Of a stretch of 64,000 nucleotides of DNA, positions 1 to 64,000 are shown piece by piece. The DNA comes from Suillus spraguei (lineage: Eukaryota > Basidiomycota > Agaricomycetes > Boletales > Suillaceae). How positions within the stretch are numbered: the stretch's first letter is position 1; every line of letters starts with the position of its first letter. The notes beneath the pieces are model-generated. The model was given only the letters and a program-made list of their open reading frames with translations, did not search any database and was not told the origin of the DNA. The stretch covers positions 124,001-188,000 of the forward strand of contig JABCPU010000035.1 of the NCBI GenBank assembly GCA_016800925.1. Reading direction: 5' to 3'. The position numbers and the translations under genes were made by a program.

Positions 1-690
1 TTTCCCGAGTGATGCCCCTTATTTTGGAGGAAGGTTATATGTCCAAAGATCTGGAAGTGACATCATGACAGATACGGATGTCCGAAGGTTTTGGATATGA
101 CATGTCCAAAGGTTATTCAGAACATGGAGATGGAATAAGGATTAAGACTAGTCTTGGAACAAGTTCCTTAACTAAAACTAACAGAGGTGGACTACCCAAG
201 GGTAGAGTCGGAGAGATAGACTATAGGAATCAATCCTAAGTCTCAGAAGATGACTGGAGTTGGAAGTAACTTAAGTCCAGAGGAAAGAATGAGGAGAATC
301 TAAGATGATATTCGAACTAAGGTTCTACAGAGATCTACAAGTGGTTTATATACTGTAAGTAACTAGCACGGATAATCAACGAGTCCAGGACCGAGGGCTA
401 TGTACGATGTATAATGGAAGTCTATTAGTTAATGCACAGCGGATCAGTAAGCACGAGTCAGAAATGAAACACAGGTAACGGATCAATGAGCAGGATGGAA
501 ATATACACAGCCAGAATACCAGAAACAGGAGGAATGACAAAAGGAGATAGACGCAGATATCCACAAGGGAGTTAGAGTGCGAGAAGTGGGCACTTTTCAG
601 ATCGGTGATCCAGACAGGATCTGTGGACTGGACGGAAGTAGGATTGATTGGATCTGATTGGATCTGAGATCAGAAGTATGCTACATGACA
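1..690 (-). repeat. Degenerate long LTR related to family B
   Basis: This AT-moderate, gene-free stretch has phrases seen in the intact family-B LTR at 1593-3130 (opposite strand), such as a 'ttatatactgtaagtaac' block, a 'gtagagtcgg' block and a right end reading 'gctacatgaca' against 'ggtatatgaca' in other copies. It starts outside the window and is too diverged for a target-site duplication to be read. The short open frames in it look spurious. Confidence 0.35.
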
Positions 691-1592
691 TGCAGCCATG
701 ATGATCCTGCTATCCAATCTAGATGTCATACCAATTCTGGTTGGCTTCATACTTCAGTGCAAAGAAGTGTGAATGTGGTCTGTGCAGAGAGACAGCTTTG
801 GATATGGGAGAGAAGGGCTCAGCTGAAAGAATCTTATTGTCTATTTAGGTAAAAAATAGTAGGAGCAGAGTACATATATGTAGTTGGAGTAGTGCAGATA
901 TTAACCTAAGACTCATTAATTTGCAATGTGTATTCATCATGTAGTACTGTACAGTTGTAGATAGTAAGAAGCTCAGGGGTCTCATATTTGGCTCAGGGGT
1001 CCATGGGTCTCAAGTTCCATACCCATACCCATACCCCTGGATACCCCTACCCATGACCCCCAGGGGTTACTCATACCCCTGCTGAGCCCTAGGCTGAAGG
1101 ATCCGAGAGAGATGAGGCCAAAGGATCCAAGACAGGTACGAGGGGGAGACAATAAGAGAGAGTTGGTCCAAGCACAAGGCCAGCATGATGACATTGTTAT
1201 GCTGTGCAATATGTCATTGATTACTTTTATTTCCATTGCTATTCCACTCACCTTATAGTAGGTTCTCAAGCGCAAAAGCATCTCAGTTCTTTTCAAGAGA
1301 CTGAGATGTAAGTACCTAGTCATAAGTCACTGTTTGCTCTGGCTAACGAGTGCTTTAGTTACCTTGTTATCTAGGTACTTTAACTGTCAATAGAGTTCTT
1401 TTCAAGAGACTGAGATTTACCTTGTTATCTAGCATGTCTGCACCCTCCCCATTTGTCTCATAATCCCAAATATCTTTGTCATAATTTTGATATTATAGGG
1501 CATGGATCTGGTGTCGAAACAAAGGCTTCCTTTCAAATTCTAGTTATTGATTGTCATATATTTTGCATTTGGAGACAAATCTAGTAAGGAAT
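691..1592. other. Gene-free stretch with short repeats
   Basis: No supported gene. It contains a short 'cataccc' run around 1018-1080 and a direct repeat of 'gttcttttcaagagactgag' (about 1285 and 1397) associated with a repeated 'taccttgttatctag' phrase. I see no further structure. Confidence 0.5.
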
Positions 1593-1723
1593 TGTCATAT
1601 ACCGTACATTCAGGTCTAGATCAAATCCAATCCATGGACATCCAGACACCCAACCTACACATATCTGATCCACCCATCCAATCCAGTTCACATATCCGAT
1701 CCACCCATCCACTCCAATCCATA

Positions 1724-1882
1724 TCCATCCGTGTCCATATCCAATCCATGTCCATATCCAATCCATGTCCATATCCGATCCGTGTCCATATCCGATCCGT
1801 GTCCATATCCGATCCGTGTCCATATCCGATCTGTGTCCATATCCGATCCGTGTCCATATCCGATCTGAGTTCATATCCGAAC
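1724..1882. repeat. 17-bp minisatellite inside LTR-B
   Basis: About nine copies of a 17-bp unit, consensus GTCCATATCCGATCCGT, with A/G and C/T variants. Because 17 is not a multiple of three, all frames read the same Ser-Ile-Ser-Asp-Pro type repeat with a 51-bp period, which explains overlapping spurious open frames on both strands. The array is shorter in the 37127-39099 copy. Confidence 0.9.
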
Positions 1883-2534
1883 TATTCCCGCGCACCTGCG
1901 CATTACCCTTTTAGAATATACCTGTGTCTCCGGCTTCTGGGTATCTCTGTGCTTCTGGGTATCTCTGTGCTTCCGGTTCTCAGTGATCTCTGCCTCTGTC
2001 TTGATAAGTATTTCGTACGAGCTTCATCTCCAAGTTCATAGCCTTATGTCCCGCTGTACTTACTAATGTGTTTCCGTATGCTTCAGACATAGCCTCGGAC
2101 TATCCATACTTACCCTCCGGCATGCTCCTACAGTATATAAACTTGTAGTACAACTCCTGCAGACCTTAGTCTGATTCATTGTTCCTACTTCTGTATATTC
2201 CTTTGATTACTCTGTATCCTGTTATCATGTCTATATAACTCCATCTCCGTTCTTGCACTTGGGCTCCGGCCCTTATAAGCTTCCAACTCAGGCCTATGGG
2301 ATCACTCCCTAGGCTGGAGCTTTGATCCTATGTCATATAATCTTTTTGAACTTCGTCCATCTCCGTCTATCATCTGTTTCACCTCCGACTCTACCATTGG
2401 TAGTCTTATACTATCTGTTTCTATTCCGGACCTTGTCCGGAGTAGTCTATACTATCTCTACACCATATCTGGACCTACTCCTCTCTAGTAGCCAACACTT
2501 CCTCTAAGATCCACAGAGCTATGCTCATCCGATC

Positions 2535-2682
2535 ATCCGATCATCCGCTCCTCTGCTCCTCTGCTCCTCTGCTCCTCTGCTCCTCCGCTCCTCCGCTCCT
2601 CCGCTCCTCCGCTCCTCCGCTCCTCCGCTCCTCCGCTCCTCCGCTCCTCTGCTCCTCTGCTCCTCTGCTCCTCTGCTCCTCC
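2535..2682. repeat. 8-bp minisatellite inside LTR-B
   Basis: About 18 copies of GCTCCTCY in tandem. The same array in the other family-B copies is interrupted by GATGATCG units, and in one copy it has been the target of another LTR (37618-38092). Confidence 0.9.
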
Positions 2683-3130
2683 GAGCTCCGGACCTTCGGA
2701 CCCCTAGTCCTCTGGATCCATCCTATCCTATCCTCTGACATCTATGAATCATCTTTCCCTCCAGAGCTCTGCTCCTATCCTGCCCTGGACTTTGTCCAGC
2801 GGACCATCCTTCATCTGTTCGACTTGGAACTTGTTCCAGTAGTGTTACATTACTCCCTACCTTCCGGAAATAGTTCCGGCGCATTCCTGCGCTCATCCGG
2901 AAGTCCATCGGAGCTCTGTCAAGCTATCCTGCCTTAGAGTTCGTCCGGACCCTCCATCTGGACTCCACCAGAACTCTCCCTTGGACTTCATCCGAAATTA
3001 AGGGCACATACTCGGGTAAGGGGCACAGCGTACGAGCTGAGGCCAAGCCCCTTTGACTTATAACCCTCCGGTACAACCCCATGTAAGACCAGGACTTCTT
3101 ACTAATCTCTGGTTTTGCATGGTTGTAACA

Positions 3131-3529
3131 GGAATCAATTTTGACCACAAATTTTACATGTGTATGTTATATGTTTAGGTTCAACATTGAACAATAGATG
3201 TAAAATATGTTGCAAATATGTCCCACATATTATCCTCCCGCCAATCTGGCCATGTCTCAGGTGTAAGTGCAGACAGAGAGTGACTGCCAATCACCGAGAC
3301 CAGTTTGGAGTCGGGAAGCCTATCAGTTGAAGGACAACCCCTCTCCTGTTTCTTTGATTTGTTGGCAATTGGGCAATTGCCAATATTCTGTGGCTGGGTG
3401 CTTTACGTCATATGAGTTTATAATGCACACCTCTCTGCTGCGGGACTGTTATCCCTCTTTCACATCACTCCCCTGAAAGGTTCTGCCGGCAGCCCTAAGC
3501 ACTGAGCCCATCCGGAGATGAGAGATTGC
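3131..3529. other. Intergenic, no gene seen
   Basis: Sequence between the solo LTR and the P1 promoter block. Its distal part (from about 3480) begins to resemble the upstream regions of the other precursor genes. No RNA gene or protein gene is supported. Confidence 0.4.
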
Positions 3530-3744
3530 GGACACTGAGTGATCTTGGTGAGTCAGCAGTGAGGCTGACTGTGACCTTCCACTTAGAATAATCCCTTTCA
3601 AATGTTCTCAGCGGATAAGGCTTCAGCCAATTGAATTGGGGTGTGATCCGAGTCACGAGTGGACCTACAAAAATGTATAAAGCTCTCTTGAAGATTCCAA
3701 TGTAATCAATCGACAAAGTACCAGTTGTACCTCTTAACTCAAAC
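3530..3744 (+). promoter_or_regulatory. Shared precursor promoter block, P1
   Basis: This block is conserved upstream of all five precursor genes. It holds a CCAAT sequence around 3627, a degenerate 'gtcacgagtggacct' element, a TATA box TATAAAG at 3676-3682, and the phrase 'ctctcttgaagattccaatg' just downstream. The start codon lies 69 bp after the TATA box, a spacing kept within a few bases in the family. Confidence 0.7.
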
Positions 3745-4171
3745 ATGAAGCTCTCTCTTGTCTTCACCGTGCTCGCATCCATTGTGGTTTTTGCTACAGC
3801 GTACCCCACGCAGGGAGAAACTGGCATCGCGAAACGTTCCAGTGAGTATCCACAATTTATCACCAGTATGCAGAGGTTGACCGATGTAACTTGCGCTAGA
3901 TGTGGGGAAGCGCGACTCGGAGGAACTTGACATTGATTTCACTACCTATACTGAAAGGTACAGGAAGAGGGATGAGGACTCGGAGGAACTTAGCGTCGTT
4001 GACATCGAGTATCAGTTCAATGGTAAAGACTACAGGAAGAGGGATGATGGGAAGCGTGACTCGGAGGAGATTGGCATCATCGACACCGACTATCAGTTCA
4101 AAGACTACAGGAAGAGGGATGAGGGGAAGCGAACCGTATTGAACTACTTCGATTACGATACTGATAAGTAG
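3745..4171 (+). CDS. P1: secreted Kex2-processed Tyr-rich repeat precursor (candidate RiPP)
   Basis: Exon 1 (3745-3841) encodes a signal peptide starting MKLSLVFTVLAS and ending around ATA-YP, then a short pro-segment ending AKRSS. A 58-bp GT..AG intron (3842-3899) follows, then exon 2 (3900-4171); together 122 aa in frame. Exon 2 carries dibasic KR sites that cut it into acidic segments each ending in a Tyr-rich core: TTYTERY, YQFNGKDY, YQFKDY and a distinct tail NYFDYDTDK. The spacer between cores is DDGKR or DEGKR. Kex2 would cut after KR in the Golgi, and carboxypeptidase would trim the basic ends. It is the most diverged and shortest-repeat family member on the left side. No enzyme domain is present. 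Bioactivity and modification are inferred from architecture and from the UstYa gene near P5/P6. Confidence 0.85.
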
Positions 4172-6114
4172 CTACGTTGTTAACGTTAGCTGTTAAAACC
4201 GCCGTTCAAGCATCGTCTTATGATTCCTGTTCAGTTGCTCGTAGTATGAGCTGTAGCATCATGATGTAACCTACCGGGGGTTTGGGAGTTTTTTCACTAT
4301 GCAACATTTGTTTCAATATGGATTGGTTTTCAGGCACGCTGTTCATCTCAATAAATCCGATATTAGCTCACTCCAAAGGTATGGTTGACACCCTCTACCC
4401 TGGCCGCCCATCTGATGCACTGCAATGTATAAGGAATGTTGTGCGAAGTGTTAAATTCATGAAAGAACAGCAATGGTTAAGAGCTCGGTCGAATTAATGT
4501 ATTGTTAGTACATACATGAATGACACAGGAATGAATGAACAGTTTATTTCGCCATCTATATACACGTTCATGTAAGTTCGGGTTCCTAGGCATCTTGACG
4601 GCTAAAGCTTCAAGCGTGAATGAATCCAAAACTAGGTAGTAGGAATATGAATATGACACCGTCGGAACACATCTTTTTGGTCACGGGATATGATTGTTCC
4701 TGCCTGCTTGCGAGTCGTGCATCCTCGTTCTCTAACGTCGTGCCGATGTGGTGGGCGTTTTTCGTCCTGGTTAGGCTATGGTCAGTAGTTGGGTCTTGAG
4801 TGTTGTCGTTTGAGTCGCTCCTCGATTCTGAGATGCCTAACAGCTAAGCGCTAAGCCACAGAAGAACAATAATAGAAGTCATAATTGTTGATACGGCTAT
4901 AACTCACTCACGTACTTCCATGGGACGCCGGTAATGGTTTTGAGTTACCATCGTGATTAATTATGGAGCAAACCTACTAGTAGATAAATTGCTCTTACTA
5001 TGCCGAGGTGGTCGGAACGAAAACACTTTTAAGTTGCTCTTCCACATGTCTCGTATCGAGTTTCCTGTTCCAGCACGAGCGGTAATTAAAGAGGCAGTTG
5101 AGTCTTCGCGTTTACAGAGGGCTTACCCCGCATCAAAAACTGGATCCTGGAACCGAGCCTCATTGCAATTATCTGTTATGAAGAGCTGTGTGATTCTGTA
5201 CTAGGTAAAGTTCAACATAACATAAGGATAAGAAAAAAAAGAGCTGTGTTTAGGACCTTGATGTAATATTCCGCAGCGAGAGAATAGCAAGTACTAACAA
5301 CGACTGGTAAGGAAGTGAAGCCAGGGTTTCGGCGGTAATTCTTCAACTGGTATGAATTTCTCACAGTATTATGGCACGTGACAATATGTACTGCTGCAAT
5401 GAACGTTTGAACACTGAGTGCCAAGTGGACGCTCAGCATCTCATCTGTATCGACGCAAACACTCGCAATTAGGAATGCCTGCTGCATGAACCATGCTATG
5501 CCATCAGAAAGAAGATGGTGGGACTTTATTTACGCACGTGTGTGCTGCTTGTGTGCTCGGCGATGATTTTGTGGTACGTATGAATGATTTTGGATTTATG
5601 TGGAGAGCAAAGGGAATTGGGAACGCTTGGCCATATCAGCGGCACTACGATTAATTCATGTTGATTTTTTTCAGCCCAATGGTGCAAAGAACTCGAACGC
5701 GGTTGATACTAGTGCATAGGACGATACGGACTCAGATCACTTACCACCGTACAGTCAAAAATCAGGCTTGCTAGGTTTTTTCGTGTTTAGTATTACTTGT
5801 CCCAAGATCAACAACTACCGGTGTCTGGAATATCAATAAAGGTGACGTTTCCTGTCTGGACTTGATTTTGATCTGTTTTTGGAAGCCAATGGTATTGCGT
5901 CATTCCCGAGTACCGCGGTTCTGGTTGTCGTGCATGTGGTCCTCGAACTGCCCATTTGCGAATGCGAAATACAGCCTCGCTGATTCCGGTATTTTTCAGA
6001 TGAATCCTGTCCTCTGCTGCGGAAGTGTCTTCATCACTCACGTGAGAGGACACGCCCTATGCACCTACTAGTCCATTCGGAAATGAGAATTCGGGCGTGA
6101 TTGTCTTGCCTCAT
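4172..6114. other. Intergenic between P1 and P2, no gene supported
   Basis: No domain-bearing or conserved reading frame was recognised on either strand. Several short open frames (for example complement 5808-6053 with a Pro/Trp-containing stretch) could be exons of an unknown gene, but no coherent exon chain is visible. Confidence 0.4.
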
Positions 6115-6336
6115 TGGAATTGTGGGTGCTGAGTGATTTCTCGATGACTCTAACGGCTGATTACTGTAACCGTCAACTCAGAACAATCCTTTTCAAATGT
6201 TTCAAGTGAATACCGTGGTGCCTTCAGCCAATCGAGGTGACCTGGGTCATGAGTGGGCCTACGAAAAAGTATAAAGCTCTCTTGAAGATTCCAATGTAAT
6301 GCATTGACCAAGTACCAGTCGCTCTTAACTCAAAAC
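6115..6336 (+). promoter_or_regulatory. Shared precursor promoter block, P2
   Basis: Same layout as upstream of P1: a 'tgctgagtgatt' start, 'caatccttttcaaatg', a CCAAT sequence, a 'gggtcatgagtgggcctac' element, TATA box TATAAAG at 6270-6276, 'ctctcttgaagattccaatg', then the start codon 67 bp later. Conservation over about 200 bp suggests common regulation as well as recent duplication. Confidence 0.7.
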
Positions 6337-7052
6337 ATGAAGCTCTCTCTTGTCTTCAGCGTGCTCGCATCCATCGTGATTGTTGCTACAGCGTACCCCA
6401 CGCAAGGAGCAACTGGCGTTGCGAAACGTTCTAGTGAGCATGCATGACTCATCACTGTGCGAAGGTTGACTAACGTAACTTACTGCTAGATGTGGGGAAG
6501 CGCGACTCGTTAGACGTTGACGTAAATGACAACGACTATGAATTCAAAGATTACAGGAAAAGGAACGAGGAGAAGCGCGACTCGTCGGACGTTGACGTTA
6601 ATGACAACGACTATGAGTTCAAAGACTACAGGAAGCGCGACTCGTCAAACGTCGACGTCAACGACAACGACTATGATTTTAAAGACTACAGGAAGCGTGA
6701 CTCCGAGGAAATTGGCCTTAATGACATCGGCTATAGCTTCGGAGACTACAGGAAGAGGGATCAGGGGAAGCGCGAGTCGGAAGAAGTTGACCTCAATGAC
6801 ATCGGCTATAGCTTCGGAGGCTACAGGAAAAGAGATGAGGGCAAGCGCGGCTCGGAGGAAGCTGATGTCTACGACGACGACTATAGCTTCGGTGGCTATA
6901 GGAAGAGAGATGAGGGCAAGCGCGGCTCGGAGGAAGTTGATGTCTACGACGACGACTACAGCTTCGGAGGCTACAAGAAGAGAGATGAGGAGAAGCGCGA
7001 GTCGGACGAAACTGACACCGATGACACCACCTATGTCTTCAGTGCCTACTAG
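6337..7052 (+). CDS. P2: Kex2-processed precursor with eight Y-x-F-x-x-Y cores
   Basis: Exon 1 (6337-6433, 97 bp) gives the signal peptide MKLSLVFSVLAS..ATA-YP and pro-segment ending AKRSS. Intron 6434-6489. Exon 2 (6490-7052) completes a 219-aa protein. After VGKR come eight segments of the type D-S-x-x-[VI]-x-[VL]-N/Y-D-x-[DG] followed by a six-residue core: YEFKDY (twice), YDFKDY, YSFGDY, YSFGGY (three times) and YVFSAY, each followed by RKR (KKR once) except the last. The pattern Y-x-F-x-x-Y is invariant although the other positions vary, which is what one expects of a modified core. The spacer DEGKR (or variants DQGKR, DEEKR, NEEKR) separates most segments. The family is compared with ustiloxin/asperipin precursors, where Kex2 repeats flank Tyr-containing cores that UstYa enzymes cyclise. 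Confidence 0.88.
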
Positions 7053-7690
7053 TGCTTCTGACAGTGTTCTACACAGGTGAGTTATAAGCTCTGTCTTATT
7101 TTTTGTAGAACTCATCCATCGTACTAGGTCTGGCATCTCCGCAGCCTCATCCACAAATTACTTCATTATCTGGTTGCTTTGTTTCTAACATGTTATGTGC
7201 CTATGTAATACAATCCTAGTTATTTCGCTCTTTTTGACTTAACTATAGACCAAACGTTCTTGCCACTATCCGGTGACAATGTGGATTGCATTGTCCAACT
7301 CGCGTGTTCTCACCTCAAGTGTGCTCAGTTCCTCTTTAAAACAAGAGAGATGGTATGAGGTATGTCAATTGTAGGCTGCTCAGTGCTAGCTGGCTCGTCC
7401 GAGACAATATCAAGGGATGTTGAACTACCTTCTCCTTCATCTGGAATAGTCTTACTACGGGAGACTCGCATCTTAACTGATAGCATATACCAACATATAT
7501 ATCGCGCATGACTAGAAGAACAAAATCCAACGATGACAGGACTGAGAAAGAGCAATAAACCTAACCATTTTTGGGCGTCGTTCTCTGTCACTCACTAGGA
7601 CTCTTGCAACTACTTCTCGTTAATGCAGTTCATGCTATAAAATTTCCCTGATAGTACTCAACCGCACTACAATAGGAAACAGCGACACGT
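7053..7690. other. Conserved 3' flank of precursor genes
   Basis: No gene. The sequence is homologous to 51174-51830 (3' flank of the split P3) and, inverted, in part to 56050-56370 and 60590-60780 (3' flanks of P5 and P6). Shared phrases include 'atatatatcgcgcat', 'ctagaagaacaaaat' and 'tttttgggcgtcgttct'. It records segmental duplication of the precursor block. Confidence 0.6.
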
Positions 7691-7696
7691 TCTGAT

Positions 7697-8175
7697 TCGA
7701 AGCGCAGACATAGTCTGATGTGCTCTTCTTCATGTCAGATGAAACGACCTTCAGCTTCGCCCCGACAAGCCCGAGTGCCTCATCTCGTGCTGCCTGCTAT
7801 AAATCAGACCCAGAAGATGAGGAAGAGACATCATCGTCGTCGGTGGCAGCCAGTTCAAGGATGAGCTGATAAATATGGGATAGGGTATGTACTGTCGGGT
7901 AACATAAAAACGTAGTTCTTGCAGACTGAATTATAGTGATGTGTCAGTGAATGTATATTAGAATCGAGAATTTGGTAGTCCTTTCAAGGGATAAGTAAGA
8001 CGATGTCTGAGTGATGGGGGAAACTGACCCCGAATCGTAATCGTATGCGTGGAGCGTATGGTCGACAAGCCCGAAATCGAAGTAGCCGCGGCTATCTACA
8101 AAAGAGGAGATAGCAGTACGGGAAGTGTCGAGAGGCAGTATTCGTTTCGTCAGGTCTCAGAGGGACTAATCTGTA
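7697..8175 (-). pseudogene. GCP2 (gamma-tubulin complex component 2) fragment, decayed
   Basis: Homologous along its length to the N-terminal half of the GCP2 gene at 53700-54190 (same strand), including the acidic Asp/Ser-rich linker and the intron region, but it carries frame disruptions and an in-frame TAA-type stop (7799-7801 read on the complement is out of register). The rest of the gene is missing: at about 7690-7700 the homology jumps from sequence matching about 51860 to sequence matching about 53700. So this copy lost most of the coding region after duplication. Confidence 0.65.
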
Positions 8176-8221
8176 AAAGGACGAGTGCAGCTCATCCAAA
8201 ATCAAACACTATTGCAAGCTT

Positions 8222-8292
8222 TCTCATGATGAGGGCAAGCGAACATCTGCATCTTCGTAGAGATTGTCGCTTAGTTGTCCTAGTCCCCTGAA
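8222..8292 (-). pseudogene. Remnant of the unknown gene next to GCP2
   Basis: This short stretch matches 54850-54930, an exon of the unknown gene upstream of GCP2 (complement, starting at 55073). Here the reading frame is broken. Its position relative to the GCP2 fragment is the same as in the other copy, which shows that the duplication extended beyond GCP2. Confidence 0.5.
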
Positions 8293-9988
8293 GATCCCTG
8301 GTGCTTTGTTCGTCAACAGATAATTAATTTGTATGGCCAAGAATAACTTGTACCTGAACATTCTGTCAAGTTGTGACGGGCTCGTATACCGATTACCAGA
8401 CTTCAACTTGCATTCCGTGATACTTAGCTTGCAGAGAATGACGATATGCTGAACGAGATTCGCATACAAACAGCATCTCGATGTTGATGCGCTTGACTGT
8501 TCAGCGCTACAGCTTTATATCCTTATGAGTGTGCGTCAACGGTGTGAGCACGTAGTTGAAACCTTCTCAACTTCAAAAGAATCGAGCGTGGCTGGGATGT
8601 CATCAAAAGCAGGATGTCATGAATCATGACCTACCAGTAGTGGATGATCGAAACGGCAGTGCTCTGGGGGAAACGGTACCATCGGAGACGTGGCAGTTGA
8701 AGTTCAGATACATGAAACGCATGGATGTTGATATGAGGTGGTAGACCAAGAGTGTATGGAGATGGCTAAGGATGGACAGAGGATTCTAGAAGGCTCCTCA
8801 TGAACTTGACTTCACATTGATTTGGTTGTTGAGATATCCCTATGGACAATGAGCGAAGGAGAGGTATGCAAAATCACCAATGCAGGTTCGGAACCACTGT
8901 ATGAGGTGATGGAATGTACGTACGTAACCTTAAATATCAACAATGTGTTGTGAGCGTCTGAAACATCAGTCGGGAGAGGGCCAAAGGAGCTATCTTGCCC
9001 AAATTTGAGCCAATTAAAAATCGCTCTTGGGGTTTCGTTCAATACACCGAAAGAAACGTTTTCCCATAAGGGATTACATAATAAAAGATACAACTTAAGG
9101 GTGGGAAAAAGTTTGGACAAAAGTAGCGGCCTCTAAGTGAACTGCACCATAGAACACGAGTGTCTAGTTTTGTATAGCAGATGCCGAGTAAATAACAAAT
9201 ACTTGTGACAGAATTTCCACGTCAGTGCACATCAGGTATGCGAGCTTTCAGATCTAGTGAGACGGTGCGCGGTGGCATGCGTACACTTACAGGGTCCTAC
9301 TTCGGATGTTTCCGAGACGTGAATTCAACTTTCTCTCGCATCGCAGCAATCATTTGGGATGAACTTCATGACCTTTGCTGAACAATCTGCAATCGTCAAT
9401 GAATGCCGTTCGGAGGAATTACCTTCATAGGTTTGAGAGATTTTCGCCAGGCAGGTCCCATTGCCAGTAGACCGTGACTCTCGCAGCGTCGGTAAAGTCA
9501 TCGACATTATGATATAGCATTCCAGTCTCGTCACGGCAAATATTCGGGCCATAGGGGCCTGCAATTCACAGCTTTCGTAGAGCACATTTCTGACCATAGA
9601 ATCTCATCCCAGAGTACCTCCTCATCGCCTAGATCTCAGATAAAACTGCATTTGTGCCATTCAATGAAACCTATGTAAGCGAGATTGCACTGCATCATCA
9701 GTTCTCAATGCATTCGAAAGCTACTGCATTCACTACATCAACTTTTCAATACAGATATGCCAGCAAGCCCCGCTAGGTATGTGGGAACACCAGGTGGTCG
9801 GGGAAGCAAACCATCTCTTGCCACATTTTATCGGGAAGTCAAATCCTTCACTCGTGATGACTCGGATCGCAACTATCTCGTCATCGCTTTTCCGTGAGGG
9901 GGACTAAGCTTCCTGAACGTTGCTATCGCATTCGCTAGCACATATATAATGGGCCACCAAGTATGATATAACTTTTCAGTAAACTATC
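8293..9988. other. No gene supported
   Basis: Several open frames of 60-100 codons occur on the complement (8812-9120, 9325-9597), and a stretch around 9420-9560 has locally coding-like composition, but I could not assemble exons or recognise a family. A TATA-like 'catatataat' precedes the protease gene at about 9942. Confidence 0.35.
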
Positions 9989-11451
9989 ATGATGTTCCCC
10001 GCTGCATCCTTGTGGACACTCCTGGCTTTGTCAATCTCAATCACGGGTTCGCCCGTTGAAGTTCGCAATTCCAGAATCATCCTCCCCATGACCAGCGGGC
10101 TACATTTCTCCAATGGTACCAAACCGGTGCAGCGCGACGATGCCCGACTTATTGATGTTACTTTGGATAATGCTTATGTGGTCTCCTCCGTAACAATTGG
10201 CGTTGGCGGTCACTTGCACACCGCATCCTGTAGGTTCAACACTGAGAAAATATAATATACGGTTGCTAATGTATTATTCAAGACCACTTGATTGTCAACA
10301 CCGCGAGCGCGATCACATGGATTGGCGCCAACAGGCCGTACAGCCCATCCAGTCCCGCTTTCAACACTTGGCTTCCCATAACGATAGAATACCCTTATTC
10401 CTTCTTTGCCGGTATGACATACAACAATATCATAAGTTGAAAATACCTACGATCATCTATAGGAATACTATGCACCGATACCATCGAGATTACCGATGGG
10501 GACGCCGTGGACGGTATGATCATTGGTGCTGCCACTCGAACGTGGGGCGTCGTGCCTTTTGACGGTATGCTTGGCATCGGGCCTAGAAGCTTGTCACGCG
10601 GTTTAATTCCAACCCAACCGGAAACAACGTTTGCAACTGTCACCGAAAGCCTGTTTATGCAAGGCAGCATTTCTCTGCCCCTTGTTGGTCTCTTTTTCAA
10701 GCCCTCCAGTATGGATTCAGTCGATCTTGATAATGGAATGCTCATCTTTGGTGATGAAAACCCTGACTTTGACATCGGCAACATCGCATACACGTAAGCT
10801 ATCTCAGCTCCTGGATCAATCCAGACTGATAGTACTTAATTTGTTTCAGTCCTCGCACCAGCATTATGCCTGCATCGGACTATTGGGGTATCGATCAGAG
10901 CATCGAGTACGGCGACACGGAGATCCTACCACTCACCTCTGGTATCGTGGATTCTGGCATGACCTTTATTTTGATTGCCTCCGGTGTGTATTTAGAGTCA
11001 GAGAGTAATAACGGTCTAATCAACGTTTGATAGATGCCTATGAAATGTACAAGCATGTAACCGGCGCTCATCCTGATCCGAGGACTGGAATGCTCTCTCT
11101 TACCCCTAGGCAGTACCGTGCCCTGTTGCCCTTGGAATTCCATATTGGCGAAGTACGTCAATTCTGTCAGCCCTCACACCACTTGTTCACCATTTTGGGT
11201 GGCAGGAAACCTACAATCTGTCCCCTGACGGCCAAATATGGCCTCGTTTTCTCAACTACATGATTCAGGGTAGTGAGAGTGGTATATATCTCGTCATTAA
11301 AAGCCTTGACAGACCCACTGGCCGTGGGATTGACTTTTGTCTTGGCTACGTATTCCTCCAGCGTTTCTACAGTGTGTTCGATGCCTTCAGCGCCAACCCC
11401 AGTGTCGGCTTTGCCACAACCCCGTGGACTGATGCCGAAACCAACTTCTGA
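9989..11451 (+). CDS. Secreted pepsin-like (A1) aspartic protease homologue with altered first active site
   Basis: Six exons join in frame to 399 aa: 9989-10229, 10283-10411, 10463-10793, 10850-10983, 11034-11152, 11206-11451; the five introns are 50-56 bp. The order is N-terminal signal peptide (MMFPAASLWTLLALSIS), a pro-region, then the bilobed A1 fold. Landmarks of basidiomycete polyporopepsin-like proteases are visible: SITWIGA-like context after the first site, DGMLGIGP, the second active site GIVDSGMTF, and the C-terminal FLQRFYSVFD. The first active-site triad, normally D-T-G in a context such as LIVDTGSSNTW, reads V-N-T-A-S-A-I-T-W, so the catalytic Asp is Asn and the Gly is Ala. Since all splice junctions and the whole frame are intact, I infer a catalytically inactive or altered homologue kept as a protein and not debris. 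Whether it acts on the peptide precursors is unknown. Confidence 0.88.
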
Positions 11452-12831
11452 TATGGAATTGCCAACAAACCATCATTTTTCAGACGCAAAGCAGCATACG
11501 GATCACCTGATGTTCCTACGTACCTGATCTAATTAGATATGACAGTGGGGCCTGATGCAGATGCGGCGTGTCTAAGTTGATGTGTTTCTGGCATCCTCCA
11601 CTCAAATAAATAAATAATAGTCAATAGAGGATCCGGGTCTGCTGGGTGTATGGGGGCTCATTGTTTGTTCTAAACTTGTCTCAGGCGGCGTCTTGAGTTG
11701 GAGAGCAAAAAAATCGGACAACACGCCATGGATTCTCAGAAGGCAACACTCTTGCAGCGCGTCAATTCCCTCGATGATACCTGGTCACGTGTACAACTGC
11801 TGTACATGCCCTTCGTTCGTTCGATGATATCGCTACCGAAATCAAAGTCCACAAAATCAGTTTGCTCCTCCCGTCCGAGATACCTACCAGTCTACTCTGT
11901 GAGGGAGCACTTGTTGAACATCAGTAAAACCTCGAATTACTTAATCAGCCTTTTTTGGACTTTACGCTGGTTTTCACTTCTTTTCAAAAATGAGTGGCCT
12001 TTATTGCAGTTATTTTTCTCAATTCACTGCCTCGTCCCAACTTGAATATCTGGAATAGATTATTATTATTGTTTCATGCAATTGCAATGGTTGGAGTTCA
12101 CAATTTGTAAAGATTACCATCTCCTGCAATGGTTCTGCACCATCGGCCTATACAGGTTGTGCAGAGATGACATTCTTTGGATGAGACATCAGCCTACTAG
12201 GGTTCTGCATGACTGGCCTACACAGGTAGTGCATAGGCCGGCCGGTGTCCTGTACATCAGGTTTTGCTGGCCAATGTACATGTCCTATTAACTGGTTCTG
12301 CAGTAGAATTGACTGAAGGGTCTGAGAAGTAACACCACTTTCATAAAGCGATCCTGAAGACTTTTTTGCTTTTTTTAGTTTCATTAATGGCGCGCGATGG
12401 CACTCCAAAAAAGGTCGTTTGAGCAGTGGCCTAGACATCGCTGCATTCGAAAAGTGTGTGAATTAGGTTATTTGTTACTTTAATATTTGTATAATTTGAT
12501 TGCAGTCGTGTGCCATAACTCTGCCACTGCCCCCAAACTAACTCTACAGGGTTGTGTCAGCATTAAATCAGAATGTGAATATTTTAGGGTCTCATTCCTA
12601 CTACCCACTATTTTGAACATGTCAAATATTCTTCTTTCTACATCTGATGCAGCTTTGAACATTGATATTCTTGGCATTAAACACAGCCAGAGTGACCTTG
12701 TATGCTGGCTCCAGATGAGGGCGCGCAAAGCTGTCAGTGAACTTAGATGTCAAGAAGCTCACCACAATCAAGAGCTGCTGATTCAGCTTCCTTCTTCCAT
12801 TTCTAGACATTGGCCCAATTAAGAGACTTTG
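11452..12831. other. No gene supported; possible 3' portion of the KDZ element
   Basis: The region 12100-12300 has repeated 'ggttctgca' and 'tgtacatg' phrases and partial palindromes ('ataggccggccggtgtcc'). Frames on the complement between 12480 and 12810 could be the distal part of the KDZ transposase, but no conserved motif is visible. Confidence 0.35.
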
Positions 12832-13349
12832 TCAATTCTTTGTATGTACCCTGAGTGTCTTTAACACCCTGTACGGCTTGATTATACTTTTTAAGTAATA
12901 ATTTGACTTTTGAAGTGTTCCATTAGTCGAAGTTGACATCTCAGAAGTCAAGAGAGGAGACTTGCCAATTCTGACAAGCTTCTTCCAATTAGAATCCCTC
13001 ATATGGTCATCCAAGACTTCCTGTCTGTGAGAGAGAGTCATGGATCTTGTGGTTGGGGAAATCTTGTTAAATGGGGCCCATAGGGTCTCCAAGATTTCCC
13101 CATCAATATGACCAGCTCCTGTAATAAAATTGAGGCTGAATCTGGGAAAGCACAGTAGCTTATGAGCGCTTAGATGAAACTTGCCGATCACTAGCAATAT
13201 TTTGATTGATGGAGGAAGAGACAGGTGATAGCTTTGATTCACCCATTCATCGAAGTGAATATTCCACTGGCATGCAACATCATAGATTATGAGTGCACTG
13301 TCAATATCTTCTGATGGATATTTCAATGTGTTGCAGATGGAATAGTCCA

Positions 13350-13823
13350 TGTTACGAACTGGGATGGCGTCACCAGCGACAGTGAAAAGACACAGACGGT
13401 CTGCTGGGAAGTTCTACAATGTCCAGAAGAGGACAAGGCAAAAGTACAAGGAACGTGTTCCAAGTACTATCAAGGGTTCAGCCTCAAAGACAAGTCTAAG
13501 AGGTTCTTACGAGAATAGAGACTAAGGCTAAGGAGTGCTTAGACTTAGAGACGATTCAGACGACTTAGGTTGGAGACCTAAGCAAAGGATATTCCAGGTA
13601 AAACCCAGTAAGATTAAAGTAAGGTATACAAGCATAGTACAACATGCTTAAATAAGCCAATATGTGCGCACGGACCAAAAGAGACATGAGAACATATGTG
13701 CGTATCCAAAGAAGGAAGGCAACTATAGTACAGATGCGTTGAGCATATGAGTCAGAGTCACATTACGTAATATACAAAGTACAGGAGATGAGAAAATGAA
13801 TAGGGGTACGTACAACTGTAACA
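13350..13823 (-). mobile_element. Solo LTR, family A, in the KDZ gene
   Basis: Ends read TGTTACGAACTGG .. TTGTAACA (inverted relative to the G1/G2 LTRs). Flanks share TCCA on both sides, consistent with a short target-site duplication. It interrupts the KDZ reading frame directly upstream of the codons for MDYSICNTL. Confidence 0.85.
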
Positions 13824-13905
13824 TCCATGTTCATTTGTCTGATTACGTAGTCAGCCTGAGGTCATAATACAACAATGCAACCACATACCTCTCTCCCTTT
13901 GAGCG

Positions 13906-14787
13906 GATGATCAGATGATCGGATGATCGGATGATCGGATGAGCATAGATCTGTGGATCTTAGAGGAAGTGTTGGCTACTAGAGAGGAGTAGGTCCGGAT
14001 ATGGTGTAGAGATAGTATAGACTATTCCGGACAAGGTCCGGAATAGAAACAGACAGTATAAGACTACCAAAGGTAGAGTCGGAGGTGAAACAGATGATAG
14101 ATGGAGATGGATGAAGTCCGAAAAGGTTATAGGACATAGGATCAAAGCTCCGGCCTAGGGAGTAATCCCATAGGCCTGAGTCGGAAGCTTACAAGGGCCG
14201 GAGCCCAAGTGCAAGAACAGAAATGGAGTTATATAGACATGATAACAGGATACAGAGTAATCAAAGGAATATACAGAAGTAGGAACAATGAATCAGACTG
14301 AGGTCTGCAGGAGTTGTACTACAAGTTTATATACTGTAGGTAACATGCCAGAAGGCAAGTAAGGATAGTCCGAGGCTATGTTTGAGGCATTGCGGAACAC
14401 AAGGCTATGAACTCGGAAATAAGACTTGTACGAAATATCTTATCAAGACAGAAGTCAAGATAACCAAAAGCCAGAGGTGCAGAGATAACTGAAAGCCAGA
14501 CACAGGTATTAACCTAAAAGGAGTAACGCGCAGGTGTGCAGGAATAGTTTTGGATATGAGCATGGATCGGATATGGACATGGACCGGATATGAACACAAA
14601 TCAGATGGGTGGATCAGATCAGATGGATGGACTGAGTCGGATATGGATATGGATTAGATATGGAAGGATATTGATTGGAGTGGATGGGTGGATTGGATAT
14701 GTGAGCTGGATTGGATGGGTGGACTAGGATGTATGGATTGGGTGTCCAGATTTCCATGGATCAGACCTGAATGTATGGTATATGACA
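13906..14787 (-). mobile_element. Truncated family-B LTR in the KDZ gene
   Basis: The right end (GGTATATGACA at 14787) and about 880 bp match the intact family-B LTRs, including the 17-bp array remnant near 14560-14650. The other terminus (TGTTACGACC..) and the 8-bp array are missing except for a few GATGATCG units at 13906. Loss of this end coincides with loss of KDZ coding sequence, so a deletion spanned the junction. Confidence 0.8.
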
Positions 14788-16266
14788 CTCTTTCTCTTCC
14801 ACAGATTCTATTATGTGACTTTGATAAGGTCCTTCTGTCACCATATATCCCTTTTCGTCTGCTAGTGAAACATCATCTTCTGGGGTCTTCATCTTCATAT
14901 GTTGAGCTGTAAAATTTCCATCAACAACATATCTTTGCATGACCAACCAACTGCCACCCACAAAAATCAGCTCAGTTGGCAGTTGTTGATGAACTAACTT
15001 ACTTGTCATAGGTATCCTTCCAAGAACGTAAGTTTATTCCAGGCTGGGGACATGCTGGACAATAAAGAGCTAAATCTTCTGGACCAGGAGATCTGTCTGA
15101 CTCATGTGCAAAGCCGAACCTTATTCTATTGACCAAATCCCTCCATATACGAGACACCTGCATAAGTTCATGGTAGCGATCCTTTTTATCATGTAAGCCT
15201 GGGGTATAGTAATAAAGAAATTTCTCACAGGTATTTTATGAGTGAAAGCATTATTGGTAAAATGATGTAGCTTTTGATAGAAGCTCATAGCTGAGGTCTT
15301 GCACTCCAAAGCATCTATGAGGAAGTTATCTAGAACATCAAAGGTAAAAGCCGATTGAGGCCGAGTGATGCTTGCAGGAAATAACTTTGCTTTTAGGAGA
15401 TGTAGATGTCTGTCCTTATCAGCACCAGGACACTGACACCAGGATACATGGTGTGAATAAACTCCAGTGGAATGCACAATGACCAGGTTGGACAATCCTA
15501 ACTGAGTGTCATAAATAGTATCCCCCTCTCCATGTCCAAACACATCTTCCATCACTCCGAGATCTGACCAGGGTGAGAGGTTGGACTGCTGCAACAAATT
15601 GGGGCAAGGATGTCCACCATGGCCAAGATATATGATATATCCGTGGTGCTGTAGAGTAGTAGACTGGTAGAACTTGCCATTTCAAAGTTGAAGGTTGTGG
15701 AAGGGATGGTGCTGGTGGGCTTTGACAGCACATGAGGAACACCAACTGTGCTCTCCTGAGCAGGACAGACAACGAATAAAGCCCTCCTTTCCTCCGCAAT
15801 CCCCACATTTCCCATTGTTTATCAGCTGTTCCAACTCCAACAACACTGAAAGATATTCATCACGATAAGGCAAGTATTGCCAAAGAAAATCATTTTGGGT
15901 CTGCAATGTTGGCCAATTGTTGATAATGGTGTCAAAATAACTCACTTTGGGTTTTCGTTGGATATCATTTGAGCCTCCTATATCGAAATCACCATACACC
16001 TCTCTGTCATATTCCACCAGAGAACAATCTTCAGTACATTGTTGTTGTTTTTGTTTCAAAGGTGAGACTGGCTCTATTTTGCTATCGGAGTCTTCTTCAT
16101 AGACAATTGAAGCATTGGCTTCTCTCCATGTATTTTTCCCCCTTCGAGTTTTTGATGACATATATGTATATTTGTAAGCACCGCATTTTCTCTTTGTTGA
16201 ACCAGTATCAGATGAAGATGGAGCTACTCTGAGCCTATTGCGCCTCTGTGTGGCTTTTGAGCTCAT

Positions 16267-16668
16267 TGAGATTATGAATGACTGGAGTGCAACATGAATT
16301 TTTGCATGGCAACACAATCTCCTCCCAAAACAGCAAATATCTTCGGGATTTTCCAGTACTATTTTCTACACATTTTCACCCTCTTACCCTTCTGCCTCAT
16401 TCCTACTAACTCTCAAAAGAAGCTCTGCATGGGAAAACCCGGCCTTGGCACCCCCACCCTGTTGTGCACAGCATCCTTCGTAAAGTGGGCAATTACAAAC
16501 CTTTCTCTATTAAGCTAGGGTCCAACAGAGTGTTCTAGCACCCTTCCTGAGATATAAACCATTGTGCCAGGAGAATAATCAAGCTCTGCTTTGAGGTCTG
16601 CCAAGGCCAATGTTGCATGATGGTTTCTTCCTAGACTGACAAGAAGATCTAACAGTGAAGGAGATCCA
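16267..16668. other. 5' flank of KDZ transposase
   Basis: No gene supported. This interval lies upstream of the KDZ start on the complement and ends at the target site of the next LTR. Confidence 0.4.
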
Positions 16669-17146
16669 TGTTACGAACTGGGGTGGCGTCACCAGTGACA
16701 GTGAAAAGACACAGGCGGTCTGCTGGGAAGTTCTACAATGTCCAAATGAGGACATTGTAGAACTTCCCAGCAGACCACCTGTGTCTTTTCACTGTCACTG
16801 GTGACGCCACTCCAGTTCATAACAAAAGATTAAAGTAAAGAATCTACTACAAGTACACTGTGCTTATATAGGTACATATGTGCGCACAGACCAGGTAACC
16901 GTGGGAATATAAGTGTGTATCCTAATGAGGAAGGCATATATTGTACAAGTGTGTTGAAATGCATGAATAAAGGATGAAAGCACGTGTTTAGTGTATGCGT
17001 ATGCTAAACCGGCTGAGTCCGAGAATAGAGTCATGGGAGTTCATGACATCACATGATATGACGTGTTGACGACGTATGATTGAATCATATAATCATGTGA
17101 TGTCTGATGGAAGCGGAAGTGTCCGAGCAATAAGCTGACTATAACA
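16669..17146 (-). mobile_element. Family-A LTR (variant A2) with an internal snap-back rearrangement
   Basis: Flanked by a perfect 5-bp duplication ATCCA (16664-16668 and 17147-17151). The first 75 bp (16669-16743) are followed, after a 6-base loop, by their near-perfect reverse complement (16750-16824), so the LTR terminus is present in both orientations. The second arm is followed by AAAGATTAAAGT, the primer-binding sequence found just downstream of G1/G2 5' LTRs, which fuses into the body of the LTR at an identical AGATTAAAGT. The promoter-distal half belongs to a variant with a longer upstream region, shared with 62922-63426. Confidence 0.8.
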
Positions 17147-18696
17147 ATCCACTGCCATCTCTGTGGCTAAATGTGACCCAATTAGCAATGATTTCAAGTC
17201 CTGAAAAGATTGAGGGCCAATATTCCACTGGGGCAGGTTTTTTTTGGGGGTGTCAAACTTTCTTGATGACCTCAGAAAATGCTGAAATGCCAGCTTGGAA
17301 AAGATCCAGCACCATCACAGCAGTTATGGCATTCCATAGAACTTCTAATGTTGTCAAAGCTGCCATCCATTGTTGGACCTTCTTTGATTTATAAGACTCC
17401 AATGTCACCAACGGATCCATTAGTCACTAAGAATAGAGTTAAAACTAGACTAAAAATAAACACTTGGTAAAAATACCATACCTCTTGTCTTTGCATGAAG
17501 TATGCAGGAACCACTGTTATTCTACCAGCCCCAAACTCCCCCCCCACCATCTGGGAATATATAGCCCTCATCCCTCCAAGTGTTCTTGTTTGTAAGGGAT
17601 TTGAGAAGAGTATCCCTCAAGCCAACAGTAATGTGGTTGACATGCTCCTGATTATTAATTAATTAGCCTTGAAGGGGAATCCCAAACCAGAAACATACTA
17701 GGTGAGAAGGTGTCAAAATATTAGGGAGGTAAACCACTAAAAAGTTTCTGTGCCTGTCTATAACTGTTGTTGGAACCAAAATTTTGCCAAGCACTACTTC
17801 AGGAAAGAACTTCTTCAGTCTATCCATTTCAGCAGATGGCAACCCATCCAGATTTGGTGGTGACAATTTGACCTTCTCAGCATACCAGTCCACATCCCAA
17901 TCAATATTGACTGTAGTTCAGCATTTAAATTCATATACAGCCATAAATTTCTCTTCACTCACTGGGGTTGACCATGGCATACACAATTGTCAGGGCAGCC
18001 CAGGTGATTTCATATTCTGAAATTGACCCATCATTGAAGGTTAAATTATCAGCCGGTGATTCCAAGCACTGCCGCAGCTGTACTGCTATTCTATTCTCAT
18101 CCTTGATTCCCTCATTAATTAATAGTCAGCTACAATCAATACTAAACCATAGTTACCTAGCTTTATGCAGTAATTCAGTTCCAACTCTACCATCTTGAAG
18201 GACACCTAGTCCAGATGAATTGCCCATGATCTCTCTAACCCTCCTGGTCAGAGCTGCCACTAGCTCAGTTGTCTTGCTTTTGAGGTTGTCCATTATGAAG
18301 AAGAAAAAATGAACCAAAGTTCTCACAATCTGTGCTGATGATGAATTAAGCATGATGTAATTAGACAATCAGACCATATGAAGGCAAATTTATTGTGACA
18401 TAATAACCTAATATGTTTTGATTAACTTGGGCCCTTTAGAGCCATTTGCAGAACGCCAGGCCAAAATTGTGGCAAGGAGTATTTCAAATGACAAAGATGT
18501 ATTGAATGGATTTGTGTAGTACTACAAAGCATAAGTCAAACAAAACATACTAAGGGCGGTTGAAAATTAATAGTAGCACTGCCTTTGACCACTTGCAGCT
18601 GCAGTCTGCAAGTGGCCAAAGGACAGGCCACAGGATATGAGTGGAAGATAGAGCATTGAGAGAGTGAGGGTGGAAACATGGTTGAAGTTGAGAAAG
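17147..18696 (-). pseudogene. Decayed repeat-family gene (unknown product)
   Basis: Open segments on the complement (18153-18368, 17663-17893, 17389-17571) look like exons of one gene, with coding-like stretches such as MDWYAEKVKLSPPNLDG and LKKFFPEVVLGKI. The wording resembles hypothetical proteins that recur in Agaricomycete genomes near DNA transposons, but I cannot name a domain. I treat it as a possible second transposon-borne gene or a dispersed family remnant. Confidence 0.35.
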
Positions 18697-18998
18697 TGTT
18701 ACAGTCATATGTGCCCCTATTCATTTTTTGTCTCCTTTACCTTGTATATTACGTAACGTAACTCTGACTCATATGCTCAACACATCTGTACTATAGTTGC
18801 CTTCCTTCTTTGGATACGCACTTACGTTCTCACATCTCTCTTGGTCTGTGCGCACATATTGGCTTATTTAAGCATGTTGTATTACACTTGTATACCTTAC
18901 TTTAATCTTACTGGGTTTTACCTGGAATATCCTTTGCTTAGGTCTCCAACCTAAGTCATCTGAATCGTCTCTAAGTCTAAGCACTCCTTAGCCTTAGG
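18697..18998 (+). mobile_element. Truncated family-A LTR
   Basis: Starts TGTTACAGTC.. and follows the G1-type LTR through the TATA region (TTATTTAAG about 18865) and the ACTTTAATCTT motif (about 18900), then breaks off in '..ctccttagcctta', missing the last third. No duplication can be read. Confidence 0.8.
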
Positions 18999-19009
18999 AG
19001 CCCCTTCAG

Positions 19010-19352
19010 TGACAAACTCTGTACTATACGGGTCACCCGACCACATAATATCCCATCAAAGACGGGCCAGCGGACCATGGGCTGAGGTTATGTATATCCT
19101 CGATGTTGACAGATGGGCCGGGGAGAATATTATTTCCGATGGCGACGGGTGGGCCGGGAGACTTGTATTTTCAGAAGAGACGGGTGGGCCGAGGGAAACA
19201 TGATTTCTGATGTTGACAGATGGGCCAGGGGGATATCATCCCCGACAGAGATGGGTGGGCCCATCTGGGTAGTATGTAGAGTAGGATATTATAGACAGCT
19301 GGGCTGAAGAGAGATGCAAGGCAAATATTATTGCATAGACAGGTGGGCCGAG
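19010..19352. repeat. Irregular minisatellite with GGGTGGGCCGA units
   Basis: About eight irregularly spaced units containing gac(a/g)g(g/a)tgggccg(a/g)g, 35-50 bp apart. The array resumes at 25088-25190, so the 5.7-kb family-C element inserted within it. Confidence 0.65.
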
Positions 19353-19834
19353 TGTAACGAATTCCAAATACAAATCATTACTCTTTTCTCAATTTCCCTA
19401 AAGTGTCTAAACCCAGCGCTAAGACAAACACAAACTCCATCAAAATCCCTATAACTGCTTCTATAACCGAACTTCCTGATGAAGATGAAGAGATCTTTTA
19501 TGATGCTATCAGATAAGATAAGATAAGATAAGATAGTATCACGTGATCTTAGAACCTTCTAGAATATGATGTCATAACAATGTCACAACTCTCACATCGT
19601 ATGATTCTCGTTTCTATTTTATGATTGGCTAGTAGTTTCAAACTCAGTTTATATCTCAGTTTCAATATGTGTATATATTTAGCTAGTCTCGTTGTAGTAG
19701 TTCTTTAGTTCAAACCTCTTGTATCTACAACTGTAGCAATCCAAGACGTCCTTGCTCCTCTCTCTTTCTCTGTAATAACCTTAGTTTGAGTCCTAGTCTC
19801 TACCCTTGCGTTAATTTGTTTGTGGGTTGTGACA
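19353..19834 (+). repeat. LTR 1 of G0 (family C)
   Basis: 482 bp, TGTAACGAATTCC..GGGTTGTGACA. It has a GATAA microsatellite (about 19515-19534), a TATATATT box at about 19672, and GTTCAAACCT at 19708-19717. Confidence 0.9.
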
Positions 19835-19836
19835 TT

Positions 19837-19846
19837 AGGTTTGAAC
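19837..19846 (+). promoter_or_regulatory. Self-primer binding site of G0
   Basis: AGGTTTGAAC lies two bases after the 5' LTR. It is the exact reverse complement of GTTCAAACCT in the LTR, 36 bp downstream of the TATA box, where the transcript should begin. This is the arrangement of Tf1-type self-primed chromoviruses, not a tRNA-primed site. Confidence 0.7.
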
Positions 19847-20324
19847 ATTAGGGGACTCCGACTTGCATACTGCTGCATACTTTTCTTCTGGACTCCTCTT
19901 CAACGATAGTACCGTTGTAGACGATTCTTAGAAGTCTCTTATCATTTTCTGTACGTGTTTGTAAAGGCACTAGCACTTGCAGACCAGTACAAAACATTTT
20001 GTCTTGCCCGACCCTAAAAAAGTCGCAATCTTTCTTCTCCCCTTTGCTCATTTGAGCACATTTCTATCAATAGTCTTTTGTAGTTAGTAGACCTCTACCA
20101 GGCCCAGCCTTACATTGCTGCTGCTAGTAGACGATGGACGAGCAACATTAGGTGTTCGATCCGTGACCTCAGTGCTGGCCCAAGACCCTGCCTGCTGAGC
20201 TCTACAATAATTTTTTTTTACGATAGTTTCTTTTCATACGATAGAAGGTCTAGTCTTCTTCTAAGTGATTAGTGGAATTGCCTCGTTGTTCAAGATAGAC
20301 TGGTCGCTTGTAAGCTTTGCCTAA

Positions 20325-21545
20325 ATGGTTCAAGGACTGGTTATCCTCCAAAGAAGGCAAGGGTTTTTAGAAGGGTTGAAGTCAGAGTCTGCAGACCTAG
20401 ACCCGAACAATCGATTCTCTATTCTTTCTAGTTTTTCAGATGTAATGGAAGTGTATATACGATCCAAATCAGAGCATTTTTATATTCCGATTACACTGAA
20501 AGGAAAGAACAGACAAGCAGACGTAAAAGCACTTGTGGATTGTGGTGCATCAACATTATTTATAAGCAAAAGATTTGTAAAAGACAATGATGTTTGGTGT
20601 CGTAAATTATTACGTCCCATACTAGTCAAGAACATTGATGGCTCCTTAAATGCTGCCGGAGCTATGACAAGATTTGCTGAAATAGGATTAAAGATTGGAA
20701 ATCATGAAGAAGATAAAGCAGCCTTCATGGTTACAGATCTAGGAAGCGATGATGTTATTATCGGTATAGATTGGCTAAGGTACCATAATCCGGAGATTGA
20801 CTGGAATGCAGGACAATTTGCTCTTACATGGTGCCCAGTCAAGTGTGAGACTAAAAAAGAAAAAAGACAAAAAAATAAAGAAAAACGAAAAACCCAAAAA
20901 CAGGGTGACTTGCCAGATCTGATTCCCACAGAAGAGGAAGATGATGACAAAGGCATGGCAAAGAAGAGGGCAATGGTTGAGGAAATAGAAGATGAAGATA
21001 GTCCAAAGAATGAATGGATTAGATATAAAGCTTCTATCGCCACAGAAGAAAAAGTCTGTAGAAGAAATAGTTCCAGACTGGCTTCATGATTACCTGGGTG
21101 TATTCTCAGAAGAGGAATCAAAAAGATTTCCTGAAAGAAAGAAATGGGATCATGCAATAGATCTCAAAGATGAGAATGATCTTCCACCGAATGCAAAACC
21201 GTACCCTTTATCACCCAAAGAAATGGACACATTGAAAGATTGGTTAAAAGCTGGAACTGCATTAGGACGTATTAGAGATTCACAGTCTCCTGTTGCAGCA
21301 CCTTTCTTCTTTGTAGCCAAAAAAGATGGCAAATTATGACCAGTAATGAACTATAGAAAGCTCAATGAAAAAACAGTTAAAAATGTGTACCCTTTACCGA
21401 GATCTCAAGATCTAATTGATGCTTTAACTGGTGCCACAATGTACTCTAAAATGGATGTATGATGGGGATACAATAATATTCGGATGAAAGAAGGAGACGA
21501 GTGGAAGGCAGCCTTCAAAACACCTTTTGGTCACCATGAACCAAC
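20325..21545 (+). pseudogene. G0 protease and N-terminal reverse transcriptase
   Basis: The retroviral-type aspartic protease motif is ALVDCGASTLFIS, with the flap-like segment VIIGIDWLRYHNPEIDW. After a Lys/Glu-rich linker a frameshift near 21050 leads to the reverse transcriptase N-terminus (AKPYPLSPKEMD, APFFFVAKKDGKL, NYRKLNEKTVKN, WKAAFKTPFG). Two CGA-to-TGA type stops (at 21337 and 21463, where Arg is expected) and the frameshift disable it. Coding stops at the CCAAC junction with the inverted LTR. Confidence 0.85.
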
Positions 21546-22022
21546 TGTCACAACCCACAAACGAATTAACGCTAGGGCAGAGACTAGGACTCAAACAAAG
21601 GTTATCACAAAGAGAGAGAGAGGAGCAAGGACGTCTTGGATTGCTACAGTCGTAGATACAAGAGGTTTGAACTAAAGAACTACTACAGCAAAACTAGCCA
21701 ACTATATACACATATTGAAACTGAGATATAAACTGAGTTTGAAACTACTAGCCAATCATAAAATAGAAACGAGAATCATACGATGTGATGATTGTGACAT
21801 TGTTATGACATCATATTCTAGAAGGTTCTAAGATCACGTGATACTATCTTATCTTATCTTATCTGATAGCATCATAAAAGATCTCTTCATCTTCATCAGG
21901 AAGTTCAGTTATAGAAGCGGTTATAGGGATTTTGATGGAGTTTGTGTTTGTCTTAGCGCTGGGTTTAGACGCTTTAGGGAAATTGAGGAAAGAGTAATGA
22001 TTTGTATTTGGAATTCATGACA
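21546..22022 (-). repeat. LTR 2 of G0 (inverted)
   Basis: 477 bp in reverse orientation. On its right side it is followed by TTACCCCCTCTCT, the reverse complement of a polypurine tract, so it is joined to the 3' end of the inverted pol segment. Confidence 0.9.
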
Positions 22023-24610
22023 TTACCCCCTCTCTAGGATGAGCGTCATCGCAAATGTATGAAGGTCTGATGTTATGTGTTCTCCATTTCTTGAAATCTT
22101 CTGAATTAAGTATAGAGCCTTGAATTCTTTTGGTTTTAGCCGCCGTGGGATTCTTTTTATGAAACTCTGCTATAAGAATCGGGGAATTCTTTACGTTTTC
22201 TTCTGGTTCCCATGTCGATTCTTCTATCGGATATCCTTCCCATTTTACTCGGTATTGCAGCTTTCCTCGGAATAATCGGCTATCTAATACTTCTTCTACA
22301 ACAAATTCTTCCTGATCGTCAACTATGTCAGGAGGTGGTCGGGTGGGTTGAGAATGAGGGATCATTTGAGATGCATAGTATGGGGTGAGTAATTGAACGT
22401 GACAAACCGGATGGATCTGATAATTTGCCGGTAATTTCAATTTATAGTTCACCTCGCCAATCTTCTCTAATATTTCAAAGGGCCCAAGACGACGATCTGA
22501 CAGTTTTTGACTTGGATGACGTTGTTTAATGTTTTTTGCGTCTAGCCAGACTTTGTCTCCCTTTTTATACTGTGGTGCATCTTTTACTCCTTTGTCATAG
22601 AACCGTTTCATTCGTTCATTGACTAGTTTCAAAGTATTTTCCGCATCATCTCTTGCTTCTTTCATTTGATCCACTCTTTCATCGGCAACAGGAATACGGG
22701 AGTTGGAATTAGGAGATATCGTGAATTCTGGATTATATCCATATAGAACTTTGAAAGGGCTATGACCGGTGACTGTGACTGCGTTATTATGTGAGAATTC
22801 TGCAATCGGCAACCAAGATACCCAATCATTTTGTCTATAAGAGGTAAACAGACGTAAATATTGTTCAACTTCTTGATTTACGTGTTCTGTTTGTCCATCC
22901 GTATGAGGATGATAGGCAGATAGGCAGTCGAAGCAGACCATTTTGTGCCTAATCTTTTTAACATTTGTCCCATAAATTTGGATACGAACTGTGTTCCTCT
23001 ATCTGAAATCACTTTCTTTGGTGTTCCATGATGTTTCCATACATTCTTTAAAAATAGCTCGGCAATTTCCTTCGAGTCTACTTCTTTATTAGTGGGAATA
23101 AAGTGTGCTTGTTTTGTAAATCGATCAACGACAACAAAAATGCTATCACACCCTTCACTCTTTGGTAGGTCCACAATCAGGTCACATGTAATCGTTTGCC
23201 AAGGTCCTTCTGGAACTTCATTTGGCTGTAAAGGTCCTGTTGGTTTACTAGGATAGACCTTTGTTTGTCTGCAACGATCGCAACCATCTACATAGTCGTG
23301 AACACTTTTTGTCATCATTGGCCACCAATAGTTTCTGGAAATCAATTCTAAGGTTTTGGCACGTCCAGGATGTCCAGCCGGTGGTGAGTCATGGAATAAC
23401 TCTAGAATCTCTCGGCGGATTTCTTTATCATTTGGAACATAGACCAATCCTCGGAATAACACCAATCCATCTTCAACATTCCATTCTTCAACTCCTCTAC
23501 GCAATTGCACCGGTGCTGCTTTTAACGTTTCTAGCGCTTTCATCACTTCAGGCTCTCGTTCTGTACTTTGTCTGATCTTTTTAAGAAGAGATTTTTCTCC
23601 TTCTATAAGAACTTGGCCTCTTTTAGCAGCATTGATTTTGAAAAATTCCGGTTTAAGCAAAATGCGATCAGAATTGTCGTTTTCTACCCCCCCTCTGTGG
23701 TCTGATCTCTGAGACAGACGATCAGCCTTATCATTGACTACACCAGGCTTATGTTGGAGTGTAAATTCATACTCCGCCAGGAACAGACTCCATCTGGCTT
23801 GCCTTCATGTCAATTTTTGACTTGTCATGAAATACTCAAGATTCTTATGATCAGTCCAGATCTCCACAGGGTGAGGTGCTCCCTGCACATAGTGCCTCCA
23901 CTCTTCTAACGCTCGAATGATTGCTAACAATTCTTTGTCATGAATGTCGTAATTTCGTTCTGCATCATTCATTGACTTTGAATAATAAGCGACAGGATGC
24001 CATAGTCCATCTTCCATTTGTTGAGAAAGTACTGCACCAGATGCATAATCAGAAGCATCGGTCTCTATTCTTTTCTTTTTCTCAACGTCTGGCATTACTA
24101 GGAGCGGAGCTTCTGTGAATCGTTTCTTCAATTCATCAAATGCATTCTGTTGTTTCTCCGTCCAATTCCATGGAACATCTTTTCTTAGTAAATCATTCAT
24201 TGGTCTGGCTATGTCTGAGAACCCCAGTATGAATCTTCGATAGAAGTTGGCAAAACCCATGAATACTTGTATGTCTTTTACGCATTTGGGAACAGGCCAT
24301 TTTAATACTCCTTCTACTTTCACAGGGTCCATAGATACATTGCCTTTTCCACGATCAACCCTAAGAATTCGACTTTAGACTGTTCGAAACTACATTTCTC
24401 TGGTTTCAAGAACAGATCATTATCTTTTAATCATTTGAGTACTTCTCGTACAACTTTTCGGTGTTGCTCTTTGTTTCCATTTGTAAAGACCAAGATGTCA
24501 TCAATGTAGACCACGACCGTCTTTCCATCAATGAGATCTCTAAATATTTCATTCATCATGGTCTGGAAAGTTGCTGGAGAATTTGTCAACCCGAAATACA
24601 TTATGGTTGG
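22015..24610 (-). pseudogene. G0 pol: reverse transcriptase C-terminus, RNase H, integrase, chromodomain
   Basis: Read on the complement: reverse transcriptase with [13 protein letters not shown] and the catalytic YIDD box (about 24510); thumb and connection (FLG/FMGFANFYRRF); RNase H with TDASDYASGAVL and DKELLAI; integrase zinc-finger HH-CC (HDSPPAGHPGR, CDRCRQTK), core DLIVDLP, SDRGTQF and the TDGQTE Glu; then a C-terminal chromodomain (VVEEVLDSR..YRVKWEGYPIEESTWEPEENV). Several frame breaks (about 24430, 24360, 23815, 22900) interrupt it. The chromodomain identifies a chromovirus. Confidence 0.9.
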
Positions 24611-25087
24611 TGTCATGAATTCCACATACAAATCATTACTCTTTCCTCAATTTCCCTAAAGCATCTAAACCCAGCGCTAAGACAAACACAAACTCCATCG
24701 AAATCCCTATAACCGCTTCTATAACCGAACTTCCTGATGAAGATGAAGAGATCTTTTATGATGCTATCAGATAAGATAAGATAAGATAGTATCACGTGAT
24801 CTTAGAACCTTCTAGAATATGATGTCATAACAATGTCACAACTATCACATCGTATGATTCTCGTTTCTATTTTATGATTGGCTAGTAGTTTCAAACTCAG
24901 TTTATATCTCAGTTTCAATATGTGTATATATTTAGCTAGTCTCGTTGTAGTAGTTCTTTAGTTCAAACCTCTTGTATCTACAACTGTAGCAATCCAAGAC
25001 GTCCTTGCTCCTCTCTCTTTCTCTGTGATAACCTTAGTTTAAGTCCTAGTCTCTACCCTTGCATTAATTTGTTTGTGGGTTGTGACA
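24611..25087 (+). repeat. LTR 3 of G0 (family C)
   Basis: 477 bp, TGTCATGAATTCC..GGTTGTGACA. It shares the CAT variant at its start with LTR 2 and not with LTR 1, as expected if LTRs 2 and 3 exchanged sequence during the inversion. Confidence 0.9.
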
Positions 25088-26760
25088 CTGAGGTAAGAGA
25101 ATATTACATATATGGGTGGGCTGAGGTGAGAGAATATTACATATACGGGTGGGCCGATGTGGGGGAATTTTACATAGACGGGTGGGCCTAGATATGTATC
25201 ATAAAGACGTACAGCTGATGTAGCCACCAGAGAATCAAACACATAGGATACATGCACCCTATGAGTGCATATACCTACCATCAACCACCAAAATCTAAAC
25301 CCTGAAGCACGAAAACCTGAATTCATCATGTCTGACATTCATCAATAATTGAGGTGCCGGGTGCCGGGTGCCAAGTCCTGAATCCAGGAACTCAAAACTG
25401 GAGATTCAAACTAGAGATTTCCTGAATTCCGGATACCCAGACACCCGAAACACAACACACAAGGTGAAAGATTCAAAGTCCATGTGTGGAGTCATCTAGT
25501 GCCGAGTGCCAGGTGCGGGTGCAGAGTACCGAAACTAGAAACTAGAAACTCGAGATTCGAGACAAAACAGACATCTACCAAAAATGTGTGGATCAAAGCT
25601 TTGTTGTTGCCTGACATGTGTCTGAGTCCTGAGGACCGAACCCCGAAATTGTAGACTACTGGATTTCGGAATTCGGTGTTCGGCACTCGAGATTCAAGAT
25701 TTGAGATGAAAAAGATATCTACCAAAAATGTGTGGATCAAAGTCATTTTATTGCCTAACATTGTTTTCGGTCTCAAGTGCAAAAGCCCGAGTACCGAACC
25801 ACGAACCCCTAAATAGTAGACTACCAGATTTCGGAGTTCGGAGTTCAGCACTTAGAATGTGTGGATCAATAGGTGTCTATTGCCTCACATTGTTCTGAGT
25901 CCCAAGTCCCGAGTGCTGGGTGCCGGGGTTCAGGGTTCAGCACTGACAATATGTTGCTCAAGATCTTTCATATTATGAGTACCAAGTCCTGAGTCCTGAG
26001 TGCCGGGTGCCGGAGTTTGGGGTTTGGCACATAAAAATGTGGATTGAGGTCTTTCACATTGTTTTGAGTGCCGAATACCGATCCCCGAGTGCTGGGTGCC
26101 GGAGTTCGGGGTTCGGCACTCAACATGTGTAAATCAATATCTTTGTATTGCCTCACATGGTAACCTGGCACTCGGGGATTGTTCTGTTTTGAGTGCCGAA
26201 TACTGATCCCCAAGTGCTGGGTGCTGGAGTTTGGGGTTCGGCACTCCACACGTGTAAATCAATATCTTTGTATTGCCTCACATATTTCTAACTCCTGGGT
26301 GCTGGGGTTCAGGGTTCGGTGATAAAATATGTGCATCGACATCTTTCACATTGTTATAAGTTCCAAGGCCCGAGTCCCGAGTGCCGGGTGCCGGAGTTCG
26401 GGGTTTGGCACTCAACATGTGTCAATCAATATCTTTGTATTGCCTCACATTGTTTTAACTCCCAGGTGCCAGAGTTCAGGGTTCAGCACATCAATTATGT
26501 GGATTAATATCTGTCACATGGTGATGAGTCCCAAGTCCAGGGTCCCAGCGTTCGGGGTTTGGCACTTAAGATATATGGAATGATATGTTTCACAATGTGA
26601 CCCGGCACCTGGCACAAGGTAACTCAACAGATATGTTTCAAATTCTTTAAATTGTGTGTTGTGTTTCAGGTAGCTGGATATCTGGAATTCGCGAAATATC
26701 CATTGTGAATCTCCAGTATCCAGTTCCGGATTTCCGGACTTGGCATCCAGCACTGACATT
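25088..26760. repeat. Tandem repeat field with GGTGCCGGAGTTCGGGG core
   Basis: After the remaining GGGTGGGCC units (to about 25190), about ten irregular repeats of 90-150 bp follow. Each has a G/C-rich core of the type GTGCCGGGTGCCGGAGTTC..GTTCGGCAC, which is itself an imperfect palindrome (GTGCCG..CGGCAC). The cores are separated by AT-rich spacers such as 'gtaaatcaatatctttgtat' and 'tgcctcacattg'. Open frames in it reflect the repeat. No gene. Confidence 0.75.
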
Positions 26761-26796
26761 CATTCAAATGATTTATATACATCTATGAACATACAA

Positions 26797-28935
26797 TTAT
26801 GTAGCCATTTCAACCTCATCAGCAGAGGGTTCAACCTTCACCTCAACATCCATATCATCAGAATTATATTCTGGGACAAGGTTGCCCAGATCATCCGGGT
26901 CCACAATTTCGCCAGACATTTGTGGACCCTCAGGCTGAATCTGGCTGAGCTCAAATATGAGACCCTCAATGATAGATGCAGGCTGGACTTTCAGAGACGG
27001 AGGCTCCATCCCTGCCATATCCAAGTCAATGAGGGGAGCAAGTGCAGATGGGAGGGGTGAGATGGACAGGGGGACAGATTGATCAAGCAAAAAGGTTGCA
27101 TTGACAGGAGAGTCGGGAAGTGGAAATGAAGGGTGCTGGTCCATGACTTTGCAATGAAGGCCCTCATGAAGGCGTTGCAAGGTATCAATCTTACCATCCT
27201 GCTCTGCCACATGAGCCTCAAGAAGAGCAATTCGAGCGGCACCATCCCGAATAGCAATTGCCATGGAATGGAGATCCGGAATGGGCACATCGAGTGCCGC
27301 ACGAGGCACTGCGGCACTCGAAGACAGAATAGCTAAGTGAAAGATAAGGTCAGATGGTCATAGACAATTGGGGTGACTCACAAGCTGGTGCAGGTGCAGG
27401 TGTCTTGGGAGCAGTGATTGTCTTGCTGCGCCCATGGGACTGTGCCTTGGGTGTGGTCACAGCAGGGACAGCTGGAGTGCTGGAGGGGCCACGAGATTGA
27501 CTGCGAGTTCGGGCTTTGGACTGCGAGGCAGCCAGCACATTGGAGGGAGCTCTGGAAGGTGTCCTGGAGCGAGCCTGCTGGGTGGTAGACTTCCCTCGAA
27601 TATGTTTGGGCGGGGAACCCATGGATGCTGGGACACATTTGATCTTCTTGGTGGCACAGCGGACACACGACAAACACAGGGCATGGGTCCTCCTGTCCAA
27701 CCGAGTGGCGCAGGGCCACTTCTCCTGGGTGCAATAATGGCAGGGGTTGTTCTGTGGGTTCCATTAGTTGATGGACTCATTGGAATTCATTAGAATACTC
27801 ACTGGGCCGGGAATGAGAATATCACCTGTATCCATGACTGCAGGTTCCTCAGCTGGAGTGCTGGACATTGCCTGGGGGGTCTTGACGACCTCCGGACGAC
27901 TGCCGGAGGTGGCCTGACAATGGGTAAGCACAGGCAGGAGGTCCAGACAAAGAATGATGACTCACCATCACCTTGGGTGGACTGCCGGCAATGAGCTGAT
28001 GATATATAAGCATTTTTCCAAGTGCCGGATGACAAAATATGACTTACTGAAGCAGGACCAAACAATTGCTTCTTTGGGGAACGGGGTGAACGAGGGGAAT
28101 GGGGTGTCCCTACAACAATTGTGGAAGGCCGGGGCACGTTGAGTGCCGCCACTCCACTCAAAATAGGCTACAGAAAATTGAGAGAATGAAAACAATGAGC
28201 TGGATGACATACCTGAACGATTGTGTCTTCATCATCTTCTGACTCCACAAACACCTTCGGCTTCACATGGCGAGTTGCCTTGACCCGCTTGCGACCCTTC
28301 TTCGCCGACTTCGGAGGTGAGGAAGAGTGTCCAGACATCATGGGGGACTTCCTCTTCCTGCTCCCTTCCACCTCCGGCTCTAGGTCAGCAACAACTGCCT
28401 TACCTTTTCCTTTGTCCCGGAGCTCGGAGGTGGCGTGGGTGGAAGAACCAGCGACATTGCCGGCAACAACGGGTGGGGAGGGAAGGTCCACAGTGATTGG
28501 GCCAATGGAAGGGTTACGCATGACAGGGAGATCACCTGAATGGTCACCTAACGCCTCCCAGGCACGAATCTTGCTGCGCCAGGAGTGTTTCAACACCCGG
28601 GGGTCATCATGGCCGATGCTGTGCCAGTTGGGCCACACCCGGGGAGTCATGGACCTGACTCTCATCAACTCCTTGGAGCAGGATGCAATGATGCCGGGCA
28701 TGTAAGGCCCTTTCTCATGCTCCCTGACTATCTCAGCCTACACAGATCTTAGAAAAACCAAATGTAAAATTAACATATGAATGGTACTTACCACAAGATT
28801 AGTGACTTGTGCTGTCAGAGCAAGGTGGGCTTGGCCAGTGCCAGCAGGCATGAGCCACGCCCTGGCGATGATGCCCACAATCTGAGCAGTGGTTGCCTTG
28901 AGACCAGCCAAAGAGGTTTGAACTGGAGTAGACAT
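26797..28935 (-). CDS. Unknown repeat-family gene with Cys-rich domain
   Basis: Read on the complement from about 28935 (MSTPVQTSLAGLKATTAQIV) through several exons: one with WPNWHSIGHDDPRVLKHSW and a Lys/Ser-rich tail (28168-28701), one with a cysteine cluster CHYCTQEKWPC..CLSCVRCATKKIKC (about 27630-27750), a Ser/Arg/Pro-rich linker, and a last exon with a coiled-coil-like stretch ARIALLEAHVAEQDGKI and an acidic tail (26797-27309). Exon joins are inferred. The cysteine spacing resembles small zinc-binding DNA-contact modules, but I recognise no named domain. Position between tandem repeats, and divergent pairing with the next gene, suggest a dispersed element or an Agaricomycete multi-copy family. 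Confidence 0.5.
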
Positions 28936-29154
28936 TTAGATTGAGTTAAAAGATGTGAAAAGCTTGAGATAAGTTTGAAATCTGTTATCACTAGGATGAA
29001 GTTTCAAAGGAAACCAGACAATTGAAGGACAATCTTGATAAGTGTTGATTGTTTGTCTTTGTTTGGTCGTGGTTCAACTTTCGGCCGTTGCCAGCCATGT
29101 GTTGAACTTCGAAGTTATCAGTTGTCAATCAGTTTGATCAGTTGATCAGACATC

Positions 29155-30168
29155 ATGAGATCTCAACCAGCAGTCAGATTTTATGAACCTCTGGTCACTG
29201 AATACAACTCAATGGATGTGGATGACTCAACCAAGTCCCAGATTTCACTAAGTATGTTGTGCTTTCAGTACAGCTCTCAATTGACCGGAGATGGACCAGA
29301 TGCACTGGATGATGTATACCTTGGGCCGGATGATGAGACTGAGTCCCGGATTTCATCAGGTATGTGTTGCTTTCAGTATATCTTCCAATTGACTGGACAT
29401 TTATTAGATGCATGTGATGATGTATACCTTGGGCCACATGATGAGATCGACTATGATTCTGGGTCATCAGGTGGTCCAGATGTCTTGGATGCAGTTCCTC
29501 GTAGGTTTCTCAATTCACATTTAGATAATCCAACTTTGCATGTTCATTCAATCCATCCAGATCACTTATACCCGGCTCAGCCTGAGGAACTGCCTTTGTT
29601 CAATGATCCGGACTTGTACCTAGGGCCTGACGATGATCTTATTGATCATGATGAAGCACCGGAATGTGCTGATGTTGAGATTGATGCTCCAGCTATCCCA
29701 GGAATAGCAATTCCAGGTGAGTTCATCCATACCATCTCATTTTTATTGTTGATGTGATGTCCCAAGCACATGCAACACCTCCTAAATGTCAGTCCCCCAT
29801 ACCGGAACTCAGCAATGAAGACCTGCGTGCCATGCTTAGGGAGTTCATGCCCCTAGGGTCATATGATCAAACAGAATGTGAGTATTTAATTGTTCATCAT
29901 TTATCTTTCTGCTAATTTTCTTTAAGTTGAATCAATTCTGGATCGCCTGGGCTATTACCAACAGCATCATGGCAATCTTCTGGAGCCTACCATACATCAA
30001 CTCCTCGAGGCCGACTGACCATTCTGAGTGGCTTGGGCTGACACATCCGACAAACTCAGAAGAGCTGATATGGACCTCTGGAGGTTGCAAAGGGCCAAAC
30101 AGATGAGCTCTGAATTGCTGCTTGTATTAGATACCCTCATTGAAAAGTGTAATGATCAACCCCATATG
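29155..30168 (+). CDS. Unknown multi-exon gene with DDVYLGPDDE repeats
   Basis: The first open segment (29155-29757) encodes an acidic protein with a motif repeated three times (LDDVYLGPDDE, CDDVYLGPHDE, DPDLYLGPDDD), two of them after a LCFQYSSQLTG / CCFQYIFQLTG unit. Coding-like sequence continues through likely exons at about 29758-29880 and 29930-30168 (ILDRLGYYQQHHGN; WADTSDKLRRADMDLWRLQ). One in-frame TGA at about 30017 may lie in an intron or be a lesion. No family recognised. It is divergent from the preceding gene with 219 bp between starts, enough for a shared promoter. Confidence 0.45.
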
Positions 30169-30172
30169 TAAA

Positions 30173-30510
30173 TATTTGGATATTCATTCACATACTTACA
30201 TCATGTTCACCACTGAATTTTTCATGTATAACAATGACATTTCCAATTGATTTTAGATGATGCACACACCAAATTGTCGCATTCCAACTACCAATGATTG
30301 ATTCCTGAGGTCTGGACCTTGGTGATTGGGATTCATCCGGAACTTGGTGATCAGGTTTCATAATATTTGGATATTCATTCACATACTTACATCATGTGAA
30401 CCACTGAATTTTTCATGTATAACAATGACATTTTCAATTGATTTTAGATGATGCACAAACCCTAACATCTAATACCAACTACCAATGATTGATACCTGGG
30501 GTCCGGTGTA
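30173..30510. repeat. Direct repeat of about 150 bp
   Basis: Two copies starting at about 30174 and 30362 (period about 188), beginning 'aatatttggatattcattca' and running to 'ccaatgattgat', with a few differences. They directly follow the unknown gene at 29155-30168. Confidence 0.8.
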
Positions 30511-30699
30511 AAGATTCAACCTAGCTTGGGCTGTAGATAAACCACTGCCTAAACTAGTATGTTAGTCTTGCGCTCTGTCTAGTCTGCTTCACTTGTAAGA
30601 ACAAGAGTGTTCGACCCTAAAGGGGGATGCCTATTAGTATGGTCAAGTTTGAGCCTAACTTATGTGCGAAACAAGTGATGGTCTTGCCTCAGTTGAGAT

Positions 30700-30931
30700 T
30701 GCAGGTGCTGAGTGATTTTGCAGACTCAATGAGACTGATGCCAGATTGCTGCGATCATCCACTTTGAACAATCCTTTTCACAAATTCTGAGTGGATAAGG
30801 CTTCAGCCATTTGATTTGGGGTGACCCGCGTCATGAGCAGACCTATGAAAAGGTATAAAGCTCTCTTGAAGATTCCAATGTAATGCATCAACGAAGTACC
30901 AGTCACTGCACACCGACCTCTTGACTCAAAC
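30700..30931 (+). promoter_or_regulatory. Shared precursor promoter block, P3
   Basis: Same landmarks as upstream of P1 and P2: 'aggtgctgagtgatttt', 'aacaatccttttcac', the TATA box TATAAAG at 30854-30860 and 'ctctcttgaagattccaatg'. The CCAAT sequence is mutated (CCATTTG), and CG dinucleotides are often replaced by CA or TG. Confidence 0.65.
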
Positions 30932-31427
30932 ATGAAGCTCTCTCTTGTCTTCAGCATGCTTGCATCCATCATTGTTCATGCTACAGTGTAACCCACCCAA
31001 GGAGCCACTGGTGTCGCAAAACGTTCCAGTGAGTACTCATGACTAATCACTATGTGGATGTCGACAAGCATAACTTGCTGCTAGATGTAGGGAAGCGTGA
31101 TGTGGGGGAAATTGATACCAACAACTCCAACTATAAAAACTACAGGAAGCATGACTTGGAGGAAGTCAACAACCATGACACCTCCTATAAAAGCTACAGG
31201 AAGCGGGACTCAGAGGAAGAGGAAGTCAACAATAATGACTCCACCTACAAAGATTACAGGAAGCATGAATTGGAGGAAGTCAACAATAATGACTCCACCT
31301 ACAAAGATTACAGGAAGCATGAGTCAGGGGAAGTCAACAATAATGACACCACCTACAAAGACCACAGGAAGCACAAATCGGAGGAAGTCAACAATAATGA
31401 TTCCACCTACAAAGATTACAGGAAGCG

Positions 31428-31901
31428 TGTTACAGTCACACGTACCCCTATTCATTCTCTCTTTGTCTCCTTTACTTGTATATTACATAATGTGACTCTG
31501 ACTCATATGCTCAACGCATCTGTACTATAGCTGCCTTCCTTCTTTGGATACGCACTTACGTTCTCATGTCTCTCTTGGTCCGTGCGCACATATTGACCTA
31601 TTTAAGCACATTGTATTATGCTTGTATACTTTACTTTAATCTTACTGGGTTTTACCTGGAATATCCTTCGCTTAGGTCTCCAACCTAAGTCGTCTGAATC
31701 GTCTCTAAGTCTAAGCACTCCTTAGTCTTAGTCTCTATTCTGCAGATTGTCTTAGAGTCGCAACTCTTTGACCGAATCCTTGATTTTACTCAGAACACTT
31801 CCTTGTAGTAGTCTTCATTCTCTTTTGAATGCAGTCGAACCTCCCAGCAGACCAGCTGTGTCTTATCACTGTCGCTGGTGATGCCACCCCAGTTCATAAC
31901 A
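31428..31901 (+). repeat. 5' LTR of G1 (family A)
   Basis: 474 bp, TGTTACAGTC..GTTCATAACA. TATA box TATTTAAG at 31599-31606; predicted transcript start at ACTTTAATCTT, 31633-31643. Confidence 0.92.
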
Positions 31902-31902
31902 A

Positions 31903-31913
31903 AAGATTAAAGT
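31903..31913 (+). promoter_or_regulatory. Self-primer binding site of G1
   Basis: AAGATTAAAGT directly after the LTR is the exact 11-base reverse complement of ACTTTAATCTT in the LTR, 34 bp downstream of the TATA box. In Tf1 an 11-base 5' end of the mRNA pairs with the primer-binding site, and the geometry here is the same. G2 has the same pair (36609-36619 and 36881-36891). Confidence 0.75.
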
Positions 31914-32036
31914 CCACCTGATCGTCGACTATCCAGTCTTCGACCCTGAACCCTGAAACCTGATAAAGCCCTAACAGACAGCAAGACCGTGCGTGTAGGC
32001 ACCAAGAAAGTATAACTCACCAGACGAATCACCATC

Positions 32037-32873
32037 ATGATGACCACCAAAGAATTTGAATACAAAATCGGTCTCCCAACCGGTTTTGACGGAGATCGCG
32101 ACAACCCTCTGGAGTTCATCCAATCATGCAATCTATGCTTTGATATTAACGAAAAGCTCTACACCACCAACAAGCAGAAGATCATTTTCATTACATCCTT
32201 CATGACTGAAAAGAATGCCAAATCTTGGAAAGAACAATTCCTTGCTCACACTCAGTCAACTGATTCCTCTGGACAAAAGGTTGGTTACGGGACGTTGAAG
32301 GATTTTATGAAAAGCTTCAATGAAGCTTTTGAACCAGTGGATACCAGAGGGACTGCATTAACAAAGCTCAGGGACCTCAAACAAGGAAGTGGCGATCTTC
32401 ATACTTATATCGCTGACTTTGAGGCACTTGCAGCCAAGGCCCACATCACCGACGATGCCACAAAGATTCGATTCTTCCAGGACGGCCTCAACCTAGGTAT
32501 CCTAACCAAGCTTTTCACGCCAGGAGATGTCTCAGAGATATTCCGTAACATTGTATTGCAATGTGTTTCCATTGACAACTCCCACCACCGCCTTCTAGCA
32601 TTACGAGCACGTCATGCTCCGCAGCAGAAGAAGAAGAACTATGGAAACGTGTGTTACACACCCAATCATGATTCAAACACAATGGTCATAGACCGAATCT
32701 CCGATATGGAGAGATCCGAATGTATGAAAAAAGGACAATGCTTCGGATGCAAGAAGACTGGACACCGTATTCATAACTGTCCTGAAAGAAAGAAGAAAAC
32801 TCTGCTCCGACAAACTGAAGTCAAAGACAAAGAAGATGAAGAAACCGTAAGGCAGATTATAGAGGATTTTTAA
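32037..32873 (+). CDS. G1 gag
   Basis: 278-codon open frame without stops. The capsid-like part (Retrotrans_gag type, with ITSFMTEKNAKSWKEQF and LKDFMKSFNEAFEP) is followed by a CCHC zinc knuckle CFGCKKTGHRIHNCP (C-x2-C-x4-H-x4-C). The C-terminus is Lys/Glu-rich. The frame ends just before the protease region, which is in another frame or follows a readthrough. Confidence 0.85.
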   Translation: MMTTKEFEYKIGLPTGFDGDRDNPLEFIQSCNLCFDINEKLYTTNKQKIIFITSFMTEKNAKSWKEQFLAHTQSTDSSGQKVGYGTLKDFMKSFNEAFEPVDTRGTALTKLRDLKQGSGDLHTYIADFEALAAKAHITDDATKIRFFQDGLNLGILTKLFTPGDVSEIFRNIVLQCVSIDNSHHRLLALRARHAPQQKKKNYGNVCYTPNHDSNTMVIDRISDMERSECMKKGQCFGCKKTGHRIHNCPERKKKTLLRQTEVKDKEDEETVRQIIEDF

Positions 32874-35800
32874 ACTAGAGAAACAAAGATTCGACGTATG
32901 TTTCTCCCAATGTATTACTAAGGCTTGTACGTGCTGTAGGTGAAAGAAAAGAACTTCGTATTCCCATCACCCTTCACTCGTGTACACGCTTAAAATCTGT
33001 CGACACCACTGCTGTTATTGATTTGGGCGCAGCAGGAACGTTCATTTCCGAGGAGTTTGTGAAACTCCATCAAATCATACGACGAAAACTCAAAACACCA
33101 TTTTGAGTTACTATGGCAGATGGAGCTCTTATCAAAGGAGGGCCGATCACACACTACTGTCTCCTAGTGGTCAAAATTGACGAACAAACCATGTATGGAA
33201 AGTTCAATATCACTAAACTAGGACAAAGAGATCAAATCCTTCTGGGAATTCCGTGGTTACGCGCAATGAACCCGAGTATAGATTGGGCCACTGAAACACT
33301 TGTCCTCCCTCGAATGATGAAATCTAATGAAATTGAAATTGACCTAGATACCGATTGGAAGAAGAACAGGCTACCTCCGGCTTTCCATTGCCATCCCAAG
33401 AAATGGCAAAATTCACAACTTCCGAGACCCCTCGTCGCCTCTCCTATTAACATTCCTGATGTTCCAAAAGACCTGGAACCTGAAGTACGAATGCCACGTA
33501 CTACAAACTCCACCCCCCGTGTGTAACTGCCGCGAACAGTATCACCGATTCCCCGCACAGAAAAGCACAAGAATGAATCTGAGCCCAAGTATCGGACCGG
33601 ACCAGAACCTATTGAGCAACGGCCAATAGAAGAACAGAAGTATGGGAAGAGAAAAGCGGAAGAAGAAATCTTTGGACGAGATACAAATGTACCGAAACTA
33701 TCTAAGTTCTATGTTCCTCCGAAGACTCTTCAACATACTCCTTCAGCTTCAATTGAAGAAATCCCTGATGAAGAAGAACCTGTGCCCTCGTTGATCCCAA
33801 CAGAGGATGATGATCAATTCAACACTATGCAAGATGTCTGGCACGCGCCAGAAGTACATGAAATTTCCTCTTACGAGCTTGGAGACGGAGAATTCCTTGT
33901 GGAATACGACGTGGATGGAGTTAGCATGAGAATCATCGAAGAAGTATCTATGGATACACCTCTCACATGTGATAGGACTTCCCGACTCGAACAACTCCCC
34001 AACTACTCCACAATCTCCCTTCCTCCTCCAAAATATAGCAATAAAGCTCAGGAATTCGCTATGGATGAAAAGGAGAAGAAAAGGAAATCCTTTGACAAAT
34101 TGGTCCCAGAATATTTGCACGACTTTGCAGATGTCTTTGCTCAAGATGGACTGAACAAATTACCTCCTGAACGTCCTGGTATTGATCATCGGATCGATAC
34201 TAAACCCAGTTTTATTCCCCGCACATCTAAGGTTTACCCACTATCGGAAAAAGAATGCGCCACCATCAGACCGTTTATCAATGAAAATGTTGCAAAGGGT
34301 TTCATCTCAGAATTGAAGTCACCCCAAGCTAGTGGCTTCTTCTTTGTGGGAAAGAAGAGTGGAGAATTGTGTCCCTGTCAAGATTATCGTTACATCAATG
34401 ATTGGACAGTCAAGAACGCTTATCCGCTCCCACTTCTTATTTCCCTCGTCGCACGCCTTCACAATGCACAGCTCTTTATGAAAATGGATATTCGGTCCGG
34501 TTATAATAACATTCGTATCCATCCCGATGATCGCTGGAAAGCAGCTTTTACTATGGAATTCAGCCTCTTTGAACCGAATGTCATGTTCTTTGGCCTCTGT
34601 AATTCCCCGGCAACTTTCCAAGCATACATGAATCGTACCTTCCAGCAGGAAATCAATGAAGGATGGATGGTAATCTATATGGAAGATATCCTGATTTTCT
34701 CCACAACTATGGCAGAACACCGCGAATGGACAAGACAGGTTTTGATGAAGATACGAAAGGAACATTTGTTCCTGAAACCGGAAAAATGCACTTTTGATGC
34801 AAAAGAAGTGGAATACCTCGGAATGATAATTCGCCCCAGACAAGTTGCTATGGACACCACCAAGACCAAGGGAATTGCTGAATGGCCAATACCGAAATCT
34901 GTAAAAGAAGTACGGTCATTCCTTGGCTTTTGCAACTTCTACCGCACGTTCATTTCCCACTACTCCGACATCGCCCGACCCCTTATCGAATTAACAAAGA
35001 AAGATAAGACCTTTGACTGGTCAACCGAATGCATGGATACTTTCAAAGAACTGAAATGACACTTCACATCCCAACCGGTACTTCATACCCCTGATCCTTC
35101 CCGACAATTTGCTATTGCTACCGACGCTTTGCTTGTAGCAACTGGCGGAGTTCTTTTACAGACTGATGAGAATGGTGTTTATCACCCATGCACATATCTC
35201 TCGCAGTCTTTGAACCCCGCAGAACGCAATTACCAGATCTTTGATCAGGAACTCCTTGCCGTGATCCAAGCATTGAATGAATGGCGTCATTATCTTGAAG
35301 GAAACCTGCACCCTGTCTTGGTGTTCACCAACCACAAGAATCTTCTATACTTTAGAAGTGCACAAAAACTTACCCGTCGCCAAGCACATTGACAGCTGAT
35401 TTTGTCTATTTAGACATCGAACTGCATCATGTTGCAGGTACCAAATTGGCAGTGCCCGATGCCCTCTCTCGCCGACCCGACTTTGACTCCGGCAAAGACA
35501 ATAACGAAGACCAGACTCTCCTCCCCGATGCTCTATTTGTTTGCCTTATCGATACTGACTTACAGGATGTCTTGTCATCCTCTGACCCCCTCGACGACCC
35601 CGTCTTCAAAACGGCATCCGACGCTCTGGATGGCGTATGCCTTCCCCCTATGAAATTGGCACTCTCTGACTGGAAGATTGAGGCGAACATCCTCTATTTT
35701 AAGAATCGTGCCTACGTTCCTCCGGCTCATCGCCCTGTTATCCTGAAACGATATCATGATCATCCTACTGCGGGACATCCTGGTAGATTTAAGATGGAAG

Positions 35801-36404
35801 AACTCGTCAAATGAGAAGCTTGGTGGCCCGCTATGGGTTCTTATATTCAGAAATATGTCGAGGGTTGCGCCCTTTGTCAGCAAATGAAAGCGGATACACA
35901 TCCTGTTCGACCTCCACTTACCCCGATCCCCTCCTCTGCGACTTGCCCTTTTTCTCAGGTCTCTGTCAATCTTATCACTGACCTCCCGTTCTCTGGCGGC
36001 TTTGACAGTATCATGGTCATGGTAGACCATGGCCTTATGAAGGGGGTAATTATAATCCCTTGTTTGAAAACCATCACTTCCGAAGGCATCACCACATTAT
36101 TCTTGAAACACGTTTATCGTTGATTTGGACTCCATGACAAAGTCATCTCTGATCATGGCCCGCAGTTCCTATCTCGCTTCTCCAAGGAGCTTGCCCGACT
36201 TCTCAACTACATCATCGCCCCATCTACGGCTTATCATTCCCAGACTGATGGTCAAACTGAGCGACTCAATCAGGAGCTAGAAATGTACCTGCGCATCTAT
36301 TGCCGCAATAACCCTGAAGATTGGATAGAACACCTACCAATCGCTGAATTTGTCCACAACCATCGAAAACATGATGCAAGGAATGCATCACCTTTTTATC
36401 TAAT
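32874..36404 (+). pseudogene. G1 pol, 5' part (protease, RT, RNase H, integrase to insertion point)
   Basis: Protease with AVIDLGAAGTFIS (G2 has DSG at the same place), GKFNITKLGQRDQILLGIPW. Reverse transcriptase open 33782-35059 with MDIRSGYNNIRIHPDDRWKAAF, FGLCNSPATFQAYMN and a mutated catalytic box YMED where G2 reads YMDD. RNase H with [14 protein letters not shown]. Integrase with HH-CC finger (HDHPTAGHPGR..CALCQQMK), core NLITDLP (Asp expected where Asn stands), SDHGPQF and TDGQTERLNQE. Stops at 35059, 35391, 35814 and 36123 fall mostly where Arg (CGA) or Trp is expected. The frame is cut at 36404 by G2 and resumes at 46491. Confidence 0.9.
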
Positions 36405-36879
36405 TGTTACAATAGTACGTGCCCCTATTCATTCTCCCTTTGTTTCCTTACTTGTATATCATGTCACATGACTCTGACTCATATGCTCAATGCATCTGTA
36501 CAATACATGCCTTCCTTATTAGGATACGCAGTTACGTTCTCACGGTTACTTTGTCTGTGCGCACATATTGGTCTATTTAAGCACAGTGTACTTGTAGTAG
36601 ATTCCTTACTTTAATCTTACTGGGTTTTACCTGGAATCTCCTTCGCTTAGGTCTCCAACCTAAGTCGTCTTGAATCATCTCTAAGTCTAAGCACTCCTTA
36701 GCCTTAGTCTCTATTCTTGCGGATACCTCTTAGACTTGTCTTAGAGGCTAAACTCTTGATCGTACTCGGAACGCGTTCCTTGTACTTTCACCTTGTCCTT
36801 TTCTGGACACTGTAAGAACTCCCAGCAGACCGGCTGTGTCTTTTCACTGTCGCTGGTGATGCCACCCCAGTTCGTAACA
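36405..36879 (+). repeat. 5' LTR of G2
   Basis: 475 bp, TGTTACAATAG..GTTCGTAACA. TATTTAAG at 36575-36582, ACTTTAATCTT at 36609-36619, matching primer-binding site AAGATTAAAGT at 36881-36891. Confidence 0.93.
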
Positions 36880-37126
36880 AAAGATTAAAGTCTTTATCGT
36901 CGACTATCCAGTCTTCGACCCTGAACCCTGATCGCTTAGATCAACAGACTAGCGTACGCATATGCTGAGCAGATTTGTCAAGAGAAGCCCTCTGACAGAA
37001 GACAAGCCCTGACGGACAGCAAGACAGCGCGTGTAGGCATCGAGAAAGTATAACTCACCAGAAGAATCGCCAAATATGACGACCAAAGAATTCGAATACA
37101 AGATCGGTCAGCCAAAAGCTTTTGAT

Positions 37127-39099
37127 TGTTACGACCATGCAAAACCAGAGATTAGTAAGAAGTCCTGGTCTTACATGGGGTTGTACCGGAGGGTTGTAAG
37201 TCAAAGGGGCTTGGCCTCAGCTCGTACGCTGTGCCCCTTACCCAAGTATGTGCCCTTAATTTCGGATGAAGTCCAAGGGAGAGTTCTGGTGGAGTCCGGA
37301 TGGAGGGTCCGGATGAACTCTAAGGCAGGATAGCTTGACAGAGCTCCGATGGACTTCCGGATGAGCGCGGGAATGCGCCGGAACTATTTCCGGAAGGTAG
37401 GGAGTAATGGTAACACTACTGGAACAAGTTCCAAGTCAAACAGATGAAGGATGGTCCGCTGGACAAAGTCCAGGGCAGGATAGGAGCAGAGCTCCGGAGG
37501 GAAAGATGATTCATAGATGTCAGAGGATAGGATAGGATGGATCCGGAGGACTAGGGGTCCGAAGGTCCGGAGCTCGGAGGAGCGGAGGAGCGGAGGAGCG
37601 GAGGAGCGGATGATCGGTGTTACAATCGTACGTGCCCCTATGCATTTTCTTACCTCATTTACCGTGTATATTACATAACATGACTCTGACTCATATGCTC
37701 AACGCATCTGTACTATAGTTGCCTTCCTTCTTTGGATACGCACATACATTCTCACACCCTTCTTGGTCTGTGCGCACATATTGGCCTATTTAAGCACAGT
37801 GTACTTGTAGTAGATTCCCTACTTTAATCTTACTGGGTTTTACCTGGAATCTCCTTCGCTTAGGTCTCCAACCTAAGTCGTCTTGAATCGTCTCTAAGTC
37901 TAAGCACTCCTTAGTCTTAGTCTCTATTCTCGCGGATACCTCTTAGACTTATCTTTGAGGCTGAACCCTTGATCGTACTCGGAACGCGTTCCTTGTACTT
38001 TCACTTTGTTCTCTTTTGAACATTGTAAGAACTCCCAGCAGACCGCCTGTGTCTTTTCACTGTCGCTGGTGACGCCACCCCAGTTCGTAACAATCGGATG
38101 ATCGGAGGAGCGGAGGAGCGGAGGAGCAGATGATCAGATGATCGGAGGAGCGGAGGAGCAGAGGAGCAGAGGAGCAGAGGAGCAGAGGAGCAGAGGAGCA
38201 GAGGAGCGGAGGAGCGGAGGAGCGGAGGAGCGGATGATTGGATGATCGGAGGAGCGGAGGAGCGGAGGAGCGGATGATTGGATGATCGGATGAGCATAGC
38301 TCTGCGGATCTTAGAGGGAGTGTTGGCTACTAGAGAGGAGTAGGTCCGGATATGGTGTAGAGATAGTATAGACTACTCCGGACAAGGTCCGGAATAGAAA
38401 CAGACAGTATAAGACTACCAAAGGTAGAGTCGGAGGTGAAACAGATGATAGACGGAGATGGACAAAGTCCGAAAAGATTATATGACATAGGATCAAAGCT
38501 CCGGCCTAGGGAGTGATCCCATAGGCCTGAGTCGGAAGCTTACAAGGGCTGGAGCCCAAGTGCAAGAACAGAGAGAGAGAGTTATATAGACATGATAACA
38601 GGATACAGAGTAATCAAAGGAATATACAGAAGTAGGAACAAATGAATCAGACTGAGGTCTGCAGGAGTTGTACTACAAGTTTATATACTGTAGGAGCATG
38701 CCGGAGGGTAAGTACGGATAGTCCGAGGCTATGTCGGAAACACATTAGTAAGTACAGCGGGACATAAGGCTATGAACTCGGAGATGAAGCTTGTACGAAA
38801 TACTTATCAAGACGGAGGCAGAGATCACCAAGAACCGGAAGCATAGAGATACCCAGAAGCCGGAGACACAGGTATATTCTAAAAGGGGTAATGCGCAGGT
38901 GCGCGGGAATAGTTCGGATATGAACTCGGATCGGATATGGACACGGATCGGATATGGACACGGATGGATATGGATTGGAGTGGATGGGTGGATCGGATAT
39001 GTGAACTGGAGTGGATGGGTGGATCAGATATGTGTAGGTTGGGTGTCTGGATGTCCATGGATTGGATTTGATCTAGACCTGAATGTACGGTATATGACA
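37127..39099 (-). mobile_element. Family-B solo LTR in G2 gag
   Basis: Ends TGTTACGACC (37127) and GGTATATGACA (39099). Perfect TSD TTGAT at 37122-37126 and 39100-39104. Excluding the nested family-A LTR it is about 1.5 kb, the size of the copy at 1593-3130 in the opposite orientation. Its 8-bp array (38100-38300) and 17-bp array (about 38920-38970) differ in copy number from that copy. Confidence 0.92.
37618..38092 (+). mobile_element. Family-A solo LTR nested in the family-B LTR
   Basis: 475 bp, TGTTACAATC..GTTCGTAACA, with a perfect duplication ATCGG at 37613-37617 and 38093-38097, inserted in the GATGATCGG units of the minisatellite. It is the innermost layer of the nest. Confidence 0.93.
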
Positions 39100-39886
39100 T
39101 TGATGGAGATCGCGATAATTCTCGCGAATTTATCCAGTCATGTAATCTTCACTTCAACATCAACGAAAAGCTTTACACTACCGACAAGCAGAAGATCATT
39201 TTCATAACATCCTTTATGACCGAAAGAAATGCCAAATCCTGGAAAGAGCAATTCCTTGACCATGCTCAATCAACTGACACCTCTGGACAAAAAGTTGGTT
39301 ATGGGACAATGGTAGATTTTATGAAAAGCTTCAAAGAAGCCTTCAACGCAGTGGATACCAAAGGAACCGCACTCATGAAACTCAGAGATCTCAAACAAGG
39401 AAGTGGAGATCTTCACACTTACATCGCTGATTTCGAGGCACTTGCAGCCAAGGCTCATATCACCGATAATGCAACAAAGATCCAATTCTTCCAAGATGGC
39501 CTGAGTTGGGGTATCCTTACAAAGCTTTTCGCACTAGGAGATGTCTCAGAAGTATTTCGAGACGTTGTGCTGCAATGCGTTTCCATTGACAATTCCTATC
39601 ATCACCTTCAAGCCATGAGGACACGTCATGCTCCACAAAAGAAGAAGAACTATGGAAATGCACAGTACATTCCAAACTGCAATTCCAATGCAATGGTCGT
39701 AGATCGAATCTCCGATATGGAGAGATCCGAATGCATGAAGAAGGGACAATGCTTCTGATGCAAGAAGACAGGACACCGCATTCATAACTGTCCTGACAGA
39801 AAGAAGAAGACCCCGCTCCGTCAGACCGAAGTCAAAGAAGAAGAAGAAGACGAAGAAACTGTAAGGCGGATTGTCGAGGATTTTTA

Positions 39887-42800
39887 ACTTGGAGAAACAA
39901 AGATTCGACATATGTTTCTCCTAATGTATTACTAAGACTTGTACGCGCTGTAGGTGAAAGAAAAGAACTTCGTGTTCCAATCACCCTTCACTCGCGGACT
40001 CGCTTAAAATCCGTCGACACCACCGCTGTTATCGATTCAGGAGTGGCAGGAACATTCATTTCTGAAGAGTTTGTGAAACTTCATCAAATCACACAACAAA
40101 AACTCAAAACACCATTTTGAGTTACTACGGCTGATAGAACTCTTATCAAAGGAGGACCAATCATGCACTACTGTCTCCTAGTGGTCAAAATTGATGAATG
40201 AACCATGTATGGGAAATTCAATATCACCAAACTAGGAAGAAGAGATCAAATCCTTCTGGGAATTCCGTGGTTACGAGCAATGAACCCAAGCATAGATTGG
40301 GCTGCTGAAACACTCATCCTTCCCCGAACAACGAAATCGGATGAAATAGAAGTTGATATGGATATGGATCGAAAGAAGAATGGATTGCCCCCAGCTTTCA
40401 ATTGTCATTCTAGGAAGTGGCAACATTCCCAACTTCCGAGATCCCTCGTCATTCCTATTCCTAACAATTCAGAACAGACGTCATGCGCCACCGATTCCAT
40501 TCCATGTGTACAACTGCCTCGACCAATATCACCAATTCCCCGCGCAGAAAAGCGCAAGAATGAATCTGAACCCGAGCATCAAGTCGGACAAGAACCTGTT
40601 GAACAACGGCCGATAGACGAACAGAAGTATGGAAAAAGAAAAGCAGAAGAAGAGATTCCCGGACGGGATACAAATGTACCAAAACTATCCAAGTTTTATG
40701 TTCCCCCGAACACTCTTCAACATACTCCCTCAGCTTCAATTGAGGAAATCCACGATGTGTTACGAACTGGGGTGGCGTCACCAGCGACAGTGAAAAGACA
40801 CAGACGGTCTGCTGGGAGTTCTTACAATGTCCAAAAAGAGGACAAGGTGAAAGTACAAGGAACGCGTTCCGAGTACGATCAAGAGTTTAGCCTCTAAGAC
40901 AAGTCTAAGAGGTATCCACAAGAATAGAGACTAAGGCTAAGGAGTGCTTAGACTTAGAGACGATTCAAGATGACTTAGGTTGGAGACCTAAGCGAAGGAG
41001 ATTCCAGGTAAAACCCAGTAAGATTAAAGTAGGGAATCTACTACAAGTACACTGTGCTTAAATAGGCCAATATGTGCGCACAGACCAAGTAACCGTGAGG
41101 ATGTAACTGCGTATCCTAATAAGGAAGGCATGTATCATACAAATGCGTTGAGCATATTTACGTGATATGATATACAAGTAAGGAAACAAAGGAAAATGAA
41201 TAGGGGCACGTATGATTGTAACACGATGAAGAAGAACCTGTGCCCTCGTTGATCCCAACAGAGGATGATGACCAATTCAACACCATGCAAGATGTCTGGC
41301 ACGCACCAGAAGTCTGTGAGATCTCCTCCTACGAACTTGGCGATGGAGAATTTCTTCTGGAATATGACACAGATGGAGTTAGCATGAGAATCATAGAAGA
41401 AGTTTCCATGGACGCGCCCCTCACACATGATGGAACTTCTCGATTTGAACAATTCTCCAACTATTCCACAATTTCCCTTCCTCCTCCAAAATACAGTAAC
41501 AAAGCTCAGGAATTCGCCACGGATGAGAAAGAAAAGAAAAAGAAATCCTTCGAAGAATTGGTCCCGGACTATTTGCACGACTTTGAAGATGTCTTTGCTA
41601 AAGACGGATTAAACAAACTACCCCCCGAACGCCCTGGCATTGATCATCGGATCGATACTAAACCCGGTTTTATCCCCCGCACGTCTAAGGTCTACCCACT
41701 ATCGGAAAAAGAACGCGCTGCCGTCAAAATGTTTATCGATGAAAACATTGCGAAAGGCTTCATCACAGAATCGAAGTCACCCCAAGCTAGTGGCTTCTTC
41801 TTTGTGGGAAAGAAGAGTGGAGAACTGCGTCCCTGTCAAGATTATCGCTACATCAATGATTGGACAGTCAAGAACGCATATCTGCTCCCACTCCCTATCT
41901 CCCTTGTCGCACGCCTTCATAATGCACAGTTCTTTACAAAATGGATATCCGGTCCGGTTATAACAATATTCGCATCCACCCCGATGATCGCTGGAAAGCT
42001 GCCTTTACTACAGAATTCAGCCTCTTCGAACCAAACGTCATGTTCTTTGGCCTTTGTAATTCACCAGCAACTTTCCAAGCATACATGAATCGCACCTTCC
42101 AACAAGAAATCAACGAAGGATGGATGGTTATCTATATGGATGATATCCTGATTTTCTCTACAACTATGGAAGAACATCGCGAACGGACCAGACGGGTTTT
42201 GATGAAGATACGAAAAGAACATCTATTCTTAAAACCAGAGAAATGCTCCTTCGATGCGGAAGAAGTGGAATACCTCGGAATGATAATTCGCCCCGGACAA
42301 GTTGCTATGGATACCGCCAAGACCAAGGGAATCTCCGAATGGCCAGTCCCGAAATCTGTAAAAGATGTTAGGTCATTTCTCGGCTTTTGCAACTTCTACC
42401 GCACATTCATTTCCCACTACTCTGACATCGCCCGACCTCTTATTGATTAACAAAGAAAGATAAGGCCTTTGATTGGTCAACCGAATGCATGGACACCTTC
42501 GAAGAACTGAAACGATGCTTTACATCCCAACCGGTACTCCGTAACCCTGATCCTTCCCGACAATTTGCTATTGCTACCGATGCTTCACTCGTAGCAACCG
42601 GCGGAGTTCTCTTGCAGACTGACGAAAACGGTGTTTATCATCCATGTGCATATCTCTCACAGTCTTTGAACCCCGCAGAACGCAATTACCAGATCTTTGA
42701 TCGGGAACTCCTTGCCGTAATCCGGGCATTAAACGAGTGGCGCCATTATCTTGAAGGAAACCCACACCCCGTCCTAGTATTCACTGACCACAAGAACCTT

Positions 42801-44455
42801 CTGTATTTTAGAAGTGCACAGAAGCTTACCCGTTGCCAAGCACGTTAGCAATTGATCTTGTCTATTTACGACATTGAACTGCACCACATTGCAGGTACTA
42901 AATTGGCAGTACCTGATGCACTATCTCGCCGGCCTGACTACAACTCTGGCAAAGATGATAACGAGGACCAGACCCTCCTCCCTGACGCTCTATTCGTTCG
43001 TCTTATTGACACCGACCTAAAGGATGTACTGTCTTCCTCTGACCCCCTCGACGACCCTGTCTTTAAAACAGCATCCGACGCCTTGGATGGCGTGTGCCTT
43101 CCTCCTATGAAATCGGCACTCTCCGACTGGAAGATTGAGGAGAACGTCCTCTATTTTAAAACCGTGCCTATATTCCACCGGCACTTCGTCCCGATATCCT
43201 GAAAAGGTATCATGATCATCCTACTGCGGGACATCCCGGTAGATTTAAAACCGAAGAACTTGTTAAGCGGGATGCTTGGTGGCCCGCTATGGGCTCCTAT
43301 ATTTGGAAATACGTTGAGGGTTGCACCCTTTGTCAGCAAATGAAGGCTGATACACATCCCATTCGCCCCCTGCTTGCCCCGATCCCCTCCTCTGCGACTT
43401 GCCCCTTTTCTCAGGTCTCCATCGATCTTATCACTGACCTCCCCGTCTCTGGAGGCTTTGACAGCATCATGGTCGTGGTCGACCATGGCCTTATGAAGGG
43501 GGTAATTATTATCCCTTGTTTGAAAACCATCACTTCCGAAGGCGTTGCTAAACTATTTTTGAAACACGTCTACCGACGATTTGGACTCCATGACAAAGTC
43601 ATCTCGGATTGAGGCCCGCAGTTCCTATCGCGCTTCTCTAAAGAGCTTGCCTGACTTCTCGACTACGTCATTGCTCCATCTACAGCTTATCACCCTCAGA
43701 CCGATGGTCAAACTGAAAGGTTAAACCAAGAACTTGAAACATATCTTCGCATCTATTTCTGCAACAACCCTGAAAATTGGGTAGAACATCTACCAATCGC
43801 CGAATTTGTCCACAACCACCGAAAACATGATGCAAGGAATGCATCTCCCTTTTATTTGATGATGGGATACGAACCATGCGCTATCCCTCATCTTATCCCC
43901 GATTCATCAGTCCCCACAGCAGAAGATCGAGTACGATCTCTGCAAAAGATAAGAGAGGAAGCAATCGCCTGTCATAACATTGCAATGCAGACAATGGCCA
44001 AACGATCCCGAGGAGATAAGTATATCCCATGGAAGATTGGAGATAAGGTTTGGCTATCCGCCGCTAACCTTAGACTCAAACTCCCATCGAGGAAACTCGC
44101 ACCAAAACGATACGGACCTTTCCCAATCATCGACATCTTATCGCCCATCACATTCACACTCAAACTTCCTCCGCAATGGAAGATCCACCCTACCTTCCAT
44201 GCTTCTGTCTTATCGTCCTATAGCAAAACAGACGTACATGGTCCGAACTTCCCTGAACCACCACCTGACATCATCGAAGAAGAAGAAGAATATGAAATAG
44301 AAGCAATTCTTTCTCACAAAGGAACCGGCACTCACCGACGCTATCTTGTTTCCTGAAAAGGATATTCATCGGGAGATAATGAATGGCTCCCTGAAAAGAA
44401 CTTGAAGAACTCCGCTCGAATCTTGAATGCTTATAAGAAGCAACATGCCCTTTGA
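39887..44455 (+). pseudogene. G2 pol with chromodomain, interrupted
   Basis: Protease AVIDSGVAGTFIS (about 40030), linker, then a solo LTR at 40758-41223. Reverse transcriptase 41240-42450 with an intact YMDD box (about 42136) but a one-base loss near 41939 (TKW in place of MKMDI) and another near 42450. RNase H 42489-42848 with [14 protein letters not shown]. Integrase 42852-43860 with DLITDLP, the second Asp followed by a TGA (about 43609), and TDGQTERLNQE. The C-terminal chromodomain (YEIEAILSHKG..RRYLVS, then KGYSSGDNEWLPEKNLK) is at about 44285-44420 with one stop at 44354. Confidence 0.9.
40758..41223 (-). mobile_element. Family-A solo LTR in G2 pol
   Basis: TGTTACGAACTGG..GATTGTAACA, 466 bp, reverse orientation, with a perfect duplication CGATG (40753-40757 and 41224-41228). 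Confidence 0.92.
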
Positions 44456-44508
44456 TTATCCTTCAGTCAATCAACCGCACTAGCACTTGATCAACTACCA
44501 CCATCGAA

Positions 44509-45843
44509 ATGTCTTTCCCCACTGCCTACATCACCCCCGTCACCGTTGCCAACAATGACTATGACTCTGATGTTGAAAACTACGGATCCCTCACCACAGA
44601 AATCGACAATACTTCTTACATCGAAGCCGCCCTTCTATGTGAAGGACATGCCCTTGAAATTGAAAGAATCCTCACAGAAAAAGGCGCCTTCCCAGCCCTC
44701 CTCCTCGTCAACATTATCCGCACTGCCGCTCTCATCGAAGCCACAGCCAAAGAAACTACCAATCCTACATTCCGTCAACGCTTCCTACATCTTCAAAAAT
44801 GTATTTGTTCTTACGCTATGCTGTTGCTTCCCGGTTCTTTTAAAAGCGATGTTGAAGAAGCTATTCACATCGTGGCCGAACGTTGAGCAGGTGTTGCTCG
44901 ACCTCCCTCTCCGCAGGAAGATATGCCACTTCCTATTCCAGCACCCTCTTCTTCGTGTGTGTATTCTAGTGTTGACGCCCTTGCTGGCTTATGCACTGCT
45001 GTCCAAGAGATCGGGCAACTTACCAACACAGTCGTCGAAACTATCCAACAATCAGTCGCTGAAACTAGAGCAGCTAGAAACTTAGTCGAAGAAGCTATCA
45101 CTGATTTACAACAAACGCAAGCTGACCTTGCATCTCCTCGAACCCCATCTCCTATTGAACAACCAACTTCACTGCCCCCGTCACAGTCTCCCATGACCAT
45201 CCCGCATGGCTATATGAACCCTGCACAGGAGAACAGTGTGAGGCCGCAAGACTATTAGGAATCCCTGTCACTGAGCTGGTAGTGCTCGGTCCTCGACTTC
45301 GCGACCTTCACATACACCCTCCCATGTCTATCCCGTCGTCATTTGGTCCGATGGATCCCGTTTCGCTGGTCTTAGTAAAAGACCTCGGCATCACCTCCCC
45401 TTCTTCCTCCAACGAACTTCTTACGATTGCTGAAAGAGGGACTACTCCTGACCTTCCCACATCCGTGTACACGCTAACCAGCAAGCAACAGGCACAGCTT
45501 CAACGTGACAATGCCTTCGCTTTAAAACGCATGACACGACAGAAAGGGAAGAAGTGTGCTAGGTCCACTAGTCCTAAACCCATCGTCTCACCATCACCAT
45601 TACGCATGTCCACGTCTAACACTGATGAAAACATGAAATGCAGAGTCTGTGGCATCGTCGGACATCGGCAAAAGAATTGCCCCGACTATCAATGCCAAAT
45701 CTGTCTTCGACACACTCCTACCCATCTGTCTATTTACTGCCCTCAGCGTCGTGGAGAACCTCCGTTTATGCTTACCTGGAAGGACGATGGATTTTATGAC
45801 GCACTGCGTAGGTGGGAACAGTATCTTATTAACCGTCGACGAT
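44509..45843 (+). pseudogene. G2 third open frame, post-integrase, zinc-knuckle protein
   Basis: Starts MSFPTAYITPVTVANNDYDSD shortened here to its first residues MSFPTAYITP; an acidic/helical N-part (IDNTSYIEAALLCEGHALEIE), a Ser/Pro-rich middle with a coiled-coil-like stretch (VVETIQQSVAETRAARNLVEE), then a C-terminal double zinc knuckle: CRVCGIVGHRQKNC (C-x2-C-x4-H-x4-C) and CQICLRHTPTHLSIYC. A TGA at 44884 where G1 has CGG and a frame change near 45190 break this copy. The same gene is at the same place in G1. I know no standard Ty3/gypsy protein in this position. Confidence 0.8.
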
Positions 45844-46010
45844 GAAAGGAAGGTCGACGGGCGAGGACTGTAGCAGAGGAGGAAGCGGCTTATATGCTAG
45901 GAGGAAGTGCCGCTGATGAAGACGTTGTTAATTATGACGACTACGACCCCGTCTACGATGACAACAGAGATGTTTGAAAGTCGGTGACTTTCAATGTAAA
46001 AAGGGGGTAA

Positions 46011-46485
46011 TGTTACAATAGTACGTGCCCCTATTCATTCTCCCTTTGTTTCCTTACTTGTATATCATGTCACATGACTCTGACTCATATGCTCAACGCA
46101 TCTGTACAATACATGCCTTCCTTATTAGGATACGCAGTTACGTTCTCACGGTTACTTGGTCTGTGCGCACATATTGGTCTATTTAAGCACAGTGTACTTG
46201 TAGTAGATTCCTTACTTTAATCTTACTGGGTTTTACCTGGAATCTCCTTCGCTTAGGTCTCCAACCTAAGTTGTCTTGAATTGTCTCTAAGTCTAAGCAC
46301 TCCTTAGCCTTAGTCTCTATTCTCGCGGATACCTCTTAGACTTGTCTTTGAGGTTGAACCCTTGATCGTACTCGGAACGCGTTCCTTGTACTTTCACCTT
46401 GTCCTTTTCTGGACACTGTAAGAACTCCCAGCAGACCAGCTGTGTCTTTTCACTGTCGCTGGTGACGCCACCCCAGTTCGTAACA
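46011..46485 (+). repeat. 3' LTR of G2
   Basis: 475 bp, preceded by the polypurine tract AAAAAGGGGGTAA (45998-46010). Followed by CTAAT and the resumed G1 integrase frame. Confidence 0.93.
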
Positions 46486-46490
46486 CTAAT

Positions 46491-47085
46491 GATGGGATAT
46501 GAACCACGCGCTATCCCTCACCTGATCCCCGACTCATCTGTCCCTGCAGCAGAAGATCAAGTACGATCCCTGCAGAAGATAAGAGAAGAAGCAATCGCCT
46601 GCCATAACATTGTGATGCAAACAATGGCTGAACGATCCCGAGGAGAAAAGTACACTCCATGGAAGATCGGAGATAAGGTCTGGCTATCTGCTGCTAATCT
46701 TAGACTTAAACTCCCATCGTGGAAACTTGCACCAAAATGATACGGACCTTTCCTGATCATCGATGTCTTATCGCCCATCACATTTACGCTCAAACTCCCT
46801 CCACAATGGAAAATTCATCCCACTTTCCATGCTTCCATCTTATCGTCCTATAGCGAAACAGATGTACACAGCCCGAACTTCCCCAAACCACCACCTGACA
46901 TTATTGAAGAAGAAGAAGAATACGAAGTAGAAGCAATTCTTTCTCACAAAGGAACTGGCAATCGCTGACGCTATCTTGTTTCCTGGAAAGGATATTCATT
47001 GGGAGATAACGAATGGCTCCCAGAAAAGAACTTGAAGAACTCTGCTGGAATCCTGAATGCTTATAAGAAGCAACATTCCATCTGA
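46491..47085 (+). pseudogene. G1 integrase C-terminus and chromodomain
   Basis: Continuation of G1 pol after the G2 insertion: MGYEPRAIPHLIPDSSVP, then KIGDKVWLSAANLRLKLPSW and a chromodomain (YEVEAILSHKG..RYLVSWKGYSLGDNEWLPEK). Stops at 46738 and 46967 replace Arg (CGA to TGA). Confidence 0.9.
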
Positions 47086-47140
47086 TTATCCTTCAGTCAA
47101 TCAAACCGCACAAGCACTTGATCAACTAAAGCCTTTCGAA

Positions 47141-48479
47141 ATGTCTTTTCCCACTGCATACATCACCCCAATCACTATTGCCAACAATGACTCTGATTCC
47201 GACGCAGAAAACTACAGAACCCTTGCCACTGAAATCGACAACACCTCCTATATTGAAGCTGCCCTTCTATGTGAAGGACATGCTCTCAAAATTGAGAGAA
47301 TCCTCACCGAAAGAGGTGCCTTCCCTGCTTTACTTCTTGTCAACATCATCCGCACCGCTGCCCTCATCGAAACTAACATCAATGAAACTAAAGAAATCAT
47401 GTATTGTCAATGTATCTTACATCTACAGAAACGCATTCATTCTTACGCTATGCTGTTGCTTCCCCGTTCTTTTAAGAGCGATGTTGAAGAAGCTATTCAC
47501 ATCATGGCTGAACGCCGGGCAGGTGTTGCTCGACCTCCCTCTCCGCAAAGAGATATGGATCCACTTCCAGTCCCTTCACCCCCTCCTTCGCGCATTTATT
47601 CTAATATCGATGCCTTTGCTGGCTTATATACTGCTGTCCAGGAGATTGGACAGCTCGCCAACGCAGTTGTCGAAACTATCCAGCAATCAGTCGCTGAAAC
47701 AAGAACAGCCAGAAATTTAGTCGAAGAAACTATCATTAATCTGCAGCAAACTCAAATGAACCTTGCTTCCCCACGAACTCCTTCCCCTGTTGAACGACCA
47801 ACTTCATCGCCCCCTGTTATAGTTTCCTACGATCACCCCGCATGGTTGTATGAACCTTGCATGGACGAACAGTGTGAAGCTGTGAAAATATTAGGAGTTC
47901 CTGTCGTTGAGTTGGTGGCACTCAGTCCTTGACTTCGCGACCTCCATATTCATCCTCCCATGTCCATCCCAGCATCATTTGGTCCAATGGACCCTGTTTC
48001 GCCAGTCTTAGTAAAAGACTTCGGCATAACATCCCCTTCCTCCTCTAATGAACTCCTCGCGGTTGCTGAACAAGCAACTACTCCTGACCTTCCAAAGTCA
48101 GCATACACTCTTACCACTGAACAGCAGGTGCAGCTCAGATGTGACAATGCCTTTGCTTTAAGTTGTATGGTGCGACGGAAGGGAAAGAAGTATGCCAGGT
48201 CCATTAGTCCCAAACCCATTATTTCGCCATCGCCATTATGCATGTCTACCTCCAACACTGATGAAAATATGAAATGTCGATTCTGTGGCATCATAGGACA
48301 TCGGCAAAAGAATTGCCCTGAATACCAATGTCAAATTTGTCTGCGACACGCCCCTACCCATCTATCTATCTACTGCCCTTAGCGTCTTGGAGATCCCCCG
48401 TTTACGCTTACTTGGAAGGACAACAGATTTTATGATGCACTTCGAAGGTGGGAACAGTATCTTATTAATTGTTGCTGAA
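47141..48479 (+). pseudogene. G1 third open frame, post-integrase, zinc-knuckle protein
   Basis: About 445 codons collinear with the G2 copy at 44509-45843. It is open for 264 codons (47141-47932), then TGA at 47930-47932 where G2 has CGA. The remainder has CRFCGIIGHRQKNC, CQICLRHAPTHLSIYC and the tail WEQYLIN. Retention of the same long frame, with matching zinc knuckles and few indels, in two separate insertions argues that it is a real gene of this family. Possible roles are nucleic-acid chaperone, second gag-like protein or regulator; none can be chosen from sequence. Confidence 0.82.
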
Positions 48480-48822
48480 GAAAGGCAGGTCGACGAGCGA
48501 GGACTATAGCAGAAGAAGAAGCGGCTTATATGCTAGGGGAAGTGCTGCTGATGAAGACATCGCTAACTATGACGACTATGATCCCATCTATGACGCCAAT
48601 AGCGATATATGAAAGTCGGTGACTTTCCGTGTAAAAAGGGGGTAATGTTACAGTCGCACGTACCCCTATTCATTCTCTCTTTGTCTCCTTTACTTGTATA
48701 TTACATAACGTGACTCTGACTCATATGCTCAACGCATCTGTACTATAGCTGCCTTCCTTCTTTGGATATGCACTTACGTTCCCATGTCTCTCTTGGTCCG
48801 TGCGCACATATTGACCTATTTA

Positions 48823-50490
48823 CAGTGGCTCAAAAAACTGTCTGCATGTTTTGACATTTTTCACTATCTATGATATTGTGTGAGAATGAACAAATTCCTC
48901 AAGGACATACTTATACCACATTGTAGTATGGCTTCAGGGCTTTTATTTGAGCCCTACACCGTGGGAATCGGCGGAGATATGGTGGAGATATAAGGCTTAT
49001 AAAATGATGACTCATGTGGACAGTTTTTTGAGTGTATATTAAAACTATATAAATCATTATTTATGACACCATAAAAATCATGCCACTATTATATAAATTA
49101 TAAAGTGGTGTCATTATGTTATTTTATGACTATATCTAACTATATAAACCAGAATATCTCATGTATCATAGTCATAATCACCATGAAAGCCATCTCCTCT
49201 GCTCAAAGAGATAATATCAATATCCTCTCTCTGTCTTATGCTGGCCTCTCTGCTCACCAAATTTCCTCTAGAACTGGAGTATGCAAGTCCACTGTGGCCA
49301 AGTTCATCAAAGAAAGCCACCCAGACAAGGAAAACTCTTGTGGAGGACGTCCATCCAAGCTTACCTCTACTGACAAAAGGGCTATTATCCAACATATCAC
49401 TACAGGAAAGGCTGATAATGCTGTCCAAGCCACCCATTATATCAATTCCACCATCACTACCCCTGTCTCTTCACAAACTGTTAGGAATGTTCTCAAGGCA
49501 GCTCATCTCAAGGCAGCTCATCTCAAGGCAGCTCATCTCAAGGCAGCTCATCTCAAGGCAGTAACAAAGAAGAAAAAGCCTCTTCTCTCCATCAAACATA
49601 GGCAGAGAAGACTAGCCTTTGCCTTAGCTCATCAACACTGGACTGTAGAGGACTGGAAGCGTGTTATATGGTCAGATGAGACCAAAATCAATAGGATTGG
49701 ATCAGATGGGAAGGTGTATGTATGGAAAAAGAAGGGAGATGGCCTAACAGACAGAGAGGTTAATGGGACTGTCAAGTTTGGAGGAGGTTCTTTAATGGTA
49801 TGGGGCTGTATGGGATGGAATGGTGTGGGAATGCTTGCTGAGGTTGAGGGGAAGATGAATGCTGAGCAGTATGTGGACATTTTAAATGACCACTTGCTGC
49901 CTAGCTTGGCAGAATCAGGGATTGATGAAGAAGATATCATTTTCCAACAGGATAATGATCCCAAGCACACATCCAGAAGAGCTAGGGAATGGTTTGAAGA
50001 ACATAACATCAATGTTCTTGACTGGCCAGCACAGTCTCCTGATGTCAATGTCATTGAACATCTCTGGGGAACACTCAAGAAAAAGCTTCAAGCCTATGAA
50101 AACCCCCCTAAAGGAGTATGGGAGCTTTGGGAGAGAGTAGCAGTGGAATGGGGGAAGATCACAGCTGAGGATTGCCAGAAATTAATTGAGAGTATGCCTA
50201 GAAGGATAGAGGCAGTAATTAAAGCCAAGGGAGGTCATACAAAATACTAGAATACCTGGTTATTACTGTAAAATACTTGAGTCAAAAAACTGTCCGCATG
50301 AGTCACCATTTTGTGAGCCTTGTATCTCCACCATATCTCCACCGATTCCCACGGTGTAGGGCTCAAATGAAAGCCCTGAAGCCATACTACAATGTGGTAT
50401 AAGCATGTTTTTGAGGCATTTGTTTGTTCTCACACAATATTATAGATAGTGAAAAATGCCAAAACATGCGGACAGTTTTTTGAGCCACTG
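48823..50490 (+). mobile_element. Tc1/mariner transposon with long TIRs, apparently intact
   Basis: 1668 bp, termini CAGTGGCTCAAAAAACTGTC, flanked by TA on both sides. The inverted repeats extend about 215 bp with some mismatches, and each contains a second copy of the terminal motif at its inner end (GGACAGTTTTTTGA at about 49019 and, inverted, about 50280). This gives an IR/DR-like layout. It encodes one full-length transposase. Confidence 0.92.
49183..50250 (+). CDS. Tc1-type DDE transposase
   Basis: 355 aa from the ATG at 49183 (an in-frame ATG exists at 49105, but the family's N-terminal helix-turn-helix starts near MKAISSAQRDNI). Order: bipartite HTH DNA-binding region (YAGLSAHQISSRTGVCKSTV, GRPSKLTSTDKR), linker with four tandem LKAAH units (identical 15-bp DNA repeats, 49495-49559), then the catalytic domain with WSDETKINRIG (first Asp), GGGSLMVWGCM, QQDNDPKHTS (second Asp) and DWPAQSPDVNVIEHLWG (Glu). 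All three acidic residues and the whole frame are intact, so the element may be functional. Confidence 0.93.
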   Translation: MKAISSAQRDNINILSLSYAGLSAHQISSRTGVCKSTVAKFIKESHPDKENSCGGRPSKLTSTDKRAIIQHITTGKADNAVQATHYINSTITTPVSSQTVRNVLKAAHLKAAHLKAAHLKAAHLKAVTKKKKPLLSIKHRQRRLAFALAHQHWTVEDWKRVIWSDETKINRIGSDGKVYVWKKKGDGLTDREVNGTVKFGGGSLMVWGCMGWNGVGMLAEVEGKMNAEQYVDILNDHLLPSLAESGIDEEDIIFQQDNDPKHTSRRAREWFEEHNINVLDWPAQSPDVNVIEHLWGTLKKKLQAYENPPKGVWELWERVAVEWGKITAEDCQKLIESMPRRIEAVIKAKGGHTKY

Positions 50491-51173
50491 TAAGCACATT
50501 GTATTATGCTTGTATACTTTACTTTAATCTTACTGGGTTTTACCTGGAATATCCTTCGCTTAGGTCTCCAACCTAAGTCGTCTGAATCGTCTCTAAGTCT
50601 AAGCACTCCTTAGTCTTAGTCTCTATTCTGCAGATCGTCTTAGAGTTTTACTTGTATATTACATAATGTGACTCTGACTCATATGCTCAACGCATCTGTA
50701 CTATAGCTGCCTTCCTTCTTTGGATACGCACTTACATTCTCACGTCTCTCTTGGTCCGTGCGCACATATTGACCTATTTAAGCACATTGTATTACGCTTG
50801 TATACTTTACTTTAATCTTACTGGGTTTTACCTGGAATATCCTTCGCTTAGGTCTCCAACCTAAGTCGTCTGAATCGTCTCTAAGTCTAAGCACTCCTTA
50901 GTCTTAGTCTCTATTCTGCAGATCGTCTTAGAGTCGCAACTCTTTGACCGAATCCTTGATCCTACTCAGAACACTTCCTTGTAGTAGTCTTCATTCTCTT
51001 TTGAATGCAGTCGAACCTCCCAGCAGACCGGCTGTGTCTTATCACTGTCACTGGTGACGCCACCCCAGTTCGTAACAAAGTGCGAGTCGCAGGAAGTCGA
51101 CACCAATGACTCCACCTACAAAGACTACAGGAAGAGGGATGACGGAGTTATCTACTACAGCAAAGACTACTAG

Positions 51174-51892
51174 GGTTACTAGTACAAGCCCGAGAAACTT
51201 GACCGCAGATTCTACACAGAGTTATAGCTGTATATCTATCTTCAAGTTGATTTACTATGCCTAGCATCCCTGCAGCCTCATCTACAAGTTACTTCCCCTG
51301 TACATCTACATATCTTGATATCTGTATCTGATTGCTTGGTTTCTGACATGTTGACTCCATACCTATGTAATACAATCCCAGTTGTTTCACTCTGACTTGA
51401 ATATATAGACTCAGTTGTGTTCTTGTTATGCTATCACCTGGTGACATTGCATATTGCATTTTCCAACTCGCATATCGTCACCTCAAGTACTCAGTCAGTT
51501 CCTGTTTAAAATGAGAGACTATGTCAACTGCCAACTGGTTCTTATCTGAGGCATATCAAGGGACAACCATCTTCCCTTGAATGGTCTTACTGTGGGAGAC
51601 TACGTGTTTCTCGCATCCGAAGTAATAGCATGCAGCAATATATATATCGCGCATAGCTAGAAGAACAAAATGCAATGACGACAGGACCTGAGAAAGCCAT
51701 AAACCTAACCGAATTTTTGGGCGTCGTTCTTTGTCACTCACCACTGACCAGGACTACTACTTCTCATCAATGCAATTGATGCTATGACATCGCCTTGATG
51801 CTACTCAACCGCACCACAAGAGGAAGCAGCGACACATTCTCACTCGACGCGTAGTACTGCACGCAGTCCAGATGAAACTTGTACAAAAATTG
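51174..51892. other. 3' flank of P3, duplicated from the P2 locus
   Basis: No gene. Homologous to 7053-7690, with shared phrases at 'atatatatcgcgcat' and 'ctagaagaacaaaat'. It leads directly into the C-terminal end of GCP2 on the complement. Confidence 0.6.
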
Positions 51893-54440
51893 TCAGCAGG
51901 GAATGCGGTAATCGTGTGGATGGAATGACATCACCTTAAACCTAGAGAGAAACAACGTCAGAATCTCAAATACCGCATGCAGACGATGGGACGCTCACCA
52001 GTGGTTGAAGTTAGACTCGAATTTCTTCAGGAATTCCCAGCGTTTGTTCATCGCCTGGTCGCCATCGCCGCTCTCTGCTGCTGCGAGCGCTTGATTGGCG
52101 GACTTGGTGAAGGAGGAAGTGTACAGTGCGAACGTAGAGCACGTCACTATCATGCGGGAGTACGCCTTTAAGTGGGACGATTAGTACCCGTTTGTGTCCA
52201 AGGTTGCATACGTACCCTCAGCAGTTTAGCACTCGTTAACATGCATTCTTTCAGGCACGTGTCTAGAAAGTCTACATGATCCCTCAGAAGCTGGTCTACG
52301 GTAGTTACCTTAGCCAATTTTGCCTCCAGTGCCCGCCAGTTAGGTTCAAGGACCTCAAATGTCGTGAAAGCCAGTATCTGCTGAACGAAAGCGAGCATGC
52401 GAGCTCTCAGGAGCGCAACTCGTAGTCGCCACTGTTCGAACTCGGGATGGTTTGGCACGGGACGCCGCCAGGGGCTTGTCTTCTGTTCTATCCACATCGA
52501 CGCGAGCGATTGTTCTACATGCTTGAGATGTAAGAGAAACCGGAAGAGGAGCTGGTAACGCAAAATTGTTTTGCGAGAGATGACGAGTGAAAGCGGGAAT
52601 TTCACGTTGTAGTCGAGTGTAAGGGCATCAATGGCTTGTTTAGGATGAGCAAGGACGGTGGCGCGAAGGCTTGATGCACATACCTAACATGGGTTTCTTG
52701 TCGTCCTTCTCCCGGTCGCGATCCTTCTTTGCTTCTTCATCTGGTACGCCCTCGCCTTCCTCACCGCCAATCACCCCGCTTACGCTGATAACCTTGAGTA
52801 ACCATTCATACAATCCACTGCTCGCGATACTGACTCGCACATCTTCGCGGAACGCAGCATCTTCCCCTGTAAGTGCAAGGTCGAGCAGACTCTGTAGCTT
52901 AACGATACTGACACCTTTCGCGGGCTTCTTCAGCTCTGTGTGAGCAAGGTCTAGCAGGTGGGTGAGGAAGGATGAGGAAGCCAGGAAGAAATAACGCTTG
53001 AGAGAGCGGAGCCGAGGTATGAGCTGTTGATCTTGTAGCAGGAGACGTAAGAGAGTGCGGTTCGCGTGTGTATACGCGTCTTCGATAAATTTGTAAAGCC
53101 TGAAGATATCCATGAAAAAAACACGGGAACTCAACCCAATGAAGAAACATACTTTTCATCTTCCATGGATAGCGACTTCTGCGTTAAATCCTTTTGGCCG
53201 GCTTGCACCTCGATCCCGCATTCACGTATCACGTTGAGATATTTCCCTGCCAGTAAAAACTTGTGTTTCCAACCCTCAAGAAGGGGCGGTATACAAGCGC
53301 CACCCGGTAAACGACCTCCGGGAGTACGTGGCGGAGGAACGCCTGTATGCTGGCGCTTCGAGGAAAGGGTCGAACCATCACGAAGCTATCCACACATCAG
53401 TACATATACACTCCATTTTCTCAGACCTATAGCTTACCGTATATCGCCTCTCCCAATACTCGTCCGTGTAATCTACTTCCAAAATGCCCTTACTGATAAA
53501 CTTGCTCTCCTTGACACACAACTCCTCGTACGGGTCTTCGAGACGACCCGTAGTTGTCCATACTCGGAGCATCTCGACATATGGCACCCCCGCTGCCGTT
53601 AGAAGAGTGCCGTATACCTTGACTGCGGTGGGATCACCCGACATAGTTTGCATGCGCTCGTATATCACTGTTAGCACTTCCCCGCCCTTCACATTAATAG
53701 GTGCGTCTGATGTGCTCTTCTTCATGTCAGACAAAACGGCCTTCAACTTCGCACCGCCGAGCCCAAGTGCTTCATCTCGTGCTGCCTGCTCTGGATCAGA
53801 CTCAGAAGATGATAATGAAGAAGAGGCGTCGTCATCATCGGTGGTAGCCAGTTCGAGGACGAGCTGATAGATAAGGAATAGGGTATGTACTGTCGGGTGG
53901 ACATAGAACCATAATTTCTGTAGACTGAATTGCGGCGAGGTGTTGAATGCATGTTCGAGTTGAGAGAGGAGAGTTTGGTAGTCCTTTTAAGGGGTAAGTA
54001 AGACGACGCCTGAGCAGTGGGGGCAATTGACCTTGAGCATGTCCCTGATGGCAGCGCAGAGCGCATGATTGACAAGCCCAAAATCGAGGTGGCTGCGACT
54101 CTCGACAAAAGAGGATATAGCAGTATAGTAAGTGCCGAGGGGCACTATCCGTTCCGTTAGGTCTCGAACGGACGGATCTGTAAAATGTATGAGCGACAAC
54201 AATCTCCTCTAAGCTGTGAGATAACCTAAGGGGCAGGATACGACAAAACGTATTCCCTTGAGTGGGTCGTCATCTTCCGGCGAGTATTCAGGATGGTGGG
54301 AAATGTATGTTCCCTCAATGCCCTGTAGTGATCCAGGTGAGGACGAGGTTGAGCACAGAGCAGAAGCACGAGAACAACGAAGAAACAAATTGCTCAAGAG
54401 GTTAAGAAGGGACACCAAACATCCGGTCATTGTTGTAATT
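51893..54440 (-). CDS. Gamma-tubulin complex component 2 (GCP2/Spc97 family)
   Basis: Read on the complement. Exons seen include IEGTYISHHPEYSPEDDDPL (about 54270-54330), ERIVPLGTYYTAISSFVE (about 54110), a 48-bp intron after AAIRDMLK (54033-53986), SPQFSLQKLWFYVHP and an acidic linker, GGEVLTVIYERMQTMSGDPTA and KVYGTLLTAAGVPYVEMLRVW (53530-53690), FFMDIFRLYKFIED (about 53100), NVKFPLSLVISRKTILRYQL (about 52590), LEPNWRALEAKLAKVTTVDQ, and AMNKRWEFLKKFESNFNHW (about 52010). GCP2 helps build the gamma-tubulin ring complex for microtubule nucleation at the spindle pole. The last residues after NHWFKV (TGA at 51893-51895) differ from the family and the end is short; the first exons are not identified upstream of 54440. 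The gene may be N-terminally truncated. Confidence 0.8.
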
Positions 54441-54799
54441 GGAAGTTGAATATGAACTGAACCGAAGGAAAGGGAGTGGGTGGGTCAAAATTTGAGATGA
54501 ACAGCAAAGCAGAGGTAATGATCGAACATCTAACTGAAATAAAGTCGGATTTCCTGGCTAATAACAAAAAAAGGCCATCCACTTCGAGCATCAACGTACC
54601 ATCAGAACATAAAGGAGATCCTCTAAAATCAAAGCCTCTTGTATATCCACGGGAAGATTGTCCAATATATCCTCCTTTGCCTTCCCCTTTGTTTTAGGTA
54701 TTGAGGTATATGCGCCAACGCGCGAGTTCAATGGTGCGCGCACGAACGAGGTCTCAGCGATAAACGATGGCTCGTGGCCTACATGCCATCAACACTTAG

Positions 54800-55073
54800 T
54801 ATGCAACTCATCGAGACCGAGAACCACGTACTTTTTCCAAGGCCTTCTCGCGATGAGCATAAGTGAACATTCGCATCTTCGTAGATATCGTCGGTCGGTT
54901 GTCTGTTTCTGCGAACAGAAGCGATAGTGCCTGTGATCTGAATGGTCGATCGTCTGCATGTCATAATAACACATGACAGGCAAGGAGACTCGTACCTTGG
55001 TGTACTCTTTGGCAGACAGACCGAGGTTCTTCTTGCGACCTCCTGGACGCGTTCGTGGAGTGTAAGGGTCCAT
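54800..55073 (-). CDS. 5' part of an unknown gene
   Basis: Complement. Starts MDPYTPRTRPGGRKKNLGLS at 55073, with a GT..AG intron after the codons for AKEYTK (about 64 bp), then an exon reading ALSLLFAETDNRPTISTK followed by MRMFTYAHREKALEK and a possible donor. No family recognised. A broken copy of the second exon is at 8222-8292. It could be an upstream neighbour of GCP2 or a displaced N-terminal part of it. Confidence 0.35.
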
Positions 55074-55135
55074 GTTGATGGACAGCTATGCAAGTTGCAT
55101 ATTCAGACGCGCAAAAACGCGTAAATGATATCTAG

Positions 55136-55560
55136 TTACTGTTTTGGGGCTTTTGCCGCATTACGGCATCCTACCATAGGTAACTGGCCCGAAAATGATA
55201 ATGCTCTGAGTTTCAGACCATTATCATATGGTTTTGCCCACTGAATTTCATTGGAACTACTATCTACAGTGTATCCAGTTGTGCAGCGTTTGGTGTGCTT
55301 GCGAGAGAAAAAGAATGTTCCCGCTAGCCACTTTTCAGCACCTGTCTCCTCTATTGTTTCAGACCTTTCATCCTCTCCTCTACTGTAAACGCAACTGCAA
55401 ACTTTCCAACGCCAGCCATGCCATGCAGCCAAACTAGTTGATTCTTCTCTGCGTTGTTCAGGGTTCTGTAGATATATCTGAGGAGATCTATCCGAGTCCC
55501 TTCCAAACATTTTGGGTGGGTTGACGCTCACAGGAGTTATATTGAGCACCACTGACAGCG
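55136..55560 (-). pseudogene. NACHT-type NTPase fragment (STAND protein)
   Basis: On the complement, one frame gives QLVWLHGMAGVGKFAVAFTV, a Walker A P-loop in the context typical of basidiomycete NACHT proteins; the next frame gives KWLAGTFFFSRKHTKRCTT, the following conserved segment. The two lie in different frames, separated by a stop (MKGLKQ-stop), so the fragment is frameshifted. Nothing else of the roughly 1000-residue family is present. Confidence 0.6.
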
Positions 55561-56374
55561 ACGTCAGACGGCTTCCATCAAGAACTGTGAAAGAGCACGC
55601 AAGAGATAAGACAAAGAAATACTAACATTGATCGTCACTCATTGATGAAGGTTGTGATATCCGAGATGCAATGAACCAACTGAAAGCACCGGCCGTGTTA
55701 CAAGATACCGTTAAAAATAATCGAGGCAATAGTCATCTGGAGGGATGAGGTATGAGGACTTAAATGAAAACTTGTAGGTTGTGACTTGAAGAGTTACAAA
55801 ACTTAGTTGTAGAACAACTCGGCTGTCGATTGATGGCGAGAGTGTGATGCGCGATAAAAATATAATGGACGGATGGATGTTTTAATCTATTATGCTATAG
55901 AAAACCCGCTGGCGGCTGGATGTTGAATGCAGTTGAAGGCCCAGTAGGTGCTTGCCGTCCGGTGCTTGCAGAAAAACATGAACTTCGCTGCTGTTACAGT
56001 GACCGACACTACTGCACAGCTGGCACTAGTACAGATAACTGTTCAACGTTCCCTGACTTAACATAAGGTGACAAGATGCGAGTTGGAAAATGCACAATAT
56101 CACCAGGCGATAGCATAGCGACAAGAACACAGCTGGGTCTATATATTTGACTCGAGAAGTCAAAAAGAGTGAAACAACTGGGATTGTATTACAAAGGTAC
56201 GTGACATATCAGAAACAAAAAAATCAGATAAAGAGATAAAGATCTATATGTAGATGTACAGGGGAAAGTAACTTGTACATGAGGCTACGGGATGCTAGAC
56301 CCAGTGAATCAACTCCAAGATTCCAAGATATACAGCTATAACTCTGCGTAGAATCTGGAGTCAAGCTAGTAATC
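55561..56374. other. 3' flank of P5
   Basis: No gene. The half next to P5 (about 56050-56370) is conserved, inverted, with the 3' flanks of P2, P3 and P6 (for example 'gcgagttggaaaatgca' and 'tctatatatttga'). Confidence 0.55.
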
Positions 56375-57279
56375 CTAGTAGTCTTTGTAGTTGGAGTCGT
56401 GGTCGCCGACTTCCTCCGAGTCGCGCTTCCCCTCATCCCTCTTCCTGTAGTCTTTGTAGTTGGAGTCATGGTCGCCGACTTCCTCCGAGTCGCGCTTCCC
56501 CTCGTCCCTCTTCCTGTAGTCTTTGTAGTTGGAGTCATGGTCGTCGACTTCATCCGAGTTGCGCTTCCCCTCGTCCCTCTTCCTGTAGTCTTTGTAGTTG
56601 GAGTCATGGTCGTCGACTTCATCCGAGTTGCGCTTCCCCTCGTCCCTCTTCCTGTAGTCTTTGTAGTTGGAGTCATGGTCGTCGACTTCATCCGAGTTGC
56701 GCTTCCCCTCGTCCCTCTTCCTGTAGTCTTTGTAGTTGGAGTCATGGTCGTCGACTTCATCCGAGTTGCGCTTCCCCTCATCCCTCTTCCTGTAGTCGTT
56801 GTAGTTGGAGTCGTGGTCGTCGACTTCCTCCGAGTCGCGCTTCCCCTCGTCCCTCTTCCTGTAGTCTTTGTAGTTGGAGTCGTGGTCATTGACTTCCTCT
56901 AAGTCGCGCTTCCCCTCATCCCTCTTCCTGTAGTCGTTGTAGTTGGAGTCATAGTCGTCGACTTCCTCCGAGTCGCGCTTCCCCTCATCCCTCTTCCTGT
57001 AGTCTTTATAGTTGGAGTCATGGTCATTGACTTCATCCGAGTTGCGCTTCCCCTCATCCCTCTTCCTGTAGTCTTTATAGTTGGAGTCATGGTCATTGAC
57101 TTCATCCAAGTTGCGCTTCCCCACATCTAGCAGCAAGTTACGCTTGTCAACAGCTGCATAGTAATGAGTCATAAATACTCACTGGAACGTTTCGCCATGT
57201 CAGTGGCTCCTTGGGCGGGGTACGCTGTAGCAAGAATAACGAAGGATGCGAGCACGCTGAAGACAAGAGAGAGCTTCAT
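56375..57279 (-). CDS. P5: Kex2-processed precursor with eleven N-Y-[KN]-D-Y cores
   Basis: Exon 1 (57279-57183, 97 bp) encodes signal peptide MKLSLVFSVLASFVILATA and pro-segment ending AKRSS; intron 57182-57127; exon 2 57126-56375; 282 aa in total. Exon 2 is a 69-bp tandem array of 23-residue units. Each has the spacer DEGKR, an acidic segment such as NSDEVDDHDS or DSEEVGDHDS, the core NYKDY (NYNDY in two), then RKR. Kex2 after KR and trimming would yield 15-mers like NSDEVDDHDSNYKDY, eleven per precursor. Four central units are identical in protein and nearly so in DNA, so the array grew recently. The gene lies 1.4 kb downstream of the UstYa-like gene on the same strand and is the best candidate substrate. 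Confidence 0.9.
56380..57110 (-). repeat. 69-bp coding tandem repeat of P5
   Basis: About ten and a half copies in register with the 23-residue protein repeat. Units in the interval 56520-56780 are the most alike. Confidence 0.93.
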
Positions 57280-57450
57280 GTTTGGGTTGAAATGTCGGTG
57301 GGACTGGTACTTTGTAGATGCATTACATTGGAATCTTCAGGAGGGCTTTATACCTTTTCGTAGGTCCACAGAAAGGGGTTGTTCTAAGTGGACGGTCGCA
57401 GTAATCAGCCTTCAGTCTCGCTGACATTGCAAAATTACTCACTGGCAGCG
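57280..57450 (-). promoter_or_regulatory. Shared precursor promoter block, P5
   Basis: On the complement: TATA box TATAAAG (57352-57346), a downstream block related to 'gaagattccaatgtaatgca', and the upstream 'gcgaccgtccacttagaac' segment. The CCAAT/'gggtcatgagtgg' part seen in other copies is absent, so this promoter is shorter. Confidence 0.65.
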
Positions 57451-58717
57451 AAGCAAAGCCATCAAGCCGAATTCTCATCCCCGGATGAGCACGGTCACGG
57501 TCATGGTGCATTGGGCAGTCGGCAGGTCCTTTCATGCGACAATATGATATGTAAGAGGAGCAACCATCAGTGGACTGGTGGACACACTCGCGCAGTAGAG
57601 GACAGCCGCAGTAGGTACCATCATAGATACCGATGTGCAGAATGGGTTTTTGTTATATAGCCATGTATAGAGGTTGCATTTCGCAATGCACGACAAAGTT
57701 AACCCAATGCAAGAAGGCGCAAGCACCATCATTGATTGCCAAAAATACGATGACCACTTCTATTAATATTCTAAGCACCGCTAGTGCTTCCGCTGATCCC
57801 GTGATGAGTCGATGAAAATCAATGTATTTGCTATCTTAGCAAGCTAGTAGCAGATAATTCAAAGTAGTGTTAGGAATCCGTTTCCTTCCACCATTCGTAC
57901 GCGTTCCAGGGTTCAAACATCAACTGGTAACGTCACAGATGTGTGCCTTGTGAGTCAGCATTCATTTACCCCGTCGTTATCATCCTCAATGATTATTACG
58001 ATTTCATTCTTGCTGCGGTATGTCACATCATAGTCTTCAACACAGCTCCTGATAACAAACAATTGCCAGGTTCTGATCCATGATCCAGTTGCTGGTTGCC
58101 ATTGCAAATGTAAACCCTGGTGTAAGAACTGTGCCTCTATTCACCGCTTTTACTGGCATGAGGAATTCAGCACGACGCGTACCAGTGTAGAGGAGCGACT
58201 TAAAAAAAAGTTTTGAAATTACTACAAACTTACTTCCATGGGGCACCGATACTATCGGTGCCCCATGGAAGTAAATTATAGCTGCGCCAAAAATTATAAC
58301 TCGCATCATTGTTCACTTTGGATTTGCTATCAGATGTCTTAGAATAGAGGTGCGACTCAAATGGCAACATTTGAGTCTAGTAGATACAGAAAGAAGCGAG
58401 TACTAACTGCTGACTGAGCAAGTACTGGCACAGTCGGCACTAAAAATACCAGTAAGACGTTTCCGACGACCATACAGAACAAGATTCAAAAAAAAAATGA
58501 GATTTCGTATTCCTACTACTCAGTTTTGGACTTGTTCGTGTCTGAAGCCCTGAAGCTTGAGCCCACATGAGTGCACTATCAAATATACCATTCATTCCTA
58601 CGTCATCGATGTACTAAGAATACATTTATTCGACCGAGCTCCTGATCATTGCCGTTCTTGCAAGATACTTGTGAACAGTATGTGGTGAGTAAGCAGCACC
58701 ATATTCCTTATCCATCG
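57451..58717. other. Intergenic between UstYa-like gene and P5
   Basis: No protein gene supported. 57450-57660 resembles 61450-61640 upstream of P6, a trace of the P5/P6 duplication. A perfect palindrome lies at 58230-58274. Confidence 0.5.
58230..58274. repeat. Perfect 45-bp palindrome
   Basis: 22-base arms (TTACTTCCATGGGGCACCGA plus TA, and its exact reverse complement) around a single C. It sits between the UstYa-like gene and P5, about 440 bp beyond the UstYa stop. As DNA it could extrude a cruciform or bind a dimeric regulator; as RNA it would be a strong hairpin. Confidence 0.9.
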
Positions 58718-59760
58718 CTATCCATCAGCAAGATGGGCAGGTAACGGCATGTCAACTGTATCTTCGAAACGAGTAACCTCCGAGTCAGGAATATGCACCG
58801 CATGCTTGGCAGACCAATCCAAGATTTTCTCGTAGTCCCTGCATTGATGAAGGGTATTGAAGTTAGGGTATGGGGTGTCGTGTCCCTCAACCCAGTCCCA
58901 TGTTATCAATGTCACGTCTGCACTGCACATGATATTCTGCCTGATCATTTCAATGCAATGATCTGTAATGTATACGATAAGCAGGAGGTGCATAATATAA
59001 AAAATCGTACAAACCAAGATGCATGCGAAGTACTCCGGGCCTGTCCTGGAACGAAATATCTGTGGGTGCGTAATTCTCGCGCCACGAGGATTTGCGAAGA
59101 AGATTCTACAAAACGTCAGGGGAGAACGGCTAGACTTTCGATGTAGTATAGCTTACTAGACAATGGAGTTGGTGAGGGGCCTCCATGGCTACCATGAAAC
59201 CCCCACCAAATTTGGCTGGGAACTTGACCTTGGAAGGGGAATCTACTTCGCCGGTTTTGATAATCTCCTCGAGCGACATTCGAGTTGGTCGCACTGAGGT
59301 TTCATGGGTGTGAATAACTACTAATGAAGATGATGAACGACGCACCATCGCGAGCTATTCTGGACCAAGCGGCATCAATTTCTGGCGAAGGAGGGCCGCG
59401 ATAGATAGAAGGAAAGTCGAGCGTTCCGTTGAGTCTTACAATCGTAGACTCAACGGCGCCACTTGCTGGAGCTGTGACAGATCATCAACACTATGTTAAC
59501 TCTCCGAGGATGTCTGTTCACTCACAGTATACAGCAAGTTCATCAAGCAGGTGGGGCGAAGGCGTGCCCATCCATAACGTGAAAAAAAGAATCGATGTGC
59601 ACATCAACACGCCATGGCTCAATATAGGCCACATGCGAAAGATATGCAACTTGGGGCGAGCTTTTGCGCGGAATGTTTCTGCAGCATCAGCGAACGGTTG
59701 CTCCTCATCATTGTCAACAGCGTCGACAGGAGAGTAGTGCTGTGAAGAATCTTTGTTCAT
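58718..59760 (-). CDS. UstYa-like oxidase (DUF3328), candidate peptide cyclase
   Basis: Five exons on the complement: 59760-59526, 59471-59346, 59293-59157, 59105-59015, 58962-58718; introns 51-54 bp with GT..AG ends; 277 aa in frame. A charged cytosolic N-terminus precedes one transmembrane segment (about residues 46-64, SHGVLMCTSILFFTLWM). The family signature follows: NGTLDFPSIYRGPPSPEIDA, FPAKFGGGFMVAMEAPHQLHC with the first HxxHC (161-165), MHLDHC with the second HxxHC (195-199), then CSADVTLITWDWVEG and HQCRDYEKILDW. All hallmark residues are present. UstYa proteins oxidatively cyclise core peptides of ustiloxin-, phomopsin- and asperipin-type precursors after Kex2 handling in the secretory pathway. 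Flanked by precursor genes P5 (downstream) and P6 (upstream) on the same strand. I infer that it modifies their Tyr cores; this is not shown by sequence alone. Confidence 0.93.
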
Positions 59761-60885
59761 GACCCTGGGGGAACTCTGTTTGCTAAACTCAGAAATTGTA
59801 AAGATAGTAGGGAAGCACGAGGGTAGATGCGATACATATCCCAAGAAATATCTAAGGGCGCATTGATTTCGAATATATTCCCCATTAGGTGTGTTAGATT
59901 ATTGTACAGCAGTCCCATCAGTGCGAGGGTACGGAATTCCTGGTGCTACGGAGCGCTAGAAGGTGTGAACTCGGAGAGTTTGCCTTTAGAGATAAGTCTG
60001 ACTGAAAGAAGTTCAGGAACACTCAGAAGGACAACGTGGATATATGCAGATAGATGCAATCTTGGTGATGCTTGCTCCAGATGATACCTCACTTCGATGA
60101 GTGAGTGTGTACCTGCCGTTATTTGCGGAGATCTCAGATGTAGGTCAAATCGGAAAGCGCACTAATTAGAATGAGGAATAAAGATTGTACATGCGCTACT
60201 TTATACCCTAACGTTAAGGGTCCTTGGGTATGTCTAGGCCAAACCATTGGGTGAAAATGGAGGCGGAAGGGACTGGTGTTGCACCCGACAGGGTAAAATA
60301 GAATGGAAGAAAAAGAGGGTACAAAAATTGAGTGAGTAGTGGTATGAATGGAAATGATATTGATAGAATAACGACAATCTATACAAATTGCTGACGGATA
60401 GATTGCGAGTAGGTGACGGTGATCAGAGACGAATTAAGGGTCTTTTGACGAGGAAAGGAATTGACGGAGAAATGAGGACGATGATTGTGCTGACTGAGGC
60501 TGGCGGTGAGCTGTTGATTCCTTCGGCTATTTCCGGTGGTAAACGATTTGTAATCCTGCTTATTTTCAACAGGAACTGAGAGCACTTGAAGTGACAACGT
60601 GCGTTGGAAAATGCAATATGAAATGCCATCAGGTGACAGCATAGTGGCAAGAACGCAGATAAGTCTATATATTTAAGTCAAAGAAACAACCGGGTGATTG
60701 TATTACATGGGTACGTCCAAGCAATCAGATAAGGAGATCAAGATGTGTAGATGTACAGGGAAGTAACTTGTGGGTAAGGCTACGACGATGCCAGACCTAG
60801 TATGACGGATAAATCCCATAAAAGATGAAGCATACGACTGTAACTCACCTGCGCAAAATCTGGTGTCAAGTTCCTCAGGCTCGCA
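59761..60885. other. Intergenic between P6 and UstYa-like gene
   Basis: No gene supported. The part adjacent to P6 (60590-60780) is the conserved precursor 3' flank. An open frame at 60388-60579 (+) has coding-like composition but no recognised relatives. Confidence 0.45.
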
Positions 60886-61218
60886 CTACTGGTAGTCGTA
60901 GTAGTCTTTGGTGTAGTCAACAATGTCCACTTCCTCCGAGTCCCGCTTCCTGTAGCTTTTATAGGAGGTGTCATGGTTGTCGACTTCCTCCAAGTCGCGC
61001 TTCCTGTAGTTTTTATAGTCGGAGTCATTGGTATCAATTTCCCCCAAGTCGCGCTTCCCTACATCTAAGCAGCAAGTTATGCTTGTCAACATCCGCATAG
61101 TGATGAGTTATGAATACTCACTGGAACGTTTCGCGATGCCAGTGGCTCCTTCAGTGGGGTACGCTGTGGCAAGAACGACGATGGATACGAGCACGCTGAA
61201 GACAAGAGAGAGCTTCAT
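60886..61218 (-). CDS. P6: short Kex2-processed Tyr-rich precursor
   Basis: Exon 1 (61218-61122, 97 bp) encodes MKLSLVFSVLVSIVVLATA and a pro-segment ending AKRSS; intron 61121-61065; exon 2 61064-60886; 91 aa. Only three segments follow VGKR: one ending in DYKNY-RKR, one ending in SYKSY-RKR, and a terminal one ending DYTKDYYDYQ without a dibasic site. DEGKR spacers are absent. The first two segments match the start of the broken P3, so P6 and P3 form a subfamily. It is encoded 1.1 kb upstream of the UstYa-like gene on the same strand. Confidence 0.88.
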
Positions 61219-61450
61219 ATTTGAGTTAAGAGGTCGGCGTGGAGTGACTAGTACCTTGTCGATGCATTACATTGGAATCTTCAAAGGAGCTTTATACCCT
61301 TTCGTAGGTTCACTCGTGACTTAGGTCACCTTGATTCAATTGGCTGAAGTCTTACTCACTCAGAATTTTTGAAAGGGATTGTCCTAAGTGGACAGTCGCA
61401 GTAATCAGCCGTCGATCTCGCTGACTCTGCAAAATCACTCACTTGTAGCG
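61219..61450 (-). promoter_or_regulatory. Shared precursor promoter block, P6
   Basis: On the complement: TATAAAG (61296-61290), 'gaagattccaatgtaatgca' nearly intact, 'gtcacgagtgaacct', a CCAATTGAATCAAGG element, and 'tccacttaggacaatccctt'. Order and spacing match the promoters of P1 to P3. Confidence 0.7.
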
Positions 61451-61921
61451 CCTACAGTCCCAATGAGACAAGAGCATCAAGGCTGAGCCCAAATTCTTAT
61501 CCTCGGCGGTGGATGAGCAGCGGTAGTCACGGTATAAGCCTGCCGGCAGGTCATCCTCTCACAGTAGAGGACAACCCCAGATACCATCACAGATGCTGAT
61601 GCTATAAGTTTTCGTTATGTTGGAATAATATCAGCCATGTATGACTCACTAGCAGTAGGAAAACCACTGCGATCTCGGATCAGCGTAAAGCATCAAAAGT
61701 TGCCCGAACCGGGGAAAGGTCATTATCGGCTGCCAAAAATACCTATTAAAGTATTCTATTATGTAATATTCCAAACACCTTGTTCCACTGATCCCGACTG
61801 CTACCTAATGAGCATTATTTTGAGTATACGGTGCCAATGACTTGAAGTAGTGATCTGGACAGGCCATACTGTAAGAATGATACATCAAATGCCTATAGTT
61901 GTAATCAAAGTGTGATACATG
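61451..61921. other. No gene seen
   Basis: Distal upstream region of P6, partly similar to 57450-57660. No features beyond this. Confidence 0.5.
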
Positions 61922-62371
61922 TATTACTATGGTGCATAGTTGACCATGGTCCATAGGGCTGCATCAGGAAATTCACACATTCCTTAACATGCTTAATCAG
62001 CTTAACTCACTTATCTCAAAACTTGTTTGCTCTCTCTCACATCATTCACCTGGCATATCTTATATTTTTTGAGTGCGAAATACAATAAAACATGTATATT
62101 AATATATCTCAACTTTTTTTTTCTGTATTCATTCACATTGAAATTTTGGACAAGTAGATTCAATTTCACCAAGGCAGTTAAGTGTAAATAAGTCCGCATA
62201 AGGGCACGTCAAGGAATGTGTGAATTTCCTGATGTGATATATCAGTGGAGGATCCTGTCAGGACATTCCCACAATTGGGGGTGTAAGACTATTGTGGGAA
62301 TGAGTCCTGACAGGATCCTCCACTGATATATCAGCCCTATGGACCATAGTCAACTATGCACCATAGTAATA
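61922..62371. mobile_element. Nested palindromic MITE-like elements
   Basis: Outer inverted repeats of 39 bases (61922-61960 and 62333-62371, one mismatch; 'tattactatggtgcatagtt' end). Inside is an element with 24-25 base inverted ends (61961-61985 'gcatcaggaaattcacacat', 62211-62234) around an AT-rich core, and next to it a near-perfect hairpin (62235-62333, arms of about 41 bases, 'tgatatatcagtggaggatc'). No coding capacity. Confidence 0.75.
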
Positions 62372-62921
62372 CCACCTGTTAGTGGGGGAAGCCTGAGGAT
62401 ATATCCAAACTGGCTTATTAGCCAAAAACCCTGATACATCATTCAGTTTAGCCATCCACTATGGCACTGCCCAGGTTGATGTATCCTTCGTGAATCCCAG
62501 GTATACATCATTCCCAGCATACTGTCGAGATACACACCTAGGTTCGACCCTATTTGGGTGTGACCAAATGAACATTAGGTTCGAAGGTTCACAGGGGGTG
62601 TGTGACGTGTGACACACTGCGCTTAGGTTCGTTGGGTGTGACAACCGATGTTGAAGAAGATGCATTCCCATGTATACATGCAGTGCTTGCTCACTTTGTG
62701 AGCTTTGTCGCTAATTTGACTTCTGTCTGGCAACACAATGTCTTCTTGCTATGTTAATGCAATGTCTTGCCTCTTGTTGGTGGATCCTCCAATGTTTGGC
62801 GAGCCTGAGCACTGAGCCATAGCTCAGTCAATGAGATGAATCTGGTCTGACCATCTGAAGCATCTCCCCTCCAAGTATTCCACACCATGCCTGATCTCTG
62901 TGTTGCCTCAGAGGCTAAACT
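62372..62921. other. Gene-free stretch
   Basis: No gene supported. Repeated 'taggttcga' and 'ggtgtgac' phrases around 62530-62640. Confidence 0.45.
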
Positions 62922-63426
62922 TGTTACAGTCGTATATGCCCCTACTCATTTTCCTTCCTATTCCTGTATATCACGTGATATGGAGCTTATTGCTCAGACA
63001 CTTCCCCTTCCATCAGACATCACATGACTCCATTCTCAGACTCAGCCGGTGTAGCATACGTGTATGCTAAACATGTGCTCTTATCCCCGACTCATGTGTT
63101 TCAACACGCTTGTATAATACATGCCTTCCTTATTAGGATATGCACTTATACTCTCACGGTTACCTGGTCTGTGCGCACATATGTACCTATATAAGCACAG
63201 TGTACTTGTAGTAGATTCTTTACTTTAATCTTACTGGGTTTTACCTGGAATATCCTTCACTTAGGTCGCCAACCTAAGTCGTCTCTAAGTCTAAGCACTC
63301 CTTAGCCTTAGTCTCTATTCTCGTAGAACCTCTCAGACTTGTCTTTGAGGCTGAATCCTTGATAGTACTCGGAACACGTTCCTTGTACTTTCACCTTGTC
63401 TTCCTTTAGACATTGTAGAACTTCCC
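62922..63426 (+). mobile_element. Family-A LTR (variant A2), truncated at 3' end
   Basis: Starts TGTTACAGTCGTATATG, has the longer upstream region with CATCACATGACTCC, the TATA-like TATATAAG (about 63190) and ACTTTAATCTT (about 63222). It ends abruptly at 'tagaacttcc' where the next, oppositely oriented LTR begins. Confidence 0.82.
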
Positions 63427-63847
63427 TGTTACGAACTGGGGTGGCATCACCAGCGACAGTGAAAAGACACAGACAGTCTGCTGGGAAGTTCTACAATGTC
63501 CAGAAAAGGACAAGGTGAAAGTACAAGGAACGCGTTCCGAGTACTATCAAGGGTTCAGCCTCGAAGACAAGTCTAAGAGGTTCTACGAGAATAGAGACTA
63601 AGGCTAAGGAGTGCTTAGACTTAGAGACGATTCAAGACAACTAAAGATTGGAGATCTTTAGCGAAGAGGAATCCAGGTAAAACCCAGTAAGCTTAAAGTA
63701 AGGAATCTTCTACAAGTACACTGTGCTTATATAGGTACATATGTGCGCACAGACCAGGTAACTGTGAGAATATAAGTGTGTATCCTAATGAGGAAGGCAC
63801 GTATCATACAAGCGTGTTGAAACGCATGAGTAAGAGATGAAAGCACG
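63427..63847 (-). mobile_element. Family-A LTR (variant A2), reverse, truncated
   Basis: Begins TGTTACGAACTGG and runs to '..gatgaaagcacg', where another LTR starts. Its junction with the preceding LTR recreates a head-to-head arrangement like that at 16669-16824. Confidence 0.82.
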
Positions 63848-64000
63848 TGTTACAGTTGTACGTGCCCCTATTCATCCTCTCTTTGTTCCTCTTACTTGTA
63901 TATTACATAACGAGACTCTGACTCATATGCTCAATGCATCTGTACTATAGTTGCCTTCCTTCTTTGGATATGCACTTACGTTTTCACGTCTCTCTTGGTC
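63848..64000 (+). mobile_element. Family-A LTR, continuing past window end
   Basis: Starts TGTTACAGTTGTACGTGCCC and follows the G1-type LTR to the last base of the window. It may be a solo LTR or the start of another element. Confidence 0.8.

Follow-up and report, generated by a model that had tools for sequence, protein, structure and literature searches.

The closest described counterpart of the locus reported here is the asperipin-2a system of Aspergillus flavus (aprA/aprY), in which the DUF3328 protein AprY is essential and is credited with sequential oxidative macrocyclization; the hexapeptide core is FYYTGY, and the cluster is given as a list of four genes without a tyrosinase (PMC6514808). 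In the ustiloxin B system (ustA, ustYa/ustYb, ustQ), units bounded by ED and KR are released by Kex2 as 13-14-mers and two DUF3328 genes are present (PMC6514808). Ustiloxin and the phomopsins require a tyrosinase (PMC7329392, PMC6514808). DUF3328 proteins have been implicated in halogenation, oxidation, isomerization, and macrocyclization; CctR and, as reported in the same paper, AprY are dependent on copper and O2, and CctR requires the HxxHC(x)nHxxHC motif (PMC12435403). Umemura 2020 counted basidiomycete Kex2-repeat proteins near DUF3328 genes and noted Tyr and di-His repeat types (PMC7329392). Thus the kind of cassette described below is already known, and its architecture and neighborhood are the same as in those systems. 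The name Suillus does not occur in the available text of that article (PMC7329392), and in the secondary-metabolite table of a further article (table 5) the count of fungal-RiPP clusters is 0 for each of S. bovinus, S. brevipes, and S. luteus (PMC10971629). Precursor homologues were found here in 18 named Suillus species, including S. bovinus and S. brevipes.

The window, a 64,000-nucleotide stretch of the Suillus spraguei genome (contig JABCPU010000035.1, positions 124,001 to 188,000), has two precursor genes, P5 and P6, with a UstYa/DUF3328 gene between them. All three are on the complement, and the coordinates and strand given for them by a sequence-only reading of this DNA were borne out. 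P5 (282 aa, 57279..56375) starts at ATG 57279, has a leader exon (57279-57183) and a second exon (57126-56375) separated by its single intron (56 bp, GT-AG), and its stop codon ends at 56375. P6 (91 aa, 61218..60886) has exons at 61218-61122 and 61064-60886, with the start ATG at 61218 and the stop ending at 60886. On the same strand, a TATAAAG box precedes each gene, at 57346..57352 for P5 (73 bp ahead of its start codon) and at 61296-61290 for P6. Both proteins show the features of Kex2-processed repeat proteins (KEPs), namely a signal-type leader, KR/RKR sites, and repeats, the secretion signal being the hydrophobic leader MKLSLVFSVL...ATA as assessed by eye. In P5, a 69-bp unit recurs 10.9 times with 95% match, and DEG forms the linker between KR sites. 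Eleven units had been claimed for P5, all with NYKDY; the number stands, but nine end in NYKDY and two in NYNDY. The three P6 units end in DYKNY, SYKSY, and DYTKDYYDYQ, as earlier stated. Every unit of both precursors contains Tyr. The short Tyr cores of the sequence-only reading are real as unit ends, but cutting by Kex2 at KR gives fragments of 15-18 aa rather than 5 aa, and NYKDY forms just the C-terminus of such a fragment. Computed [M+H]+ values are 1815.694 for NSDEVDDHDSNYKDY, 1772.688 for DSEEVGDHDSNYKDY, 1761.745 and 1814.772 for P6 units, and 789.341 for SNYKDY. With E values up to 1 allowed, P5 had no match in Pfam, and a 229-aa paralogue of it gave two unrelated matches only, far under cut-off; an ascomycete alpha-pheromone precursor was rejected, since neither P5 nor this paralogue has an MF_alpha or MF_alpha_N domain in Pfam.

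The UstYa gene (58718..59760, complement; exons 59760-59526, 59471-59346, 59293-59157, 59105-59015, and 58962-58718) encodes 277 aa in an intact frame, as had been claimed. The protein matches PF11807 with E 2.6e-55 (188.1 bits vs the cut-off of 25; profile positions 14-220 of 220) and carries the motifs HQLHC and HLDHC in the arrangement HxxHC(x)nHxxHC. In an alignment of 52 proteins, chosen among 120 listed matches, C165 is invariant, and H161, H164, H195, H198, and C199 are among the residues conserved in at least 90%. The dN/dS of 0.37 against an 84%-identical paralogue points to probable constraint on the enzyme. A Suillus decipiens homologue (database protein P0001, 92% identical) has an uninterrupted frame in a record marked partial. 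In a monomer model of P0001, a membrane-type helix spans residues 39-65 and the two motifs lie on helices 158-173 and 189-209; confidence in these helices is moderate, because the mean pLDDT is 70 and the pTM 0.54. The membrane anchor proposed from the sequence thus has a counterpart in the model, together with both motifs on helices. The search of solved structures found no meaningful UstYa relative, and the fold search of the P0001 model against the PDB gave no match (best E 4.4).

We assign a probability of about 0.6 to the reading that P5 and P6 are secreted, Kex2-processed precursors and that UstYa is a copper oxidase that modifies, most likely cross-links, the released peptides. What speaks for it is read from the sequence: the signal-type leader, the KR/RKR sites, the aromatic-x-x-Tyr ends, both copper motifs, and the co-location. 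Trimming by Kex2 and then Kex1 would free acidic 15-18-mers, mostly ending in aromatic-x-x-Tyr. UstYa would be a Golgi-membrane, binuclear-copper DUF3328 oxidase acting on the P5 and P6 peptides at the aromatic C-terminal end of each, and the modification would most likely link a Tyr side chain within the same peptide, in the style of asperipin-2a. Such a cross-link would place the product among the dikaritin-type RiPPs.

Asperipin-2a and the cassette have in common a Kex2-repeat precursor with one DUF3328 enzyme, and the aromatic-rich, Tyr-ended core FYYTGY is comparable to Suillus ends of the YTFGGY type. The apr cluster, which includes a transporter and a reductase, differs in that it belongs to an ascomycete, has other cores, and contains one precursor gene, whereas nine copies are found on the 303.5-kb contig that bears the window (C536). 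Ustiloxin shares with the cassette the units between acidic and KR motifs and the release by Kex2, and its two DUF3328 genes recall the UstYa genes that C536 carries at 32-99 kb in pairs of two clades. In contrast, the ustiloxin and phomopsin cores are YAIG/YVIP, and the UstYa of the window is solitary. A six-frame, exon-wise genome search found no tyrosinase (PF00264) on C536 and one weak match genome-wide, on contig C1146 (E 7.2e-4); a cytochrome P450 partner was rejected, as 0 of the 127 listed matches were on C536 (92 of 423 candidates scored). Because no listed tyrosinase or P450 match lies on C536, asperipin-2a serves as a nearer working analogue than ustiloxin. The analogy first drawn with ustiloxin, phomopsin, and asperipin pathways is therefore kept for asperipin-2a and given up for the other two.

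The composition of the predicted fragments bears on the proposed chemistry. Among 51 Kex2 fragments of at least 10 aa (seven precursors of C536 and one of contig C969), 45 end in Tyr and six do not. Phe or Tyr stands three residues before the terminal Tyr in 43 of those 45 (43/51), and Tyr makes up 32% of the last six residues vs 2% elsewhere. In the 53 database homologues found, from which P5 and P6 themselves are absent, Tyr occurs within the last eight residues of 98 of 132 fragments (at least 9 aa) and accounts for 19% of the last six residues vs 6% before; 28 of the 132 have neither Tyr nor Phe within the last eight. The Tyr of the final unit directly precedes the stop codon in P5 and in the C536 copies 100328, 105112, 108240, and 130337, and the proteins of two intact copies, 127745 and P6, end in other residues. 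Core vs spacer selection ratios of 0.16 vs 0.39 in P5 and 0.29 vs 0.60 in 130337 suggest that the cores may be constrained. As a general conclusion this was dropped, because constraint is hardly visible in 108240 (0.53 vs 0.61) and absent in 100328 (0.39 vs 0.26), and because the units of 130337, 108240, and 100328 were chosen by a pattern that itself demands YxFxxY.

In the window, the distance to UstYa is 1.4 kb for P5 and 1.1 kb for P6, the precursor-beside-DUF3328 arrangement of dikaritin-type RiPPs, and the proposed basidiomycete host of Kex2-repeat precursors with an intact DUF3328 enzyme is confirmed as Suillus spraguei. UstYa matches are present on the leader-bearing contigs C536, C291, C707, and C969, the nearest being 1-8 kb from a precursor; C896, the apparent haplotig of C536, has precursors and gave no UstYa match. 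Co-occurrence of both families in related genomes, which the sequence-only reading had set as a check, recurs at the contig level in 14 of 18 Suillus species. Twenty-four of 49 named database precursors share a contig with a listed UstYa, and the other 25 are on contigs without a UstYa among the matches listed. Outside S. spraguei, 16 of 36 contigs have a precursor and a listed UstYa, against 0.7 expected with contigs treated as independent and an assumed genome size of 35 Mb (35 or 50 Mb was assumed). These counts use 120 of 263 UstYa matches and two precursor database searches in which about 8000 candidates with the most words in common were scored; the same species and the same (longest) length were taken as the same contig, and P0147, P0148, P0150, and P0173, which lack a species or contig, were excluded. 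Neighboring locus tags are seen in S. weaverae (959526 and 959527) and S. subalutaceus (784253 and 784249). The two UstYa homologues of highest identity (92% and 84%) are on a 28.5-kb contig of S. decipiens, for which no precursor was among the matches listed. On a 1.1-kb contig, the precursor ORF of P0148 runs unbroken through the exon junction, and among the 120 listed UstYa proteins 23 (at least 250 aa, lgn/jgi sources) are on contigs under 3 kb; from these records we infer that relatives of both are probably expressed.

The frequency of co-location, far over expectation, and the selective enrichment of C-terminal aromatics argue against the strongest alternative, in which the P5 and P6 products are unmodified linear signaling or defense peptides and UstYa acts on something else. 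We consider this unlikely, although such proteins of Coprinopsis, Lentinula, and Pleurotus gave linear or minimally modified peptides where these were detected (PMC9769878), DUF3328 is near just 103 of the 1680 Kex2-repeat proteins counted in basidiomycetes, and the author suggested that the cyclization motif may differ in Basidiomycota or that cyclization may hardly occur there (PMC7329392). It also draws on the His-rich cores that the same leader carries on C291, where no intact UstYa was found and the sole match sits in a gene with stop codons; the leader alone is therefore no marker of a UstYa substrate. Less probable again is that UstYa oxidizes the peptides without forming a ring, by hydroxylation of Tyr or C-beta or by desaturation, as is the case for some DUF3328 proteins. 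DUF3328 reactions are diverse (PMC12435403) and sequence cannot separate them, but a Tyr repeat precursor is a setting nearer the asperipin and ustiloxin cyclases than non-ribosomal cyclochlorotine, and the spacing of two aromatics in 43/51 fragments fits a two-residue reaction. Least probable is a decaying satellite, copied out of the main array together with one lone UstYa and no longer giving a product, since the degraded copies, nearby transposon sequence, and missing clade II partner in its favor stand against intact P5, P6, and UstYa frames with GT-AG introns, the dN/dS of 0.37, the uninterrupted (partial) S. decipiens homologue, and the 11 uninterrupted units, TATA box, and promoter of P5.

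The cluster first proposed from the sequence is not a stand-alone set of three genes. The cassette is instead an outlying satellite of a larger array on C536, which comprises nine precursors and, at 32-99 kb, seven UstYa genes besides that of the window; it is one scattered part of a family present in Suillus. The gene-level analysis of C536 covered its sequence up to 198 kb. The other UstYa genes on the examined contigs occur as pairs of two clades, and the clade II partner seen at those loci is absent beside the window copy. Promoter, intron, and leader are common to eight of the nine precursor copies, the cores being different, and a TATAAAG box is found at -67 to -78 in all eight leader-bearing copies. 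The leader and promoter DNA of P5 has 20 other genome matches at 80-87% identity (haplotype copies counted), plus shorter pieces, and because of this recurrence P5 is not a chance reading frame; the leader DNA was located on C536, its apparent haplotig C896, C291/C707, and C969. Two further precursors on the forward strand of the window are a 122-aa member of the same leader family at 3745..4171 (database protein P0125; exons 3745-3841 and 3900-4171) and a 219-aa protein at 6337..7052 (exons 6337-6433 and 6490-7052) with eight units of the YxFxxY type (FKDY, FGDY, FGGY, and FSAY). Two of the six window copies are degraded: one at 30932..31530 (forward), with a stop codon inside the signal peptide and several KR sites changed to KH, and a leaderless fragment at 51084..51173 (forward) that reads ESQEVDTNDSTYKDYRKRDDGVIYYSKDY and then a stop.

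By sequence comparison, the Suillus family appears to have retained one leader and promoter while its cores diversified. In the Amanita cycloamanide MSDIN family, many paralogous precursors likewise have one conserved leader and hypervariable cores; they lack a signal peptide and are processed by prolyl oligopeptidase from a single core to a head-to-tail ring. The Suillus family resembles it in the conserved leader and hypervariable cores and differs in the Kex2 route and signal-type leader. More tentatively, at somewhat under even odds, this may be a Suillus-wide, fast-diversifying RiPP family with a fixed leader and promoter, hypervariable cores (YxFxxY, YKDY, YPLG, YQEYIV, even HHKKHP), and a few UstYa copper enzymes, in pairs of two clades, that the precursors share, without tyrosinase. 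If so, the family would parallel MSDIN on the Kex2 pathway and would yield cross-linked Tyr (perhaps His) peptides in a fungus that is an ectomycorrhizal pine partner. To our knowledge, if the enzyme cross-links peptides, its products would be among the first of a basidiomycete DUF3328 protein with known chemistry. Natural core variants for probing what a DUF3328 cyclase accepts would be at hand in a single genome, and the peptides would be candidates for signals to host or microbes in this ectomycorrhizal genus. We found no description of a constant leader with hypervariable (including His-rich) cores in the available part of Umemura 2020 (PMC7329392).

Transposon sequence lies around the cassette in the window, and five of ten selected window ORFs had no Pfam match. 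A Pfam scan of selected ORFs at 80-111 kb of C536 gave only a hAT transposase domain; it covered ORFs of at least 85 aa other than shadow ORFs, known precursor and UstYa ORFs, the group at 82.9-88.5 kb, and a few others, with 1-80 kb and the sequence from 113 kb onward outside its range. No MFS transporter was found beside the cassette among the 9 of 320 candidates scored. A promoter motif common to UstYa and the precursors was rejected, there being no shared 8-mer at the threshold set. Between P5 and UstYa is a 45-bp perfect inverted repeat, for which no function was found; its flank and part of one arm have four matches on C291/C707 at 85%.

The window covers bases 124001-188000 of the S. 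spraguei contig C536 (303,512 bases; assembly of 86.2 Mb in 1256 contigs), and gene models bore out the three genes that the sequence-only reading had described: two repeat precursors, P5 and P6, with a UstYa (DUF3328) gene between them. P5 (start at C536 181279) has two exons and a product of 282 aa, in which 11 units, each 15 residues long, are separated by RKR-DEG-KR, and Tandem Repeats Finder recovered its array as a 69-bp unit in 10.9 copies with a 95% match. The claimed number of units stood, but their uniform NYKDY core did not, nine of the 11 ending in SNYKDY and two in SNYNDY. P6 (start at C536 185218) encodes 91 aa with three units. The window UstYa has five exons, 277 aa, both HxxHC motifs and a PF11807 match at 2.6e-55. 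Within the selected ORFs and scored candidates that the domain searches covered, the cassette looks minimal, consisting of precursors and oxidase. Its reading as a RiPP-type system was right in kind, with a chemistry that is putative; its extent was underestimated, as C536 carries nine precursor copies and further UstYa genes.

The nine copies, found in the 1–198 kb of C536 that were read, comprise P5, P6, copies starting at 100328, 105112, 108240, 127745 and 130337, a degraded copy (start 154932) and a leaderless fragment near 175.1 kb. In the eight leader-bearing copies exon 1 is 97 bases long and encodes a common leader of the type MKLSLVFSVLASIVVLATAYPTQGATGIAKR, and all eight share a promoter with TATAAAG at −67 to −78. 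The units run from an acidic spacer to an aromatic end, then (R/K)KR and mostly a DEG-KR-like linker. Among 51 fragments from seven C536 precursors and one precursor on contig C969, 45 end in Tyr, 43 of these 45 have a second aromatic residue, Phe or Tyr, three positions ahead of the terminal Tyr, and 27 distinct six-residue ends occur. In P5 and in copies 100328, 105112, 108240 and 130337 the Tyr of the last unit directly precedes the stop codon, as expected if trimming leaves Tyr as the true C-terminus; copy 127745 and P6 are exceptions. From their matching copy sets, contigs C896 and C536, and likewise C291 and C707, look like alternative haplotypes.

The UstYa genes of the fetched contigs, compared by their last exon, fall into two clades of seven each, the window UstYa included; a tree of database proteins likewise sets P0003, P0010 and P0032 apart from P0088. 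By tblastn, clade I and clade II genes are paired on C536 at 33/34.5, 85/86.5 and 97/97.7 kb; C969 has two such pairs and C1213 one, and in a further C536 pair at 53.5/55 kb the clade I member is only a remnant. The window UstYa is a solitary clade I gene with no clade II neighbor. Its closest relatives among the matches listed are P0001 (92%) and P0002 (84%) of S. decipiens, with the S. spraguei paralogue at 97.7 kb also at 84%; the database protein P0003 is identical, residue for residue, to the gene model C536:97718-98770. The dN/dS of the window UstYa against the 97.7-kb paralogue is 0.37 at a dS of 0.27, so the gene has been kept under constraint. The first motif of the clade II copy C536:86463-87457 is HQLRC, not HQLHC, and this copy is possibly inactive.

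Tyr cores are not the only kind that this leader precedes. Two intact C291 copies, of 283 and 316 aa (positions 129-1042 of stretch L038, C291 from 140378, and 115-1127 of stretch L039, C291 from 144314), share it but have many DDDHHKKHP-type units instead of Tyr ends, with 14 and 17 HKKH-unit matches, respectively. The sole UstYa match on C291 lies 8–12 kb from them in a gene with stop codons inside exons (131800-133600). A UstYa copy on C707 (36900-38200) also has stop codons inside; short decayed Tyr-type repeats follow each of the two, and Tyr-type copies on C291 gave only short models of 60 and 73 aa. The C291 pattern is consistent with Tyr-type cores being tied to a working UstYa, although a single locus could show this by coincidence.

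Species of Suillus form ectomycorrhiza with Pinaceae. Profile searches found at least 53 distinct precursor proteins (P0121-P0173), and all 50 of those with a species name are from Suillus. The 53 have well-conserved leaders and diverse cores, with ends such as FKDY, FGGY, YAFGEY, YPFDY, YPLG, YQEYIV, YRDIY and YSGYDHHM, among others. Tyr is present within the last eight residues of 98 of 132 fragments of at least 9 aa, and neither Tyr nor Phe in 28. Repeated LYPLG units occur in the S. subaureus precursors P0136 and P0138; YPLG is like the ustiloxin core YAIG in its Tyr-x-Ile/Leu-Gly form, a resemblance only.

Co-location was assessed for the 49 precursors with species and contig, using 120 of 263 UstYa matches and equating contigs by species and record size. 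The expectation of conserved co-location held at contig level in 14 of 18 Suillus species (24 of 49 precursors, 17 of 40 contigs) and failed for the other 25 precursors, whose contigs carry no UstYa among the 120 compared. Outside S. spraguei, 16 of 36 contigs carry a precursor and a listed UstYa against 0.69 expected (P ~2e-19, with contigs treated as independent and 35-Mb genomes assumed). Precursor and UstYa have consecutive locus tags in S. weaverae and are four apart in S. subalutaceus.

The relatives also provide a hint of expression. The 74-aa precursor ORF of P0148, on a 1117-base contig, spans the intron site of the S. spraguei copies unbroken, and among the 120 UstYa proteins listed, 23 of at least 250 aa lie on lgn/jgi contigs of less than 3 kb; the window UstYa and its paralogue have four introns each. 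We infer that these are spliced transcripts from environmental data, of relatives and not of P5 or P6.

Basidiomycota Kex2-repeat proteins with DUF3328 neighbors have already been counted (103 of 1680; PMC7329392), and Pleurotus UstYa-like genes are described as probably involved in dikaritin production (PMC8893723). In its table, an S. bovinus genome paper gives a fungal-RiPP cluster count of zero for each of S. bovinus, S. brevipes and S. luteus (PMC10971629). No paper on this precursor family was among the matches listed for Suillus with RiPP, UstYa or DUF3328, a search mostly of literature outside subscription. The kind of system is thus known; what stands out is the unusual genus-wide leader and core organization in Suillus, which deserves a look.

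In the mechanism that we propose, the precursors would be secreted, cut by Kex2 at KR and trimmed by Kex1 to 15–18-mers, as the motifs and the processing of such repeat proteins known in Agaricomycetes (PMC9769878) suggest. The released peptides would then be oxidized by UstYa as a membrane-bound binuclear copper enzyme, a DUF3328 family property shown with CctR in PMC12435403, where the copper and O2 dependence of AprY is also reported. The copper motif is intact in the window UstYa, and in a moderate-confidence model of the S. decipiens homologue one long N-terminal helix of membrane type is followed by two separate helices, each bearing one of the motifs. The analogy with asperipin-2a, in which AprY is the one DUF3328 enzyme for bicyclization of the core FYYTGY (PMC6514808), suggests a cross-link between the C-terminal aromatic residues, and further trimming may then leave a short core.

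Genes with a Kex2-type P_proprotein domain occur on two contigs, apparently as alleles of a single locus in a genome-wide exon-wise search that may miss some; three kex2 genes are described for C. cinerea and other agaricomycetes (PMC9769878). Tyrosinase gave one weak match genome-wide and none on C536, and no P450 match fell on C536 among the 127 listed (92 of 423 candidates scored). Selected ORFs of C536 80–111 kb gave only a hAT domain in the Pfam scan. Ten selected window ORFs gave three gamma-tubulin complex matches, two transposase or retroelement-protease domains and five without a match. Beside the cassette lies a housekeeping gamma-tubulin complex component gene with GCP N- and C-terminal domains (window 52171-53986, minus strand), and at 49075-50247 a frame encodes a transposase of Tc1/mariner type that has DDE_3 and HTH domains. 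Between P5 and the window UstYa there is a perfect inverted repeat (58230-58274) with 22-bp arms and one base between them; four places on C291 and C707 are similar to its flank plus part of one arm.
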